From the NCBI GenBank assembly GCA_014380615.1, contig JACMJM010000002.1, positions 62,001 to 126,000 of the forward strand: a stretch of 64,000 bases of DNA. The letters run 5' to 3'. Within the stretch, counting starts at the first letter, position 1; the number at the start of each line of letters is the position of its first letter. The stretch comes from Sphingobacteriaceae bacterium. Lineage in GTDB: Bacteria > Bacteroidota > Bacteroidia > Sphingobacteriales > Sphingobacteriaceae. Below, one piece after another: positions 1-64,000 of this stretch. The notes under the pieces are model-generated. The model was not told where the DNA came from. It saw only the letters and a program-made list of their open reading frames with translations, and did not search any database. The translations under genes were made by a program, and so were the position numbers.

Positions 1-714
1 CGAATACGGATTTTTATCGTCGTGCAAAAATTGTTTAAACTTCTTTGTTTTCCGATTTAAAAGGTTGAGCCCCTTACTTGTTCCCACCCACAGGTTTTGT
101 TTACTATCTTCAAAAATAGCATACACATCCGGATTGCTTAAAGATGAGGAGTCGCCCGCCCGGCTTTCATACCGGGTAAAGGTAAATGTCTTCCTGTCAA
201 GCAGGTTTAAATTATAGTGTGTCCCTACCCATAAATTGCCTTGTTTATCTTCGTAAATTGTAGTAATCGACTGGCTGCTTAACGAATTCATTTGCCCCGG
301 AACCTCAACGAAATTGGTAAACGAGTCTGTTTTGCGGTTGTATAAGCTTAAAGCACCAAGTGTTCCAACCCAGATATTGCCCTGTTTGTCTTCGTAAACC
401 GACTGAATGTAATTTCTTCGAATGCTTTTCGGATTACCCGGGTCATTTCGGTAGACGGTCATTTTGCTGCCGTCGTATTTATTTAACCCGTCCTGTGTAC
501 CAAACCACATAAAACCGTAGCGGTCTTTTATAATGGAGGTTACTGTACTTTGCGATAAGCCATGCGTGTTAGTTACATGTGTAAATTTAAGAGAAGTGTT
601 TTGTGCTTTGCTTTCACCAATACTTAACAGCGTAATGAAATAAGTGCTAAGAAATAAAGAGAAAAGAGTTTTATAAAACGACACGCAGTATGACGATGGT
701 TTTTCGACATTCAT
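1..714 (-). CDS. Reg_prop two-component regulator/sensor, N-terminal part (runs off window)
   Basis: This is the 5' part of a minus-strand gene that continues past base 1; 238 codons are visible with no stop. Translation from the ATG at 714-712 gives a hydrophobic export/anchor segment (about residues 12-36, ending near SKAQ). Then come beta-propeller repeats of the two-component regulator propeller (Reg_prop) type, such as YGFMWFGTQDGLNKYDG and GNIWVGT. In Bacteroidota such periplasmic propellers usually precede a Y_Y_Y domain, a transmembrane segment and a histidine kinase, often a hybrid kinase with an AraC-type output, sensing glycans or other extracellular ligands. The kinase part is outside the window, so the hybrid nature is inferred. 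The next gene to the right is divergent. Confidence 0.85.
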   Translation of the reverse strand, partial: MNVEKPSSYCVSFYKTLFSLFLSTYFITLLSIGESKAQNTSLKFTHVTNTHGLSQSTVTSIIKDRYGFMWFGTQDGLNKYDGSKMTVYRNDPGNPKSIRRNYIQSVYEDKQGNIWVGTLGALSLYNRKTDSFTNFVEVPGQMNSLSSQSITTIYEDKQGNLWVGTHYNLNLLDRKTFTFTRYESRAGDSSSLSNPDVYAIFEDSKQNLWVGTSKGLNLLNRKTKKFKQFLHDDKNPYS

Positions 715-971
715 ATTTTATGACCTTATTGAAAATGATATACGTGTGCCCCTTTATAAGGTTCTATCGATTATGTTACAATAAATGTTTGAACATGGTA
801 TTTTATCAAAAGTGCCGGATCTATCTCATTTTATTTCAGTTAATACGCCCCAGCACTCAAAGCAAGGGGTTTGTGAAGTCGCCGAGATTCACTAAATTAG
901 GGGGGTTAAATTTGAATTGAGTTTAGATAAATTGATTTTTATTTATCTGCCTTGCGGATACAGCACTCTTA

Positions 972-1256
972 ATGGAAAGATATTTCAATAAAAAAATAAA
1001 AACAGTGCGGTTAAAGCTGGGATATAGCCAGTTCGATTTTGCCAAGCTTTTGCAGATGAGCCAGATTGAACTGCATAAAATAGAAACCGGCCAGATTACG
1101 CCAAGAATTGAAATACTGAGTAAGTTTGCGGAAGTTGCCTTTTACGACATTATATCACCCTTCAGAAAGAAAGGGAGGTTGAAGGAAGAGGAAGATGATG
1201 AGCCGAAGCCTTTGCTATCCATTATTCCGAATGATGATGAGGAGGAGGCGAGATAA
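972..1256 (+). CDS. small XRE-family helix-turn-helix regulator
   Basis: This 94-residue protein has a helix-turn-helix of the XRE/Cro type at about residues 8-62, with the classic pattern around LGYSQFDFAKLLQMSQ and then IETGQITP. The tail (from about residue 68) is charged, rich in K/E/D, and looks disordered. It probably binds DNA as a dimer. Targets are unknown, and no toxin partner or phage gene lies next to it. It stands alone between the divergent sensor gene and the M56/BlaI operon. The ATG at 972 is the first in-frame start. It might be an orphan antitoxin-like regulator, but nothing here supports a partner. Confidence 0.75.
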   Translation: MERYFNKKIKTVRLKLGYSQFDFAKLLQMSQIELHKIETGQITPRIEILSKFAEVAFYDIISPFRKKGRLKEEEDDEPKPLLSIIPNDDEEEAR

Positions 1257-1406
1257 AAGGCGGGTGGCCGGCATTACCAATCGGCCCAATCCAGCCCTGC
1301 ATACGCGCCAAATGTGGGAAGTATCAACAGTCTAATATAACCTGAAGATGAATCAAATCTGATATATAAGAGTCAGGGTTGCCAACAATAATTAAAAGCA
1401 GGAAAA

Positions 1407-1447
1407 ATTGGATACAAAATGCTTCTTAATTCCATTCTGTATCCAAT
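1407..1447 (-). terminator. intrinsic terminator of the BlaI-M56 operon
   Basis: Inverted repeat ATTGGATACA (1407-1416) / TGTATCCAAT (1438-1447), with four more pairs inside after one mismatch. Read on the minus strand the hairpin is followed by TTTTTCC. It lies 18 bases past the stop of the M56 gene, as expected for a Rho-independent terminator. Confidence 0.7.
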
Positions 1448-1464
1448 AAAACTTTCCCAAATAT

Positions 1465-3414
1465 CTATCTAGCTTTTGTCCACAAGTCTTTCTGAAAAGC
1501 CAGCACATGTGTAATATTTCCGGCAGCGTTCTTCGTAAACTTTAGAGGAAAAGGCCTTTGCTTGCTAAAAAAATCAACTTCTGATTCCGCAAAAAAAGTA
1601 ATTTCATTTCCTGACCAATTTTCTTTCAGTATTAAATTACCTCCGCGAGCCGTTATGATAATAGTTTCTATTTTGCCTGGTTTAAATTCAAAGGTGTATT
1701 CGCCTTCGTAAGTTTGAAGTTGTTTGGCAGTCAATTGAATTTCCTTGCGCGGCGCATAGTTATTATTCTTGGTCCAGGTTCTTCCCATAAAGTCGGTTCC
1801 GCTCGTAATACTTCCGTTGATATCTTTTTCGAATTTGATAGTTACACTATTGTCCCCGGATTTCAGAAAGAATCTCGATTCTGACTCAGGGCTATATGTG
1901 CTTTCAGTGCCATTCCAAAGAGTTTGAACTATCAAGTCGTTTTTACTCGCCACCATTTTTGCTACCATCTCTTTGTTGCTGTTTAATTGATAATAGCCTT
2001 CAAAGGTCTTCATCTGATCGGATGTTAGCTTAACGGCGGCCTTCAGTTGTGGCTTATATTCATTATCCTTATTCCATAAATCTCTATTGTATGCAAGGAC
2101 TTGCGTAATGGCACCTTCGTTGTTTTTAGTAAATTTGAGCGGAAAATTTTCTGCCTTATTGAAAAATTCCAGTTCGGACTTCTGCTCAAAAATAAATTCC
2201 TTTCCACTCCATTGTTCGATCAAAACCAAATTATTGCTTTTGGTAATTATCTTAATATGTGAATCTATTCCTCGTTTAAACTGAAACTTGTAATATCCTT
2301 CATAGGCCTTAAACTCAGCAACTGTAATTCGTAAAACAGCAGATTCGTTTTTCTCTTTTAAAGGATTGACAACATTTTTGGTCGTTACCTTAATATCGGA
2401 ATCTTTTACTGGTTTTGATTGTGGCTTTTTTCCATCAGTCTTAAAATCATCATTCCTGATGATCAATACATGAGATTCGTTTTTGGCATTTGCGGTATTG
2501 ACTACAAGGTACATCAATACAATTAGGGGAAGTACAAATGCATACTTATACATGTTGTACAACGAGCTTTTTTTTGTGTTCATCATTTTAATACGTAGTT
2601 TAATTTTAGAAGAAGTAAATAAATTTGTTAATGGTACAGCGGCCTGATTCAAACAGGTATGAAGAATATTGAGCTGGTAGCTTTTCGTATCTACACCTGT
2701 GTTTAAAACTTCGTGATCTGCAATGTACTCGAGATTAAGCTTGACATGTTGTTTCAATAATTGCACTAAAGGGTTAACCCAAAAAACCAGGTAAAATACC
2801 TCTGCCAATAAAATATCCAACGTGTGCCATTGACGGATGTGGATTTTTTCATGTTGCACAATTTGATTCGTCTGGCTTTCATCATACTTAGCATCATTAA
2901 TCACCAAGAAATTAAAAAATGAAAAGGGTGTTAAATCTGCTTTGCTATTACAAAAAATAATTTCTCCCTCCCTTCGCTTTTCACTATGCCGCAAAATTTT
3001 AAAAAGACGGGCAAGCTGCGTTAGAAACCTTAAAAAAAGCACAGTACTAATTATTAAATAGATGAAAAAAACGATAGATGTAAGAGATACTTGCTTTGTG
3101 GGAATAGTACTGGATGTATTGGCTTGTAAATCTTTATCGTTTTGGATTGCTTTTATCCCAATAGTAGGAACTCCGATTTTATTATCAAATCCGATAAATT
3201 CATTATAATCTGTCCGATTTAAAGCCGCGGTGCCCATTCCAAAATGTTCGATCGAAGGGCCCACTGGCAGTAGCATTGATAAAAATATAATGCCTAAAAG
3301 AATCGCACGGTTTAGGAGAAAAAACTTTTCGCCTTTTAAGAATAGCCAGAATACCAGAAACAGCACCGACAGTACAAGATTGGCCTTAAGGAAATAAATG
3401 ATGAAGGCTTCCAT
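1465..3414 (-). CDS. BlaR1-like M56 membrane metallopeptidase with three C-terminal repeats
   Basis: This 649-residue membrane protein belongs to the BlaR1/MecR1 (peptidase M56) family. Hydrophobic helices occur at about 5-26, 37-52, 110-135 and 288-308. The zinc motif HEKIH is at 188-192, followed by a further acidic cluster EYIADHE (229-235). In this family the sensor cleaves a BlaI-type repressor in response to a signal, classically a beta-lactam. There is no penicillin-binding sensor domain here. Instead the extracytoplasmic part holds three homologous units of about 90 residues (about 362-450, 460-548, 559-648). Each starts with a YEGYY/YEGEY-like strand and contains W-(S/N)-G, E-(S/L)-E..FF and KF-(T/E)-K..-(G)-(A/S/N)-I-T, resembling DUF3471-type modules. 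The gene lies 5 bases after the BlaI gene. The ligand is unknown. Confidence 0.88.
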   Translation of the reverse strand: MEAFIIYFLKANLVLSVLFLVFWLFLKGEKFFLLNRAILLGIIFLSMLLPVGPSIEHFGMGTAALNRTDYNEFIGFDNKIGVPTIGIKAIQNDKDLQANTSSTIPTKQVSLTSIVFFIYLIISTVLFLRFLTQLARLFKILRHSEKRREGEIIFCNSKADLTPFSFFNFLVINDAKYDESQTNQIVQHEKIHIRQWHTLDILLAEVFYLVFWVNPLVQLLKQHVKLNLEYIADHEVLNTGVDTKSYQLNILHTCLNQAAVPLTNLFTSSKIKLRIKMMNTKKSSLYNMYKYAFVLPLIVLMYLVVNTANAKNESHVLIIRNDDFKTDGKKPQSKPVKDSDIKVTTKNVVNPLKEKNESAVLRITVAEFKAYEGYYKFQFKRGIDSHIKIITKSNNLVLIEQWSGKEFIFEQKSELEFFNKAENFPLKFTKNNEGAITQVLAYNRDLWNKDNEYKPQLKAAVKLTSDQMKTFEGYYQLNSNKEMVAKMVASKNDLIVQTLWNGTESTYSPESESRFFLKSGDNSVTIKFEKDINGSITSGTDFMGRTWTKNNNYAPRKEIQLTAKQLQTYEGEYTFEFKPGKIETIIITARGGNLILKENWSGNEITFFAESEVDFFSKQRPFPLKFTKNAAGNITHVLAFQKDLWTKAR

Positions 3415-3419
3415 ATTTT

Positions 3420-3785
3420 TTATTTATTTTTTTTCTTTTCTATCATGTCCATAATTTCCTTTAAATCAGAGGCTGAAATCTCTTCTTCTTCTGCAAAAAA
3501 GGCGACCGCATTTTTGATTGAATTGCCAAATAGGCTATTAAGAACTGGCTTGACAAATTTTCTTGTATACTCCGCTTTTGAAATAGCTGCCCAGTACCTA
3601 TAAGTAGTTCCAAAATCTTCAAACATAAGATACCCCTTTCCAGCCATTCGACGTAAGGTAGTTGCTACGGTATTAATGTGAGGTTTTGGGTCAGGCATTG
3701 CTTCTCTGACCTCTTTAGCAAAAGCTTTTTCCATTTGCCAAATGATTTGCATCAATAGTTCTTCCTTTTCGCTTAGTCGTTTCAT
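3420..3785 (-). CDS. BlaI/MecI/CopY-family repressor
   Basis: This 121-residue protein has the size and layout of BlaI: an N-terminal winged helix (about residues 1-72, including NTVATTLRRMAGKGYL) and a short C-terminal dimerisation part (from about residue 85). It represses its own operon until inactivated by proteolysis linked to the M56 membrane protein encoded 5 bases downstream. A 30-base perfect palindrome containing TACAATTGTA lies about 97 bases upstream of the start and fits the TACAnnTGTA box known for this family. The start ATG (3785-3783) is the only suitable one. Confidence 0.9.
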   Translation of the reverse strand: MKRLSEKEELLMQIIWQMEKAFAKEVREAMPDPKPHINTVATTLRRMAGKGYLMFEDFGTTYRYWAAISKAEYTRKFVKPVLNSLFGNSIKNAVAFFAEEEEISASDLKEIMDMIEKKKNK

Positions 3786-3874
3786 AATTAACTGATCATA
3801 AATAAGGAGTGTACTCGTAGCATCAACTATAGATTTACTTATCCTTATTACGTACGAAGCAAATGTAAAACTAT

Positions 3875-3911
3875 TTTTGTAATTACAAAACTACAATTGT
3901 AGTTTTGTAAT
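3875..3911. promoter_or_regulatory. double palindromic operator upstream of the BlaI-type gene
   Basis: Bases 3882-3911 form a perfect 30-base palindrome, two 15-base arms with no spacer and the core TACAATTGTA. A second perfect palindrome (3875-3890, core TGTAATTACA) overlaps its left end by nine bases. The TACAnnTGTA core matches the known BlaI/CopY operator form. The site lies between the repressor gene (minus) and the lipoprotein gene at 4083 (plus), so it could control one or both. The symmetry is directly visible; repressor binding is inferred. Confidence 0.75.
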
Positions 3912-4082
3912 AGCATTTTATTTACGTTTCCGAAATTTTTTGTTGAGCTTGCGATTGAAGGCTAATAGACTTAGCTGCGAAGATTACATTTTATAAGGCA
4001 GCAACATAGTTGGGGATCCTTCATCAATTCATGGCGAATGTGCAGACGGTATTTTAGTTTTTTTAATTAGATTAGCTAGAAA

Positions 4083-4529
4083 ATGAAAGTTATTAAAATA
4101 GGTAAATATGTATTGTTGTTTTTACTTCCTCTAATTGGTTGTACTAAAGGATCGTTTAAAAATGAAGACATCCGAACGAAACTAAAGAACGATAGTATTT
4201 TTGATAAATTTATGGAATGTCACACCAGGTTAGAGATTGGCATGTTGCAAAATAGATGGAATCTGGATAAGCGAAATTCAGCCACTTTTCTTCCTAAGCT
4301 GAAACGTGCAGGAAATAACGTAGATTCTATTATATACGCATTTGAAAGTGAGGGAGTAACGCATGTAAAGGAGTATTTAATGTTAACCCAAATTAAACTG
4401 CATAGTTATTCGACTCTAAAAAAGGACTACCCTTCGGTTTTTAATCTTCCGGCAGATCAGCTTTTTGAATTACTGTATTCACTTAGTCCTAAATATAAGA
4501 ACCAAATTGATGAAGCTCAAGTTGATTAA
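4083..4529 (+). CDS. predicted small lipoprotein, unknown function
   Basis: This 148-residue product starts with a lipoprotein signal (hydrophobic stretch YVLLFLLPLIGC, lipobox LIGC), so the mature protein should begin at Cys20 and be anchored in a membrane. The rest is mostly helical and charged, with no motif I recognise. The C-terminal half (about residues 90-148) looks like a DUF4296- or BlaI-locus-associated helical lipoprotein, but I cannot assign a family. It is transcribed away from the BlaI gene, across the palindromic operator at 3882-3911, so it may share that control. Confidence 0.7.
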   Translation: MKVIKIGKYVLLFLLPLIGCTKGSFKNEDIRTKLKNDSIFDKFMECHTRLEIGMLQNRWNLDKRNSATFLPKLKRAGNNVDSIIYAFESEGVTHVKEYLMLTQIKLHSYSTLKKDYPSVFNLPADQLFELLYSLSPKYKNQIDEAQVD

Positions 4530-4596
4530 AGTGAACTCAATCAAGGGAAAATAAACCTATTCCTATTTGCGCCATATAAACCTTATTATTCCACTT

Positions 4597-6135
4597 CTAC
4601 CCCGCCCAACTATCCCTATCCAAACTCCTGTAATGAATCGCCTCAGCCAGATGCTCAATCTTAATATCATCACTGGCATCCAGATCGGCGATGGTTCTCG
4701 ATACTTTTAAAATCCGGTCATACGCCCGGGCCGACAGCCCAAGTTTCTCCATCGCTTTTTTAAGTAAAATTTGGCCCGCATCGTTGATCTTACAAATTTC
4801 TCTTACTGTTCTGGGGCTCATTTGGGCATTAGAGTAAACTTCATTGTTTTCTTTAAATCGCTCTGTCTGAATTTCTCTAGCCTTAATAACCCGTGCACGG
4901 ATCAATTCACTTGCCTCTGCTTTGCGGTCGGAAGAAAGTTCGTTAAAATCAACCGGTGTTACCTCTACGTGTAAATCGATACGGTCTAAAAGCGGTCCCG
5001 AAACTTTACTTAAATACCGCTGAACAACGCCAGGACCACACAGGCATTCTTTTTCGGGATGGTTATAAAAACCGCAAGGGCAGGGATTCATAGACGCAAC
5101 GAGCATAAAACTAGCCGGATAATCCACACTAAACTTTGCTCTGGAGATCGTTACACGACGTTCTTCCAGCGGCTGGCGCATTACTTCGAGAACGCTACGT
5201 TTAAACTCCGGCAATTCATCCAGAAATAAAACTCCGTTGTGTGCCAGAGATATTTCACCCGGTTGCGGATGCGCGCCGCCGCCCACTAAAGCAACATCGC
5301 TAATAGTATGATGCGGCGAACGAAACGGACGGATAGTCATTAGCGAATCTGAGGCCGCCAGTTTACCCGCCACCGAATGGATCTTGGTGGTTTCGAGCGC
5401 TTCGTGAAGATTTAAAGGAGGCAGAACCGTTGGAAGCCTTTTGGCCAGCATGGTTTTACCCGCTCCCGGAGGCCCGATCAGGATAACATTATGTCCTCCT
5501 GCGGCAGCGATTTCGAGCGCGCGTTTTATATTTTCCTGCCCCTTTACATCCGAGAAATCGCTCTCGTAATTGTTGATGTTATAAAAAAACTCATCACGCG
5601 CATCAACTACGGTAGCTTTCAGAGATGTGGTGCCATTAAAGAATTCAACCACTTCTTTAAGATTGCTTACACCATACACGCTAAGATCTTTAACTATTGC
5701 CGCTTCCCTCGCATTTGCAGCCGGAATAATTAATCCCTCAAAGCCGTCTTTTTTAGCCTGGATGGATATGGGCAAGGCCCCTTTTACAGACTGTATATCA
5801 CCATCGAGCGAAAGCTCACCCAAAACCAGGTATTTGTCGAGTAAATTTGTTTCAATCTGTCCCGATTCGGCCAGGATTCCGATGGCAATCGCTAAATCGT
5901 AAGAAGAGCCTTCTTTACGGATATCGGCCGGAGCCAGGTTTACCACAATTTTTTGTCGCGGCATACGAAAGCCCGAGTTCGTTATGGCACTTTCTACACG
6001 CAGCATGCTTTCGCGAACGGCATTATCCGGCAGGCCAACAATATAGTATTTTATACCAGTACTGATATTTACTTCGATAGTAATGGTGGTGGCTTCTACT
6101 CCGTAAACGGAACTTCCAAAGGTTTTGACAGGCAT
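4597..6135 (-). CDS. YifB/ComM family Mg-chelatase-like AAA+ ATPase
   Basis: At 512 residues this is the usual length of YifB/ComM. The N-terminal ChlI-type domain spans about residues 20-145 ([31 protein letters not shown]). The AAA+ module follows with Walker A GPPGAGKT (221-228) and Walker [11 protein letters not shown] (302-311). A cysteine cluster [18 protein letters not shown] (350-367) and a C-terminal Mg_chelatase domain complete it. ComM is a hexameric helicase that promotes branch migration during integration of transforming DNA. ComF is also encoded in this window (10067-10762), though not in the same operon. Whether this strain is competent is not shown. Confidence 0.93.
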
Positions 6136-6197
6136 AAGCAGGCAGAAATGAAAACCGAATATACAATTAAAATAAAAATGGCAAGAAGTGTCAGATA

Positions 6198-6554
6198 CTA
6201 TCGGTTCGGATAAAGCCCTCTTCTGTATTTTGCAACCAGCTTATAAACAGGCCGGGCAATCCAAATAAAGGGTGCCAGCCGCAGTACCGAAGCCACAAAA
6301 CTACTCGGATGTTGTGTTTTTCGCCAGATTTCCATCATGGCATCAGCACCTTTTAAAACCTGCCCTTTGGCACTAATCACATGGATCTCTTTTTCTAACG
6401 CCGAAGCCGATAGCTGCGGGTAGTTTTTTAGATATTCCGAATCCTGGTAAGGCACCAGTTCGAACTGGTTTTTATGATCAATTTTACTGAGCCAGCCGGT
6501 TACGCCAACACACATGGGGCAAGCATGATCGTAGAATACAATCGTTTTTTCCAT
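6198..6554 (-). CDS. DCC-family thiol-disulfide oxidoreductase (DUF393)
   Basis: A 118-residue protein with the DCC-family N-terminus: [11 protein letters not shown] places the paired cysteines at residues 12 and 15 in a CxxC arrangement. The middle contains the family pattern [12 protein letters not shown], and the C-terminus has [20 protein letters not shown]. Members are predicted thioredoxin-like redox proteins (YuxK group) without a settled substrate. The gene lies 62 bases beyond the yifB start on the same strand and is divergent from the MBL hydrolase gene. Confidence 0.88.
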
Positions 6555-6578
6555 TTGATTATACGCAAAGATAATCTC

Positions 6579-6606
6579 TTGTTTGCCGCTTTTGTTAGTA
6601 CTTTTG
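6579..6606 (+). promoter_or_regulatory. Bacteroidota-type promoter of the MBL hydrolase gene
   Basis: TTG (6579-6581), 17 bases, then TACTTTTG (6599-6606), which fits the TAnnTTTG -7 element. The predicted transcription start falls at or within a base or two of the ATG at 6613, so the message may be leaderless. Confidence 0.5.
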
Positions 6607-6612
6607 AAAACT

Positions 6613-7251
6613 ATGATTCAAGTCAGATCCTTTGTTTGTAACCCTTACCAGGAAAATACTTACCTGCTATACGATGAAACAAAAGAATGTGTAATTATCG
6701 ACCCGGGCATGTACACCGGGGCCGAGCAGAACGAGGTTTTAAACTTCATCAAATCAGAAGGTTTAAAACCTGTTTTACTACTCAATACCCATTGCCATAT
6801 CGATCATGTTTTGGGAAATAAATTTATCAGCGATACTTTCGGGTTACTGCCTCAATTTCATAAAGGAGAGTTGCCTGTTTTAACCGCTGTTCCGGCATAC
6901 GCTCCTCAAATGGGGATGCAATATGAGGTTTCTCCGCTTCCCGAAACCTTTCTGGACGAAAGTGGCAGCATCACTTTCGGAAACAGCACCCTTGAATTAA
7001 TATTTGCCCCGGGCCATTCTCCCGCTCATTTATGTTTTTATAGCAAAGCTGATAATTTTTTAATAGGCGGCGATGTTCTTTTTTACGGGTCAATAGGCAG
7101 GACTGACCTGCCGGGTGGAAACTTCGATACCCTGATGAAGAGTATTAAAGAAAAAATACTGGTTCTCCCGGATGATTGCACAGTTTACCCCGGCCACGGT
7201 GGCGAAACCGTAATAGGATTTGAAAAAGCAAATAACTATTATATAAGGTAA
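6613..7251 (+). CDS. MBL-fold metallo-hydrolase (glyoxalase II-like)
   Basis: A 212-residue metallo-beta-lactamase-fold hydrolase. The zinc motif THCHIDH lies at residues 59-65, followed by a second ligand in APGHSPAH, the GGDVLF aspartate, and a final histidine in YPGHGGET. This is the glyoxalase II/YcbL layout, a likely hydrolase of a thioester such as S-lactoylglutathione or a related metabolite. An in-frame TTG-type start at 6583 is possible, but the ATG at 6613 gives the normal family N-terminus (MIQVRSFVCNPYQENTY) and sits just after the promoter element. The permease gene follows after 1 base. Confidence 0.9.
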   Translation: MIQVRSFVCNPYQENTYLLYDETKECVIIDPGMYTGAEQNEVLNFIKSEGLKPVLLLNTHCHIDHVLGNKFISDTFGLLPQFHKGELPVLTAVPAYAPQMGMQYEVSPLPETFLDESGSITFGNSTLELIFAPGHSPAHLCFYSKADNFLIGGDVLFYGSIGRTDLPGGNFDTLMKSIKEKILVLPDDCTVYPGHGGETVIGFEKANNYYIR

Positions 7252-7252
7252 T

Positions 7253-8482
7253 TTGAATACATCTTTCTACATAGCAAAACGCTACCTGTTTTCAAAGAAA
7301 TCGCTTAACGCGATCAACTTTATATCGGGGATTTCTATGCTTGGGGTATTTGTGGGAAGCGCGGCGCTGGTTATCATCCTATCGGTTTTTAACGGCTTTG
7401 AAAATGTTGTTCTATCGATGTACAACAATTTTACGCCCGAGATAAGAATCGAGCCCGCCACCGGAAAAACTTTCGATCCTGGTACTGAGGTTTTTAAAAA
7501 ACTTAAAGCGGATAAGAGAATTGAAAATTATACGGAAGTTTTGCAAGAAAAGGCATTGCTTAGGTATGGCGACTCGCAGTTTATAGGCTTGGTAAAGGGC
7601 GTAAGTTCTGATTTTTTTAAACGGAAACGCTTAGATAGCACCCTGGTAGAAGGCGACTTTAAGCTAAAACAGGACGACAGCACTTTTTATGCGGCTGTAG
7701 GCTCATCGGTTAAATTGTATCTCACGGTTAATATTAACGACGACTTTACTGATCTTCAGATTTTCTCTCCCCGAAAAAATGCCGGGATCTCTATAAATCC
7801 CGCACAGGAGTTTGTAGCCAGGTCGATTCATCCGGTAGGGGTATTTCAAATTCAGCAGGTTTTTGACGAGTCGGTGCTGGTGCCGATAGAATTTACACGT
7901 GCATTGCTGGAAGAGGAAAAAGCTATTTCTACTATCGAGATCTATTCAAAAGCTGGCGAAGATCTGGATGATCTTCAGCAGGATTTTGAGAAACAACTGG
8001 GTAAAGAGTTTCTGGTTAAAAATCGCATTCAGCAAGATCAGCAATTATACAAAACCCTGAATATCGAACGCTGGGCGATATTTTTCATTCTCACTTTCGT
8101 GATGATTATTGCGATTTTTAATATTGTGGGCACACTTACCATGCTGGTAATTGACAAAAAGAAAGACATCGCCATTTTAAGCAGCATTGGTGCGGGCACT
8201 GGCCTTATCCGCCAGATTTTCTTTATTGAAGGAATGATGATTGCTCTTACAGGTTGCCTGGCAGGAATGTTTGCCGGGTTTATTTTTTGTGTCGTCCAAC
8301 AGAAATTCGGACTAATCACTATGGGTCAGGATTCGTTTATCACCGACGCGTATCCGGTAGCGATGAAGCTTGCCGACTTTGTACTGGTATTTTTAACGGT
8401 TACCCTGATTTCCATTATCGCTTCGGGAATATCATCGCGCCTTAGCGTGAATAAGATTTATGATTTGAAGGAGGATTTGTAA
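7253..8482 (+). CDS. LolC/LolE-type ABC transporter permease (FtsX fold)
   Basis: This 409-residue inner-membrane protein has one N-terminal transmembrane helix (about 20-45), a large periplasmic domain (about 46-265) and three C-terminal helices (about 268-295, 312-345, 368-395). That is the MacB/FtsX topology of LolC/LolE, which extract lipoproteins for transfer to the outer membrane. The N-terminal pattern AKRYLFSKKSLNAINFISG is typical of the family. Translation starts at a TTG one base after the MBL hydrolase stop, so the two are probably one transcript. No LolD ATPase gene is adjacent. Confidence 0.88.
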   Translation: MNTSFYIAKRYLFSKKSLNAINFISGISMLGVFVGSAALVIILSVFNGFENVVLSMYNNFTPEIRIEPATGKTFDPGTEVFKKLKADKRIENYTEVLQEKALLRYGDSQFIGLVKGVSSDFFKRKRLDSTLVEGDFKLKQDDSTFYAAVGSSVKLYLTVNINDDFTDLQIFSPRKNAGISINPAQEFVARSIHPVGVFQIQQVFDESVLVPIEFTRALLEEEKAISTIEIYSKAGEDLDDLQQDFEKQLGKEFLVKNRIQQDQQLYKTLNIERWAIFFILTFVMIIAIFNIVGTLTMLVIDKKKDIAILSSIGAGTGLIRQIFFIEGMMIALTGCLAGMFAGFIFCVVQQKFGLITMGQDSFITDAYPVAMKLADFVLVFLTVTLISIIASGISSRLSVNKIYDLKEDL

Positions 8483-8516
8483 TGGATACCGCGATGCAAC
8501 GTCCTTGAAAAAGAAA

Positions 8517-8558
8517 AAGTCATCGGATGACCTGGTATGCTTAGTCGTCCGATGACTT
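8517..8558 (-). terminator. strong intrinsic terminator, minus direction
   Basis: A 15-base stem (8517-8531 with 8544-8558, one G-T pair) built from AAGTCATCGGATGAC and a 12-base loop. On the minus strand it is followed by TTTCTTTTTC, so it ends transcription from the 10.8-8.7 kb genes. On the plus strand it may also stop readthrough from the permease gene, but there is no T-run on that side. Confidence 0.75.
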
Positions 8559-8690
8559 CTGGTGGAAAGAGTCTTAAAATTAAGAAAAAGCCGGTCGCCT
8601 TGCGGCGTCCAGCTCTTTCTATCTAAATTAACGCTCTCGAATACTTATACCCCATACCCGCTGAGAAGGTTACCATATTTTAAAAGTTTT

Positions 8691-10070
8691 TTACAATATC
8701 TCGTAACTACCTAAATCAGAGGGAAATAATCTTGCTTTACCGTTCAAATCCTTGCTTAACCATAAGCCGAAGTATGTATCAGCAGTTAAATCCTCGCCTT
8801 TATTACCCGCAGGGCTAAGTGGGGACAACGAAAAGTTGTCTTTTTCCGCAGCTTTAAACATAGGGTTCAGGTTAAGAATATTACCCAGGCCTTCGAGCGC
8901 AGTATCTCGCGATTTGATTAGATTTTTCCGAACTATCTGGCTGAAGGGAAGAGTGCCACTTTTTTGAATAAGCAGCTCATCTGCTAAATTCCCCCAGATA
9001 ATATTATTTATTAGGGTAAGGTCCATCGATTTACTTACACCCGAACCCGAAAAGTCGCTGAAAAATAATGAAGGCGTAGTTCTGGGAAATCGCGAACCTG
9101 CGTTAACAAAAGTGTTTTGCTTTAAATTATATCTCCCACCGTTTGCCGCATAAATAAGGTGCCTGCCGCAATTGGCTATTAGATTATTGAATCCAGCCAG
9201 TTCGGTATTATCCAGATAAAGTCCGGCCAATTCCATATTCTTTATAATGCTATTTGTTAGCAGTAATTTGGGGCCGGAATTCAGAGAAAGAGAATCTACG
9301 CGCACTCCTGTAACGGCGTTCTTGATGTAAGCGTAATTTATGTGGTTATCTCTACTGGTAGAAAGAAAATGTAATCCTCCCCACTGCCCGGGCTCGTCCT
9401 GATAAATTTTTTCGAGCCTGTCGCTGCTAAAACTTATAGAATCGTTCAATGTTCCGTTTACTTTTAATGTTCCGGCTATTTTCAATTGCGCATTCTTGTG
9501 GAAATAGATTCTGCTCCCCTTTTGTATTGTCAGGGTTTGGTTTGTGTTTACTTTAACCGAATTGTATATTACGTAAGGCAAAGAATTGTTCCAAACGGTA
9601 TTCGCGTCAATAACCAGGTCTTTTAAGAACACCGCATTTTGCCCATAGGCTGTAAGAACCACTTTTTGATAATTGCCGTTCGTGGTAAATTCAATAGAAT
9701 CGTTAACTATAAAAGGTAGCTGATCTGAATTAGGATTTATCGTTACTTTAACGAATATATTTAACGAGTCTTTTCCTGCCAGTTCTATATCGGGCACAAA
9801 ATTACCTGCCACGCCGTTAATGTTAATCTGATAATTTGACGCCGCTCCGCCAGCAAGTTTAATTTGCGATATCTTAACCCCATACTTACCCCGGTTATAC
9901 ACTTTAATTCGTCGGGTGGTTGAGCCTACGGATGTAAATACGGTATCAAAAAAGATGCTGTCTGAAGAAAATTCCAGCATTGCGGAAGAATCGGTAGTGA
10001 TTTTATCTTTTTCGCAAGCCCAAAGGCAAAGTGCCGAAAGAAGGAAAATGGCCAGTTTGGTTTTCATCAA
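8691..10070 (-). CDS. beta-helix lipoprotein, cell-surface type
   Basis: This 459-residue predicted lipoprotein has a signal peptide ending in the lipobox LWAC (Cys19). Residues about 30-150 look like an immunoglobulin-like or anchor module (DSIFFDTVFTSVGSTTRR; KVYNRGK). The remainder (about 165-459) has the repeating N/G-rich short-strand pattern of a right-handed parallel beta-helix (for example NINYAYIKNAVTGV and LYLDNTELAGFNNLIANCG). Such proteins are common in Bacteroidota surface layers and often bind polysaccharide, but no catalytic motif is evident. Its start overlaps the comF stop by four bases (ATGA), so the two are co-transcribed. Confidence 0.72.
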   Translation of the reverse strand: MMKTKLAIFLLSALCLWACEKDKITTDSSAMLEFSSDSIFFDTVFTSVGSTTRRIKVYNRGKYGVKISQIKLAGGAASNYQININGVAGNFVPDIELAGKDSLNIFVKVTINPNSDQLPFIVNDSIEFTTNGNYQKVVLTAYGQNAVFLKDLVIDANTVWNNSLPYVIYNSVKVNTNQTLTIQKGSRIYFHKNAQLKIAGTLKVNGTLNDSISFSSDRLEKIYQDEPGQWGGLHFLSTSRDNHINYAYIKNAVTGVRVDSLSLNSGPKLLLTNSIIKNMELAGLYLDNTELAGFNNLIANCGRHLIYAANGGRYNLKQNTFVNAGSRFPRTTPSLFFSDFSGSGVSKSMDLTLINNIIWGNLADELLIQKSGTLPFSQIVRKNLIKSRDTALEGLGNILNLNPMFKAAEKDNFSLSPLSPAGNKGEDLTADTYFGLWLSKDLNGKARLFPSDLGSYEIL

Positions 10071-10762
10071 TTTGTAAACGCTATTGTAGCAATGCTAATT
10101 TTGAGGCCGTTAATCTTTAGCAACTCGTTTGCGCAAGCCTCCAGAGTAGCTCCCGTGGTAATCACATCGTCCACTAATAAAACATGTTTGTTTTCTAAAC
10201 CCGTACTGTTTTTTACAACAAACACATTCTTCATATTCTCATAACGAACAAAACGAGATTTTCGGGTTTGTGTATCAGTAAAAATATTCCGGTAAAGATC
10301 CGTATTAACGGGAATATCCAGGCTCTGCGCTAAGCCCTTCGCAAAAAACTCACTTTGATTATAGCCTCTTTTTTTCTGTTTGGCAGGATGTAATGGTACG
10401 GGGATAATCGCTGCCAGATTTTCAATCGGGCGAGTACCTTTAAGTTTCAGGCCGTACATTTCACCCAGTTTAAAAGCTACTTCGGGTTTATTATTGTATT
10501 TAAGCTGGTGCATTAAATTTTGCACCCTCGAGCCTTTATAAAAGTACACGAAAGCATAAGCATGGTTAAACGGAATTCTACCCCAAAGTTGCCTGGCCGC
10601 AGCGTTATCGTGGTCGTGGTGAAAATCTGTATAGGGCAGGTGGTACACGCAATCTGTGCAGATAACCTCTTCATTCTTAAAAAGATTTTTTCCGCAACCG
10701 GCACAAAGCCGGGGGAAAAACAATGAAAAGAAATCTTCCGCGTATCTGAATACCGTATTCAT
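10067..10762 (-). CDS. comF: ComF family phosphoribosyltransferase-like protein
   Basis: This 231-residue protein has the ComF layout: an N-terminal zinc ribbon (Cys20, 23, 35, 38 in CAGCGKNLFKNEEVICTDC) and a type I phosphoribosyltransferase domain. The PRPP loop is VLLVDDVITTGAT (about 194-206). ComF/GntX proteins are required for DNA uptake in naturally competent species, and the exact reaction is unsettled. It overlaps the downstream lipoprotein gene by four bases and lies 35 bases after rlmN. Together with YifB/ComM this gives two competence-associated genes in the window. Confidence 0.92.
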   Translation of the reverse strand: MNTVFRYAEDFFSLFFPRLCAGCGKNLFKNEEVICTDCVYHLPYTDFHHDHDNAAARQLWGRIPFNHAYAFVYFYKGSRVQNLMHQLKYNNKPEVAFKLGEMYGLKLKGTRPIENLAAIIPVPLHPAKQKKRGYNQSEFFAKGLAQSLDIPVNTDLYRNIFTDTQTRKSRFVRYENMKNVFVVKNSTGLENKHVLLVDDVITTGATLEACANELLKINGLKISIATIAFTN

Positions 10763-10797
10763 TTTACAATAATAGAAAAAGGGAAAGCTGCGGCAAA

Positions 10798-11847
10798 CTA
10801 TTTTTCCTTAACGGCAAGCTGCCCGCAAGCTGCGTCTATATCTTTTCCCCGGCTTCGGCGAAGATTTGTAATGATCCCCTGCTTTTTAAGATAGTTTGCG
10901 AAAGCTTCGGTTTTATCTTCTCCGGCGTTTACGAATGACGCGAATGAGATGGGGTTGTACTCGATGATATTTACTTTGCAGGGTAAGTGCTTGCAAAATT
11001 TAGCAAGTTCAACTGCGTCTTCTATTTCATCATTAAAGTCGTTAAAAATAATGTATTCGTATGTTACCGGGTTTTTTGTTTTTAAGTAATAATATTTAAG
11101 AGCCTCGGCCAGGGCTTTTAATGAGTTTTGCTCGTTTATCGGCATTATCTCATTTCTTTTTTTATCATTTGCGGCATGTAAAGAAAGAGCAAGGTTAAAC
11201 TTTACATTATCGTCGCCCAACTTCTTAATCATTTTAGCGATTCCGGCTGTAGAAACAGTAATTCGCTTCGCCGACATGTTAAGACCGTTTTCCGAAGTAA
11301 GGTATTCTATAGATTTCATTACGTTGGCGTAATTCAAAAGAGGCTCACCCATGCCCATATACACTATATTGCTAAGCGGAATGCCATAATTTTCTTTTGC
11401 CTGCTTGTCTATCAATACCACCTGGTCGTATATCTCACCCGGATCGAGATTGCGTTTTCGATCCATATATCCGGTAGCGCAAAACTTGCAGGTTAAACTG
11501 CAGCCCACCTGAGAACTCACACAGGCGGTCATTCTATCGGTTGTAGGGATTAATACGCCTTCAATAATATTAGAATCGTATAACTTGAAAGTGTTTTTTA
11601 TCGTCTTATCCGAACTAAACTGACTCTGATCAATTTTAATTGAATTGATAATAAAGTTTGACGCTAATTTTTCTCTGAGCGATTTAGAGAGATTACTCAT
11701 CTCGTCAAAGCTTAAAGCAGATTTTACCCACAACCACTCGCTTATTTGCTTCGCCCTAAACGCAGGTTCTCCGTTATCCGATAAGAATTTTTTTATTTCG
11801 GCAGGTGAAAAGTTCCTGATATCACGTTTTACAAATCCCTGATTCAC
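10798..11847 (-). CDS. rlmN: 23S rRNA (adenine2503-C2)-methyltransferase RlmN, also tRNA A37
   Basis: A 349-residue radical SAM enzyme. The iron-sulfur triad is Cys116, Cys120, Cys123 (GCSLTCKFCATGYM), and the two catalytic cysteines of the family are at about 109 (ACVSSQ) and 341 (DAACGQ). The SAM-binding and substrate patterns SLHAANDKKRNEIMPIN and GMGEPLLNY are present. It methylates C2 of A2503 in 23S rRNA and A37 in some tRNAs. The start is GTG (11847-11845), placed only five bases after a TAAATTTG promoter element, so the message may be leaderless. Confidence 0.96.
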   Translation of the reverse strand: MNQGFVKRDIRNFSPAEIKKFLSDNGEPAFRAKQISEWLWVKSALSFDEMSNLSKSLREKLASNFIINSIKIDQSQFSSDKTIKNTFKLYDSNIIEGVLIPTTDRMTACVSSQVGCSLTCKFCATGYMDRKRNLDPGEIYDQVVLIDKQAKENYGIPLSNIVYMGMGEPLLNYANVMKSIEYLTSENGLNMSAKRITVSTAGIAKMIKKLGDDNVKFNLALSLHAANDKKRNEIMPINEQNSLKALAEALKYYYLKTKNPVTYEYIIFNDFNDEIEDAVELAKFCKHLPCKVNIIEYNPISFASFVNAGEDKTEAFANYLKKQGIITNLRRSRGKDIDAACGQLAVKEK

Positions 11848-11852
11848 AATTG

Positions 11853-11860
11853 CAAATTTA
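11853..11860 (-). promoter_or_regulatory. -7 promoter element of rlmN
   Basis: On the minus strand TAAATTTG (11860-11853) matches the Bacteroidota TAnnTTTG element. It ends five bases before the GTG start of rlmN. No convincing -33 TTTG is visible, so this rests on the -7 element alone. Confidence 0.4.
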
Positions 11861-11926
11861 ATTCTTATTACTAAATAATTTGTTTTTTAAATGTTAAAAC
11901 AAAATTTCACTATTATTGTTATTGTA

Positions 11927-11944
11927 ACAGCAATCCATTGCTGT
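11927..11944. repeat. short inverted repeat in the divergent rlmN/amidohydrolase spacer
   Basis: ACAGCAAT (11927-11934) and ATTGCTGT (11937-11944) are perfect complements separated by CC. The site sits 41 bases before the amidohydrolase ATG and could be an operator. It has no adjoining T-run in the plus direction except a later TTTATTTTTT, so a weak terminator is the alternative. Confidence 0.4.
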
Positions 11945-11984
11945 AATTTATTTTTTACGGGCAACAAGGGGTAAAACCCTCTAT

Positions 11985-13157
11985 ATGGTAAACTATTATA
12001 ATGCAGATTTTATTCTCACGGCTACGTCTGAACCATTAAAAAACGGCACTGTTGCTGTTGGTGAGGGTGGCACCATTATGGGCGTTTATCATGATGAGAG
12101 CCCCGAACTTGAGGGTGTAAACATAACGAAGCTCGACGGAATTATTGTGCCCGGTTTCATAAACTCTCATTGTCATTTAGAATTATCTCACCTTCACAAT
12201 AAAATCCCTCAAAAAGAAGGCCTTCTTTCATTTATTAAGAAAGTAATCAATTTTAGAAAGACTGCCCGGAGTACTCAAGCCACTATGCAAAAAGCCGATC
12301 AGCAGATGTGGGAAAACGGCATTGTAGCTGTGGCTGATATCGCCAATACCCTTGACTCTAAAAAGGTAAAAGAAGCGAGTCCTATCTATTACTACACTTT
12401 TGTGGAGCTAATTTCTTTTGAGCCCGAAAAAGCGAAAGACGCTTTTAGAAGCGGGGCAGAATTACTGGAACAATTTTCGCCGCTGCATGCCTCAATAGCA
12501 CCGCATGCGCCATATTCAGCGTCGAAAGAACTATTTCGATATATCGGGAAGTTTTGCGGCGAAACAGGGAGCCCGGTAACCATCCACAATCAGGAAAGCG
12601 AAGATGAAAATAAATTATATCGCTACAAAAGCGGCGAATTTTTAAATTTCTATAAAGAGCTGGGCATTAACATCGACTTTTTTAAACCTCAGGCACGTAA
12701 TTCAATTCAAAGTATTATTCCCCTTATCCCAATACAGCAGAGGACAATGCTGGTTCATAATACGTATACCAGTTTAAAGGATATATATTTTATTTTACGG
12801 TCGGGCAGGTTGGTAACCTGGTGTTTTTGCCCCAACGCCAATTTGCATATCGAAAACCGCTTGCCAAAGGTAGAGATGTTTCAATACCACGATTTTAACA
12901 TTACTTTGGGGACAGATAGTTTAGCTTCAAATGATAAACTGTGTATCTTATCCGAGCTTAAAACCCTGCATCAAAACTTTCCTAACTTATCCTTACAGGA
13001 AACAATAAACTGGGCTACCATAAACGGGGCTAAATTTTTAGGAATCGACACCGTATTCGGAAGCATCGAGAAGGGTAAAAAACCCGGCCTTAACCTCATC
13101 TCCAACGTCAAAGGCCTTAAGCTTTCTCCGGAATCGAAGATTAAAAAACTTGTCTGA
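11985..13157 (+). CDS. amidohydrolase-superfamily deaminase
   Basis: A 390-residue amidohydrolase of the cytosine deaminase/SAH-MTA deaminase branch. The first metal motif is SHCHLE (His62, His64). Further expected ligands are in APHAPYSAS, IHNQESEDE, and the late aspartate LGTDSLASND. A C-terminal GSIEKGKKPGLNLI pattern, the closing part of the metal-dependent hydrolase barrel, is also present. The substrate cannot be read from sequence; aminofutalosine- or adenosine-derivative deaminases share the HCHLELS start. It is divergent from rlmN and followed by acylphosphatase. Confidence 0.85.
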   Translation: MVNYYNADFILTATSEPLKNGTVAVGEGGTIMGVYHDESPELEGVNITKLDGIIVPGFINSHCHLELSHLHNKIPQKEGLLSFIKKVINFRKTARSTQATMQKADQQMWENGIVAVADIANTLDSKKVKEASPIYYYTFVELISFEPEKAKDAFRSGAELLEQFSPLHASIAPHAPYSASKELFRYIGKFCGETGSPVTIHNQESEDENKLYRYKSGEFLNFYKELGINIDFFKPQARNSIQSIIPLIPIQQRTMLVHNTYTSLKDIYFILRSGRLVTWCFCPNANLHIENRLPKVEMFQYHDFNITLGTDSLASNDKLCILSELKTLHQNFPNLSLQETINWATINGAKFLGIDTVFGSIEKGKKPGLNLISNVKGLKLSPESKIKKLV

Positions 13158-13197
13158 TCATTATTGTTAAATTTATTAGAGCTGTTAAATTATAAAT

Positions 13198-13205
13198 TAC
13201 TTTTG
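13198..13205 (+). promoter_or_regulatory. -7 promoter element of the acylphosphatase gene
   Basis: TACTTTTG fits TAnnTTTG and ends ten bases before the ATG at 13216. The upstream TTTA at 13172-13175 is a poor -33 match at a long spacing (22 bases). Confidence 0.4.
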
Positions 13206-13215
13206 CGGGTAATAT

Positions 13216-13488
13216 ATGAGGCATTTAAACATCACAATAAGCGGCAAGGTACAAGGTGTTGCTTTTCGATTTTCTACAAAAGCCGTGGCAGATCAATTAA
13301 GGGTAAAGGGCTGGGTCAAAAACCTTTCCGACGGCAGGGTTTGCATTGAGGCCGAAGGAGATGATTTTGCGCTCGATTCTTTTCTCGAATGGTGCAATGA
13401 AGGGCCACTTCAGGCAACTGTTCAAAAAGTAGAAGTTGTTGAAGACGAAGTAAAAAACTATCGTAATTTTGAGATACTAAGAAAGTAG
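13216..13488 (+). CDS. acyP: acylphosphatase
   Basis: This 90-residue protein has the complete acylphosphatase signature: GKVQGVAFR with the catalytic arginine at residue 18, and GWVKNLSDG with the catalytic asparagine at residue 36. It hydrolyses the carboxyl-phosphate bond of acylphosphates such as acetyl phosphate. The usual VGF is VAF here, a mild change. It sits between the amidohydrolase and flippase genes, with no functional link evident. Confidence 0.95.
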
Positions 13489-13508
13489 TCAGATTAAACT
13501 CCCGGTAC

Positions 13509-15011
13509 TTGTCAGCAATAAAGAAATTAGCTTCTCAAACAGCTGTATATGGTCTTAGCTCCATATTCGGACGCTTCTTAAACTACCTTCTGGTGGGTTT
13601 CCACACCAGAGTACTTACCGATGTAGCAGATTTTGGCGTAGTGGGAGAAATATATGCCTACGTTACCTTTCTCAATATAATTTATTTGTATGGTTTAGAA
13701 ACCTCCTATTTTAGATTTTCTTCGAAAGATAAACTGGGCGCTCATACTTATTATTCTTCCTCCTTTACTTCTGTACTGCTAACTTCGGCTATTTTCTCAG
13801 GGTTGTTTATCATCTTTTCTGGTCAAATAAATGATCTGCTTATAACCGATCCTTCCGCCGCAGCTTATTATCATCAGGATTATATAATCTGGTTTGCGCT
13901 TATTCTGGCGTTTGATGCGATAACCGCTATCCCGTTTGCCCGGTTAAGACAGGAGAATCGGCCGCTTGCATTTGCTTCCATTAAAATCTTTAACATCCTG
14001 GTAAATGTATTTCTAAATATCTTTTGGCTTTGGTTTTGCCCATGGTGGTTAGAATCAAATCCCGATAGTGTAATAAACTACGTCTACAGTCCGGAAAACA
14101 AGGTGGCATATATATTTCTGGCTAATTTAATAGCCAGCGGAGCTACTATCTTACTGTTATATAAACAAATAAAAGACATTAGGCTGCAAATTAAATGGGA
14201 AATATTTAAGCCTATGTTAACGTATGGATTTCCTCTCCTTTTCGCCGGTTTAGCGGGGATGATGAACGAAACCTTCGGGCGGACAATGTTAAAATACCTC
14301 CTTCCCGGCTCAGCCGAAGAGAATCTCGCCCAGTTAGGGATTTATAACGCCGCATACAAACTCTCTATTTTTATGACTCTGGCGGTTCAGGCTTTCAGGA
14401 TGGCGGCCGAACCATTCTTTTTCTCAATGCACAAAGAGCAGGACAGCAAGAAAATATATGCCGAAGTAATGGAGTATTTTGTGATAGTTTGCGCCATTAT
14501 ATTTCTCGCCGTTTCGTTAAATCTCAATATAGCAGGCTTATACCTGGGAGAGCAGTATAGAAGCGGACTTTTTGTCGTTCCGACACTGCTACTGGCAAAT
14601 CTTTTTCTTGGGGTATATTATAACCTTTCTATCTGGTACAAGCTCACGGATAAAACTATGTATAGTATTTATTTCACCGTATTCGGAGCCATAATTACTG
14701 TTTCCTTAAATCTTCTCTGGATTCCCGTTTTTGGGTATGAAGGATCTTCGTGGGCTACTTTGCTTTGTTATTTTATAATCGCGGTAAGCTGCTATTTTAT
14801 TGGGCAGAGATATTTCAAGGTTCCGTACAGGATAAAGCGCATATCCCTATATCTCACCTATATGTTGGTGATTTATGGTTTAGGGTACTATATAGATGCG
14901 AAATTGTTACAAGAAATGCCGGTTGTTTCTGCGGTAATAAATAACACTTTATTAATTATATTTATTTTAACGGCCTGGTTGGTAGAAAAGAAAAATCTGA
15001 AACTCGAATGA
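13509..15011 (+). CDS. polysaccharide flippase, MATE/Wzx-like
   Basis: A 500-residue integral membrane protein with about 14 predicted helices and the N-terminal pattern [21 protein letters not shown] of oligosaccharide/lipid flippases. These move undecaprenyl-linked or similar lipid-linked sugars across the inner membrane for surface polysaccharide assembly. The start is TTG at 13509, giving [10 protein letters not shown]. No glycosyltransferase genes flank it, so the substrate is unknown. The dut gene overlaps its stop by four bases (ATGA). Confidence 0.86.
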
Positions 15012-15442
15012 ATACTGTAAGAATTATCAATAAGTCAACAAATCCGCTCCCGACTTACGAAACAGAATCATCTGCGGGAATGGATCTTCGTGCTTCAATT
15101 TCCGAGGATCTGGTTATTAAACCTTTCCAACGCACCCTCATTCCTACTGGTTTATTTATTGAACTTGAAAAAGGTTTCGAGGCCCAGATACGACCAAGGA
15201 GCGGTTTAGCGTTAAAGCATGGAATTACGGTGTTAAATTCTCCGGGTACTATTGATGCGGACTACCGCGGCGAGGTTAAAATATTATTGATAAATCTATC
15301 GGATACTGAATTTGCTATTAAAAACGGCGATAGAATTGCGCAAATGATAGTTTCGAAACACGAGCAAATTACCTGGCAGGATGCCGACACCCTGACTGAA
15401 ACCAGCAGAGGCACCGGAGGATACGGACATACAGGAGTTTAA
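15008..15442 (+). CDS. dut: dUTP diphosphatase
   Basis: A 144-residue trimeric dUTPase with all five motifs: AGMDLRA (24-30), [11 protein letters not shown] (61-71), the [10 protein letters not shown] substrate motif with the catalytic aspartate, GDRIAQM, and the C-terminal [11 protein letters not shown]. It hydrolyses dUTP to dUMP and pyrophosphate, limiting uracil in DNA and supplying dTMP synthesis. It overlaps the flippase gene by four bases and ends one base before the TPR gene, so it lies inside the same operon. Confidence 0.97.
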
Positions 15443-15443
15443 A

Positions 15444-17162
15444 ATGGTTAGAGCATTTCTTTTTCTTTTAATTTTGGGATGCGGCACAAGTTTCGCCCAG
15501 AAGAAAAATGCTCCGGTATTTGTGGTTGGCCGCATTGTTAGTGCCGATGACAGCCTTAAAATTAAGCAGTATTTTTACGAAGGCTTAAAAGAAAAAACCA
15601 AACAAAACTTCGCCGAATCCGGCAAATATTTTCAGCAGATAATAGAAATTGATCCGTCAAACCATGCGGCTTTATATGAACTGGCCGGTTTACTGCATTC
15701 GCAAAATCAGGAAAAAGATGCGGAGAAATACGCTCGCGATGCTGTAACAGTTAGTGCCGATAATAAATGGTATTGGCTGCTGCTGGCCGATATTTACAAA
15801 AAAACAAGGAACATTGATCAGTTGGTTCTCGTTTTTAACGAGCTGATCAGGATTAATCCGATGGATGAGGATTATTATTTCGATAAAGCGAATGCCCTTT
15901 TCATCCAAAATAAAAACACTGAGGCAGAGAAAGTTTACGACGATATAGAAAAACGTTTCGGCAGTTCTGAAGAATTGGTTACAGCCAGGCAAAGAGTTTA
16001 TCAAAAGCAGGGCAACCCCGAAAAAGCTACAACTGAGCTGGAAAGCCTGATTAGCAAGAACCCGGCTGACATGCGGAATTACTTAAATCTTAGTGAAGTT
16101 TACTTAAAGGCCGGAAACATCAACAAAACACTCGAGATTCTAAATAAAGCAAAAAAAATTAATCCCGGAGATTCTTACGTCCGCTTAGCTTTAGCGGATG
16201 CCTACAAATCCCAGGGAAAAAATACCGAAGCTTTTTCCGAGCTGAGAAAAGCCTTTTCTGATCCGCTGCTTAATATTGATGCCAAGGTTCAGATAATGCT
16301 GTCTTTTTTACCGGAGTTTAAAGATCCCAACATCCGGAAGGAAACTGTGGCCTTAGGTGAAATCGCTACTCAAACTCATCCGGCGGAACCGAAGTCGTTT
16401 TCTGTTTACGGAGATGTGCTTTACCAGGACAGGCAGCTGGATAACGCTAAAAAGGCTTATAAAAAAGCCCTCGAACTTAACAATCAGGTTTATCAGATCT
16501 GGGAACAGGTTTTGAATATTGAAGTGTCGCAGAAAGATTACAAAGGTGCGATAACCGACGGCGAAGAAGCACTATCGCTGTTTCCGAACCAGGCGGATTT
16601 GTATTTCTACACCGCTATAGCTTATGCGCAAACCCAAAAACATGAAAAAGCTATAAGCTATTTAAAGAATGCGGCCAGCCTTGAAGTAGATGATAAGGTT
16701 TTACTATCTCAAATATATTCGAGCCTGGGCGACTCATACAATAACTTAAAAAAGTTCAAAGAGTCCGACCAGTCGTACGAAAAAGCATTGCAGTTAAACC
16801 CCGATAATGCCTATGTATTAAATAACTATGCGTATTATCTCTCATTAAGAAATGAAAATCTCGAAAAAGCGGCTTCTATGTCGAAGCGTTCTAATGAGCT
16901 AGAGGCAGGAAATCCGTCGTTTGAAGACACCTATGCCTGGGTGCTTTTTAAACAAAAGAAGTATAAAGATGCCCGGGTTTGGATAGAAAAAGCTATTAAA
17001 TCCAATAAAGACAATGCTACTCAATTAGAACATTACGGCGATATTTTGTTTAATCTGGGAGAGAAGGAAATGGCACTCGAGCAATGGAAATCTGCGAAAG
17101 CCAAAGGCGAAAAATCGGACGTACTTGAAAAGAAAATTTATGAAAAGAAATATATGGAATAA
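15444..17162 (+). CDS. exported tetratricopeptide-repeat protein
   Basis: A 572-residue protein with a signal peptide (VRAFLFLLILGCGTSFAQ) and a long TPR superhelix. Repeats are recognisable by patterns such as NHAALYELAGLLHSQNQ, YVRLALADAYKSQGKN, SFSVYGDVLYQDRQ and AYVLNNYAYYLSLRNENLE. TPR proteins act as scaffolds in outer-membrane and secretion complexes. The 3' end overlaps the DUF4292 lipoprotein start, so the two are translated from one message. This TPR/DUF4292/EnvC order is, to my recollection, common in the family, and its function is unproven. Confidence 0.86.
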   Translation: MVRAFLFLLILGCGTSFAQKKNAPVFVVGRIVSADDSLKIKQYFYEGLKEKTKQNFAESGKYFQQIIEIDPSNHAALYELAGLLHSQNQEKDAEKYARDAVTVSADNKWYWLLLADIYKKTRNIDQLVLVFNELIRINPMDEDYYFDKANALFIQNKNTEAEKVYDDIEKRFGSSEELVTARQRVYQKQGNPEKATTELESLISKNPADMRNYLNLSEVYLKAGNINKTLEILNKAKKINPGDSYVRLALADAYKSQGKNTEAFSELRKAFSDPLLNIDAKVQIMLSFLPEFKDPNIRKETVALGEIATQTHPAEPKSFSVYGDVLYQDRQLDNAKKAYKKALELNNQVYQIWEQVLNIEVSQKDYKGAITDGEEALSLFPNQADLYFYTAIAYAQTQKHEKAISYLKNAASLEVDDKVLLSQIYSSLGDSYNNLKKFKESDQSYEKALQLNPDNAYVLNNYAYYLSLRNENLEKAASMSKRSNELEAGNPSFEDTYAWVLFKQKKYKDARVWIEKAIKSNKDNATQLEHYGDILFNLGEKEMALEQWKSAKAKGEKSDVLEKKIYEKKYME

Positions 17163-17934
17163 AGGCACATTGTTACTGGTTTTATTAGCGGTCTTTGGGT
17201 GCAGGGCACGTAAACCAATAACACCGGTGGTGGTATCAACACCTCAAACGGTACAGGCGGCAGTAATAAATAAGTCGACGATAGTGAAGGATTTGAGCGA
17301 TAAGCAACTCACTTTTAATACCTTATCACTAAAAGCTAAGGCCGATTTGAGTATTAACAATAATACACATGACGTGAGTATGAACATCCGGATGCAAAAA
17401 GGTAAGGCCATTTGGATATCCGTTACCGCCATAGCCGGGCTGGAAGTAGCACGCGCTTACATTACACCAGATAGTATTAAAATTTTGAACAGGCTTGAAA
17501 GCACCTATATCCGCAAGCCCTTCAGCTATGTTTATCAATTCGCTAACAAGGCTGTAGACTTCAATACCCTGCAAAATCTATTTATAGGCAATGCGGTTAC
17601 GGGCACGCTAACAACATCGGCTTCCATAAATTCCAACGGCGGGCAAACACATCTTAAAGGCGATTTATCGGGTTTAGATTATTTACTGATTTTTAATACG
17701 GCTCATAATCTTATCCAAAATAACCTGAACGATAAGTCGGCCTCGCAAACCCTGATAGTAAATTACGGCGAACATAAAACGGTGGGGAGCCAAGAATTTC
17801 CGGCTGCGGTTTCAATAAAATCAACTGCGTCTAATAAGAGCATCAGCATCGATTTAAGATATAATCAGGTGAGTATAAACGATCCGGTGGAGTTTCCTTT
17901 CAGCGTACCTAAAAGATTTACAGTAAAAGATTAA
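17140..17934 (+). CDS. DUF4292 outer-membrane lipoprotein
   Basis: A 264-residue lipoprotein: MKRNIWNKGTLLLVLLAVFGC gives a lipobox ending at Cys21. The region about 52-160 (FNTLSLKAKADLSINN; IRMQKGKAIWISVTAIAGLE) matches the DUF4292 domain, whose LolA/LolB-like beta-sheet barrel suggests handling of lipoproteins or lipids at the outer membrane. A TTG start at 17125 is possible, but the ATG at 17140 leaves a regular lipoprotein signal. It overlaps the TPR gene by 23 bases. Confidence 0.82.
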   Translation: MKRNIWNKGTLLLVLLAVFGCRARKPITPVVVSTPQTVQAAVINKSTIVKDLSDKQLTFNTLSLKAKADLSINNNTHDVSMNIRMQKGKAIWISVTAIAGLEVARAYITPDSIKILNRLESTYIRKPFSYVYQFANKAVDFNTLQNLFIGNAVTGTLTTSASINSNGGQTHLKGDLSGLDYLLIFNTAHNLIQNNLNDKSASQTLIVNYGEHKTVGSQEFPAAVSIKSTASNKSISIDLRYNQVSINDPVEFPFSVPKRFTVKD

Positions 17935-17940
17935 TTTAGA

Positions 17941-17948
17941 TAGATTTG
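17941..17948 (+). promoter_or_regulatory. -7 promoter element of the envC-like gene
   Basis: TAGATTTG fits TAnnTTTG, with TTTA at 17917-17920 giving a 20-base spacer. It ends five bases before the ATG at 17954, so transcription would start at or next to the start codon. Confidence 0.45.
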
Positions 17949-17953
17949 CATCG

Positions 17954-19204
17954 ATGAGCTTTAAAAAGATATTCATTTTACTGGTATTCTTTTGTTTGGC
18001 GGGATCTTCCTTTGGGCAGAGCAGTGCCGAATTAAGGCGTAGAAAGGAAGCTTTGACACGCGAGATCGAGGAATTGAAAAGATCGCAAAATAAAGTATCA
18101 AAAAATAAACGCCTCTCGCTTAAGCAAATAAATGTTTTAAATACCCAAATCCGTTTGCGGGAAGAAAAAATCAGAACCATAAACTCTGAAGTACGACTTC
18201 TAAATAACCAGATTGCCGAGAGTACAAACACCGTACGCTCGTTACAGGCGCAGCTCGATAAGCTCAAAAAAGCCTACGCCGGCATGGTGTTGTTCGCTTT
18301 CAGAAACCAGAATTCTTACGGAAAGCTGATGTTTGTATTTGCATCAGAAAACTTTAACCAGGCTTATAAACGATTAAAATACCTGCAGCAGTTTGGAGAT
18401 TATCGAAAAAAGCAGGCCCGCTATATTCAGGAAACCCAGAAGGAGCTTGGGATGAAAATTGTGGAGTTGGATCAAAACAAAAAGCAAAAAAGCAATCTCC
18501 TTCACAGCCAGGAGAATGAAAAGGTTACGCTGGGCAAAGAAAAGAGAAACCAGGCGGTAGAGCTTGGGAAGCTAACAAAACAAGAAAAGCAGTTAAGGCA
18601 GGAAGTATCCCGAAAACAAAAAGAGGTAGCTCAATTAAACAGGTCGATTAGTGCGGCTATCAACAGAGAAATTGCCGAGGCCAGGCGCCGTGCCGAAGCC
18701 GAGGCGAAGGCAGAGGCCGCCAGAACCGGAACAACGGTTAAAACAGTGGCAAGCGGCTCGAAAGTACTGGCAGCCACACCAGAAGCGGCTAAACTCTCCG
18801 CAGACTTTCTGGGCAACAGAGGCAGCCTTCCATGGCCGGTTGCCCAGGGCCAGATTGTTGACAGGTTTGGCACGAAGAAAATCGGTAACGTAACTGTGGA
18901 TAATAATGGTATCGACATTCAAACCTCTGAGGGAGCAGGCGTAAGGGCTATTTTTTCGGGTACAGTGAAAGCGGTTCGGCTGTTACCGGGCAGCAGTAAT
19001 TATATGATTCTGATTCAGCACGGAGAATATTTTTCGGTTTATGCGAATATTAGAACCGCAAATGTTTCTACCGGAGAAAAGGTGTCGGTAAAACAAAATA
19101 TCGGATCGGTTATAACCGATCCTGTTGACGGAACTACTCAATTGCATCTCGAAGTTTGGAAAGGTGTAAATCCCACCAACCCGGAAACCTGGCTGGCAAA
19201 CTAA
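17954..19204 (+). CDS. EnvC-like murein hydrolase activator with a degenerate LytM (M23) domain
   Basis: A 416-residue exported protein: signal peptide (FILLVFFCLAGSSFGQ), a long coiled coil (about 22-250, rich in K/E/Q/R) and a C-terminal LytM/M23 fold (about 285-416). The M23 zinc positions are not conserved. The HxxxD motif is NNGIDI, with Asn where His is expected, and the HxH pair reads QLHLEV, with its first His replaced by Gln. This is the EnvC/NlpD pattern, in which the domain activates cell-division amidases rather than cutting peptidoglycan itself. The N-acetylmuramoyl-L-alanine amidase at 55693-56499 could be one client. Confidence 0.88.
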   Translation: MSFKKIFILLVFFCLAGSSFGQSSAELRRRKEALTREIEELKRSQNKVSKNKRLSLKQINVLNTQIRLREEKIRTINSEVRLLNNQIAESTNTVRSLQAQLDKLKKAYAGMVLFAFRNQNSYGKLMFVFASENFNQAYKRLKYLQQFGDYRKKQARYIQETQKELGMKIVELDQNKKQKSNLLHSQENEKVTLGKEKRNQAVELGKLTKQEKQLRQEVSRKQKEVAQLNRSISAAINREIAEARRRAEAEAKAEAARTGTTVKTVASGSKVLAATPEAAKLSADFLGNRGSLPWPVAQGQIVDRFGTKKIGNVTVDNNGIDIQTSEGAGVRAIFSGTVKAVRLLPGSSNYMILIQHGEYFSVYANIRTANVSTGEKVSVKQNIGSVITDPVDGTTQLHLEVWKGVNPTNPETWLAN

Positions 19205-19230
19205 ACCGAAAGAAAATACGTATATATCAG

Positions 19231-19238
19231 TATATTTG
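19231..19238 (+). promoter_or_regulatory. -7 promoter element of the tatA pair
   Basis: TATATTTG matches TAnnTTTG and ends 16 bases before the first ATG of the tatA pair. There is no clear -33 element. Confidence 0.35.
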
Positions 19239-19254
19239 TAAACTTAATTGGTAG

Positions 19255-19533
19255 ATGATGTTGAGTACGATATTTTTATTTCTTAATATGGGCACCCCGG
19301 AAATAATGCTGATAATGTTTGTTGCCCTTTTGCTGTTCGGGGGTAAAAAACTGCCGGAACTGGCGAGAGGATTGGGAAAGGGAATCCGTGAATTTAAAGA
19401 TGCCTCCGACGGTGTAAAGAGAGAAATCCATCGTAACATAAATTCCGTAAGTGATGACATTAACGTTGATGTAACTGAAACAGCCGCATCAGCTCCGGAA
19501 CCACAAACAGATCAGACACAGTCAAAATTATAA
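19255..19533 (+). CDS. tatA: Sec-independent translocase subunit TatA
   Basis: A 92-residue TatA/TatE protein: one N-terminal membrane helix ([20 protein letters not shown], with the FGGKKLPEL hinge), an amphipathic helix ([12 protein letters not shown]) and an acidic disordered tail. TatA forms the pore for folded proteins with twin-arginine signals. Two ATGs are adjacent (19255, 19258); either is possible. A second tatA follows after two bases, and no tatC is nearby. Confidence 0.93.
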
Positions 19534-19535
19534 TC

Positions 19536-19733
19536 ATGGTTTTAAATAGTATTTTTTTAGTTGGCTTGGGAGCCTGGGAGATTGTTGCCATCATAGCGGT
19601 AGTCTTATTATTATTTGGCGGAAAGAAAATCCCCGAATTGATGCGTGGGCTGGGCCGGGGCGTAAAAGAATTTAAAGAAGGTAAAGACGGCGAGCCTTTA
19701 GCAAATAAAGACGCCGAAAGACGCGACGCCTGA
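19536..19733 (+). CDS. tatA: second TatA/TatE paralogue
   Basis: This 65-residue protein repeats the TatA architecture: a membrane helix ([22 protein letters not shown]) and the amphipathic [16 protein letters not shown]. It is shorter than its upstream neighbour and starts two bases after it, so the pair are probably products of a local duplication expressed together. A terminator follows at 19756-19783. Confidence 0.92.
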
Positions 19734-19755
19734 TTTTTCTCACTAAAGATTTTTT

Positions 19756-19783
19756 AACCTCATTCGTAATGAATGGGGTTTTT
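19756..19783 (+). terminator. intrinsic terminator after the tatA pair
   Basis: AACCTCATTC (19756-19765), loop GTAAT, then GAATGGGGTT (19771-19780) with one G-T pair, followed by TTT and, slightly later, TTTT. The stem is also preceded by TTTTT on the plus strand, which gives A-rich flanks on the reverse. Confidence 0.7.
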
Positions 19784-19849
19784 GCATTTTAAACACGAAT
19801 GAATGAAGCATTTGTGCTATCATTTCACAGAAATACGTATTTTCACGGC

Positions 19850-21289
19850 ATGCACCAGTACACGTCTCTAAGCTCTTTACAACAAGAGATAAAAGAAGGT
19901 AAATTAAAATTAGTTGATGTTGTTGAAGGCTATCTGCAACGTATAGATGAAAAAAAGCATTTGAATGCTTTTCTTGAAGTTTATGGCGATGAGGCCCGAA
20001 TCAAAGCCGCTGAGATTGAGAAAAAAATTCTTGCCGGAACTGCCGGAAAGCTTGGCGGAATGGTGCTGGGTATAAAAGATCTGATTTGCTTTAAAGATCA
20101 CAAGGTTTCTGCCGGATCTAAAATCCTCGAAAACTATAACTCCATTTTTTCTTCAACCGTTGTTGAACGAATTCTTGCCGAAGACGCTATCATAATTGGC
20201 CGTCAGAATTGTGATGAATTCGCTATGGGTGGTTCTAATGAAAACTCATACTTCGGCCCGGTAAAAAATGACGCGGATAATACGAAGGTGCCGGGCGGTT
20301 CCTCCGGAGGATCTGCCGTGGCGGTACAGGCGGGATTATGTATGGCATCATTAGGGACAGATACAGGCGGCTCGGTACGCCAGCCCGCTGCTTTTTGTGG
20401 CGTAATAGGACTTAAACCCACCTACGGAAGAGTTTCGAGACACGGAATTATCGCTTACGCCTCATCATTCGATCAGGTTGGGCCGCTTACCAATTCTGTA
20501 GAAGACGCGGCTTTACTGCTGGAAGTTATCGCCGGACATGATGAACACGATAGCACCTGTTCTACCTTACCTGTACCATCGTATTCCAAACAATTAAATT
20601 CTTCCGGAAAGAAACGCATTGCTTACCTGCCCGAAACCTTGCATAGTGAAGGCCTTGATCCTGAAATAAGAGCCATAACCGAGAGTACAATTAAACGTTT
20701 GATAGAAGAAGGCCATGAGGTTGAACCCATTTCCTTCCCTTATCTTGATTACGTGGTGCCCACATACTATATATTAACCATGGCCGAATCTTCGTCGAAC
20801 CTGGCGCGATTTGATGGCGTACATTACGGTTATCGCAGCCCGAATGCCGTAGATCTGGAAAGCACGTATAAAAAATCCCGTTCAGAAGGTTTCGGCGATG
20901 AAGTAAAGCGCAGAATTCTTTTAGGAACCTTTGTTTTAAGCGCGGGGCATTACGATGCTTTTTATGGCAAGGCTCAAAAGGTTCGCAGGCTTATCAGAGA
21001 AAAAACAGATGAGATACTTGAGAATCATGATTTTATTCTCTTGCCTACAACCCCGGGCCCGGCGTTTGGCATAGGGGAAAAAACCGACGATCCGGTGGTG
21101 ATGTACTTAGCCGATATTTTTACCGTTCAAGCTTCTTTAGCTGGTATTCCGGCAATCTCTTTACCTGTAGGAACCAGTAAAGGAAATTTACCGCTTGGAA
21201 TTCAGCTTATCGGAAAACGATTCGGAGAGGCAGAGTTACTCGCCTTCTCTAAAGATGTTTTGAACGTAACAAAAAAAGAAGTAGTTTAG
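19850..21289 (+). CDS. gatA: Asp-tRNA(Asn)/Glu-tRNA(Gln) amidotransferase subunit A
   Basis: A 479-residue amidase-family subunit with the catalytic Ser-cisSer-Lys triad: lysine in GIKDLICF, the nucleophile region GGSSGGSA and the second serine in GTDTGGSVRQPAAF. It hydrolyses glutamine and passes ammonia to GatB, which amidates misacylated tRNA. The family N-terminus matches the ATG at 19850 (MHQYTSLSSLQQEI). An in-frame upstream ATG at 19799 would add 17 unusual residues. gatB and gatC are not in the window. Confidence 0.95.
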   Translation: MHQYTSLSSLQQEIKEGKLKLVDVVEGYLQRIDEKKHLNAFLEVYGDEARIKAAEIEKKILAGTAGKLGGMVLGIKDLICFKDHKVSAGSKILENYNSIFSSTVVERILAEDAIIIGRQNCDEFAMGGSNENSYFGPVKNDADNTKVPGGSSGGSAVAVQAGLCMASLGTDTGGSVRQPAAFCGVIGLKPTYGRVSRHGIIAYASSFDQVGPLTNSVEDAALLLEVIAGHDEHDSTCSTLPVPSYSKQLNSSGKKRIAYLPETLHSEGLDPEIRAITESTIKRLIEEGHEVEPISFPYLDYVVPTYYILTMAESSSNLARFDGVHYGYRSPNAVDLESTYKKSRSEGFGDEVKRRILLGTFVLSAGHYDAFYGKAQKVRRLIREKTDEILENHDFILLPTTPGPAFGIGEKTDDPVVMYLADIFTVQASLAGIPAISLPVGTSKGNLPLGIQLIGKRFGEAELLAFSKDVLNVTKKEVV

Positions 21290-21335
21290 TAAAAGGTAAA
21301 GTGTTTTAACGGCATTTGCCAGCTAGTAAAAATTG

Positions 21336-22508
21336 ATGAAAAGAGCATTAACCTATACTTTGGTTTTGTTCAGCGGAGTAGGATTATTGGGATTTTCGCT
21401 GGAAACCAAAGCATCAGAGATTAAAAGAATTACCCTTAACAGCCCGACAAAAGTCGACCCTGCCTACCGCCTGACCCTCGAGAATTTACAAAAAACAGTA
21501 CCCCTTACTTATAACGAATCGGTACAAAAGCATATAAACGCTTATGCTTCGCAAAAACATCGGTTTTCAAAAATATTGGGCCTTTCTAAATACTATTTTC
21601 CTATTTACGAGCGTGTTTTTAAGGAAAAAGGCTTACCCGATGAGCTGAAGTATTTGTCGGTGGTAGAATCGTCTTTAAATCCTCACGCTACTTCTTGGGT
21701 TGGCGCAACCGGCCTCTGGCAGTTTTTAGAACCGGTTGGCAAGATTTATGGCTTAACTATAAATGATACGCTTGATGAACGTAAAGATCCGCTATTGGCA
21801 TCCGCCGCCGCGGCAGATTATCTGTTAAAATCTTACGCCATGTATAACGACTGGCTTTTGGCTATAGCCTCATATAACTGCGGCCATAACAATATCCGCT
21901 GGGCCCGTGAAAATGCCGGAGGCGGTAATCTGGATTACTGGGCCATTCGGAAATATTTGCCCGTAGAAACCCAAAACTATGTTCCGGCGTTTATCGCGAC
22001 GGTTTACATCATGAACAATCATAAAAAGCATGGTATATATCCCTCGGAAGCTGGTTTCAATATTTTCACCAATTCACTAACGGTGAATAGAAAAGTGTCT
22101 TTATGGAGCGTTGCCAAAGCTACAAACGTAAATATAGACGTGCTTACGTTACTAAACGCTTCTTATAAAAATCAAATCATCAGCGGAACACCCGGTAAGC
22201 CGAAAAGGCTTATAATACCCGAAATTAAACCTTATATCTACACGGCCCTAAAAGATGAACTCTTAAAATCTGAACCGGTAGAAGGAGATTTGAAACTGGT
22301 TTATATAATACCAGAAAATGAACTTCCGGTAAAAACCACTAAATATGTAGCCCGCGATGTATCTATTGTATACCGTGTACAGGAGGGTGATACGTTAAGT
22401 TCGATTGCCGAAAAGTTTAATAGTACCGAAGAAGAAATAAAAGTTTCTAATAAACTAAAGCATTACTCGGTTAAACCGGGAATGGTGTTAAAGATTATTC
22501 AGGGCTGA
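21336..22508 (+). CDS. MltD-like lytic transglycosylase with LysM domain
   Basis: A 390-residue exported protein. Signal peptide ends near SLETKAS. The SLT domain (about 95-240) has catalytic Glu111 in VVESSLNPHATS, the WVGATGLWQF motif and the AIASYNCGHNN motif. A C-terminal LysM (about 345-390, VQEGDTLSSIAEKF) binds peptidoglycan. It cleaves the MurNAc-GlcNAc bond with anhydro-product formation. The start is the ATG at 21336, one codon after a TTG. Confidence 0.93.
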   Translation: MKRALTYTLVLFSGVGLLGFSLETKASEIKRITLNSPTKVDPAYRLTLENLQKTVPLTYNESVQKHINAYASQKHRFSKILGLSKYYFPIYERVFKEKGLPDELKYLSVVESSLNPHATSWVGATGLWQFLEPVGKIYGLTINDTLDERKDPLLASAAAADYLLKSYAMYNDWLLAIASYNCGHNNIRWARENAGGGNLDYWAIRKYLPVETQNYVPAFIATVYIMNNHKKHGIYPSEAGFNIFTNSLTVNRKVSLWSVAKATNVNIDVLTLLNASYKNQIISGTPGKPKRLIIPEIKPYIYTALKDELLKSEPVEGDLKLVYIIPENELPVKTTKYVARDVSIVYRVQEGDTLSSIAEKFNSTEEEIKVSNKLKHYSVKPGMVLKIIQG

Positions 22509-22651
22509 AGCCAAGGGAGAGGGGCATAACCTAATTTTTAATGTCACAGAACCTCTGAAATTTCTCCTCAGCCAGAAACATTCCATTAATTGCCGCAATT
22601 ACCTCCAAAAGAATTGTAATTTTACCCCTCGCTCACCAACCGGAGTTTTTA

Positions 22652-24970
22652 ATGAGTAAAATAAACAGGAAGCAGGATGCGCTTGACTATCATTCACAGG
22701 GGCGCCCGGGGAAAATTGAAGTTGTACCTACCAAACCTACCAATTCACAGCGAGATCTTACTTTAGCGTATTCGCCCGGCGTAGCCGAGCCATGTTTGCG
22801 CATTGCTGAAAATGTAGATGATGTTTATAAATACACGGCTAAGGGCAACCTTGTTGCGGTTATAAGTAATGGTTCGGCGGTTTTAGGGCTTGGAGATATT
22901 GGCCCCGAAGCCGGTAAGCCTGTAATGGAAGGCAAGGGTTTGCTTTTTAAGATTTTCGCCGACATTGATGTTTTTGACCTCGAACTCAATACCAAGGATG
23001 TTGACGAATTTGTACGGATAGTAAAAGCATTAGAACCCACTTTCGGTGGTATAAATCTGGAAGATATTAAAGCTCCAGAGTGTTTTGAAATAGAACGGCG
23101 CTTAAAAGCGGAAATGAATATTCCGGTAATGCACGACGATCAGCACGGCACAGCGATTATATCAGCGGCGGCACTTTTAAACGCCTGCGAAATCCAAAAA
23201 AAGAAACTCGATAAAGTTAAGATTGTAATAAACGGCGCCGGAGCCGCAGCAATTTCCTGTTCCCGATTATATGTTAGCCTTGGCGCAAAAAAAGAGAACA
23301 TGGTAATGGTTGACAGAAGCGGAGTGATCCGATTTGACCGGGCCAACCTTGATCTGATAAAAGCCGAGTTTGCGACCAATAGAAACATCAGCACGCTGGC
23401 CGAAGCCATGAAAGATTCGGATGTTTTCATCGGATTGTCAACCTCCGATGTATTGAGTCCCGAAATGCTTAAAACCATGGCGCGCAACCCTATAGTTTTC
23501 GCCATGGCAAACCCCAACCCCGAGATAGCCTATGACATTGCGGTTGCTACGCGGAAAGACGTAATAATGGCAACCGGGCGGTCGGATTTTCCCAACCAGG
23601 TGAATAATGTTTTGGGCTTCCCATATATTTTCAGGGGAGCCATGGACGTAAGGGCAACCGGAATTAACGAGGAAATGAAAATCGCGGCGGTAAAAGCAAT
23701 TGCCGACCTGGCTAAAAAGACCGTTCCTGAAGCCGTAAACCTGGCTTATAATAAGAAAAATATAAAATTCGGAAAGGATTACATTATTCCCAAGCCGATG
23801 GACCCCAGGCTTATCACCTCTGTATCACTGGCCGTGGCGAGGGCCGCAATAGACTCAGGCATCGCACGAAAAACAATAACCAACTGGGATAATTATGCGG
23901 AAGAACTAAATCATCGGCTCGGAACAGAAGACGCACTTCTCCGTGGGATCAGCAGCAAGGCCAAGTCAGATCCTAAGTGTATCGTTTTTGCCGAAGCCGA
24001 CCATTATAAAATTTTAAAATCTGCGCAGATAGTGCGTGATGAAGGGATTGCACGTCCGATTTTGCTGGGTAATAAAGAGCGGATAGATCATATAGTTAAA
24101 GAAACAGGGCTTGACTTAGATGGAATGCAGATTATTGATCCTTCGAAAGAAACAGCGAAAATTGAACAGTATGCCCAGTATCTTTATAAAAAAAGACAAC
24201 GGAAAGGCGTTAACCTTTACCAGGCCAGAAAAATGCTTCTCGACCGGAATTATTACGGTGCTTGTATGGTAGAGTTTGGAGAGGCGGACGCTTTAATTTC
24301 TGGTTTAACGAAAGATTACGGTGCTACAGTTAAGCCGGCACTACAGGTTATCGGCACAGAAGAGGGAGTAAACCGTGTGGCCGGGATGTACATGATGCTC
24401 ACTAAAAAGGGCCCCGTGTTTTTTGGCGATACCACCATTAATAAAAATCCGTCTGTCGAAGAATTAGTCGATATAACCATCTTACTTGATAAATCTGTCA
24501 GGAAATTCAACATCATTCCGCGAATAGCAGTATTATCTTATTCGAACTTTGGTTCGAATGAAGATGAAATCCCTGATAAAACCCGTAAAGCGGTGAGTAT
24601 CCTGCATGAAAAATATCCTGAAATTACGGTAGACGGAGAAATGCAGGCAAATTTCGCGATTAATAACTCGCTCTTGAAAGATAACTTTCCTTTTAGTACA
24701 CTTGCAGATGCGCCGGCAAATACACTCGTCTTCCCCAACCTGGAGTCGGGAAACATTGCCTATAAACTATTACAGGAACTAGGTGAAGCTGAGGCTGTAG
24801 GGCCAATTTTACTGGGATTAAATAAGCCGGTACATGTGCTGCAGATGGGAAGTTCGGTGCGTGAAATTGTAAACATGGTTACCATCGCGGTAGTAGACGC
24901 ACAATCAAAGCAGGAAGTGAGTGAGGTAAAAAAACGCCGGGGATTATTTAGAAGAAGAGAAAAAAACTAA
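22652..24970 (+). CDS. maeB: NADP-dependent malic enzyme with phosphotransacetylase-like domain
   Basis: A 772-residue MaeB-type enzyme. The N-terminal malic enzyme domain (about 20-400; [49 protein letters not shown]) oxidatively decarboxylates malate to pyruvate. The C-terminal phosphotransacetylase-like part (about 435-760) is regulatory in this family. Length is normal. A TAATTTTA element about 32 bases upstream may be a promoter. ruvA begins directly after the stop. Confidence 0.95.
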
Positions 24971-25555
24971 ATGTACGCTTACATAGACGGTAAATTAACC
25001 TTTAAATGCCCCACATTTGTTGTGATTGAGGCTAATGGTGTCGGGTATCAGATCAATATTTCACTTAGTACTTATTCGAAGTTGGATACTACCGAGCGAT
25101 GTAAGCTTTATACCTGGTTACATGTAAAGGAAGACGCGCATACTTTATATGGTTTTGCGGATGAAAGTGAGAAGAGGTTATTTCTCCACCTTATTTCCGT
25201 CGCGGGTATCGGGCCCAATACAGGGAGAATGATTTTATCGTCTGTTACTCCCGATGAGATACAAATAGCTATTGTTAAAGGAGACGTTTCTCAAATGCAG
25301 CGAATTAAAGGTATCGGCCCCAAATCGGCGCAACGTTTAATTCTGGAACTGCAGGATAAATTAAAAAAAGAGGGAATAGAAACGTTTTCGGCCGAGCCGC
25401 AGTATAAAACCGTGAAAGATGAGGCATTATCTGCTCTTGTGATGTTGGGATTCGCGAAAAACCTGGCCGAAAAAACATTAGACAACGCAATAAAAATCTC
25501 GACTGATAGTTTATCTGTTGAACAGTTGATAAAGATTGCCCTTAAAACTTTATAA
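24971..25555 (+). CDS. ruvA: Holliday junction branch migration protein RuvA
   Basis: A 194-residue RuvA: OB-fold N-terminus (MYAYIDGKLTFKCPTFVVIE), two helix-hairpin-helix motifs (SVAGIGPNTGRMILSS, RIKGIGPKSAQRLILEL) and a small C-terminal domain III. It binds Holliday junctions and recruits RuvB. It starts immediately after the malic enzyme stop; sprA begins 24 bases later. ruvB is not in the window. Confidence 0.97.
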   Translation: MYAYIDGKLTFKCPTFVVIEANGVGYQINISLSTYSKLDTTERCKLYTWLHVKEDAHTLYGFADESEKRLFLHLISVAGIGPNTGRMILSSVTPDEIQIAIVKGDVSQMQRIKGIGPKSAQRLILELQDKLKKEGIETFSAEPQYKTVKDEALSALVMLGFAKNLAEKTLDNAIKISTDSLSVEQLIKIALKTL

Positions 25556-25579
25556 TTACAATAAATTTACGCTCTGGCT

Positions 25580-28500
25580 TTGAAAAGTTTACCTGGCTTT
25601 ACCTTATTAAGGATCTGCTGCTGTTTAACCATCATTTTTTCAGGAGAGCTTTTTGCTCAAAATAAGTCTGCGGCCGACAGTCTTAAAATTAAATACCCCT
25701 TTAGCGATTCACGCAACCTTAATTTACGGCCTAAATCATCCATATCTCTTCCTAACCCTTCAAATATTCAGCGAAGCGTAGACTTCGACCCGATAACAAA
25801 AAGGTATATCATCCAAGACAAAATCGGAGATAAGTTGTTTCGCGCTCCACAGTATTTAACAATAGATGAGTATCAGAAGTATGAAAACGATCTGGTAAAG
25901 CGAAATTATTGGAAGCAACTGTCAGACGCTCCGATATCTAAATCGCGCGAGCCTGGATTTATCCCCGCGGTAACCATTAATAATAAATCGTTTGAAAGAA
26001 TTTTTGGTGGTTCTATAATCGATATACGGCCACAAGGTACTGCCGAGTTAACCCTTGCGGGCAGAATCAACAAAAACGAGAATCCTCTTTTTAACGAACG
26101 GCAAAGGAAACAAGGTAATTTTGATTTCGACCAGCGCATTCAGATGAATGTGGTGGGAAATATCGGCGATAAATTGCGGATTACTACCAATTATAATACC
26201 GAGGCATCATTCGACTTTGAGAATCAAATGAAGCTTGATTATACAGGCAGGCCCGATGAAATTATTCAAAAAATTGAAGCGGGAAATGTTAGCCTTCCTC
26301 TAAACTCAACGCTGATTACCGGCAGCCAGGCTCTCTTCGGGTTGAAAACCCAGCTGCAGTTTGGCAGGTTAAATGTTACCAGCATTTTTTCACAACAAAA
26401 ATCGCAGCCTCGCGAAATCACCATCAGTAACGGTTCTCAGCAAAATACATTTAGAATAACGGGCGATAATTACGAGGCTAACAAACACTATTTCCTGGCC
26501 CATTATTTCAGAAATAATTACAACGAGGCCCTAAAAAATATTCCCCTTATCACCTCCAATATTACCATAACCAAGGCCGAAGTTTGGGTAACCAACCGCA
26601 GTAACAGTACGGTTGATTCGCGCGATGTTTTAGCGTTCATAGATCTTGGAGAATATGAGCAGGAGAATTTATATAACAAAACCTATTTTCAGGGCGGCGG
26701 TTCGCGTTTGCCGGCTGGCTTTAGCGGCGACCCAGGGTTTCCACAACAGTCAAATTCTTTACTTCAAAGCATTCCCTCAGCCGCACGTTTAACAAATGAT
26801 AACTCAATAAATACCTATTTCGCTACCGGAACAGATAATTATTCGAAACTTACCTACGCCAGAAAACTAACCGACCGCGAATATACACTTCACCCCCGCC
26901 TTGGCTATATTTCCTTAAATTCTGCCTTAAATGCCGATGAGGTTTTAGCCGTTGCCTTTAGATATAATGTAAACGGGGTTGAATATCAGGTAGGTGAATT
27001 TGCTACCGATGTGTCGGTAGACCCTAATACACCCACTGTACTTTTTGTAAAACTTTTAAAAAATGAAGTATTAAAGCCCAAACTTCCTACCTGGGATTTG
27101 ATGATGAAGAATATTTATTCTTTGGGAGCGTATCAGGTTAGCAGAAACAATTTCAACCTGCAAATTTCAAGGCTTGATGAGGATACGGGTATCGAAAATC
27201 CGGTAATAACCCAGGGGCCGCTAAAAGGAAGACTTTGGATTCAGGCAACCCGCCTCGATACTTTAAATCAGGTTGGCGACGCCAAACCTGACGGTGCTTT
27301 TGATTTTATCGACGGATTGACAATTGATCCTTTAAACGGCCGGATTACCTTTCCTTTAGTAGAACCCTTTGGCAGGGATCTTCGCGGAAAGCTTAATTCT
27401 GACCCCGCGCTTATTAATAAATATGTTTACCAGCCCCTGTACGACTCTACCCGGGTAATCGCCCAGCAATTATTTCCGAAGCTGAACCGATATATTTTAA
27501 AAGGCACCTATCAATCGGAAGTGAGCTCGGAGTTTCAGCTTAACGCCATAAACGTTCCGCCTGGTTCTGTTCAGGTGAGTGCGGGTACGCTTCCTCTTGT
27601 AGAAGGCGCGGATTATACAGTGGACTATAATGCTGGTCGCGTTCGGATCTTAAATCAGGCATTGTTAAACTCCGGGCAGCAGCTGAAAATTAAAATGGAA
27701 AATAATGAGTTGTTCGGATTGCAGCAGCGTTCATTATTCGGCTCGCGATTTGATTACCGGGTAAATCACAAATTAAATCTGGGAGGAACTATCATGAACC
27801 TCACGGAAAGGCCCCTTACACCTAAGATAAATATCGGCGAGGAAGCGATCTCAAATACCATCTGGGGAATGGATGCGAATTACAGTTCGGATTCGAGGTG
27901 GATTACAAAACTGGTAGATAAACTCCCTTTTCTAAGTACAAAAGAGGCCTCATCGATTACGTTTAGCGGAGAATTCGCCAAAATGGTTCCGGGCCATCCT
28001 AAAGCACTTAATTTTGCGGGAAGCAGCAATGGCGCAAGTTACCTGGATGATTTTGAAGGAAGCCGATCAATTATTGATATTAAAAGCCCCATAGGTTGGC
28101 AGCTTTCCGGTACTCCCCAAATGTTCCTTGAGTCTAAGGAAGTTAATAAGCTGGAATATGGTTTTAACCGGGCCCGACTCGCCTTTTATAACATCGATCC
28201 GATCTTTTTTAACCGAAACAATTCGTTAACCCCCGACAATATAAAAAACAATAAGACTGAACAGTCTAATCACTATGTTAGAGAGGTAATAGAGCAGGAA
28301 GTTTTTCCGTTCAAACAATCGTCAACGGGCCAGCCACTTACCCTTCCCACATTCGATCTGGCTTTTTACCCGACACTTCGCGGCCCTTATAATTATACTA
28401 CTAACGGCGTAAATGCCGACGGTACCTTAAATAACCCGCGAAACCGCTGGGGCGGGATATTCCGTAGGATAGAAAGCACAGATTTTGAGGCCCTTAATAT

Positions 28501-31500
28501 TGAGTTCATTGAAATGTGGGTAATGGATCCGTTCATTAACAAACCCAATTCAACTGGTGGCGATTTGTATTTTAATCTGGGAAGTATCTCCGAGGATATC
28601 CTGAAAGACGGCAGAAAATCCTTAGAAAACGGCCTGCCCGGAGATGGAGACATTAGCCGCACCGACTCTACCGCCTGGGGGCGAATTCCTAAATTGCAAC
28701 CCGTAGTTCAGGCTTTTGATAACGATCCATCGGCACGTACATTCCAGGACGTAGGCCTTGACGGATTGAATAACTCTAGCGAACGTCAGTTTTTCTCAAC
28801 TTTCTTAAATCTGCTAAATCCGCAGGCAGCAGCTCAATTACAAGGCGATCCATCATCCGACGATTTTATGTACTATAGAGGAGGCGATCTGGATAATGCG
28901 AATGCCGGAATCTTAAAACGCTATGAAAAATATAACGGGCCGGACGGGAACTCGAAAACTAATCAGCAATCGCAGGCGGCATTAGGTATTGACAATTCGG
29001 CATCAACATCACTACCTGATGGAGAAGATGTTAACCGCGATAATAATTCTTCACTTGCGGATGAGTATTTTCAGTACAAAGTTTCTATTAAGCCGGGTGA
29101 TCTGACTGTTGGTCAGAACTATGTTACCGATAAGGTAACATCGAATGTAAAATTGCCTAACGGCTTAACTCAACCAGTATCCTGGTATCAGCTTAAAATA
29201 CCACTTTCAGATTTCACAGATAAAGTAGGTAATATCGAAGATTTTAAATCTATCCGTTTTGTAAGAATGTTTATGACAGGCTTTGCCGATACCACTATTT
29301 TGCGGATGGCAAAACTACAGCTGGTTCGTGGAGAATGGCGGAGATACAATGCTCTAAACAAACCGGGTAGCGTTATCGTCGACCCGACTTTAAATACCAG
29401 CAGTCCCGACGAATCGACTATTGATGTAAGTACGGTAAACATCGAAGAGAATGGAAGGCGTACTCCAATTCCTTATGTTGTACCTCCGGGTATAGACAGG
29501 GAGAGAGATTTTAGCAATTTCAGAGGAGATACCAGGCAAAATGAACAATCCCTTTCTTTGAATATTAAAAAGCTTAGGGATGGTTACGGTAGAGCGGCTT
29601 TCCGTACTACCTACAACGATTTTAGATCGTATCGAAAACTGGAGATGTTTGTTCACGCAGAAGGTGCCGACCTTCGCGATAACGATGTAAGTGCCTTTAT
29701 TCGTATCGGTACAGATAATCAGGACAACTATTATGAATATGAAATTCCGCTTAAAGTAACCGTTCCGGGTTCAAGAGACGCAAACGCCATCTGGCCCGAT
29801 GTGAATACCATAAGTCTGGAACTTAAACGATTACAGGCAGCAAAAGCGCAGAGAAATGCCGCTCTTTCCAGCGGCCAGATTACGAGAACCGCAGACCCAT
29901 TTTATGTTAAAGACGGGAACAGTACCATCACCGTAGTTGGCCAGCCCGACCTTAGTAAGGTTAGGGTGTATATGGTAGGTGTGAAAAATCCGTTAAATGA
30001 TAATATGGAGAAATCGGCCGAAGTATGGTTTAATGAACTTCGCCTTACCGATTTTGATGAACGGGGCGGATGGGCCGCCACTGCCAGGATGAACACCAAG
30101 CTTGCTGACTTTGGCGATATCACCGTTTCGGGAAGTACCAGCACAATTGGTTTCGGATCTATTGATAAAAAGGTGAGTGAGCGGAACCGTTCTGAAGATA
30201 TGTTTTTTGATGTATCCTCAAGTTTAGAGCTTGGTAAATTTTTCCCTTCACGTTCTGGTATCAAAGTTCCTTTGTTTATCAACTTTTCGAGCCAGTTAAG
30301 TGTGCCTCAATTCGATCCCGGTTCGCAAGACATCGAATTGAAGGAAGCCATGGATAAGCTATCGAAAAGCCAGCGCAGGGAATTGCATCAACGCGTTGAC
30401 GATTTCACTCGCAGGCGAGGTATCAACTTCACTAACGTGAGAAAAATTAAAACCAACCCCGACAGTAAATCAAGAATCTGGGATGTGGAAAATTTAAGTG
30501 TGAACTACGCTTACACAGAATATAACCACCGTGATTTTATAACCGAATCGGCACTTCAAAAAACCTACCGTGCGGGGTTGGCCTACAACTATTCTGGCGA
30601 ATCAAAAAATTATACCCCGTTTTCAAAGTTTATCAAGTCGAACAAGCTGGCATTACTTAAAGATTTTAATTTCTCGCTGCTGCCTTCAGCATTAAATTTC
30701 AGAGTAGATGTAGACAGGCTTTACTCTGAAAATACGCTGCGAAACAATGAAGGCGCAGACAATCCGTTGCCTATAACCACCAACTTCAATAAAAATTTCC
30801 AGATGTCTCGTTTATACGGAATGAGTTGGGATCTGACGAAATCTTTGAAAATTGATTTCAATGCCACTAACTACTCTGTTATAGACGAACCTGAAGGACG
30901 CATCGAAGGCGCAAAGCGCGATAGTGTATGGGATAATTTTAAGAAACTGGGAAGAAATACAGATTATAATCATACACTAAATCTAAATTATACCGTTCCG
31001 ATTAGTAAGATTCCGGGCTTTGGATGGACAAATCTTGTTGCCCGTTACGGTACTAATTTCAATTGGCGTACAGAGCCTTTATCAACCCTGAATAACAAGG
31101 ATATCAATCTCGGAAACACCATCCAGAACGCACGCACGCTACAGATTAATCCTACCTTAAACTTCGCCACTTTGTACAACAAATTCGGTTTTGTACGCAA
31201 AGCGAACGATCCGAAAAACAAGAGCGCATCACGTTATCTGGTAGGCATTTTAACAAGTGTAAAAAATGTAACAGGTGCTTATACCAGAACAGAAGGAACA
31301 TTTTTGCCGGGGTACCTGCCCGGAACTAAAGCACTGGGATATGATTTTGACGCGAATGCTCCAGGCTGGGATTTTCTTTTTGGAAGTCAACGGGATATTA
31401 CGGGAAGGGCAGCCGCTAATGGTTGGTTAAGTCGCGACGACCGAATGAACCAGCCTTATACCAACAATAAAAAGGAAGACCTTAATTTGCGCGGTACAGT

Positions 31501-32581
31501 AGAGCCCTTTACCGATTTACGGATCGAATTAAACGCATCGAAAAGCCAAAGCTTTAATTACTCCACCAATTTTAAATTTAACTCAACAAGCCAGGAATTT
31601 GAATATCAAAGCCCGATAACCACCGGAGATTTCAGTATATCAAACGTTTTGCTTCGTACCGCATTTTCAAAGGACGATAAGGATAATAATTCGAAATTAT
31701 TCAGACAATTCGAGGCTAACCGTCAAACTATTTCCAGAAGGCTCGGGGCTCTTAATCCCAATTCTGGCGGTACAAATGGCGGCTATGCCGATGGTTATAA
31801 TAAAAGCTCGCAGGATGTTATTATAGCATCCTTTATGGCGGCTTATAGCGGTAAAGATGCCGGAAAGGTTAACTTAGGCGGCTTTCAAAAAATCCCGATT
31901 CCAAACTGGAGGATCACTTATAACGGTTTAACTAAATACGATTTCTTTAATAAGATATTCGCATCGTTTGATGTTAACCATACCTATCGTTCTACCTACA
32001 ATATTAATAGCTTTAACTCACTTGCCCGTTATCAGGAAGCAAACGGATATTCGAGCCTGAAAGACGTTAACGGAAATTTCTTACCGGCTTATCAGTTTTC
32101 GCAGGTTACTTTAGCCGAGCAGTTTCTTCCACTACTGGGTATCGATTTCAGGCTTAAAAACAGCATGACGGCCAATTTCGAATATCGTAAATCAAGGCTA
32201 TTGAGCTTAAGTCTGGCGAATAGCCAGTTGGCGCAGCAACGTGATAACGCTATTGTTTTCGGCTTTGGCTACCGCACCACAAACTTCCGTTTCCCGCTGG
32301 GATTGTTTAGCGGTAAGAAGTTAAATAACGATCTGAATTTCAAAATGGATTTTGCGTTAAACGACAGGAAAACGGTTATTTATCGTGCAGATGTGGAAGA
32401 TCCGGAGGTTTCTTCGGGAGCAAAGAATATTACCTTACGGCCATCAATTGATTATGTATTAAATCAACGTTTTAACCTAAGGTTGTTTTACGATAATAAT
32501 ATTACCAAACCCTATACCTCCCAAACCTTTAATACATCGTTCAGTAATTTCGGGATGAGCTTAAGGTTTACGTTACAATAG
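25580..32581 (+). CDS. sprA: SprA, outer-membrane translocon of the type IX secretion system
   Basis: A 2333-residue exported protein, at the normal very large size of SprA. It has a signal peptide (CCCLTIIFSGELFAQ) and the SprA start (SLPNPSNIQRSVDFDPITKRY). The long body ends in beta-barrel strands, and the final residues MSLRFTLQ end in an aromatic-flanked strand. SprA forms the 36-strand barrel through which T9SS substrates pass and is needed for gliding in related bacteria. The start is TTG at 25580, with a TAAATTTA element ten bases upstream. No other T9SS subunit is encoded in this window, and I saw no T9SS C-terminal signal on the other proteins. Confidence 0.96.
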   Translation: MKSLPGFTLLRICCCLTIIFSGELFAQNKSAADSLKIKYPFSDSRNLNLRPKSSISLPNPSNIQRSVDFDPITKRYIIQDKIGDKLFRAPQYLTIDEYQKYENDLVKRNYWKQLSDAPISKSREPGFIPAVTINNKSFERIFGGSIIDIRPQGTAELTLAGRINKNENPLFNERQRKQGNFDFDQRIQMNVVGNIGDKLRITTNYNTEASFDFENQMKLDYTGRPDEIIQKIEAGNVSLPLNSTLITGSQALFGLKTQLQFGRLNVTSIFSQQKSQPREITISNGSQQNTFRITGDNYEANKHYFLAHYFRNNYNEALKNIPLITSNITITKAEVWVTNRSNSTVDSRDVLAFIDLGEYEQENLYNKTYFQGGGSRLPAGFSGDPGFPQQSNSLLQSIPSAARLTNDNSINTYFATGTDNYSKLTYARKLTDREYTLHPRLGYISLNSALNADEVLAVAFRYNVNGVEYQVGEFATDVSVDPNTPTVLFVKLLKNEVLKPKLPTWDLMMKNIYSLGAYQVSRNNFNLQISRLDEDTGIENPVITQGPLKGRLWIQATRLDTLNQVGDAKPDGAFDFIDGLTIDPLNGRITFPLVEPFGRDLRGKLNSDPALINKYVYQPLYDSTRVIAQQLFPKLNRYILKGTYQSEVSSEFQLNAINVPPGSVQVSAGTLPLVEGADYTVDYNAGRVRILNQALLNSGQQLKIKMENNELFGLQQRSLFGSRFDYRVNHKLNLGGTIMNLTERPLTPKINIGEEAISNTIWGMDANYSSDSRWITKLVDKLPFLSTKEASSITFSGEFAKMVPGHPKALNFAGSSNGASYLDDFEGSRSIIDIKSPIGWQLSGTPQMFLESKEVNKLEYGFNRARLAFYNIDPIFFNRNNSLTPDNIKNNKTEQSNHYVREVIEQEVFPFKQSSTGQPLTLPTFDLAFYPTLRGPYNYTTNGVNADGTLNNPRNRWGGIFRRIESTDFEALNIEFIEMWVMDPFINKPNSTGGDLYFNLGSISEDILKDGRKSLENGLPGDGDISRTDSTAWGRIPKLQPVVQAFDNDPSARTFQDVGLDGLNNSSERQFFSTFLNLLNPQAAAQLQGDPSSDDFMYYRGGDLDNANAGILKRYEKYNGPDGNSKTNQQSQAALGIDNSASTSLPDGEDVNRDNNSSLADEYFQYKVSIKPGDLTVGQNYVTDKVTSNVKLPNGLTQPVSWYQLKIPLSDFTDKVGNIEDFKSIRFVRMFMTGFADTTILRMAKLQLVRGEWRRYNALNKPGSVIVDPTLNTSSPDESTIDVSTVNIEENGRRTPIPYVVPPGIDRERDFSNFRGDTRQNEQSLSLNIKKLRDGYGRAAFRTTYNDFRSYRKLEMFVHAEGADLRDNDVSAFIRIGTDNQDNYYEYEIPLKVTVPGSRDANAIWPDVNTISLELKRLQAAKAQRNAALSSGQITRTADPFYVKDGNSTITVVGQPDLSKVRVYMVGVKNPLNDNMEKSAEVWFNELRLTDFDERGGWAATARMNTKLADFGDITVSGSTSTIGFGSIDKKVSERNRSEDMFFDVSSSLELGKFFPSRSGIKVPLFINFSSQLSVPQFDPGSQDIELKEAMDKLSKSQRRELHQRVDDFTRRRGINFTNVRKIKTNPDSKSRIWDVENLSVNYAYTEYNHRDFITESALQKTYRAGLAYNYSGESKNYTPFSKFIKSNKLALLKDFNFSLLPSALNFRVDVDRLYSENTLRNNEGADNPLPITTNFNKNFQMSRLYGMSWDLTKSLKIDFNATNYSVIDEPEGRIEGAKRDSVWDNFKKLGRNTDYNHTLNLNYTVPISKIPGFGWTNLVARYGTNFNWRTEPLSTLNNKDINLGNTIQNARTLQINPTLNFATLYNKFGFVRKANDPKNKSASRYLVGILTSVKNVTGAYTRTEGTFLPGYLPGTKALGYDFDANAPGWDFLFGSQRDITGRAAANGWLSRDDRMNQPYTNNKKEDLNLRGTVEPFTDLRIELNASKSQSFNYSTNFKFNSTSQEFEYQSPITTGDFSISNVLLRTAFSKDDKDNNSKLFRQFEANRQTISRRLGALNPNSGGTNGGYADGYNKSSQDVIIASFMAAYSGKDAGKVNLGGFQKIPIPNWRITYNGLTKYDFFNKIFASFDVNHTYRSTYNINSFNSLARYQEANGYSSLKDVNGNFLPAYQFSQVTLAEQFLPLLGIDFRLKNSMTANFEYRKSRLLSLSLANSQLAQQRDNAIVFGFGYRTTNFRFPLGLFSGKKLNNDLNFKMDFALNDRKTVIYRADVEDPEVSSGAKNITLRPSIDYVLNQRFNLRLFYDNNITKPYTSQTFNTSFSNFGMSLRFTLQ

Positions 32582-32593
32582 CAACCGCAAACC

Positions 32594-32624
32594 TTGTTTA
32601 TGCCAGCGTATAGTTCTATTTTTG
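32594..32624 (+). promoter_or_regulatory. promoter of gcvH
   Basis: TTG (32594-32596), a 20-base spacer and TATTTTTG (32617-32624) fit the Bacteroidota consensus. The -7 element ends 16 bases before the ATG at 32641, leaving a leader of about ten bases. Confidence 0.55.
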
Positions 32625-32640
32625 GCCCAAATTAAAATTT

Positions 32641-33021
32641 ATGAATTTCCCCGCAGAATTAAAATACACAAAAGATCACGAGTGGATCAGAATTGAAGGC
32701 AATGAAGCAATTGTTGGTATAACGGAATTTGCACAGCGCGAGCTTGGCGACATTGTATATATCGATATAAACACTGTCGGTCAGGAAGTTGCCGAAAATG
32801 AAGTTTTTGGAACGGTTGAAGCCGTTAAAACAGTTTCAGATCTGTTTATGCCTGTCGGCGGAATCATACTCGAAATTAACAGTCAGTTGGAATCTGCGCC
32901 AGAACTGGTAAATCAGGACCCTTACGGGGATGGCTGGATGGTTAAAATTTCTGTAAACTCTATTGCCGAGGCAGGCAATTTATTATCTGCCGATCAATAC
33001 AAAGAATTGATAGGAGTTTAA
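32641..33021 (+). CDS. gcvH: glycine cleavage system H protein
   Basis: A 126-residue lipoyl carrier. The lipoylated lysine is at residue 63 in VEAVKTVSD, and the motif GDIVYID is conserved. It shuttles the methylamine intermediate between the P, T and L proteins of glycine cleavage. A well-spaced promoter precedes it. The next gene starts inside the stop codon (TAATG), so the VanZ-like gene is probably translated from the same message. No gcvT or gcvP is nearby. Confidence 0.97.
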
Positions 33022-33416
33022 TGATCAATACTTTAAAGCACCAGTACTTGGCCGTTATCTGGGCGATTCTGGTGCTTATACTTTGTGATATGCCCCTTGA
33101 AAATGTGGCGAATGAAGTTCCTGTTTTCGAGGGAATGGATAAGTTGGTTCATACAGGGTTTTTCTTCGTATTAACAGTACTCCTGTTTTATGGTAAAATA
33201 AGGCAACAACGCAGCTACACTTTTCGTATATTAACTATTGTTAAAATTCTTCTTATCACAGCATCTTTGGGTGCGGGTATAGAGATTTTGCAATGGAAAG
33301 TTTTTACTTACCGCTCGGCAGATATCTGGGACTTTTTTACTGATATGGTAGGCGTAGGAATGGGAATTTTCGGGTATATATTTTTACATAGAACAGGTCA
33401 TGAAAAATTTCTTTAA
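33021..33416 (+). CDS. VanZ-family membrane protein
   Basis: A 131-residue membrane protein with about four helices (about 8-28, 44-65, 72-92, 104-127) and the VanZ-like patterns GMDKLVHTGFFFVL and RSADIWDFFTDMVGVGMG. VanZ-like proteins have no settled general function. Its ATG overlaps the gcvH stop by one base. Its last codons overlap a small lipoprotein gene at 33400. Confidence 0.85.
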   Translation: MINTLKHQYLAVIWAILVLILCDMPLENVANEVPVFEGMDKLVHTGFFFVLTVLLFYGKIRQQRSYTFRILTIVKILLITASLGAGIEILQWKVFTYRSADIWDFFTDMVGVGMGIFGYIFLHRTGHEKFL

Positions 33417-33528
33417 GGTGTTGGTTTTGGCGGGGATGGTGTTAGTTTCTTCCTGTAAATTATTTAAAAAGGATTGCAACTGTCCGAAATTCATAAAACA
33501 AAATACTCCTGAGCTGCCCAGGCGTTAA
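33400..33528 (+). CDS. 42-residue lipoprotein overlapping the vanZ-like gene
   Basis: An ATG at 33400 opens 42 codons to TAA at 33526-33528. The N-terminus MKNFFKVLVLAGMVLVSSC is a regular lipoprotein signal with lipobox VSSC (Cys19). The mature peptide would be about 24 residues, with two more cysteines (DCNCP) and a basic tail. It overlaps the vanZ-like gene by 17 bases in another frame and is followed by the feoA promoter. It is too short to appear in an ORF list with a 60-residue cutoff. Function unknown; the DCNCP pair could be redox or metal binding. Confidence 0.65.
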   Translation: MKNFFKVLVLAGMVLVSSCKLFKKDCNCPKFIKQNTPELPRR

Positions 33529-33557
33529 TCGGCCCCACTTTAATATTACTAAGCTTA

Positions 33558-33589
33558 TTTGGATTTATTAAAAATAAGGTCTATTTTTG
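33558..33589 (+). promoter_or_regulatory. promoter of feoAB
   Basis: TTTG (33558-33561), exactly 20 bases, then TATTTTTG (33582-33589): the best match to the Bacteroidota consensus in the window. The -7 element ends 18 bases before the feoA ATG at 33608. Confidence 0.65.
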
Positions 33590-33607
33590 TTTGAGATAGA
33601 GTTAAAC

Positions 33608-33823
33608 ATGAAACTTTCACAACTATTGCCCGGCCAAACCGGTGTTATAAAAGAGTTTACCGACCTTGAAATGTCTGTAAAACTTATGGAAATGGGTTGT
33701 CTTCCGGGTGAACCTATTGTTGTTGAACGTTTAGCTCCTCTTGGCGATCCAATGGCTATAACCGTTTCTGGTTACCAGCTAAGCCTCCGTAAGCGGGAAG
33801 CTTCTACGATTATACTGCAATAA
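33608..33823 (+). CDS. feoA: FeoA ferrous iron transport protein
   Basis: A 71-residue SH3-like FeoA protein (MKLSQLLPGQTGVIKEF, MEMGCLPGEPI, VSGYQLSLRKREA). It modulates the ferrous iron transporter FeoB. A TTG at 33589-frame would lengthen it by seven residues, but that codon overlaps the promoter element, so the ATG at 33608 is chosen. feoB follows eight bases after. Confidence 0.93.
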   Translation: MKLSQLLPGQTGVIKEFTDLEMSVKLMEMGCLPGEPIVVERLAPLGDPMAITVSGYQLSLRKREASTIILQ

Positions 33824-33831
33824 AACAATCA

Positions 33832-35946
33832 GTGAAGGGTGAGCTAAGAATTGCGCTGGTTGGAAATCCCAACACTGGAAAATCTACATTATTTAATCTT
33901 TTAACGGGCCTGCATCAAAAAGTAGGAAATTTTGCCGGCGTTACGGTTGATAAAAAGACCGGATCGTGCAAATTACCTGATGGCCGGAACGCAGAAATAA
34001 TCGACCTCCCGGGCACTTACAGTCTTTATCCCAAAAGCAAAGACGAAACTATAGTTTTCGAAGTTTTAGCCGACAAAAACAACTCTTCACATCCCGATAT
34101 TGTTGTTGTGGTTGCCGATGCTTCTAATTTAAAACGCAATCTCCTGTTATACACACAGGTAGCCGATCTTAAAATTCCCGTTATCATCGCGCTGAATATG
34201 ATCGACCTCTCTAAAAAGGCGGGAACAGAAATTAATATTGATGAACTCGCTTTAAGGCTTGGGGTTCAAATCGTACCGATTTGCGCCAGGCAGGGTGAAA
34301 ATATTCAAAGACTCAAAGAAGCTATCGCATTTACTTCAACGGTGCCTCTTCAGGCAGATACCATAGAAGTTGAGGCCCTTGCTCCGGCCTTGATAAACAA
34401 AATTAAAGAAGAACTGCAGGTTGATCTTCCTTACACGGCATTGCAGCTTGCACACCAGCACGAAAGCCTTCAGTTTTTAACACCCGCACAAAGCGACAGA
34501 ATTGAAGAACTGGAGCAAGAGTTTTCTTTTCATTCGCAAAAAGCTCAGGCGGCCGAAACTATCGCCAGGTATAATTTCATCAACGACGTGCTGTTCGATA
34601 CAGTGAAATTTAGGCCAGGAGCGGCTCAGGAAGAAACCTTTAGTAATAAAATTGATAAAGTGCTTACCCACAAGGTATGGGGCTTTATTATCTTTTTCGC
34701 TATTCTGTTTTTAATATTCCAATCCATTTTTGCGTGGTCAGAATACCCTATGACGCTGATTGAGAACTTATTTGTGTGGTTAACCGATACCGCACATTCG
34801 GTTTTGCCGCAGGGAGTACTCACCGATCTATTTGTAGACGGAATATTGGCGGGGCTAAGTGGGGTTCTGGTTTTCATCCCCCAAATCGCAATCCTTTTCG
34901 CGTTTATTTCGATACTCGAAGATACCGGTTACATGGCTCGGGTTACTTTCATGATGGACAAGATTATGCGTAAAGTGGGACTTAACGGAAAATCTGTAGT
35001 CCCCCTAATTGGTGGATTCGCCTGCGCCGTGCCTTCTATTATGAGTACTCGTAACATCGAGAACTGGAAAGACCGGATCATCACTATTATGGTTACCCCT
35101 TTGGTAAGCTGTTCGGCCCGGCTTCCCATCTATACAGTTTTAATTTCTCTTGTGGTGCCTTCCGAAAGGGTTGCGGGGTTTATAAATATGCAAGCCATAG
35201 CCCTTATGGGGATGTATGTGTTGAGTATTGTAGCGGCAATAGTGGTGGCATGGGTAATGAAGTTTCTGATAAAATCGCGTGAGCGTGGCTATTTCATAAT
35301 GGAATTACCGGTTTACAGGATGCCGCGCTGGGATAACGTGTTTTACACGATGTATGAAAAAGTTAAGGCATTTGTTTTTGAAGCCGGAAAAGTTATCATC
35401 GCGATTTCGATAATCCTTTGGGTGCTGGCCTCTTACGGGCCGTCTTCGCAGCGAAAGGCATTAGAATTAAAATATCAGTCGAAAGACTTTGTCTCCAACT
35501 ATTCTCCCGAAGAGCTGGAGAGCATGAAAGCAGCAGAAAAGCTGGAAACTTCTTATGCGGGAGTGATCGGAAAATCAATAGAACCAGCTATTAAGCCTTT
35601 AGGTTTCGATTGGAAAATCGGAATCGCATTAATAACCTCTTTTGCTGCCCGCGAAGTTTTTGTAGGCACTATGGCAACTATTTACAGTGTGAGTGATGAT
35701 ACAAAAACCGAATCTGTAAGAGAAAAAATGCAACAGGCAAAAAATCCCGAAACCGGGCAACCCGTATTTACCTTTGCGGTAGCCTTTTCGCTGATGATAT
35801 TTTATGCCTTCGCCATGCAGTGCATGAGTACTCTCGCCATTGTTTACCGCGAAACAAAAAGCTGGAAATGGCCTACCATACAGCTGGCATATATGACCGT
35901 TCTTGCATATATTGCAAGTTTAATAGTTTATAACTCATTAAAATAA
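33832..35946 (+). CDS. feoB: FeoB ferrous iron transporter
   Basis: A 704-residue inner-membrane GTPase transporter. The G domain has G1 GNPNTGKST (11-19), the G3 DLPGTYSL and G4 NMID. The membrane part (about 285-700) carries the Gate domains with conserved LIGGFACAVPSIMSTRNIE and ALITSFAAREVFVG. It imports Fe2+ with GTP hydrolysis. The start is GTG at 33832. It is co-transcribed with feoA, and no Fur box was identified by eye. Confidence 0.96.
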   Translation: MKGELRIALVGNPNTGKSTLFNLLTGLHQKVGNFAGVTVDKKTGSCKLPDGRNAEIIDLPGTYSLYPKSKDETIVFEVLADKNNSSHPDIVVVVADASNLKRNLLLYTQVADLKIPVIIALNMIDLSKKAGTEINIDELALRLGVQIVPICARQGENIQRLKEAIAFTSTVPLQADTIEVEALAPALINKIKEELQVDLPYTALQLAHQHESLQFLTPAQSDRIEELEQEFSFHSQKAQAAETIARYNFINDVLFDTVKFRPGAAQEETFSNKIDKVLTHKVWGFIIFFAILFLIFQSIFAWSEYPMTLIENLFVWLTDTAHSVLPQGVLTDLFVDGILAGLSGVLVFIPQIAILFAFISILEDTGYMARVTFMMDKIMRKVGLNGKSVVPLIGGFACAVPSIMSTRNIENWKDRIITIMVTPLVSCSARLPIYTVLISLVVPSERVAGFINMQAIALMGMYVLSIVAAIVVAWVMKFLIKSRERGYFIMELPVYRMPRWDNVFYTMYEKVKAFVFEAGKVIIAISIILWVLASYGPSSQRKALELKYQSKDFVSNYSPEELESMKAAEKLETSYAGVIGKSIEPAIKPLGFDWKIGIALITSFAAREVFVGTMATIYSVSDDTKTESVREKMQQAKNPETGQPVFTFAVAFSLMIFYAFAMQCMSTLAIVYRETKSWKWPTIQLAYMTVLAYIASLIVYNSLK

Positions 35947-35952
35947 CATCCC

Positions 35953-36564
35953 TTGGATAAGGAGAAAATTCTCGCTAAGTATGTTCCTGCGGAAGCAGCT
36001 CCTATCGTTGCGCGTTGGATAGATTATTTTAAATGTGATTTTAAAGTTTCCAGAGGGCGAAATACAAAATTTGGCGATTACCGACCTCCCTATAACGGCG
36101 AAAACCATCGCATTTCGGTAAATTATAACCTTAATCAGTATGCTTTTTTAGTTACTACGGTACATGAGTTTGCTCATCTTCAAACTTGGAATGAATATAA
36201 GGGGAAAGCGAAACCACATGGTTTAGAATGGAAATTGAATTTCAAAAAAATGATGCGTCCTTTTTTTGAAAAAGAGGTATTTCCAACAGATCTGAAAATT
36301 GCGATAAACTCGTATCTGGAAAATCCCGCGGCCTCGAGCTGCAGTGATCTTAGTCTTTTCAGAGCCTTAAAAAAATACGATCCGGCCTCTCAGGGGGTTG
36401 CTGTAGAAGCTTTGGAAATGAAAACGATATTTACTCTCAAAGACGGCAGAGTTTTTAGAAAGGATGAAAAGGTAAGGAAACGCTTTAAATGCCTGGAGTT
36501 AAGTACAAAAAGGGTGTATCTTTTTAGTCCGCTGGCAGAAGTATTTCCTGTTAAAGAGGATTAG
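35953..36564 (+). CDS. SprT-like zinc metalloprotease domain protein
   Basis: A 203-residue SprT-family protein with HEFAH (71-75) and a further His at about 89 (AKPHGLEWK), the third zinc ligand of this family. The start is TTG. Related SprT/Spartan proteins handle DNA-protein crosslinks or act near replication, but bacterial members are largely uncharacterised. It lies six bases after feoB and ends inside an inverted repeat shared with lutB. Confidence 0.8.
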   Translation: MDKEKILAKYVPAEAAPIVARWIDYFKCDFKVSRGRNTKFGDYRPPYNGENHRISVNYNLNQYAFLVTTVHEFAHLQTWNEYKGKAKPHGLEWKLNFKKMMRPFFEKEVFPTDLKIAINSYLENPAASSCSDLSLFRALKKYDPASQGVAVEALEMKTIFTLKDGRVFRKDEKVRKRFKCLELSTKRVYLFSPLAEVFPVKED

Positions 36565-36597
36565 TGATTCTTTCCTGTGCTTCCAAAGCACTAATCC
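36558..36597. repeat. inverted repeat covering two convergent stop codons
   Basis: GGATTAGTG (36558-36566) pairs perfectly with CACTAATCC (36589-36597) across a 22-base loop. The arms hold both stop codons, TAG of the SprT-like gene (36562-36564) and TAG of lutB (36591-36593 on the minus strand). The long loop and lack of a T-run make it a weak bidirectional terminator at best. Confidence 0.5.
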
Positions 36598-37970
36598 ACA
36601 CTCCGCTCTTCCCACTGCTTGCTGAAAGATTTGTTGCTTACACTGGGCATTTCTCGATGAGAACCCCAGCTTTTTTTGAAAAAGGTTTTCAGAAAAAAGT
36701 TTTTCCATTTACCGCCCACAAAGTCCATAAAGCTTCTCTTTAGCATGCTCTTTTTCCAGCCCATCCATCCCAGTTTCTCTACCCGCGAGTTATAGCCTTC
36801 CTTAACTGCGTCCCTTCTGTTTAAAAGGAGCATCTTGTGGATATCAATTTTTACAGGACAAACTTCAGAACATTTGCCGCATAAACTCGAAGCATAGCTT
36901 AAATGCTTAAAGTCTTCCATTCCCCGCAAATGAGGCGTGATAATGGAGCCAATCGGACCACTGTAAGTAGTTTCATAGGTGTGTCCGCCTACATTTTTGT
37001 ATATCGGGCAAGCATTTAAACAGGCACCGCACCTGATACAATACAAGCCTTGGCGCTGCTCTTTTTGCGCAAGTAAGTTAGTTCTCCCATTGTCGAGTAG
37101 TACTACATACATCTCTTCGGGGCCATCGCTTTCACCATCCTGACGAGGGCCGGTTAAAATACTATTGTAAACAGTAAGGTTTTGGCCCGTTCCGTGTGTG
37201 GCGAGTAAGGGCCAGAACAGATCCAAATCATTAATTGAAGGAATGATTTTTTCAATACCTACAATGGCGATATGAATTTTGGGGAAAGTAGTTGATAAAC
37301 GTGCGTTTCCTTCATTTTCTGTCAAAGCCACGCTCCCTGTATCAGCAATTAAAAAATTACCTCCTGTAATTCCTACATCAGCCGAGGTGTATTTTTCGCG
37401 CAGCAGTTCCCGCGCTTTTTGTGTTAAAATATCTGGTGTGGCATCTATCGGGGTACCAAATTTCTCATGAAAAAGTTTAGCAATGTCCTCCTTGCTGAGG
37501 TGCATAGCGGGAGTTACGATATGATAGGGCTTTTGACCCAGTAATTGAACTATATATTCGCCCAAATCACTTTCGAGCGATTCGATGTTGTTCTTCTCCA
37601 GAAATTCATTTAAATGAATTTCTTCAGTAGTCATCGACTTGGCTTTTATAACCGTTTTAGCGTTTGCTTTTTTTATGATATTCAGGATTTCCCTGTTCGC
37701 TTCCTCTGCGTCGTTTGCCCAGATTACTTTGCCGCCGCGCTTTTGGAAATTAGCTTCAAACTCGGGCAAAAGCTTGTCCAGGTTTTCCATTACTTTCCAT
37801 TTTATGACATGTGCTTTGCGTTTAGAATTTTCGAGATTGGCTAATCTGGATAAACCACGGCTAACCGCTGTATCATAACGGCCTATATTGAAATTAATAA
37901 TGCGGCGGTGATCCAGATTAAATGCTTTATTTTCAGAAACTTCCAGAAAATCTTCAGCAAATTTTGTCAT
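36591..37970 (-). CDS. lutB: LutB-like lactate utilisation iron-sulfur protein
   Basis: A 459-residue protein of the LutB/YkgF family: an N-terminal LUD domain (about 60-300), then two 4Fe-4S motifs (CIRCGACLNACPIYKN and LCGKCSEVCPVKID). In lactate oxidation it acts with LutA and LutC as a membrane-associated complex. The expected partners are not in the window, and only this subunit is present at the locus. The assignment rests on the domain order and cysteine spacing. Confidence 0.9.
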   Translation of the reverse strand: MTKFAEDFLEVSENKAFNLDHRRIINFNIGRYDTAVSRGLSRLANLENSKRKAHVIKWKVMENLDKLLPEFEANFQKRGGKVIWANDAEEANREILNIIKKANAKTVIKAKSMTTEEIHLNEFLEKNNIESLESDLGEYIVQLLGQKPYHIVTPAMHLSKEDIAKLFHEKFGTPIDATPDILTQKARELLREKYTSADVGITGGNFLIADTGSVALTENEGNARLSTTFPKIHIAIVGIEKIIPSINDLDLFWPLLATHGTGQNLTVYNSILTGPRQDGESDGPEEMYVVLLDNGRTNLLAQKEQRQGLYCIRCGACLNACPIYKNVGGHTYETTYSGPIGSIITPHLRGMEDFKHLSYASSLCGKCSEVCPVKIDIHKMLLLNRRDAVKEGYNSRVEKLGWMGWKKSMLKRSFMDFVGGKWKNFFLKTFFKKSWGSHREMPSVSNKSFSKQWEERSVD

Positions 37971-38098
37971 AGTGCGAAGGTATTGATTTTATAATTTAAG
38001 AACCCCTATATGTGTAAAAAATGCCAAATTAATGCTAATTAACACACAAATAATTAGGTTAAAACTTCAACTCAATTTACCGGATAATATTACCTGGC

Positions 38099-39103
38099 TT
38101 AAAAGTTTAGTGATAGCCGACAAAAATAGCTATCAGCACCTTCGTCTATAGTTAGAATATATTTCCCGTCATACAACAGATCAAGGCGGCGTTTTACATT
38201 GCTTAAACCTATTCCACTGCTTTCATCTTTATTAAGCAGGCTCTTTTTATTCCATATATCGAACAGCAAATGTTGTTTTTGAATGTCTATATTGATTTTT
38301 ATTGGCTCCGCAGGGTCAGAGGCCACACCATGCTTAAACGCATTTTCTACGAAGGAGATCAATATTAAGGGTGCGATGCTTTGTTCGCCATATTGGCCGG
38401 TTATCCCAAGCTCGATATAAGCCTGGCCCTTAAACCTAAGCTTTTGAAGCTCGATGTAATTTTCGAGATACCTGATCTCTCTGGAGAGCTTTACCCGGGG
38501 CTCATTACTTTCCTGAAGCATGTAGCGCATTATTTCCGAAAGTTTCATGATTGCTTCCGGGGCCTTGTCGGATTTTTGGTAAGCAAGTGAGTAAATATTA
38601 TTCAGGGAATTAAAAAGAAAATGCGGATTGATTTGCGAACGCAGAAAGGCCAGTTCGGCAATTAACTTTTCGCTTTCAAGATTCTTTCTTACTTTTTCAT
38701 TCAGGAACCAGTCTACCGCAAACTTAAATGCGGTACTAAGAAAAATGAAGAACAATCCGGTGAAGATTGCACCCAGGTAGTACTCACTAAAGGGTATCGG
38801 CTCGCCTTTGCGTAAAAGAATTACTTCTTCAAAAAGATAAGCAAATCCATACTTCAATAGGCCCGAGAGCAGTATTAATAAGATTATGCACAGTGTACAC
38901 AGCCAGTATCTGCGCTTGCTTAAATATTTTGGAAGAATGTATAGGTAGTTGAGATAGAATATGGTGATATTGAATACCCCGAAATAGACGAAAATGATAA
39001 TGGCTTCATGATAATCTCCGTCTCGGCTTCCTAAAAAAACAAAGAAAATTAATATGGCCAGCCATATTATGGTGTGTAAAAATATTTTTTGGGTGATGTT
39101 CAA
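38099..39103 (-). CDS. LytS/YehU-type membrane histidine kinase
   Basis: A 334-residue sensor with four predicted helices in the first 130 residues. The His_kinase (LytS) domain contains SQINPHFLFNSLNNIYSL, with the phosphoacceptor histidine at about residue 161. A degenerate ATPase part follows (LILISFVENAFKHGV; GIGLSNVKRRLDLLY). Such kinases usually pair with a LytTR response regulator encoded next door. None is adjacent here (lutB on one side, phosphatase-like protein on the other), so it is an orphan in this window. Confidence 0.88.
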   Translation of the reverse strand: MNITQKIFLHTIIWLAILIFFVFLGSRDGDYHEAIIIFVYFGVFNITIFYLNYLYILPKYLSKRRYWLCTLCIILLILLSGLLKYGFAYLFEEVILLRKGEPIPFSEYYLGAIFTGLFFIFLSTAFKFAVDWFLNEKVRKNLESEKLIAELAFLRSQINPHFLFNSLNNIYSLAYQKSDKAPEAIMKLSEIMRYMLQESNEPRVKLSREIRYLENYIELQKLRFKGQAYIELGITGQYGEQSIAPLILISFVENAFKHGVASDPAEPIKINIDIQKQHLLFDIWNKKSLLNKDESSGIGLSNVKRRLDLLYDGKYILTIDEGADSYFCRLSLNF

Positions 39104-39210
39104 GCCCTAAAAATAACTTATGAGATTCAATTTCCAGAAGCTAAATAGACCAACCCATAGTATTTCTCTTCCAAACTGTTCTTTTTTGCATTTTGGAAGA
39201 GAAAAGGTTG

Positions 39211-40266
39211 CTACTTATATAGTCTTAAAAATAATTCGGCTTCAGGCTGATCGGAACGAAAAGTATGTACTACTAAAGGCTTTGGCATGGCCTTAATACT
39301 ATCCGCGATTTTTTTCATCCTCTCTTCCGAAATGTTATCACCGGTATTAAATACTTTAAAATTGATTTTATAAGCCATCAGCCATCCCAGTTCTTCATTA
39401 ATTCCTTCTTGTACACCGGGCTCATTTAAGTTTTTAAGCGCCACCACTTGTTTGTACCCGGCAGCGATGATATAACTCAGGTATTCTTCCTTGGTTGGCA
39501 TGGGAGTAAAAAATGCTTTATCCTCCAGTTTAAAAACCTCACCCCGTTCGAATGTTTGTATTGAGTCTAACGAACGCGCGAAAGTTTGGAGTTCATTAAT
39601 AGGTTTTTTGCTTTCCTGCAAAATAATTTGTTTAGCTACGTTTACCCTGTCTTTACCTAAATAGCAATGAACATAATATTTACCCTTCGCGTTTTTAACC
39701 AGATCACGAAGCATTTTAATTGATTCCTCGTTATCAGAGATCCATGGCAATAAAGGGATATTGATAAGTTTAATTCCGGCTTTGGCTGTATTTTCCCTTT
39801 CTTCGGATAACAGTTTTGGTTCGAAGGGCACTATTGCGGGATGCAAAAGGCTTATTACGGTGGTGTAGCCCTCATCTTTAAGCTCTTCTAATTTTTCTTC
39901 GGTGGGATAAGGGCCGATTGTGAAACCTTCGGAAAGGCGATCCTGCTCCTTGCTGTTTACATATTTGGGGTTGAGTAACAACGACAGAGAAAAAGCCGCC
40001 GCAAGTAAGGGAATTGCTATAAGCGAGCCCTTTTTTACTTTGCTTGACCCTGATAAAATATATTTTGAAGAAAATAAAGCTATAGTGAAAGATAGTATCA
40101 CCAGCAAAGACATAAACCCGAATACCACCAAATTTTCCTGCTGGCCCGACCACTGATGTTCGCGGCCGTAATCTACTGTTTTGCGAACAGGCCCTAATAA
40201 AATAAAGGTGCCAAGTGCAAAGCCCCAGAATAACCACAGGGCCAAAATTGTAACGGTTTTTTTCAT
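39211..40266 (-). CDS. membrane protein with two tandem tyrosine-phosphatase-like domains
   Basis: A 351-residue protein with three N-terminal hydrophobic helices (about 4-25, 46-68, 79-98). A cysteine-phosphatase-like domain (about 113-215) has the C(X)5R loop HCYLGKDR (200-207). A second, shorter copy (about 253-347) begins PMPTKEEYLSYIIAAGY, parallel to PYPTEEKLEELKDEGY in the first. Its loop reads VVHTFRSDQ at about 333-341, with Thr where the nucleophilic Cys should be. The first copy could be an active phosphatase on the cytoplasmic face; the second looks inactive and may be regulatory. The start is the ATG at 40266. No substrate is evident. Confidence 0.7.
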   Translation of the reverse strand: MKKTVTILALWLFWGFALGTFILLGPVRKTVDYGREHQWSGQQENLVVFGFMSLLVILSFTIALFSSKYILSGSSKVKKGSLIAIPLLAAAFSLSLLLNPKYVNSKEQDRLSEGFTIGPYPTEEKLEELKDEGYTTVISLLHPAIVPFEPKLLSEERENTAKAGIKLINIPLLPWISDNEESIKMLRDLVKNAKGKYYVHCYLGKDRVNVAKQIILQESKKPINELQTFARSLDSIQTFERGEVFKLEDKAFFTPMPTKEEYLSYIIAAGYKQVVALKNLNEPGVQEGINEELGWLMAYKINFKVFNTGDNISEERMKKIADSIKAMPKPLVVHTFRSDQPEAELFLRLYK

Positions 40267-40335
40267 TACCAAGAGTATTAATTCGTTATTAGATAGCCCC
40301 TTATACTTGCAGAGAGTAAAGAGGTTACGAAAGAT

Positions 40336-40368
40336 CGGAATTGTGGGTTACAATAACTCACAATTCCG
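40336..40368. repeat. near-perfect inverted repeat between helicase and phosphatase genes
   Basis: CGGAATTGTGGGTTA (40336-40350) and TAACTCACAATTCCG (40354-40368) pair with one G-T pair around the loop CAA, a 15-base stem. On the minus strand no T-run follows it, so an operator or mRNA structure in the 155-base spacer is as likely as a terminator. Confidence 0.5.
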
Positions 40369-40421
40369 CGAATAATTGGAGTTTTTTTTCAAAGACCAGC
40401 GATAATTCCATTCTCTGCATT

Positions 40422-42887
40422 TTAAGAAAAGCCCTGCGTCATTTTAGCTACTCGCTCTTCTAATGATTCTGTTGTTAGTTTCTCCCGCAAACGATCTACC
40501 ATTATAGGAAATGCAAATGGTGTTGGCTTTTCGCTTTGCCTGATAATTATTTTCAAAGACTTTATTCGCTTAAGTGCTTCCCGCAAACGGAACTCTTCTA
40601 ATTGAAACTGAAGCGCTTCGTTATAGGCCTGTCTAACTAACACATTATCCGGCTCATATTCATTAAATACATCAAACAGTAAAGAGGTGGAAGCCTGAAG
40701 GTGCCTGTTTTTCATAGTTTTTCCCGGGAAACCGGTAAATATCAGGCCTGCGATATGCGCGATATCACGAAATTTTCTTCGAGCCATCTCATTCGCGTTA
40801 AGACTGTGCTGAATATCGTCTAACAAATTATCAAGGGTAAAAAGATCATTTTTCAAGGCTTCTTCCAGCTGTATTTCCTCATCACAAAGAAGCTCAAAGC
40901 CATAATCATTCATGGCAATAGAAAACGTGGCTTTCTTAATTTTTGAAATTCTAAAGGCGAATAGAGAAGCCATCCCTTCGTGCACAAGCCTCCCTTCAAA
41001 CGGGTAAAAGAAAAGATGATAACCGTCTTTCGAATTAAACTTTTCTATCAAAAACTCATCTTTTCTGGGCAAATGAGACATTTGCGCCTGCATATCAAAC
41101 AAGGGCCGCAGGGTTTTTATCTCAATATCCTCTTCCTGATGATTCGCTACCTCATCCAGCTTTTTACGAAACATGGCCGATAGCTGAGATGATAAAGGCA
41201 CTCTTCCACCCATCCAGCTAGGAATGCGCCCGTTTGATTTTATTGATTTTTTAACAAAGGCAGTCATGTCCTTTACTTTAACCAACTCCAAACTCCTTCC
41301 GGCAAACCAAAAGCTGTCGCCGATTTTAAGCCGGGCTATAAAATCTTCTTCTATAGAGCCCAAGTATCCACCGGTTAAAAACTTAATACGCATACTCACG
41401 TCTCCCACAATTGTTCCCATGGTTAAACGATGCCGCATCGCGACTCTTCGGCTATTTACTTTATACAAACCATCTTCAATTTCTACTTTTAAATATTCAT
41501 CGTAAGCAGAAAGTGTTTTACCGCCTTTTGTAATAAAATCAAGTATTTGTTGAAAGTCTTTTTCACCTAAATCTGCGAAAGCATAAGTGGTTTTGATCTC
41601 TTTGTAAATCTCGTTCGGACGAAATCCGTTGGAAACCGCTAGTGTTACCAGATATTGGGTAAGTACATCCATGGCAAGCAGGATCGGATCGCGGCTTTCG
41701 AATATTTCTTCAACAATAGCCTGTTTAATAGCAGCACCTTCTAATAACTCAAGCGAATGTGTAGGTACAAACCAGGCCCGTGAAGTAGCACCCGGATGGT
41801 GCCCGCTTCTTCCGGCGCGTTGCATAAACCGAGCAACACCTTTAGGGCTTCCTATTTGGATAACGCTGTCTACCGGCCGAAAATCTACGCCAAGATCCAA
41901 ACTGGATGTACAAACTACAACCTTTAGCATCTCTGCATGCAGCGCGTTTTCAACCCAGGCCCGAAGTTCATTATCAAGAGACCCGTGGTGCATTGCCATT
42001 ATTCCGGCATATTCCGGATAACGTTCCAGAATAGCCTGGTACCATATTTCGGTTTGTGAGCGTGTATTGGTAAAGATGAGGGTGGTTTTACTTTGGGCTA
42101 CAATCTCCATTACCCGGGGCAATAGTTTTATACCTAAGTGGCCGGCCCATGAAAATTCTTCGATGTTTTCGGGAATAATCGAATTGATAACTATTTCCTT
42201 ATTTATACTGGCCCTAATCAGTTTAACCTGATTATCGTTCATGTCTGTTCCGAGGAGCACTTCAGCCGCCTGATCAAGATTTCCGATAGTAGCGCTGATC
42301 CCCCATATCTTAAGGCGGGTATTTTCTGCTTGCCCGCTTGCCGCTAAGAATTTAAGTTTCGACAGGCCCAACTCTAACTGCACCCCTCTCTTGGTTCCAA
42401 GTAACTCGTGCCACTCATCGGCAACTACCACCTGTAGGTTTTCAAAAATCTTTGGGTAATCTTTCTGCGCCAGCATAATATGAAGACTTTCCGGAGTGGT
42501 AAGCAGTACCTCTGGCAAACGTTTTTTAATCGCCTCTTTTTCTTTCGCTGATGTATCACCTGTTCGGGCGGCAACGGTCCATGGCAATTGTAAATCGTCC
42601 ACTACAGACTGCATGGCTTTACGAATATCGTTGGTAAGCGCACGTAATGGCGTAATCCACAACATCAGTAAACCATTATTCTTTCTTTGCTGATAAGTGT
42701 CGGGGTATTTATTAATGTAATCGGCTACAAAGGGAAGAAACAAAGCAAAAGTTTTACCGCTGCCGGTAGGTGCGTTTAGCAGCCCGGAATAGCCAGAAAT
42801 AAAAGCCTTTTCCATCTCTTTTTGAAAGGGGAACTGTTCCCACTGCTTTTGCCTGTACCATTTTGAGATTACTTCTTCGCCCTTCAT
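40422..42887 (-). CDS. DNA ligase-associated DEXH-box helicase (Lhr type)
   Basis: An 821-residue helicase with Walker A NAPTGSGKT (38-46), DEWH in VVADEWHELLGTKRG (about 155), motif VI QRAGRSGHHPG, and a C-terminal region typical of Lhr-type proteins. This family travels with an ATP-dependent ligase, an MBL exonuclease and a metallophosphoesterase in a predicted DNA repair cluster. Here the helicase is intact, but the exonuclease and ligase next to it are remnants (43544-44320). No metallophosphoesterase follows. The start ATG is 13 bases after the Uma2 stop. Confidence 0.9.
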   Translation of the reverse strand: MKGEEVISKWYRQKQWEQFPFQKEMEKAFISGYSGLLNAPTGSGKTFALFLPFVADYINKYPDTYQQRKNNGLLMLWITPLRALTNDIRKAMQSVVDDLQLPWTVAARTGDTSAKEKEAIKKRLPEVLLTTPESLHIMLAQKDYPKIFENLQVVVADEWHELLGTKRGVQLELGLSKLKFLAASGQAENTRLKIWGISATIGNLDQAAEVLLGTDMNDNQVKLIRASINKEIVINSIIPENIEEFSWAGHLGIKLLPRVMEIVAQSKTTLIFTNTRSQTEIWYQAILERYPEYAGIMAMHHGSLDNELRAWVENALHAEMLKVVVCTSSLDLGVDFRPVDSVIQIGSPKGVARFMQRAGRSGHHPGATSRAWFVPTHSLELLEGAAIKQAIVEEIFESRDPILLAMDVLTQYLVTLAVSNGFRPNEIYKEIKTTYAFADLGEKDFQQILDFITKGGKTLSAYDEYLKVEIEDGLYKVNSRRVAMRHRLTMGTIVGDVSMRIKFLTGGYLGSIEEDFIARLKIGDSFWFAGRSLELVKVKDMTAFVKKSIKSNGRIPSWMGGRVPLSSQLSAMFRKKLDEVANHQEEDIEIKTLRPLFDMQAQMSHLPRKDEFLIEKFNSKDGYHLFFYPFEGRLVHEGMASLFAFRISKIKKATFSIAMNDYGFELLCDEEIQLEEALKNDLFTLDNLLDDIQHSLNANEMARRKFRDIAHIAGLIFTGFPGKTMKNRHLQASTSLLFDVFNEYEPDNVLVRQAYNEALQFQLEEFRLREALKRIKSLKIIIRQSEKPTPFAFPIMVDRLREKLTTESLEERVAKMTQGFS

Positions 42888-42900
42888 TAAAGAAGCAGAA

Positions 42901-43500
42901 TTAGTTAATCACCGTACCTTCATAAATACCCTTAACGAGGATGTTTATACCAAGAGTAGGAATGATCAAAATCTCGGTTGTTTGTTTTAATTCCTCCAGT
43001 TCCCAATGGCTATTTTGATTTAAGCGGAAGGATTCGATATTTACAGTCTCCGAATCTATCAGTATGTATTCTTTGAGAGTAGGAATATCTCTATAGAGCT
43101 TAAACTTTGCGCCTCGGTCATAATTACGCGTAGAAGGAGATAAAATTTCGATTAGGATGGTTGGCTCGGTCGCAGTAAATTTTGCGTCTTGTATATCGGA
43201 ATCTAACTTGCGGCAAATTATAGAGATGTCGGGATATGTGTATAAGCTATTTTGAGGAATGTGAATTCTGAGATCACTTCCATAAGGCTTGCAGGGCTTG
43301 CCTTTTAACTTTGTTCCGATATCAACGAATAAATTGCTGAATATTTCATTATGATTTTTTTCAGCCCCTGCCATAGCAAATATTTCGCCCTGGAAAAATT
43401 CATGCTTTTGTGGCGAGTCTTTTTCGAACTCTAAATATTCATCCGGTGTAAGCAATTGCTTACCATAAGCAACAACAGGTTCTCTGACATCAAAATCCAT
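42901..43500 (-). CDS. Uma2 family (DUF820) nuclease-like protein
   Basis: A 199-residue Uma2/DUF820 protein with the PD-(D/E)xK-like core: PDISII, then [19 protein letters not shown] and [10 protein letters not shown]. The family is often transferred between genomes and is predicted to be a nuclease, with no proven role. It lies where the ligase gene of the repair cluster should be, between the ligase stub and the intact helicase. It is probably transcribed with the helicase gene. The spacer before its start holds an A/T-rich segment only. Confidence 0.86.
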
Positions 43501-43543
43501 ACTGCAATGTACTAATTTAATTAGTATTAATTACGCATTTTTT

Positions 43544-43660
43544 TCATTTCGAAAGCAACAATTTAAGAACTTCCAAGGTGTCGGCCTCTTCTATTTTTTT
43601 ATCCTGTCGCCATCTAAGAATCCCACCTCCTTCCTTTTCAGAATTTACGATCACTTCTCC
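43544..43660 (-). pseudogene. C-terminal stub of the ligase-associated ATP-dependent DNA ligase
   Basis: Translating the minus strand from about 43660 to a TGA at 43546-43544 gives a run containing ILRWRQDKKIEEADTLEVLK. This resembles the C-terminal end of the ligases that accompany this helicase family (pattern RWR-DK-xEADTL). About 25-35 residues remain of a protein of roughly 530. The stub is in the same frame as the decayed exonuclease upstream and separated from it by a TAG. It is too short to fold on its own. The match is from memory of the family pattern, not from a search. Confidence 0.6.
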
Positions 43661-44320
43661 CTAATCATTCACCAAATCAACAGGTAATTCATTTTCTTCG
43701 GTTGCTTCATCGCCTCCATAATACGTATGGGCTTCGTGGGCATTATAACCACTTCGGGAAAGATATCTTGCGAAGGATGTGGTGCAACCATGTGTAAGGC
43801 TTACACATTCAGTTGCGTCAATAGCTTTAATCAGTCCATCCCAGTCAGCGTGGTCAGATAATACGAAACCACGATCGGCCGCCATGCGCCGTTTGGCCCC
43901 GCGAAGAGTCATCCAACCCGAACAATAACCAAATGCATAAGGCTGAAACTTCCTGATCCATGGTGAATAACCTGCGATAACTGTTGTTTTACCCTCTTCG
44001 GCGTTAGCCTCCACCAGTTATTAATATCTTTATGAACCAGTGCCGGATCATTCCATTTGTAAACAGGCATTCCGAAAGTACATTCTGAAATGAAAGTATG
44101 GCATTTTAAGGGTTCAAAAGGTGTAGAAATTCCGTCGTTTTCTAGTTTATAACCCCCAGCCACACTTCTTCATTGTATTCAACCCGGATTTGTGCCGATT
44201 CGATTATGTGGCCTGCGGGATGAAAAGAAATGTTCACTCCGTTTTTTTGGATTCGCTCGCCATATTCTATTGTTTGAAGCTGAACGTCGACACCGATAAT
44301 AAACCTTTGAACCAGCGGTA
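43661..44320 (-). pseudogene. decayed ligase-associated MBL exonuclease
   Basis: The minus strand codes a broken ligase-associated exonuclease in pieces. A first part (44318 to about 44160) contains GVNISFHPAGHIIESAQIRV. A small lesion near 44160 shifts the frame, the original frame meeting TAG at 44144-44142. A middle part (KLENDGISTPFEPLKCHTF, then PVYKWNDPALVHKDINNWW) follows. A second shift at about 44008 looks like a lost G in AGGGCT. A last part (ANAEEGKTTVIAGYS joined to PWIRKFQPYA, then DRGFVLSDHADWDGL) ends at TAG 43661. The GYS/PWI joint at about 43963 lacks roughly 60 residues present in intact members. The N-terminus with the HxHxDH motif is missing. Confidence 0.8.
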
Positions 44321-44330
44321 TGGTTTGAAA

Positions 44331-44365
44331 AAGAAAAACCCGGCATTTTGTGCCAGGTTTTTCTT
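44331..44365 (-). terminator. intrinsic terminator after the tail-specific protease gene
   Basis: Stem AAGAAAAACC + C + GGCA (44331-44345) with TGCC + A + GGTTTTTCTT (44351-44365), one mismatch, loop of five. On the minus strand it ends in TTTTTCTTTTTC, 18 bases past the protease stop. It also separates that gene from the exonuclease remnant. Confidence 0.75.
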
Positions 44366-44382
44366 CGATTTAATCATATTGA

Positions 44383-46662
44383 TTAATATCTCATACTATA
44401 TTTTCCGGTTTCTTTAAGCTGGATAAAATCGGCCATTACTTTCAGGCTCTCATCTTGTATAAAATCGTTGTCTTGCTTTGGTGCCACTTCGCCTTTTTTC
44501 AAAGCTGGCAGGCCTTGTAAAGCACGGCGCTGATTTGTTCGGGCAAGATTAACAGCTTCCTGCTCGTCTCTCTCTTTTTTTAGCTGCGCTTCATTAAGCG
44601 TTACCGAGTTTTCGGCCTCGCGTTTTTTAAATTGTTGGATATCTTCCAGCAAATATTTGTACTCTGTAGATGTCTTCATACGTTGCTGGTGTTGTTTTGC
44701 CAATTGCGATTTAACTGAAGCAAGGTTGGCAACCGGACTAAAGGGTGCCGGTTTGATCATATCAAAAGGTAAAGCAGCAGGTTCAGAGCTTTCGCCATAT
44801 TTTTCCGCAGGGTAAATCATCGGGAACTCAATATCAGGAATAACTCCTTTATGCTGAGTGCTGCTTCCGTTGATGCGATAAAATTTCGCGATTGTAAGAT
44901 TAATCTGTCCAAATTTCGGGGTACCTGTATCTGAAGAATTACCGCCGATGGTTACTTTGGTACCATCTTTTGTGTTAGAATTTGATGCCGACGCACTCTT
45001 TGCTTTGAGAATTATTTCATCCAGAGTACTTACAAACTTCGACATGTCGATTGCCTGCTGAACAGTTCCTTTACCATACGTTTGGGTCCCCATGATAACT
45101 CCGCGCCCATAATCCTGAATAGCGGCCGCAAAAATTTCGGATGCGGAGGCACTAAACCGATCAATCATTACACCCATTGGGCCAGTCCAGGCAATAGCCT
45201 CATCATCATCTTGGTTGACTTCTGTTCTTCGTAAATCTTTTACCTGAACAACAGGTCCGGTTTTAATAAACAGACCGGTTAATTCAATTGCCTCAATTAA
45301 AGATCCGCCACCGTTGGTACGAAGATCAATAACAATACCGTCAACATTTTGCTGCTTTAAGGTATCAATGATTCTTCTTACATCGCGTGTAGTGCTTTTA
45401 TAATCCGGGTCGCCGGATTGATAGGCTCTGAAATCAAGATAAAATCCCGGAACATCAATAACACCAATTTTATAGGTTTTTCCCTCAGACACTACTGTTT
45501 TGATTGTCTTCTTAGCAGATTGCTCTTCCAGAATTACCTTATCACGTACAATAGAAATCACTTTTGGTTGCGATGAAAGCTCCTGGCCGGCAGGGATTAT
45601 TTTCAATCTTACTGTAGTGCCTTTAGGCCCCTTAATTTTTTGGACGGTATTATCGAGTCTCCATCCGATAACATCAATAAATTCGTCGTTGCCTTGCGCT
45701 ACCGCGATAATTCTATCGCCAGCGTTTAAAGTTTTCGCTTTAAATGCCGGACCGCCGGGCACTACCGACGCTACTTTTACCACTTCATTTTCGAGTTGTA
45801 AGGTGGCCCCGATTCCAGTAAAACTGCGGGCCATTTCTTCGTTAAACTCCTGAGCTTTTGTGGGAACAAGGTAGTTTGTATGCGGATCTACCGATTGTGT
45901 AAAGGCGTCCATCATGATCTGAAAAGCATCCTGACCATTTGTTTTTTGAGCTTGCGATAATAAGTTTTGGTATCTTTTCTTTAAAACATCTCTGTTTTTA
46001 GCTGCGGCGGTGTCTGCTGTGCTTTTCGCTGCCTCTGCTCCGTTTCTTCTTGGATCCTCTCCCTTAATCTTTATAGGCTGAATTCCTGACGTCGATCCGC
46101 CGCTGGCGATTCTCAAATTCAACAAATCATATTTTATCCTTTTGGACCAAAGTTGATTAGCTTCTTCAATTGAATTTAACCAAGGTAGTTTTTCACGATT
46201 GTAGACATATTCCTCTGATTTACTGAAGTCGTACGCCTTGCTAATCTGAGCAATTGAATAAGTTATGCGATCCTGATAGCGTTTTTGGAAGGTATTAAAT
46301 ATCAGGAAAAATGAACTTAAATCGCCTTCGCGTAACTGATTGTCAAGACTCTTGCGGAACTTTTCAAAGCTCTTCACATCTGAGGAAAGAAAATAATTAC
46401 GAGACGGATCCAGGCTATTGATGTATTTATCAAAGATTACGCTTGATAGGGAATCGTTAATTTTTATACGTTTATAGTGCAGCATTTCAATTGCCTTAAC
46501 CAACTCTTTAGCCACAATTTGCTGCTGCGGTTCCGGAGAAAGGTTATTAGAGCCCTCCACATTGGTATTGGTTGGTAAATTTGCTTTGCATGCGAAGGCT
46601 GCCACAATAAACAAAGCCAAAAATATTTTCTTCAGCATTTCCTTGAACGATTTAAAATCCAT
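44383..46662 (-). CDS. prc: tail-specific protease (C-terminal processing peptidase, S41, Prc)
   Basis: A roughly 759-residue lipoprotein protease. Signal ends at AAFAC, then an N-terminal helical domain and a PDZ domain (about 240-330: GIGATLQLENEVVKVASVVPGGPA). The S41 core has the serine in FSASASEIFA and the lysine in GTQTYGKGTVQQ. A C-terminal DUF3340-like region follows. It trims C-termini of periplasmic proteins. The ATG at 46662 is preferred over a TTG at 46671; an internal ATG at 46638 would leave the signal peptide intact and is a possible alternative. Confidence 0.92.
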   Translation of the reverse strand: MDFKSFKEMLKKIFLALFIVAAFACKANLPTNTNVEGSNNLSPEPQQQIVAKELVKAIEMLHYKRIKINDSLSSVIFDKYINSLDPSRNYFLSSDVKSFEKFRKSLDNQLREGDLSSFFLIFNTFQKRYQDRITYSIAQISKAYDFSKSEEYVYNREKLPWLNSIEEANQLWSKRIKYDLLNLRIASGGSTSGIQPIKIKGEDPRRNGAEAAKSTADTAAAKNRDVLKKRYQNLLSQAQKTNGQDAFQIMMDAFTQSVDPHTNYLVPTKAQEFNEEMARSFTGIGATLQLENEVVKVASVVPGGPAFKAKTLNAGDRIIAVAQGNDEFIDVIGWRLDNTVQKIKGPKGTTVRLKIIPAGQELSSQPKVISIVRDKVILEEQSAKKTIKTVVSEGKTYKIGVIDVPGFYLDFRAYQSGDPDYKSTTRDVRRIIDTLKQQNVDGIVIDLRTNGGGSLIEAIELTGLFIKTGPVVQVKDLRRTEVNQDDDEAIAWTGPMGVMIDRFSASASEIFAAAIQDYGRGVIMGTQTYGKGTVQQAIDMSKFVSTLDEIILKAKSASASNSNTKDGTKVTIGGNSSDTGTPKFGQINLTIAKFYRINGSSTQHKGVIPDIEFPMIYPAEKYGESSEPAALPFDMIKPAPFSPVANLASVKSQLAKQHQQRMKTSTEYKYLLEDIQQFKKREAENSVTLNEAQLKKERDEQEAVNLARTNQRRALQGLPALKKGEVAPKQDNDFIQDESLKVMADFIQLKETGKYSMRY

Positions 46663-46712
46663 TTGTATCAACTCTCTCGAAAAATTATACCAGAGTCTGT
46701 AATTAAATAAAA

Positions 46713-46738
46713 AAGAGACAGTTTTGTTACTGCCTCTT
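46713..46738 (-). terminator. intrinsic terminator between TPR gene and protease gene
   Basis: On the minus strand AAGAGGCAG, loop TAACAAAA, then CTGTCTCTT (one G-U pair), followed by TTTTTATTTAATT. It lies about 90 bases past the stop of the TPR gene at 46826 and about 50 bases before the protease start. Confidence 0.65.
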
Positions 46739-46825
46739 CTGTTAACAAGTATAATCCAAAAATAGTATTTATAAAACAGTATTAATTACCACTTATAAAT
46801 AATATTGCTTTTAGACGACAGCGCA

Positions 46826-47887
46826 CTACAACTTGTTGGTTTTTATCCAACTTTCTCTAAACCGGCTATATTTATCAAGTGCGGCACCCGCCGCCGGATA
46901 ATCTCCTAACTGGCTATACATATCGCCCAGATCGGCATTAATTTCAACCAGTTTAACCAGATAATTATTTCTCAGCGCAAGCTGTTCGGCTTGTTTGTAA
47001 TCCTTCAAAGCATCGGCATGTTCGCCCAACGCATTTTTTACTTTCCCCAGACCTGTTAAGCTGGTTATCATCGCCTGATTATCCGCCAGTTTTGCAGCCA
47101 TAATCTGCGACTGGATAAAAAACCATTTTGCCTCCGAGTAACGCTTTTGGTAGAAATATAATTCGGCCAGGTTTTGGAAGCAACTCATTCGTCCCCATTT
47201 GTTGCCTGTTCGGCGAAATAAGGGAAAAGCTTTTCGCAGGATAAGATTCTCGCTCTCCTTAAACTTTTTTTGCTGAAACTTAATCCAGGCGATATCGAGG
47301 TATGCCTGAGCCGCAGCCGCGGTTTTATTTTGACTCAAACTGGCCGTTATAAATTGTCCGGCATATTTTATAGCCTGGTCATACTGCTGATCCGTTTTGT
47401 AAATAGCCATTAAATTCTGGGAGATCTTCGCTATACCCGGATTATCTTTTAGAATCTCCCTAAGGCGCAACGCCTCATTGAAGTTGTCAATCGCCTTTTC
47501 ACGCTGGCCATAGCGTCCATAATATACGCCGTAGGTGGTATACACAAGTGCCTGACTTTTCAAATCACGAACTCGTATATATTCTGTCAACGCTTCTTCC
47601 AGTGTGCCGATTAAATTGGCGTCGGGCTCTACCGCGGTTTCGGTTTTTAGTAAAATGGTGTTAAGGATTATAATATTTTGGCGATTTTTGAAATCGACCT
47701 GTTCAGTAACTTTCTTTTTTAGTCTTTCGGAAACTAAAAGTCTGTTTAGCAGGGCAGAATCAACCGGAGGTGGTAAAACTAAAACTGGCGGCCCTATTAA
47801 ACCGTTCTTTCTAACACTTAATGTATCAGCGAAAGCTGGTTGAAAAATAAAGGCCAGTAATACAATACAAAAAAAATTCTTCATCAT
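46826..47887 (-). CDS. exported TPR protein, paralogue of its upstream neighbour
   Basis: A 353-residue protein with a signal peptide (FFCIVLLAFIFQPAFA) and TPR units from about residue 85 to 340 (QALVYTTYGVYYGRYGQ; AKISQNLMAIYKTDQQ; RMSCFQNLAELYFYQ). It shares extended similarity with the TPR protein at 47944-49176: both contain QKRYSEAKWFFIQ, then ITSL..LG-(K/R)-VK and a D(A/N)L-KDxK/AKRDFKEA type segment. This indicates a tandem duplication. No membrane anchor. Part of the cyanophycinase-peptidase-TPR-TPR string, but no biochemical link is shown. Confidence 0.8.
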   Translation of the reverse strand: MMKNFFCIVLLAFIFQPAFADTLSVRKNGLIGPPVLVLPPPVDSALLNRLLVSERLKKKVTEQVDFKNRQNIIILNTILLKTETAVEPDANLIGTLEEALTEYIRVRDLKSQALVYTTYGVYYGRYGQREKAIDNFNEALRLREILKDNPGIAKISQNLMAIYKTDQQYDQAIKYAGQFITASLSQNKTAAAAQAYLDIAWIKFQQKKFKESENLILRKAFPLFRRTGNKWGRMSCFQNLAELYFYQKRYSEAKWFFIQSQIMAAKLADNQAMITSLTGLGKVKNALGEHADALKDYKQAEQLALRNNYLVKLVEINADLGDMYSQLGDYPAAGAALDKYSRFRESWIKTNKL

Positions 47888-47943
47888 ACACGTATCCTTA
47901 CAGGCAGCCGCAAAGATAAGATTTGAAAGTCCGTTGGTTCTTC

Positions 47944-49176
47944 TTATTTTATCCGTTTTAAAACTAATAATATCACAACCAGAATTAAAATCGCTGCCGC
48001 TATGAGTTTTATTATTTGAAAACTATCTGCTTTAGATGACGCCGTCGCTGATTTGCTTTCCTTTTTTGATTCACTTAATTTCACACTGGCCGTTCTGGCC
48101 GATTCGGCTTGCGCATTAGAATATTTATTTAAAGAGTCGGTTAATTCGGCCGAAAGGCCTGCCGCATTCTCTGCCCCCAACTCGTTACCCATCCTATCAT
48201 ACAAAAAAGCATAGGCATCTTTTACGTTGGCTTGCAAAAATAAATTATTGCGTCTGTCGGCTAATGTTTGAGCTTCTTTAAAGTCGCGTTTTGCCAGATT
48301 ATAATCACCTATAGTGGTTTTAACTCGCCCAAGATTTATTAAGGATGTAATAATTCCTTCTATATCATTTAAAGACCGTGCCTGAGTGTTGGCTTGTATA
48401 AAAAACCATTTAGCTTCCGAATATCGTTTTTGACTGAAATATATTTTACCCAATACATCAAAACAACCCACCCGGCCGGCGGCGTATCCGGTAGACCGGA
48501 AAAAAGGCAGGGCACTGTTTAAAATCAAACTTTCGCCGGTTTTGTACTGTTTCCGCCTGCGATGTATTTCGGCTTGCTTAACGTACGAAAGAGCCAGGCC
48601 TGTTTTATTTTCAAGAGATTCGTATTGTTTTACGGCATACGAAACATCGTTGGTAGCCTTAGTTAATTCATTTTGTATTAAGGCGATATCCGCAAGGTGA
48701 AGGCTAATATTTGCCGCGTCACTATTATTTTGAGCAGTTTCATGAAGCTTATGGGCAGCCTGGTAGTACTTAACGGCATCTTTCCAGAGGGCGTTTTTTT
48801 CATAAAACCTGGCCATTTGAACCATCACTTCCGCTTTGGAAACGTTATTGCCGCTTGCGGTATATATTTTTTCGGCAGTAAGAAGTTCCGAAAATGCCTG
48901 CTTGCTGTTCCCGGTTTTAAACAGCGAGGAGGCCATTTCCACACGTACATCGGCCACCCAATTTTCATCCTGGGCAAGTGTTCTTAATGAAAGAGCTTTT
49001 TTTAACAGCTCGAGTGAGGTTGTTGGGTTTTTTGTTCGCTTAGCTTGCCGCTGATAAAATAACGCGTCTTTTGGCTCGACGGTTATGATATATTTTATCG
49101 TATCTGCTACAGGTTCTTGAGCGTTTACGCATTTAAAAGTAAGAAGGAAAAAAAGAAATAAAAAAACCCTGGTCAT
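47944..49176 (-). CDS. exported TPR protein with C-terminal membrane helix, coupled to the peptidase gene
   Basis: A 410-residue protein: signal peptide MTRVFLFLFFLLTFKCVNAQ, TPR units (about 45-330, including QKRYSEAKWFFIQ) and a C-terminal membrane helix (IIKLIAAAILILVVILLVLK) with a basic end. Its ATG at 49176 overlaps the peptidase stop (TGATG), so translation is coupled to that gene. An in-frame TTG at 49269 would put a non-signal segment before the signal peptide, so I reject it. It is paralogous to the next gene. Confidence 0.82.
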   Translation of the reverse strand: MTRVFLFLFFLLTFKCVNAQEPVADTIKYIITVEPKDALFYQRQAKRTKNPTTSLELLKKALSLRTLAQDENWVADVRVEMASSLFKTGNSKQAFSELLTAEKIYTASGNNVSKAEVMVQMARFYEKNALWKDAVKYYQAAHKLHETAQNNSDAANISLHLADIALIQNELTKATNDVSYAVKQYESLENKTGLALSYVKQAEIHRRRKQYKTGESLILNSALPFFRSTGYAAGRVGCFDVLGKIYFSQKRYSEAKWFFIQANTQARSLNDIEGIITSLINLGRVKTTIGDYNLAKRDFKEAQTLADRRNNLFLQANVKDAYAFLYDRMGNELGAENAAGLSAELTDSLNKYSNAQAESARTASVKLSESKKESKSATASSKADSFQIIKLIAAAILILVVILLVLKRIK

Positions 49177-50024
49177 CAAGTAAAAGTAACCGGCTCTTTG
49201 TCGTAATATGCCCAAACCATATATGGATGAGAGTCCGTGTGATAAATTTCTGCATTTGAAGATATACAAATTACTCCGGCAAAACCATCAAAATCCTTCA
49301 ATTCATTCATAGATTTATCGCAAGCTTCTTTTAAAGTAAAGCCGTCGATCATTCTGGTTGCGATTTTGGCGGCCAGGGCTCCGCTCACAATGTCTTCTCC
49401 CACGCCGGTACAAGATACTCCTACAAAATCATTTGCGTAGTTGCCCGCAACGGTTGCAGAATCGCTTACCCGGCCCGGAATTTCAAATCCTTTACCGCCT
49501 GTAGATGTGGCTGCCGCCAAGTTTCCATCCTTATCTATCGCAACGCAACCCACGGTTCCCTTTCGAAGAGATTCGGTTAACTTCTTCAAATATTGTTGCT
49601 TACGCTCATCTGTCTGGGAATCAAAGTAATGAAAGTCGTGTTCTCGTGCGAAATTTCCGGCTTCATTACCACTCAATACCTTGTCTTCAAAGTCCATTAG
49701 TTTTTGGGCTACAAAGATCGGGTTCTTAACATCTTCTATATTGATTACTCCCGAAAACTTTTTAGATACTCCATCCATTAACGATGCGCTTAAACGAATT
49801 TTTCCGTCGCTTTGAATTTGTGATCCTAATCCTGCGTTAAATAATGAGCAATCTTCGAGCAGCGATACTCCGTAAGCAACCGTTTCTAACGCGTTATGGC
49901 TCTGTAAGTAACTATGCGCTTTTGTTACGATCTCCTTCAACGCATCTTGCTTAGCAACTTTTACCTCTTCACTGTCAAACGACTCACTAAAAAAACCCCC
50001 ATGAATTATCACTTTTGCTTCCAT
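49176..50024 (-). CDS. isoaspartyl peptidase/L-asparaginase, N-terminal nucleophile hydrolase
   Basis: A 282-residue member of the plant-type asparaginase/isoaspartyl peptidase family. The nucleophile is Thr157 in GTVGCVAID, freed by self-cleavage. FNAGLGSQIQ and GNYANDF are family patterns. It cleaves beta-aspartyl dipeptides, which is the step after cyanophycinase, since cyanophycinase releases beta-Asp-Arg. It abuts cphB (start at 50024, cphB stop at 50025) and overlaps the TPR gene start by one base. Confidence 0.92.
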   Translation of the reverse strand: MEAKVIIHGGFFSESFDSEEVKVAKQDALKEIVTKAHSYLQSHNALETVAYGVSLLEDCSLFNAGLGSQIQSDGKIRLSASLMDGVSKKFSGVINIEDVKNPIFVAQKLMDFEDKVLSGNEAGNFAREHDFHYFDSQTDERKQQYLKKLTESLRKGTVGCVAIDKDGNLAAATSTGGKGFEIPGRVSDSATVAGNYANDFVGVSCTGVGEDIVSGALAAKIATRMIDGFTLKEACDKSMNELKDFDGFAGVICISSNAEIYHTDSHPYMVWAYYDKEPVTFT

Positions 50025-50933
50025 TTAATCTTTTCTTTTCGTCCCCGAATAAATATCTTCCTCTACTTTAATCGATTTGTTTATGATAAGCTCGTGCTTA
50101 TGAAGATCGTATTTGTCGAAAATAGACATTACATGCACCCTTAAATTATCAATAGAAACAGGGGCTCCGATTTCAACATCATAAATATTTGTTTCGCTGA
50201 TATATCTACCATCCACCAGTATAGTTAAACCTGATCCAATGGCCTCGAGGCAAAAACCTTCGGTTATTAATAATCCGGCATCTTCTCCTAAGCCTATTCC
50301 CAACATTCCCGGATTACTGGCAACCGCATACAAGAGTCGTCCGATTCTGCCCCGTTGTACAAAATGCGTGTCAATTATCACATCATCAATAAAGCCAAGC
50401 CCACCGGTAATTTGTACTTCACCTTTTATCAACGCTTCGCTGCTGCTACCCCGGTATATCATATTCGACGAAGCGGCCGCAGCACCGGCCGAAGTACCCG
50501 CTATAACAAAGTTGCCCTCTATGTATCTTGTTTTGAGTATGCGTAAAAGTTCTGTACCGCCGAAAATCGCGCTTAACCTTAGTTGATCGCCGCCCGAAAA
50601 CATAATAACATCCGCCTTTTTAACACGTTCAAGCGCATCAGCAGAATTGGCTTCTTCCCGGGCTCGAATATCTAAAACATGTACGTTGTTAACCTGAAGC
50701 TGGTTAAAAGATTTAATATACTCCGCACCAACGAGGTCAGGTATCTTCGAAGCAGTAGTAATCACCTCAACCACAGAATCAGCTCCTTTACCCGATTCTG
50801 TTATGATTCGCCTCAAAATACCCTTCTCAAAAAATTTAACATAATGCGGATGACTTATATTCTCGTTGTAACTTAACGAGCTTCCCAGATCTACCGCGCC
50901 TCCAATAATTATCAGCTTTCCTTTTGGGATCAT
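50025..50933 (-). CDS. cphB: cyanophycinase
   Basis: A 302-residue serine peptidase of the cyanophycinase family (S51-like). The serine is Ser148 in IAGTSAGAAAASS, with FSGGDQLRLS (112-121) and the family segment GGLGFIDDVIIDTHF. It hydrolyses cyanophycin, a storage polymer of aspartate with arginine side chains, to beta-Asp-Arg dipeptides. cphA is divergent 289 bases upstream and the dipeptide hydrolase follows, making a complete breakdown route. Confidence 0.93.
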   Translation of the reverse strand: MIPKGKLIIIGGAVDLGSSLSYNENISHPHYVKFFEKGILRRIITESGKGADSVVEVITTASKIPDLVGAEYIKSFNQLQVNNVHVLDIRAREEANSADALERVKKADVIMFSGGDQLRLSAIFGGTELLRILKTRYIEGNFVIAGTSAGAAAASSNMIYRGSSSEALIKGEVQITGGLGFIDDVIIDTHFVQRGRIGRLLYAVASNPGMLGIGLGEDAGLLITEGFCLEAIGSGLTILVDGRYISETNIYDVEIGAPVSIDNLRVHVMSIFDKYDLHKHELIINKSIKVEEDIYSGTKRKD

Positions 50934-51222
50934 ATTTTAAAAATAACACTTCTAATATATCAAAAATGAACCCAATAAGTTTTTACACATCAGGTAAAAC
51001 CGTTTATAAATTCCTGTGGTTATGCTCTTTTAATGATAAAGCAAAACACTCAATAATGAAACCATCAGATACACCGCATAATTAATAAAAAGATAACCTG
51101 CGTTTGATCGCTTCGTTACAAGTAAGCTTAAATTTTACCCTGATGAAACCTGCACGAGCTTAGCCCCGGCAAATGAGTAAGATAGCTGGCGGGTTACTAT
51201 TAAAAAACACTTATTATTCAAA

Positions 51223-53847
51223 ATGAAAATCCTAAACATTCAAGCACTTAGAGGGCCCAACATTTGGTCGATAAGACGCCGCAAACTGATTCAAATGCGC
51301 CTTGATTTAGAAGATTTGGAATATAAACCTACTAATGAAATTCCCGGCTTTCGCGAACGGCTCGAAAAGCTGCTTCCCAGCTTATATACACATCACTGCT
51401 CGCCCGGATACGATGGCGGTTTTTTTGAACGTGTAGATGAAGGCACCTGGATGGGCCATGTGGTAGAGCATATCGCCCTCGAAATCCAGACCCTCGCCGG
51501 AATGGATACTGGCTTCGGTCGAACACGGAGTACAAAAATCAAGGGTATCTATAATGTAGTTTTTGCTTTTGTAGAAGAAAGCGTAGGTATTTACGCAGCC
51601 AAAAAAGCAGTAGAAATTGCGGAGGCCCTAATAACCGCTGAGGAGTATCATCTTGAAGGTGATATTATCGAGATGCGAAAAATGCGGGATCGGGAGCGTT
51701 TCGGGCCAAGTACCGGAGCCATTGTAGATGAGGCAGTAGCACGCGACATTCCTTTCATCCGATTAAATTCCGCGTCTCTGGTTCAGCTAGGCTACGGTAA
51801 GAACCAAATCCGGTTCAGGGCTACGCTAACTGATAAAACTAGCAGCATAGCTGTAGATATAGCCGGAAATAAAGATGATACAAAACGGTTATTAAAAGAA
51901 CAGGCGATTCCGGTAGCAGAAGGAGCGGCGATTAGCAGAGAGGAAGATTTGAAACGCGTGATAGATAACATCGGCTTCCCCCTGGTTTTTAAACCGCTAA
52001 ACGGCAACCATGGGAAAGGAGCCAGCATAAATGTAAAAACAGAACTTGACGCAGTTGAAGCGTTTCGTTATGCGCAAAAGTATTCTAAAAAAGTAATCGT
52101 AGAACGCTTTGTGGCTGGTAATGATTTTAGAGTTTTAGTGATAAACAATAAAATGGTAGCCGCGGCCAAGCGGGTTCCCGCTCATATAACAGGCGACGGT
52201 GAAAAGTCAATTCAGGAACTTATAACTATCGAAAATCAGGATCCCAGAAGAGGTTACGGGCATGAAAATGTATTAACGCTGATAACAGTAGACCGAGACA
52301 CCCTCGACTTGCTTAAAAAATATAATTACACACTCAACAGCATTCCTCCCCGCAATGAAATTGTCTATTTAAAATCAACTGCCAACTTGAGTACCGGGGG
52401 CACTTCTATTGATGTAACCGATATTGTTCATCCTCACAATATTTTCGTTTGCGAACGCATAGCAAAAGTGATAGGCCTGGATATTTGCGGAATAGATATT
52501 ATGGCCGACAACCTTTCGCAACCACTCGAAGAAATTGGTGGCGTGGTATTGGAAGTGAACGCCGCTCCCGGTTTCCGCATGCACCTGGCACCTAGTGAAG
52601 GGCAGCCAAGAAATGTAGCTGCACCGGTACTCGAAATGATGTATCCTCCGGGAAAATCTTCGCGCATTCCCATCATCGCGATAACCGGCACCAACGGAAA
52701 AACTACAACAACAAGGCTGATTGCTCATATTATCAAAAATAACGGCTACAGGGTGGGCTTCACTACGTCAGACGGGATCTACATTCAAAACACCCTGATG
52801 ACCAAAGGCGATACCACCGGACCAGTAAGTGCCGAGTTTGTTTTAAAAGACCCCACTGTAGAATTTGCCGTGCTGGAAACCGCAAGAGGAGGAATTTTGC
52901 GGGCCGGTTTAGCCTTTAGCCAATGCGACATTGCCGTGCTAACTAACATTCAGGAAGATCATCTCGGAATATCGGATATCCATAATCTCGATGACTTAAC
53001 GCGCGTAAAACAAGTGGTGATCGAATCGGTAAAAAACGACGGATGGGCAGTATTAAACGCGGATAATGATTATTGCGTGCGAGTTGGTAAAGAGACGACC
53101 CACTGCAACGTTGCTTACTTTAGTATGAGCGAAAACAATCCGGTGGTAGATGAACACTGTAAAGCCGGAGGCGTAGCGGCCTTTTGCGATAACGGCTATT
53201 TTATCATAAAAAAAGGCGACTGGAAGATTAAACTGGCTAAAACTACTCATGTTCCCATCACATTTAATGGCACGGTAAGTTTTATGATTCAAAATGCGCT
53301 TGCCGCGAGTTTAGCCGCATTTCTCTGGGGATTTAAAACAGAAGACATCCGTACCTCGCTTGAAACCTTTTCGCCCTCGCCCGCCCATACCCCAGGCAGG
53401 ATGAACCTATTCGAATTCAAAGACTATAAAATACTGGTTGATTATGCGCATAATCCCGACGGGCTTAAAGGGATACAAGGATTTTTGAATAGCGTAAACG
53501 CATCATTTTATACAGGCATTATTTCGGGCACCGGAGACAGACGCGATGATGACATCCGCGAGATGGGGCGCCAGGCCGCAAAAATGTTTGACGAAGTAGT
53601 AATTTGTCAGGAAAAGTATTTGAGGGGAAGAACCCGCGAGCAGATTATAAACTTGCTGGTTGAAGGCCTCACCGAGGTTAAGCCGGATATCATTTATAGA
53701 ATTATGGAAAACAGCAAACAGGCCTGGGAGTATGTAATCGGGAAAATAATGCCCGGAGAATTGCTTACCATTACCAGTAACTCAATCCTGGATGCTTATC
53801 AAAGGGTTAAACATCATCAGGATACAGAGCTTCCTGAAAAAATTTAA
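51223..53847 (+). CDS. cphA: cyanophycin synthetase
   Basis: An 874-residue CphA. It has an N-terminal domain (MKILNIQALRGPNIWSIRR), an ATP-grasp domain (about 205-475; GFPLVFKPLNGNHGKGASI, VIVERFVAGNDFRVLVI) and a Mur ligase-type domain with P-loop ITGTNGKTTTTR (about 487). Mur motifs include ILVDYAHNPDGL. It adds Asp to the backbone and Arg to the side chain using ATP. Length matches the usual 870-900. It is divergent from cphB, and a strong terminator follows at 53941-53967. Confidence 0.96.
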   Translation: MKILNIQALRGPNIWSIRRRKLIQMRLDLEDLEYKPTNEIPGFRERLEKLLPSLYTHHCSPGYDGGFFERVDEGTWMGHVVEHIALEIQTLAGMDTGFGRTRSTKIKGIYNVVFAFVEESVGIYAAKKAVEIAEALITAEEYHLEGDIIEMRKMRDRERFGPSTGAIVDEAVARDIPFIRLNSASLVQLGYGKNQIRFRATLTDKTSSIAVDIAGNKDDTKRLLKEQAIPVAEGAAISREEDLKRVIDNIGFPLVFKPLNGNHGKGASINVKTELDAVEAFRYAQKYSKKVIVERFVAGNDFRVLVINNKMVAAAKRVPAHITGDGEKSIQELITIENQDPRRGYGHENVLTLITVDRDTLDLLKKYNYTLNSIPPRNEIVYLKSTANLSTGGTSIDVTDIVHPHNIFVCERIAKVIGLDICGIDIMADNLSQPLEEIGGVVLEVNAAPGFRMHLAPSEGQPRNVAAPVLEMMYPPGKSSRIPIIAITGTNGKTTTTRLIAHIIKNNGYRVGFTTSDGIYIQNTLMTKGDTTGPVSAEFVLKDPTVEFAVLETARGGILRAGLAFSQCDIAVLTNIQEDHLGISDIHNLDDLTRVKQVVIESVKNDGWAVLNADNDYCVRVGKETTHCNVAYFSMSENNPVVDEHCKAGGVAAFCDNGYFIIKKGDWKIKLAKTTHVPITFNGTVSFMIQNALAASLAAFLWGFKTEDIRTSLETFSPSPAHTPGRMNLFEFKDYKILVDYAHNPDGLKGIQGFLNSVNASFYTGIISGTGDRRDDDIREMGRQAAKMFDEVVICQEKYLRGRTREQIINLLVEGLTEVKPDIIYRIMENSKQAWEYVIGKIMPGELLTITSNSILDAYQRVKHHQDTELPEKI

Positions 53848-53940
53848 AAAAAAATTAATACTTAGAAAACAAATCGAAATACAGGGCGTTATCTATATAA
53901 ACCAAGTAAAATTGGTTTAATTGTGATAAGGTTTAGGTTG

Positions 53941-53967
53941 AAGCGTCCCGGCTAGTTTGGGACGCTT
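53941..53967. terminator. bidirectional intrinsic terminator after cphA
   Basis: AAGCGTCCC (53941-53949) and GGGACGCTT (53959-53967) pair perfectly around a nine-base loop, followed by TATTTTTA on the plus strand. It also lies just past the stop of the small membrane protein (minus, 53973) and can end both. Confidence 0.85.
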
Positions 53968-53972
53968 TATTT

Positions 53973-54158
53973 TTATAGATTATTTTTTCCTCTTACAATA
54001 ACATTAACGAAAAATCCTGCCGTTAATAGTCCTAAAAGTGCCCCTAATAACATCCAAGCGATAGAACCGGTAACAACCCAGGCGGTTGCTACGCCGCAAA
54101 TTACCGCCAATAAAAAATATATTCCGTAATCCTGATTATCTTTTTCCTGTGCTCCCAT
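53973..54158 (-). CDS. small two-helix membrane protein
   Basis: A 61-residue protein starting at ATG 54158 (MGAQEKDNQDYG) with two hydrophobic helices (about residues 12-27 and 32-54: GSIAWMLLGALLGLLTAGFF) and a basic tail. It resembles small AtpZ/AtpI-like or DUF-type membrane proteins of Bacteroidota, but I cannot name the family. A longer in-frame start at 54215 would add an unsupported cysteine-rich segment. Confidence 0.6.
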   Translation of the reverse strand: MGAQEKDNQDYGIYFLLAVICGVATAWVVTGSIAWMLLGALLGLLTAGFFVNVIVRGKNNL

Positions 54159-54223
54159 TTTATCTTTTTTTCCAAAAGTAAGAAATGTTGCGAAAAAGCA
54201 TGAAAAAGCACACATAAAAAAAA

Positions 54224-54249
54224 CCGCCGTATGTTTCAGTATACGGCGG
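54224..54249 (-). terminator. intrinsic terminator of the ahpC-ahpD unit
   Basis: On the minus strand CCGCCGTAT, loop of eight, ATACGGCGG, then eight T: positions 54249-54216. It lies 138 bases past the AhpD-like stop at 54387 and just before the small membrane protein gene. Confidence 0.8.
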
Positions 54250-54386
54250 CATCCCTAAAAATACAATTAAAAAATCCGTTTCCTTTAAAGCCCATCACAA
54301 GCATACGCCTGGATTAATAATTGGGAATTTTATAATGCTTTAGAACGGTTAACCTTGCCCCTAAGGTACAAAATTTGTTTAAACAT

Positions 54387-54971
54387 TTAAAAAATAACTT
54401 TCCCTGTAGCTGTAATCAGCGAAGCTATTCTAACCGCGTCAAAAATACGTTCTTCAGTAGTTCCCATCTTAATTAATGAGTCTTCGTGTGCGTTTACACA
54501 CATCTCACAGCCGTTTACCGCAGACACCGCCAGGCTCAGTAATTCGAAAAACTCTTTTCCGGTTATGGGCTTAACCATTATCTGCATGCGGATACGTGCC
54601 GGTATTTGTCCGTATTTCTCTTTTTGGGTAAAATGCCTGAACCTATAGAAAACATTATTCGAAGCAAGCAACGAGGCACATGCGGCAGCTTCCGCAATAT
54701 CCTCTGCGGTGGCACCATTCGCTTCCGCAAAAGTTGTATAGAAATCTGTAAGAATTTTATTACCATTATTTATGGCTATAGAAACACCTATCAACCCAAT
54801 CTCCTTTGAGGATAAATGCTCTGAACTTAGGGTGCTGTTAAAATTTACTTTTAAATCTCGAACGTATCTTGATTCACCCTTTTCCAACAAATCTAATCCT
54901 ACAGTGCGATAATCGCCCGCAACATTAATGCTCTCCAGCAACTCTTTAATTACTTCTGTAGTTTCACTCAT
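54387..54971 (-). CDS. AhpD-like alkylhydroperoxidase
   Basis: A 194-residue carboxymuconolactone decarboxylase-fold protein. The active-site motif CEMCVNAHE places Cys155, Cys158 and His162 as in AhpD, which is a peroxidase and can also reduce AhpC. It lies 69 bases downstream of the AhpC-type peroxiredoxin on the same strand, so the AhpC-AhpD pairing known from other bacteria seems preserved here. Confidence 0.9.
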   Translation of the reverse strand: MSETTEVIKELLESINVAGDYRTVGLDLLEKGESRYVRDLKVNFNSTLSSEHLSSKEIGLIGVSIAINNGNKILTDFYTTFAEANGATAEDIAEAAACASLLASNNVFYRFRHFTQKEKYGQIPARIRMQIMVKPITGKEFFELLSLAVSAVNGCEMCVNAHEDSLIKMGTTEERIFDAVRIASLITATGKVIF

Positions 54972-54997
54972 AATTTTAAAATGTGGGTATAAAACAA

Positions 54998-55015
54998 ATC
55001 CCCGTTTCCGGGGAT
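54998..55015 (-). terminator. attenuator-like hairpin between ahpC and ahpD
   Basis: On the minus strand ATCCCCG, loop GAAA, CGGGGAT, then TTGTTTTAT. The GAAA loop is a stable tetraloop. A partial terminator here would lower ahpD expression relative to ahpC, or stabilise a processed ahpC message. Confidence 0.5.
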
Positions 55016-55040
55016 CGATTCGAATGATTTATGATTATCC

Positions 55041-55580
55041 TTAAAGGGTCTCCTGACCTTTTTCCCAGTTACAAGGGCAAAGTTCATCAGTTTGCAAACC
55101 ATCAAGAACTCTTAGTACTTCTTTTACATTACGGCCAACGCTCAAATCGTTCACACAAACCCAGCGTACAATACCAGTTGGGTCTACGATAAAGGTAGCG
55201 CGATATGCGATTTTTTCAACCGGCTCTAAAATTCCAAGATCTTCGGCTAAAGACTTAGAAGTATCGGCAAGCATCGGAAACTTAAGATCGCGTAAATCAT
55301 CATGATCTCTTCTCCAGGCAGCGTGAACAAATTCAGAATCGGTAGAAGCACCGATTAAACGTGCGTCTCTGTCACGGAATTCACCGTTAGCTTTATTAAA
55401 CTCCGCGATTTCTGTAGGGCATACAAAAGTGAAGTCTTTAGGCCACCAAAACATCACCGTCCAAACATTATCGTCATTTATTAAATAGTCCGAAGTTAGT
55501 GTTTCAAACTCTTTTCCTTTTTCGATGCTTACACAAGCTTTTTTCTCAAACGATGGGAATTTCTGACCTATAGTTATCAT
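55041..55580 (-). CDS. AhpC-type peroxiredoxin
   Basis: A 179-residue two-cysteine peroxiredoxin: peroxidatic Cys54 in FTFVCPTEIAEF, and resolving cysteines near the C-terminus (LCPCNW, about 168 and 170). It reduces hydrogen peroxide and organic hydroperoxides. The ATG at 55580 (MITIGQKFPSFEK) matches the family start; the longer reading from 55607 adds a charged segment of no family relevance. The reductant may be the AhpD-like protein, as no AhpF is present here. Confidence 0.95.
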   Translation of the reverse strand: MITIGQKFPSFEKKACVSIEKGKEFETLTSDYLINDDNVWTVMFWWPKDFTFVCPTEIAEFNKANGEFRDRDARLIGASTDSEFVHAAWRRDHDDLRDLKFPMLADTSKSLAEDLGILEPVEKIAYRATFIVDPTGIVRWVCVNDLSVGRNVKEVLRVLDGLQTDELCPCNWEKGQETL

Positions 55581-55692
55581 AGTTTTTCTTTTTTTATTTC
55601 TCTGCAAAGATACTTACATAAAGAGTCTGCGACAATTAAAACGGGCCTTTAACCCATTCTTTTTATCAATGACGATATAGACAAAAGCTATA

Positions 55693-56499
55693 CTAATATT
55701 TTTTCGATAGATTATTTATTATAGCTTTCTCGTTCAAGCCGAGTATTGGGTTAATGTCGGTTTGTATAAAATGAAGTTTAAACGCTTTAATAGCCGCCGT
55801 GGTATCTTTTACATCATAACCAATAATTTTAAGTCCCTGAAGGTGGTTAAAGGCAGGAGGCACGGTATCCAACACCGAATCGTACCAGTTTCCAAAACCA
55901 CTTTCCGCCAGGCGTTTCCAGGGAAACTTCGAGCTTGGATCCTGCTTCCGCGAAGGCGCTATATCCGAATGCCCGATAAAATTAGGAGCGGGAATATTGT
56001 AAGACTTTTTCAGGTTCTGCAGCAGGGTTAATAAGCTGCCTAGCTGGCTTTCCGGGAACTCCTCCGTACCGTTATTATCCAGTTCTATACCAAGCGATAC
56101 CGAATTAATGTCGGTTACCGATCCCCATTTTGCCACTCCGCCATGCCAGGCTCGCAAATAATCATTTAACATGTGATGAACGGTGCCGTCTTTACAAATA
56201 ACATAGTGTGCGCTAACCTCCGTTTTAGGCATGGTAAAAGTTTTCAATGTTTGTTCGCAGGAGTTTTGCGCCGTATGATGTATAATAACATAATTGGGTT
56301 TTCGCAAATTAAAATTTGTAGTACCAGCCTTAAAATCCGCGGGATTGTTTGGTGAAACACCGGGCAGTTCCATAAGTGATCTTGCGAGTTCTTTCGCCTG
56401 CTTTTTATATATTTTGTTGGTAGCACTGTAAGGGCCAGTGGCCGTACAAGCGTAAAACACCAAAGAAAAAAGAGAAGCGATAACCAGTAGTTTATTCAT
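55693..56499 (-). CDS. lipoprotein N-acetylmuramoyl-L-alanine amidase (amidase_2 type)
   Basis: A 268-residue zinc amidase in a lipoprotein frame (signal ending FYAC). Zinc ligands are the first His of IIHHTAQN, a His in AWHGGVAKW and the histidine of GHSDIAPSR. The fold is that of AmpD/PGRP-type amidases, which cleave MurNAc-L-Ala. The ATG at 56499 is preferred to a TTG at 56511. Besides cell-wall turnover, it is a possible client of the EnvC-like activator at 17954, though family membership (amidase_2 rather than amidase_3) argues against that. Confidence 0.9.
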   Translation of the reverse strand: MNKLLVIASLFSLVFYACTATGPYSATNKIYKKQAKELARSLMELPGVSPNNPADFKAGTTNFNLRKPNYVIIHHTAQNSCEQTLKTFTMPKTEVSAHYVICKDGTVHHMLNDYLRAWHGGVAKWGSVTDINSVSLGIELDNNGTEEFPESQLGSLLTLLQNLKKSYNIPAPNFIGHSDIAPSRKQDPSSKFPWKRLAESGFGNWYDSVLDTVPPAFNHLQGLKIIGYDVKDTTAAIKAFKLHFIQTDINPILGLNEKAIINNLSKKY

Positions 56500-56581
56500 A
56501 ATCAGTCGCAAGATAAAATGAATTTAATATCTTGGAAAACGAAAATAGCGTTGTGCGGTTTTCTATCAGGTAAATATAATT

Positions 56582-57445
56582 ATGATAACTCTTGAAAATG
56601 AAATAATTAAGGCTTCTATACACTCAATGGGGGCCGAGCTTCACAGCTTATATCGCAAAGATTCGGGGCTGGAATATATGTGGAATGGCAATCCGGATTT
56701 TTGGCCGCGGCATTCGCCCGTTTTATTTCCAATTGTAGGCGGTTTGCTGCACGACTCATTTTTATACAAAGGCGAAGCATATACATTAGCGAAGCATGGC
56801 TTTGCCCGTGATATGGAATTTCAATTAGAAAGCTCGTCGCAAGAGAGTGTTTCTTTTATCCTGACAGACGATCAGGAAACCTTAAAATCCTACCCTTTTC
56901 ATTTCCTGTTGAGGATAAGCTATAAACTTGAATCAGATAAAATAATTGTTACCTATGAAGTAGAAAATACGTCTGATGATACCATGTATTTTTCGATTGG
57001 TACACATCCGGCATTTAATGTCCCGGTAACTAAAGGAACGGTTTATACAGATTATTATCTGGAGTTTTCTGAAACAGAGACTTCGGTTAGGCATAATCTT
57101 GATGGCAATATCCTGACCGGTACCATGCCTTATCTGGAAAATACAAACAAGCTTCCGCTTAAAGAAGATCTGTTTTATAATGACGCGGTTATTTTCAAGG
57201 ATCTCAAATCAGACACTATCTCAATTAAGACTGAAAAGAATCCTCACGGAATCCGCTTTAATTTTGCGGGATTTCCATCTATGGGAATTTGGGCCGCTAA
57301 AGATGCTCCCTTCGTTTGTATAGAACCTTGGTGCGGCCTTCCGGATTCTGCGGGGCACAATCAAAAAATCGAAGAAAAAGAAGGGATTATTTCTCTCCCG
57401 GCTGCTAATAAGTGGAGCAATAGCTGGAGCGTAGAATGCTTTTAA
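56582..57445 (+). CDS. aldose 1-epimerase family protein
   Basis: A 287-residue galactose mutarotase-like protein. GMGAELHSLYRKDSGLEYMWN and the catalytic-histidine region GTHPAFNVPV are typical of the LACX/aldose-epimerase branch. It interconverts alpha and beta anomers of hexoses or hexose phosphates. It is convergent with the SGNH hydrolase, the stops being adjacent (57445 and 57446). Confidence 0.9.
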   Translation: MITLENEIIKASIHSMGAELHSLYRKDSGLEYMWNGNPDFWPRHSPVLFPIVGGLLHDSFLYKGEAYTLAKHGFARDMEFQLESSSQESVSFILTDDQETLKSYPFHFLLRISYKLESDKIIVTYEVENTSDDTMYFSIGTHPAFNVPVTKGTVYTDYYLEFSETETSVRHNLDGNILTGTMPYLENTNKLPLKEDLFYNDAVIFKDLKSDTISIKTEKNPHGIRFNFAGFPSMGIWAAKDAPFVCIEPWCGLPDSAGHNQKIEEKEGIISLPAANKWSNSWSVECF

Positions 57446-58189
57446 TTATTTGGCTCTAACGATTCTGGAACTTAAATCTAAGTTTTGAGCCTTAATCTCA
57501 GCTAAAACCAATTGAGCCATTAACCTTGCGCCAAGTTCATTAAAATGAGTATCATCTAGTTTTCCTTTGGGATAATTAGGATGATCGCCAGGCTTAAGAT
57601 GGTTAAATAAAAGCGCGGATCGCTCGGGGCCCAGTTCCTGCAAAAGTTTTTGGCTTTTGGAATCCATGTCGATAAGTGGTGTGTTGGTTTCCTTCGCAAC
57701 ATCGCGTACTAGTTGAGCATACACGTCGTGTGTGCCAACTATCTTTCCGCTCTCGTCGAATTTTCTTCGGGCCACAGAGGTTAGCAGCACCGGCTTAGCC
57801 TGCTTTGAACGCGATTCGGTAACATATCGTTTTAAAAAGCTTTTAAACTGCTCGGGGGTTGTAGCACTCGCTTTGGTTGGAACTTCGTCGTTATGTCCAA
57901 ATTGTATAATAACATAATCGCCCGGTTTTAGTGCGTTAACTACCGGCACCCATCGGTTCTCTTCAATAAAAGTTCTGCTGCTTCTGCCGTTTTGAGCCCG
58001 GTTATCAACCACAACCGTAGAATCAAAAAAATACGCGAAGGGCATCCCCCAGCCAGTTTCCGGGTAGGCACTCCGGCTTTTAATCGCCATAGTTGAATCA
58101 CCTATTAAAAAAACGTTGACAGGTTCGTCTGTTATCAGTGATAAAGAGAAAAGCGTGATAAAGCTAAATGCAAGTAAATTTTTTTCCAT
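57446..58189 (-). CDS. rhamnogalacturonan acetylesterase-like SGNH hydrolase
   Basis: A 247-residue exported esterase with all SGNH blocks: GDSTMA, the glycine block in NRAQNGRSS, FGHNDE and the C-terminal DDTHFN with the catalytic Asp-His pair. It removes acetyl groups from pectin-like polysaccharides. No polysaccharide utilisation locus or SusC/D pair is nearby. The signal peptide is MEKNLLAFSFITLFSLSLI. Confidence 0.9.
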   Translation of the reverse strand: MEKNLLAFSFITLFSLSLITDEPVNVFLIGDSTMAIKSRSAYPETGWGMPFAYFFDSTVVVDNRAQNGRSSRTFIEENRWVPVVNALKPGDYVIIQFGHNDEVPTKASATTPEQFKSFLKRYVTESRSKQAKPVLLTSVARRKFDESGKIVGTHDVYAQLVRDVAKETNTPLIDMDSKSQKLLQELGPERSALLFNHLKPGDHPNYPKGKLDDTHFNELGARLMAQLVLAEIKAQNLDLSSRIVRAK

Positions 58190-58323
58190 GCTATTTAAAC
58201 GATGCCCATGAACAATGATTTTGCACCTCGCAAATTATATCTTTAAGAATCAGGAATCAACATAATGAATAAAATTCTATTCTCAGTATTTGCAGCAATT
58301 TATATCTGCAAAGAATAAAAAAA

Positions 58324-58348
58324 AGGGCCAGACATTGCGCCTGGCCCT
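58324..58348 (-). terminator. strong intrinsic terminator with no gene upstream of it on the minus strand
   Basis: On the minus strand AGGGCCAG, loop of nine, CTGGCCCT, then seven or more T (through 58316). No minus-strand gene ends near it, so the transcript it terminates would be short and noncoding, or code for a very small peptide. Confidence 0.7.
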
Positions 58349-58440
58349 ACATCTACCTATGAAAAACGTCCTTTTGGGAAGGACATGTTTGTTTACGATA
58401 AAGGTTCTATAAGAGTTACAACATTTATTAGAAATTTTAT
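58349..58440 (-). ncRNA. candidate small RNA ending at the orphan terminator
   Basis: Inferred only from the orphan terminator (58324-58348) and a second stable hairpin (58368-58373 with 58379-58384) directly upstream on the minus strand. The right boundary at 58440 is a guess, as no promoter matching TAnnTTTG was found. A nine-codon ORF overlaps the second hairpin. Confidence 0.3.
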
Positions 58441-58537
58441 AAGTAACTGGCAGTCTTGGCAATAAAATTTTAGGGCTTCATATTCCATCCTTAATGCGGC
58501 ACACCCGCTTTTTTAAATTTGAAGGATTAATGTAATT

Positions 58538-59389
58538 TTGTCGCTAACTCAACGCTTCGGTTTGGCATTCTTTACAAACAACAAAGTCCGCTTACATTAC
58601 TATACATACGGCAACGGCCCCGAGGCTATGCTGGCTTTTCATGGTTTCGGAATGAAGGGTACTCAATTTTCAGTTCTTGAAAATGCCTTTTCCGAACGCT
58701 ACACCATCTACAGTTTTGATTTGTTTTTTCACGGGCAGACCGAGTTGATTGACGACTCGCTCGGTGTGATACGCAAGGGCGTGTCTTCATCAGAATTCGG
58801 AGGCTACATGGCCGAATTTATCCAAAAAATGGACTTCCAAAAGGTTTCCTTATTATCATATAGTATGGGAGCATTAATGGCTCTTTCGGTAATAGAAAGT
58901 ATACCCGTGCTGGTAGACAATGCTTTCTTTATTGCGCCAGACGGGATACGGCCTAATAAGCTCCTTCAATTCGGGTCCGGAAATAAGATTATGAACCGGA
59001 TATTTTACAAACTTGTTTACAGTCCCAAAACGGTTCAGTTTATATTAAACAGCCTTTTTAAATACGGATATATAGATGATTCGCTGCACCGGATTCTGCA
59101 AGGCGAATTCGGAACCGTAGCTACACGGCTCACCTGTTACCAGGCCATAACCTATCATGCTAATCTTCGCTTTAAACCAAATAAACTTGCGGCGATTATT
59201 AACAAGAATCAGATAAACACTTACTTTTATTTCGGAGAAACAGATCGGTTATTTCCACCATCAATTGGCCATGAATTCTCTGCTATGCTTGAGAATACAT
59301 CCTTATATATCCTTAACACCGGACACGAATTGGTTAACAAAAACTTAGGCGAATTTATTACTCAACAATTTAGCGTCAATCACGCATGA
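58538..59389 (+). CDS. alpha/beta hydrolase
   Basis: A 283-residue alpha/beta-hydrolase. The nucleophile elbow is SYSMGAL, the oxyanion region LAFHGFGMKG, the acid in GETDRLF and the histidine in LNTGHELVN. The substrate is not evident. The nominal start is TTG at 58538, but it overlaps the TAATTTTG element (58533-58540), a possible promoter. If that promoter is used, the protein would begin at a later TTG (58562, LAFFTNNKVRLHYYTYG). It overlaps the PlsC-like gene by four bases. Confidence 0.85.
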   Translation: MSLTQRFGLAFFTNNKVRLHYYTYGNGPEAMLAFHGFGMKGTQFSVLENAFSERYTIYSFDLFFHGQTELIDDSLGVIRKGVSSSEFGGYMAEFIQKMDFQKVSLLSYSMGALMALSVIESIPVLVDNAFFIAPDGIRPNKLLQFGSGNKIMNRIFYKLVYSPKTVQFILNSLFKYGYIDDSLHRILQGEFGTVATRLTCYQAITYHANLRFKPNKLAAIINKNQINTYFYFGETDRLFPPSIGHEFSAMLENTSLYILNTGHELVNKNLGEFITQQFSVNHA

Positions 59390-60036
59390 TTCGAGATAAG
59401 CCGATAAAACAACTAAGATGGTTTTTCACCAATATCGTGGAAAAGACGGTTCTCCGTCGCTTTTCGAAAATCAGCTTTCTCGATCACCCGGCTATAGATC
59501 GCGACCGGGCCTGCCTGGTATTGATGAATCATTACAGCTTTAATGATGGTGCCATTTTACACCGGCTAAACCGGAAGTTACTAAAAAAGCAGTTCAGGGT
59601 GATGGTGGTAGAAGATCAGCTAAAAGCATTTATTCCATTGCGCTATGTTGGCTGCTTTTCCGTTAAAAAAGCCTCCCGAGAGGTGATTGATTCGCTAACC
59701 TATGCGGCTGATCTGTTAAAAGATCCTGGTAATATGCTCGGGATTTACCCACAAGGCGAAGTATATTCCCAGCATCTTGAACGCATCCATTTTGAGAACG
59801 GATTATCTGTTATCCTCAAGAAAACCGCCGAGCATTCTTATCAGGTAATTTTGGGCGTTACTTTGCTCGATTTCCTTGATAACTTTAAACCCCATGCCAG
59901 AGTATACCTGCGCGAATATACCGGCGAACGCGATCTGGCAAAAATGGAAATAGCTTATAACGAATTTTACAGAGCGTGTAAGGATAAACAAAGGGGGTTG
60001 CATAACCCGCCAGCAAGGGTATTGAGGGAGGGGTAA
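59386..60036 (+). CDS. 1-acyl-sn-glycerol-3-phosphate acyltransferase (PlsC family)
   Basis: A 216-residue acyltransferase with the HX4D motif in MNHYSFNDG and the second motif around IYPQGEVYSQ (usual PEG is PQG). It transfers an acyl group to a glycerophospholipid or related lipid. It overlaps the hydrolase gene by four bases (ATGA), so the two are one operon. The replacement of Glu by Gln in the PEG-type motif is worth noting. Confidence 0.85.
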   Translation: MIRDKPIKQLRWFFTNIVEKTVLRRFSKISFLDHPAIDRDRACLVLMNHYSFNDGAILHRLNRKLLKKQFRVMVVEDQLKAFIPLRYVGCFSVKKASREVIDSLTYAADLLKDPGNMLGIYPQGEVYSQHLERIHFENGLSVILKKTAEHSYQVILGVTLLDFLDNFKPHARVYLREYTGERDLAKMEIAYNEFYRACKDKQRGLHNPPARVLREG

Positions 60037-60127
60037 GCAGAAAACACTAAACGTAACTCCTATATCCATGATGGAATCTTAGGTCTCTACTAAAAGCAGA
60101 AACTAAGGGAAAAATGATGTTATATCA

Positions 60128-60451
60128 GTGTTTGAAAAAGATGAAGATATTGAAGATGATGAAGAAACCTGTGAAGAAGACGAGCTGATAATCGAGGAGG
60201 AATCGGACGGGCGGGAACTGTATCTGCTTTTTGGTGATGAACTTGATCCGTTTTTCACGACTGCAGCGCGACTTATAGTGCTTCTTAATTATGATTTAGA
60301 GAGATTAGAATCGGCATTATCAATTAATCCGCTTCGGTTCAAATTCATTAAGCTATGCTTATTAGAATCGGGGCTCATTGACGAGTTAGGTAATCCGTTA
60401 GTCGAATATGAGAAACTGGAAGAAATTTTCCGAAGCCAGAATTTGACATAA
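60128..60451 (+). CDS. acidic protein of unknown function
   Basis: A 107-residue protein starting at GTG. The first 28 residues are dominated by D and E, followed by a more hydrophobic helical part (ELYLLFGDELDPFFTTAARLIVLL is only partly shown here: the core is residues 29-55). It ends in a helical region without known motifs. I do not recognise a family. The gene is bordered by the PlsC-like gene and the convergent Doc-like toxin gene. Confidence 0.5.
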   Translation: MFEKDEDIEDDEETCEEDELIIEEESDGRELYLLFGDELDPFFTTAARLIVLLNYDLERLESALSINPLRFKFIKLCLLESGLIDELGNPLVEYEKLEEIFRSQNLT

Positions 60452-60507
60452 ATTGAAACTAATTAAAAAATTTATACCCCCCCACTAAAACGAATATTGA
60501 TCAATTT

Positions 60508-60984
60508 TTAAAGTTCCCCTCCCTCGTCTCCGACATTATATAGATCTGGTAATTGATTTGATAAGGCAGATGTAATTTTAAGCTTCAACTCTTCGGAAAA
60601 ATCATATTCATAAATAATTGATGTAATAATCTCCCTCAATAAGTCCGAATCAATGAAATTTGCCGCAACATAAACCGCTATATTTTCCATCTCTCTGACA
60701 AACCTATCAATGCAATAATCCAACCCGTTCAACGATAGAAAATAACTTGAAAGAACAATTGAAGAACGCTTGTTTCCATCAATAAAACAATGATTCTTGT
60801 TAATTGAAAAGCACAGAAAAGAAACTTTATCTTCTATCAATGGGTAATATTCATCGTTGCGGACATGTGTTACTACACTCTCCAAAAGACCTAAGTCTTT
60901 GTATCCATGCTTACCCCCACTTTGTTCAATTATAAAGTCATGTTCTTTAATTGCATGAGAGAGATCAAAATAAAAGAGTTCCAC
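60508..60984 (-). CDS. doc: Doc-type (death-on-curing) Fic-fold toxin
   Basis: A 158-residue Fic-fold protein. The active-site loop HCFIDGNKR (65-73) matches the Doc form HxFx(D/N)xNKR; Cys replaces the usual Pro after His. Doc phosphorylates EF-Tu in E. coli phage P1, halting translation. The start is GTG directly after the stop (TAA) of the upstream gene, so the two form one operon. Doc is normally paired with a small Phd antitoxin; here the partner is a 350-residue DNA-binding-like protein. Confidence 0.85.
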   Translation of the reverse strand: MELFYFDLSHAIKEHDFIIEQSGGKHGYKDLGLLESVVTHVRNDEYYPLIEDKVSFLCFSINKNHCFIDGNKRSSIVLSSYFLSLNGLDYCIDRFVREMENIAVYVAANFIDSDLLREIITSIIYEYDFSEELKLKITSALSNQLPDLYNVGDEGGEL

Positions 60985-62037
60985 TTATTTATTTTTAAGC
61001 CTAATAAAAACATCAATATTTTCACTCAGGCGCTCCTCTAAAGACTTACTTTTTTCACCTAGGAACTTGTCAAAATCTTCCTGACTTACCTCTGATATGT
61101 ATTCTTTTAGCTGTTCATGAAGTGCATCTCTAAATGCCATATCCCTGCTTGCCATCAAGCTACGAGCTTTCTCCTTAAGAGGTTGAAAAGCCATTTCAGT
61201 CATTTCTTCAAACTCTTTGAAGAGCACATTCGCCTCAGAAAGTCTTAAAAGCTCCCCTTTTTCTTCATAAGCCTTTCGCAAATAATCGGAGAACCCGTTC
61301 TCATAAGCAGAAACCAGGTCTAAAACCTCGGAATACATCGTTGCCCTCACACTCTCCTTAGTATTTAACTTGAGAATTTGTCTATATTCCTTTGATTTCT
61401 CCTTGAATATACTCATGTATATTCTATCTGTTAACTGACCGTATTTAAATTGATTTTGGTCAATGTATTTATCTAGGGCATTTGTAAATTCTTGTCGATA
61501 ATTGAACTCTCTTAAAGCTGAAGGCACATAATCTTGCTCTCTTTGGTTTACGTATTTAGTCGTGCCGCCCAATCGTTGATTAAGGGTGTCCAGTACTAGA
61601 TCTAAAATTGAGGCGCGCAACTGTCGCGCGCGCTCAGAGCCTTGGAGTAACATTGCGACGTTTAGGAAACCCTTAAAGGTGAATACATTAAGTGCAGTTG
61701 CGCGCGCTCCAACTAGTTCCCCATCTCCCTCATCTTCCAACTGAGGGACATCAATGTCCTTCAGTTGGGACAAAGCCTCTTTGAATAGTCGCAATCTATT
61801 TCCTGCAAAAACCTCATGGCCATGCTGATCTAGCTCCGACCTGTGATTCTCCAATAACCTATTAATGGTTCTAACATCAACTTCAAAGTATTGCGCAACT
61901 TGTATTTTGGTGTATCGGAACTTCCCCTCGAACTTGATCCCTTGAAAGCCTAAATAATTGTACGCCTCCTGAACAGCTAGGTTATTATTAAGGATATTCT
62001 TTCTATCCAGCTCGGAATTCGTTAAGTCTTTAACCAT
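60985..62037 (-). CDS. large DNA-binding partner of the Doc-like toxin
   Basis: A 350-residue protein with a predicted helix-turn-helix near residues 40-72 (KFRYTKIQVAQYFEVDVRTI). A region at about 116-155 (NVFTFKGFLNVAMLLQGSER, then LRASILDLVLDTLNQ) recalls RhuM/BRO-type phage-related modules, and a long helical C-terminal part is rich in E/K. It most likely neutralises the toxin and represses the operon, but this is inferred from operon position only. The ATG at 62037 is used rather than the GTG at 62040. A search with the full sequence is needed to settle its family. Confidence 0.6.
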   Translation of the reverse strand: MVKDLTNSELDRKNILNNNLAVQEAYNYLGFQGIKFEGKFRYTKIQVAQYFEVDVRTINRLLENHRSELDQHGHEVFAGNRLRLFKEALSQLKDIDVPQLEDEGDGELVGARATALNVFTFKGFLNVAMLLQGSERARQLRASILDLVLDTLNQRLGGTTKYVNQREQDYVPSALREFNYRQEFTNALDKYIDQNQFKYGQLTDRIYMSIFKEKSKEYRQILKLNTKESVRATMYSEVLDLVSAYENGFSDYLRKAYEEKGELLRLSEANVLFKEFEEMTEMAFQPLKEKARSLMASRDMAFRDALHEQLKEYISEVSQEDFDKFLGEKSKSLEERLSENIDVFIRLKNK

Positions 62038-62133
62038 CACACAAATTTAGTTTTATAAATATAGCTATTGTTCAAGATTATTTTTTCAACTCTCACAAAC
62101 CAACAACCATTCCGACAACAAGAAAATAAAAAA

Positions 62134-62156
62134 GCCTCTCATGCGAAATGAGAGGC
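62134..62156 (-). terminator. intrinsic terminator downstream of tRNA-Arg
   Basis: Minus-strand GCCTCTCAT, loop TTCGC, ATGAGAGGC, then TTTTTTATTTTC. It lies just after the 3' end of the tRNA (62165). Confidence 0.85.
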
Positions 62157-62164
62157 CACTTTAG

Positions 62165-62236
62165 TGGTCCCGGCGGGAATCGAACCCACATCTAAAGTTT
62201 AGGAAACTTCTATTCTATCCGTTGAACTACGGGACC
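62165..62236 (-). tRNA. tRNA-Arg (anticodon CCT)
   Basis: The minus strand folds as a cloverleaf: acceptor GGTCCCG/CGGGACC, D arm, anticodon stem GAAGT/ACTTT with loop TTCCTAA (anticodon CCT, reads AGG), and T arm GTGGG/CCCGC around TTCGATT. The discriminator base is A and CCA is not encoded. A terminator follows. Confidence 0.95.
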
Positions 62237-62305
62237 AATTGATGTGCAGATTAAAAGATGTGCAAATGTGCGGATTATTTACAATTACAGCAATCTGTAA
62301 TTAAA

Positions 62306-64000
62306 CTATCTAACAACCGAACCGTTTGAAATATTTTCGGGCGGCGCTACAAAACTAAGTTTTCCGTCACAATTTTCAGCCATTAAAATCATTCCTTGCG
62401 AAAGTATTCCTTTTATCTCTCTCGGCTCCAAATTTACAAGGATGCTAACTTGTTTGCCAATTATCGCTTCGGGTTCAAAATATTCAGCTATTCCCGAAAC
62501 CACAATTCGCTGATCGATACCGGTATCGATTTTAAGCTTCAGAAGTTTCTTGGTTTTCGCTACATTCTCAGCCTCTAAAATTGTTCCCACCCTAATATCC
62601 ATCGATGCGAAAGCATCGAAGCTGATGTTTTCTTTTGCTGGCGCAACCTCGACAACGGCGATGTTTTCTTCTGCTTTTCGGCTGAGCTTTTCAAGTTGCT
62701 TTTCAATCACCTCGTCCTCTACCTTCTCAAATAAAAGCTGTGCCTGATTCAACTGGTGGCCATCCTTAAAAACAATTTCTTCATCATAAAACACCACCTC
62801 TTTATCTAAATTCAGCATGGAAAAAATCTTTTTAGAGGCCCCCGGAAGTAATGACTGAAGTAAGGTGCCCAGATGGGCGATAATATGAAGGCTGTTTTGT
62901 AATACCAAACGAGTTTTCTCAGGTTCAGTTTTGAAGATCTTCCAGGGCTCGTTTTCTGTTAAATACCTGTTTCCTAAACGTGCCAGATCGATAACAGAAG
63001 AAAGCGCTTGACGAAATTTATATCCTTCGATACTTTGTTCCACTTCATCGTAAATAACACCTATCTGACTTTTCAAATCCTTGTCATTAAGTTGTGTGTT
63101 CCCTTCTATCTTACCCTCGTAATACTTGTGCATTAAAATCATTACCCGGTTTATAAAATTTCCGAGGATAGCAACCAACTCATTATTAACACGCGCCTGA
63201 TAGTCTTTCCACGTAAATTCACTGTCGGAAGTTTCGGGCAAAATAGAGGTTAATACATACCGCAATTCATCCTGCTTGCCAGGAAACTCTTCCAGATACT
63301 CGTGCAGCCAAACCGCATGGTTCCTCGAAGTAGAAAGCTTGTCGCCCTCCAGATTTAAAAATTCGTTGGCCGGCACATTTTGCGGAAGGATGTATTCGCC
63401 GTGCGCATGCAGAATTGAAGGGAAGGTGATACAATGAAATACAATATTATCCTTTCCGATAAAGTGTACCAAACACGATTCATCATTTTCATCCGCCTGT
63501 TTTTTCCAGTACAGCTCCCAATCTTTCCCATTTTCCTGCGCCCATTGCTTGGTTGCCGAAATATAACCTATGGGCGCATCGAGCCATACATACAATTTTT
63601 TGCCTTTTGCTTCCTCAAGCGGTACATCAATTCCCCAATCCAAATCGCGTGTCATAGAGCGTGGCTGTAAACCTGCCTTTAACCAGGAGCTGCATTGGCC
63701 GTAAACGTTGCTTTTCCACTTGTTCTTCTTTCCCTCAATAAGCCATTCTTCCAGCCATGGCTGGTATTTATCCAACGGCAAATACCAATGCTTGGTAACC
63801 CTCAAAACTGGTGCTTTTCCGCTAAGCGTAGATTTTGGATTGATCAGATCCATGGGGTTTAAAGATGTTCCGCATTTCTCGCACTGATCGCCGTAAGCAC
63901 CTTCATTATTACAGTTGGGGCATGTGCCGATTATATATCTGTCGGCAAGAAACTGATCGTATTCCTCATCGTAATACTGCTCCGATTCTTTTTCTAAGAA
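62306..64000 (-). CDS. metG: methionyl-tRNA synthetase, partial (5' end outside window)
   Basis: 565 codons are visible, and the reading continues to the right edge without a start. The zinc-binding part includes CPNCNN and CEKCG, the catalytic KMSKS element reads KLSTSR in GDKLSTSRNHAVWLHEYL, and a C-terminal tRNA-binding domain of the EMAP/Trbp111 type (FASMDIRVGTILEAENV; ILVNLEPREIKG) closes the protein. It charges methionine to tRNA. An internal ATG at 63853 is not the true start. Confidence 0.96.
   Translation of the reverse strand, partial: FLEKESEQYYDEEYDQFLADRYIIGTCPNCNNEGAYGDQCEKCGTSLNPMDLINPKSTLSGKAPVLRVTKHWYLPLDKYQPWLEEWLIEGKKNKWKSNVYGQCSSWLKAGLQPRSMTRDLDWGIDVPLEEAKGKKLYVWLDAPIGYISATKQWAQENGKDWELYWKKQADENDESCLVHFIGKDNIVFHCITFPSILHAHGEYILPQNVPANEFLNLEGDKLSTSRNHAVWLHEYLEEFPGKQDELRYVLTSILPETSDSEFTWKDYQARVNNELVAILGNFINRVMILMHKYYEGKIEGNTQLNDKDLKSQIGVIYDEVEQSIEGYKFRQALSSVIDLARLGNRYLTENEPWKIFKTEPEKTRLVLQNSLHIIAHLGTLLQSLLPGASKKIFSMLNLDKEVVFYDEEIVFKDGHQLNQAQLLFEKVEDEVIEKQLEKLSRKAEENIAVVEVAPAKENISFDAFASMDIRVGTILEAENVAKTKKLLKLKIDTGIDQRIVVSGIAEYFEPEAIIGKQVSILVNLEPREIKGILSQGMILMAENCDGKLSFVAPPENISNGSVVR

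Follow-up and report, generated by a model that had tools for sequence, protein, structure and literature searches.

The window, the whole 64,000-nucleotide stretch of Sphingobacteriaceae DNA analysed here (genome G000), encodes an intact helicase of the Lhr-Core type (TIGR04121) next to the remains of an exonuclease (TIGR04122) and of a ligase (TIGR04120), the latter reduced to 23 codons; the remnants together occupy positions 44344-43546 of the minus strand. With a probability of roughly 0.8, the locus holds a young pseudogene pair, produced by one more case of the recurrent loss of a dispensable exonuclease-ligase arm, beside a helicase that is kept for its work with the metallophosphoesterase PdeM. 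Taken by itself, the pseudogene pair is real and is a matter of ordinary gene decay, and its use is comparative; the separable halves of the system are the part that merits specialist attention.

Decay of the exonuclease and ligase genes

The reference for the comparison is G001, a genome of the same genus that carries the intact exonuclease-ligase-helicase trio at the same site, behind the same tail-specific protease (locus L154: exonuclease 7632-8750, ligase 8747-10357, helicase 10379-12877). The features of the locus in the window are as follows:

44383..46671, minus strand: tail-specific protease (Prc/S41; NCBIfam NF008388/TIGR00225), the upstream flank that fixes the synteny with G001
44300..44344, minus strand: surviving 5' end of the exonuclease gene, roughly its first twelve codons; 45 bp at 71% identity to L154 7617-7661
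44160..44294, minus strand: exonuclease piece A, residues ~78-120 of the G001 exonuclease (71% amino acid identity, 74% DNA identity); TIGR04122 positions 54-104, 1.4e-13
44006..44159, minus strand: exonuclease piece B, residues ~123-171; TIGR04122 positions 106-166, 7.4e-20; behind a 7-bp deletion
43665..44005, minus strand: exonuclease piece C, residues ~172-187 and ~249-353, now contiguous (70% amino acid identity); TIGR04122 positions 238-325, 2.2e-28; behind a 1-bp deletion
43546..43621, minus strand: C-terminal stub of the ligase (TIGR04120), in which the 23 matching codons are followed by two further codons and TGA; the remaining ~510 codons of the gene have been deleted
42901..43500, minus strand: Uma2-fold putative nuclease gene (PF05685, 4.9e-35), between the ligase stub and the helicase
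40422..42887, minus strand: intact Lhr-Core-type helicase (TIGR04121) with DEAD, Helicase_C, WH_Lhr and DEAD_assoc domains

The genes preceding the trio are the same in both genomes, namely those for a cyanophycin synthetase, a cyanophycinase-like and an isoaspartyl-peptidase-like protein and two TPR proteins (names read from the sequences), followed by the protease, which is 81% identical to its counterpart in G001. The three exonuclease pieces, which lie in three frames, are collinear with the intact G001 exonuclease and 70%, 56% and 71% identical to it (pieces C, B and A, respectively), and their matches to the family profile (2.2e-28, 7.4e-20 and 1.4e-13, in the same sequence of pieces) in the syntenic position establish common descent. 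The exonuclease and ligase homology, the gene order, the decay and the adjoining intact helicase had all been recognised in a preliminary description of the locus, and are borne out by the profile matches and the synteny with G001; the coordinates given there, 43544-44320, are correct to within ~25 bases.

The lesions can be read from the alignment to G001. Beyond the surviving 5' end of the exonuclease gene, the alignment resumes only at L154 7854, so that ~190 bp are deleted, including the codons of the metal-binding motif HAHSDHA (HxHxDH, metallo-beta-lactamase fold). Near 44160, the loss of 7 bp has taken out the Ser-Gly-Asp of "VVSGDYK", and with it the SGD aspartate, and has changed the reading frame, which changes again with the loss of 1 bp near 44006; ~60 codons are gone in frame near 43962 and an additional 6 bp are missing near 43811. 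The preliminary description had listed the lesion near 44160, a frameshift near 44008 and an in-frame loss of about 60 residues at about 43963, all of which are found at or within a few bases of these positions, but it overlooked the larger 5' deletion with the HAHSDHA codons. A functional TIGR04122 protein is recognised by the metal-binding HxHxDH, the following Asp and an intact frame; here, HAHSDHA and the Asp are deleted and the remainder is spread over three frames.

Most of the ligase gene was removed by a deletion of ~1.55 kb that extends from the C-terminus of the exonuclease to the last 23 ligase codons. Across this deletion, global alignment gave spurious ligase matches of 4-11 bp, and accordingly only blastn and tblastn segments were used there. 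The suspected ligase C-terminus proved to be genuine: the stub (43621-43553) is identical to residues 514-536 of the G001 ligase at 19 of 23 positions, with 41 of 51 bp identical (E 7e-9 in the smaller search and 6e-4 in the larger one). Neither the nucleotidyltransferase core nor the OB domain that define a functional TIGR04120 (LigB class) ligase is left. Because several large collinear deletions are among the losses, the remnants are neither chance similarities nor sequencing noise.

The Uma2 gene is absent from G001 and from every other locus compared (tblastn). It ends 13 bp before the start of the helicase, so that transcription of the helicase may now begin at the Uma2 promoter. Immediately 5' of the Uma2 gene start is a palindrome, TACTAATTAAATTAGTA. 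At the end of the protease gene (44330-44363, minus strand), a terminator-like hairpin is followed by T-rich sequence and is conserved in G001, so that the exonuclease-ligase-helicase genes probably had a promoter of their own.

Age of the decay

Over the 198 surviving codons, the exonuclease remnant differs from the G001 gene at 31, 13 and 107 first, second and third codon positions, respectively, and with G007 as the outgroup, 21 residue changes fall on the remnant compared to 5 on the G001 side. The bias towards third positions together with the excess of residue changes in the remnant implies that the exonuclease was under selection for most of the time since the split from G001 and broke recently. 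Relative-rate tests show no such excess in the flanking protease or in the helicase, for which the numbers of own changes in G000 and G001 with four outgroups are 28 vs 38, 32 vs 27, 24 vs 32 and 25 vs 32.

The retained helicase and PdeM

The helicase was described as intact from the outset, and this assessment holds: the complete 821-codon frame matches TIGR04121 over residues 7-818 with 1096.9 bits, compared to a cut-off of 850, consists of RecA1, RecA2, winged helix and Domain 4 without a C-terminal extension, and is 87% identical to the G001 helicase. With its Walker A, DEWH and motif VI present, the protein probably is an ATP-dependent 3'-to-5' helicase, an activity that is known for its relatives (PMC7437997).

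The preliminary description also held that the helicase was retained without any visible partner. It is not partnerless, however, because G000 encodes an intact PdeM (TIGR04123) on another contig (C38, 117072-117698), a protein of 222 amino acids in an intact frame that scores 217 bits against a cut-off of 150. PdeM is a manganese-dependent metallophosphoesterase. The clustering of this phosphoesterase with the other three genes, which had likewise been proposed, is found in other phyla and in some Sphingobacteriaceae, but not in G000, where two of the four genes are pseudogenes and PdeM is on another contig, nor within the ~10 kb flanks of the closest named relatives (Arcticibacter; loci L100, L101 and L150). 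Among genomes that have lost the exonuclease and ligase, PdeM adjoins the helicase in G005, G354 and G402.

Other exonuclease and ligase candidates in the genome

In G000, a search for another ligase of the TIGR04120 family yielded only an 849-aa LigD-like frame on contig C31, which matches positions 215-514 of the profile alone and was rejected as the lost ligase. A TIGR04122-like gene on contig C22 (L008 7135-8076) is intact and retains HAHGDH; at 266 bits against a cut-off of 325, in a different context next to coaE, and nearly universal in the family, including reduced genomes of 1.5-2 Mb, it was rejected as an intact copy of the lost exonuclease. Paralogues of the C22 type have no NCBIfam name of their own. 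The G000 assembly is a draft of 68 contigs and 93% complete, so that a horizontally acquired exonuclease-ligase pair could sit in an assembly gap.

The presence of these two frames in G000, one of them with its metal-binding motif, gives some substance to the view that the full pathway persists with swapped parts, with the C22 protein, an MBL exonuclease-like protein, and LigD supplying the exonuclease and the ligase. Nevertheless, this view is doubtful. Both paralogues are widespread in relatives that also possess the complete set and the C22 paralogue also occurs in reduced genomes that have no such helicase (G006, G030), which argues against their recruitment as replacements; furthermore, the gene neighbouring C22 is coaE, not a repair gene. 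The C22 paralogue might cover part of the exonuclease function.

Co-occurrence in the family

The survey covered 401 genomes of the family, 345 of which encode a TIGR04121-type helicase; this count includes three helicases that score under the cut-off (G333, G356, G383) and leaves out G008 and G029, whose Lhr frames are of the full-length kind (1445 and 1491 aa). PdeM is present in 344 of the 345 helicase genomes and in none of the 56 others (Fisher p about 4e-68, not corrected for relatedness), the sole exception being G394, an assembly that is 92% complete. In seven genera that usually keep both proteins (g4, g5, g13, g14, g16, g18 and g21), there are genomes from which the two are missing together, and because joint absence recurs in this manner, shared ancestry alone is a poor explanation of the co-occurrence.

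Of the 325 genomes in which the ligase was detected, 322 encode the helicase; a TIGR04122 match over the cut-off likewise occurs in 325 genomes. All 23 helicase genomes that lack the ligase lack a TIGR04122 match over the cut-off as well, and all 23 keep PdeM; these helicase-only genomes are G000, G005, G014, G036, G097, G138, G170, G232, G241, G253, G263, G271, G274, G292, G310, G322, G337, G354, G358, G361, G400, G402 and G405, and belong to seven genera (g1, g5, g13, g14, g15, g16 and g18). The sets were compiled by hand and are consistent with the tallies. The reverse state, a ligase without a TIGR04121-type helicase, is limited to three genomes (G008, G024, G150).

Recurrent loss and selection on the helicase

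The expectation that the genes would be broken in this strain only does not survive the survey. In a phylogeny of 61 helicases, with the 23 genomes and G050 from another family as its helicase-only tips, the helicase-only state requires 13 changes (gains or losses of the state), and although the tree comes from a quick IQ-TREE search and its root and some deep joins are unsure, at least 11 of these changes are forced by well-supported branches. An independent case is found beside the helicase of G036 (L155 9138-9694): residues 17-166 of the G001 exonuclease remain in a truncated gene that ends 95 bp before the helicase match, and the ligase is gone.

Between G000 and G001, synonymous sites have reached saturation, and therefore the case for selection on the helicase rests on other genomes, namely on close pairs and relative-rate tests. 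The helicase dN/dS (NG86; the larger dS values are near saturation) is 0.034-0.074 between close species that both lack the exonuclease and ligase and 0.022-0.065 between species with the complete set. When the helicase of a helicase-only genome is compared to that of a complete genome, 11 of 13 relative-rate tests detect no difference; of the two exceptions, the helicase-only member is faster for G322 and the complete genome is faster in the comparison with G400. Purifying selection and unchanged rates thus indicate that the helicase is maintained without the exonuclease and ligase.

These results bear on the suggestion, already voiced in the preliminary description, that the helicase itself is in the early stage of loss, its partners being gone and the time too short for visible decay. 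The youth of the exonuclease remnant, which leaves little time for the G000 helicase to deteriorate, and the in-frame TAG in the helicase of one helicase-only genome, G097, speak for such a scenario. It is distinctly improbable, however, because selection remains strong in pairs that both lack the exonuclease and ligase already; in addition, the helicase is not accelerated in G000, G322 is the only helicase-only genome with a faster helicase, and PdeM is kept throughout the helicase-only set. The explanation that the lesions are assembly or sequencing artefacts in a draft of 68 contigs and that the gene is intact is negligible, given deletions of ~190 bp, ~180 bp and ~1.55 kb and losses of 7, 6 and 1 bp that are all collinear with the intact locus, an inserted Uma2 gene and the excess of amino acid changes in the remnant.

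Relationship to known systems and other phyla

Among the helicase loci compared, the order exonuclease-ligase-helicase-metallophosphoesterase (MPE) is common in Gemmatimonadota, Myxococcota, Thermodesulfobacteriota, Chloroflexota, Planctomycetota and Pseudomonadota. In four loci (L119, L121, L141, L145), a helicase-MPE pair has no exonuclease or ligase in the 6-10 kb upstream, a matter of adjacency rather than of genome-wide absence. Lhr-Core is a 3'-to-5' translocase and helicase that is often encoded beside an MPE (PMC7437997, PMC8301817), which is a neighbour in 276 of 319 bLhr genomes (PMC8301817), and LigB-class ligases are encoded alongside an Lhr helicase and two nucleases (PMC10799422).

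The closest known system is the Lhr-Core/MPE (PdeM)/Exo/LigB cluster of the Pseudomonas putida type (TIGR04120-TIGR04123): the G000 helicase and PdeM both score above the curated cut-offs, the remnants are the exonuclease and ligase of that set, and the ancestral exonuclease-ligase-helicase order matches relatives and other phyla, whereas the pseudogenization of these two genes, the unlinked PdeM on another contig and the inserted Uma2 gene set G000 apart. In the lack of a dedicated ligase, G000 and the other helicase-only Sphingobacteriaceae resemble the two-gene Lhr-Core and MPE neighbourhoods of bacteria and archaea (PMC7437997, PMC8301817); however, the two genes lie apart in G000, whose condition is secondary and still shows traces of the lost arm. 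Full-length Lhr, which occurs with Nei2 or RNase T in mycobacteria and E. coli (PMC11323726, PMC10953399), shares the helicase superfamily core, but the window protein is this core only (821 aa), without the C-terminal glycosylase/tetramerisation region.

A two-unit model of the repair system

The ancestor of G000 most probably carried the intact exonuclease-ligase-helicase trio at this site, as G001 does. In the G000 lineage, successive deletions then wrecked the exonuclease gene and took out almost the whole ligase gene, and the Uma2 gene was inserted. The helicase was probably kept because it works with the PdeM encoded elsewhere. By analogy with characterised relatives, the helicase may translocate 3'-to-5' on single-stranded DNA and open damaged structures of the fork, gap or RNA:DNA type, and the single strand so exposed may be nicked by PdeM. 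Trimming and sealing would fall to the dedicated exonuclease and ligase in complete relatives and to general nucleases, polymerase and other ligases in G000.

More generally, we somewhat favour the possibility that the cluster consists of two nested units: helicase and PdeM would form an obligate machine, and exonuclease and ligase a dispensable arm whose two members almost always disappear jointly. Helicase and PdeM would then perform a repair reaction of their own and leave its product to whichever ligase is present. What co-occurrence and purifying selection demonstrate is the retention of helicase and PdeM, and not their function. Should the two-unit arrangement be correct, the name "ligase-associated" would be misleading as to the function of the helicase-PdeM core. 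The recurrent joint loss of the exonuclease and ligase, with helicase and PdeM staying, means that evolution alone separates the parts of a poorly understood repair system, and the pattern points to natural helicase-only species for testing the function of the core without the exonuclease and ligase.

Variation within the helicase genes

In the helicases of genus g14 and of G097 (L206/L169), the segment at about residues 170-200, which is flanked by the DEWH box and the SAT motif, resembles a hot spot for insertions and contains stretches that seem to derive from repeats, for example PALSKGEG. It is a triple repeat of TTTTAGC within this segment that puts the in-frame TAG into the helicase gene of G097.
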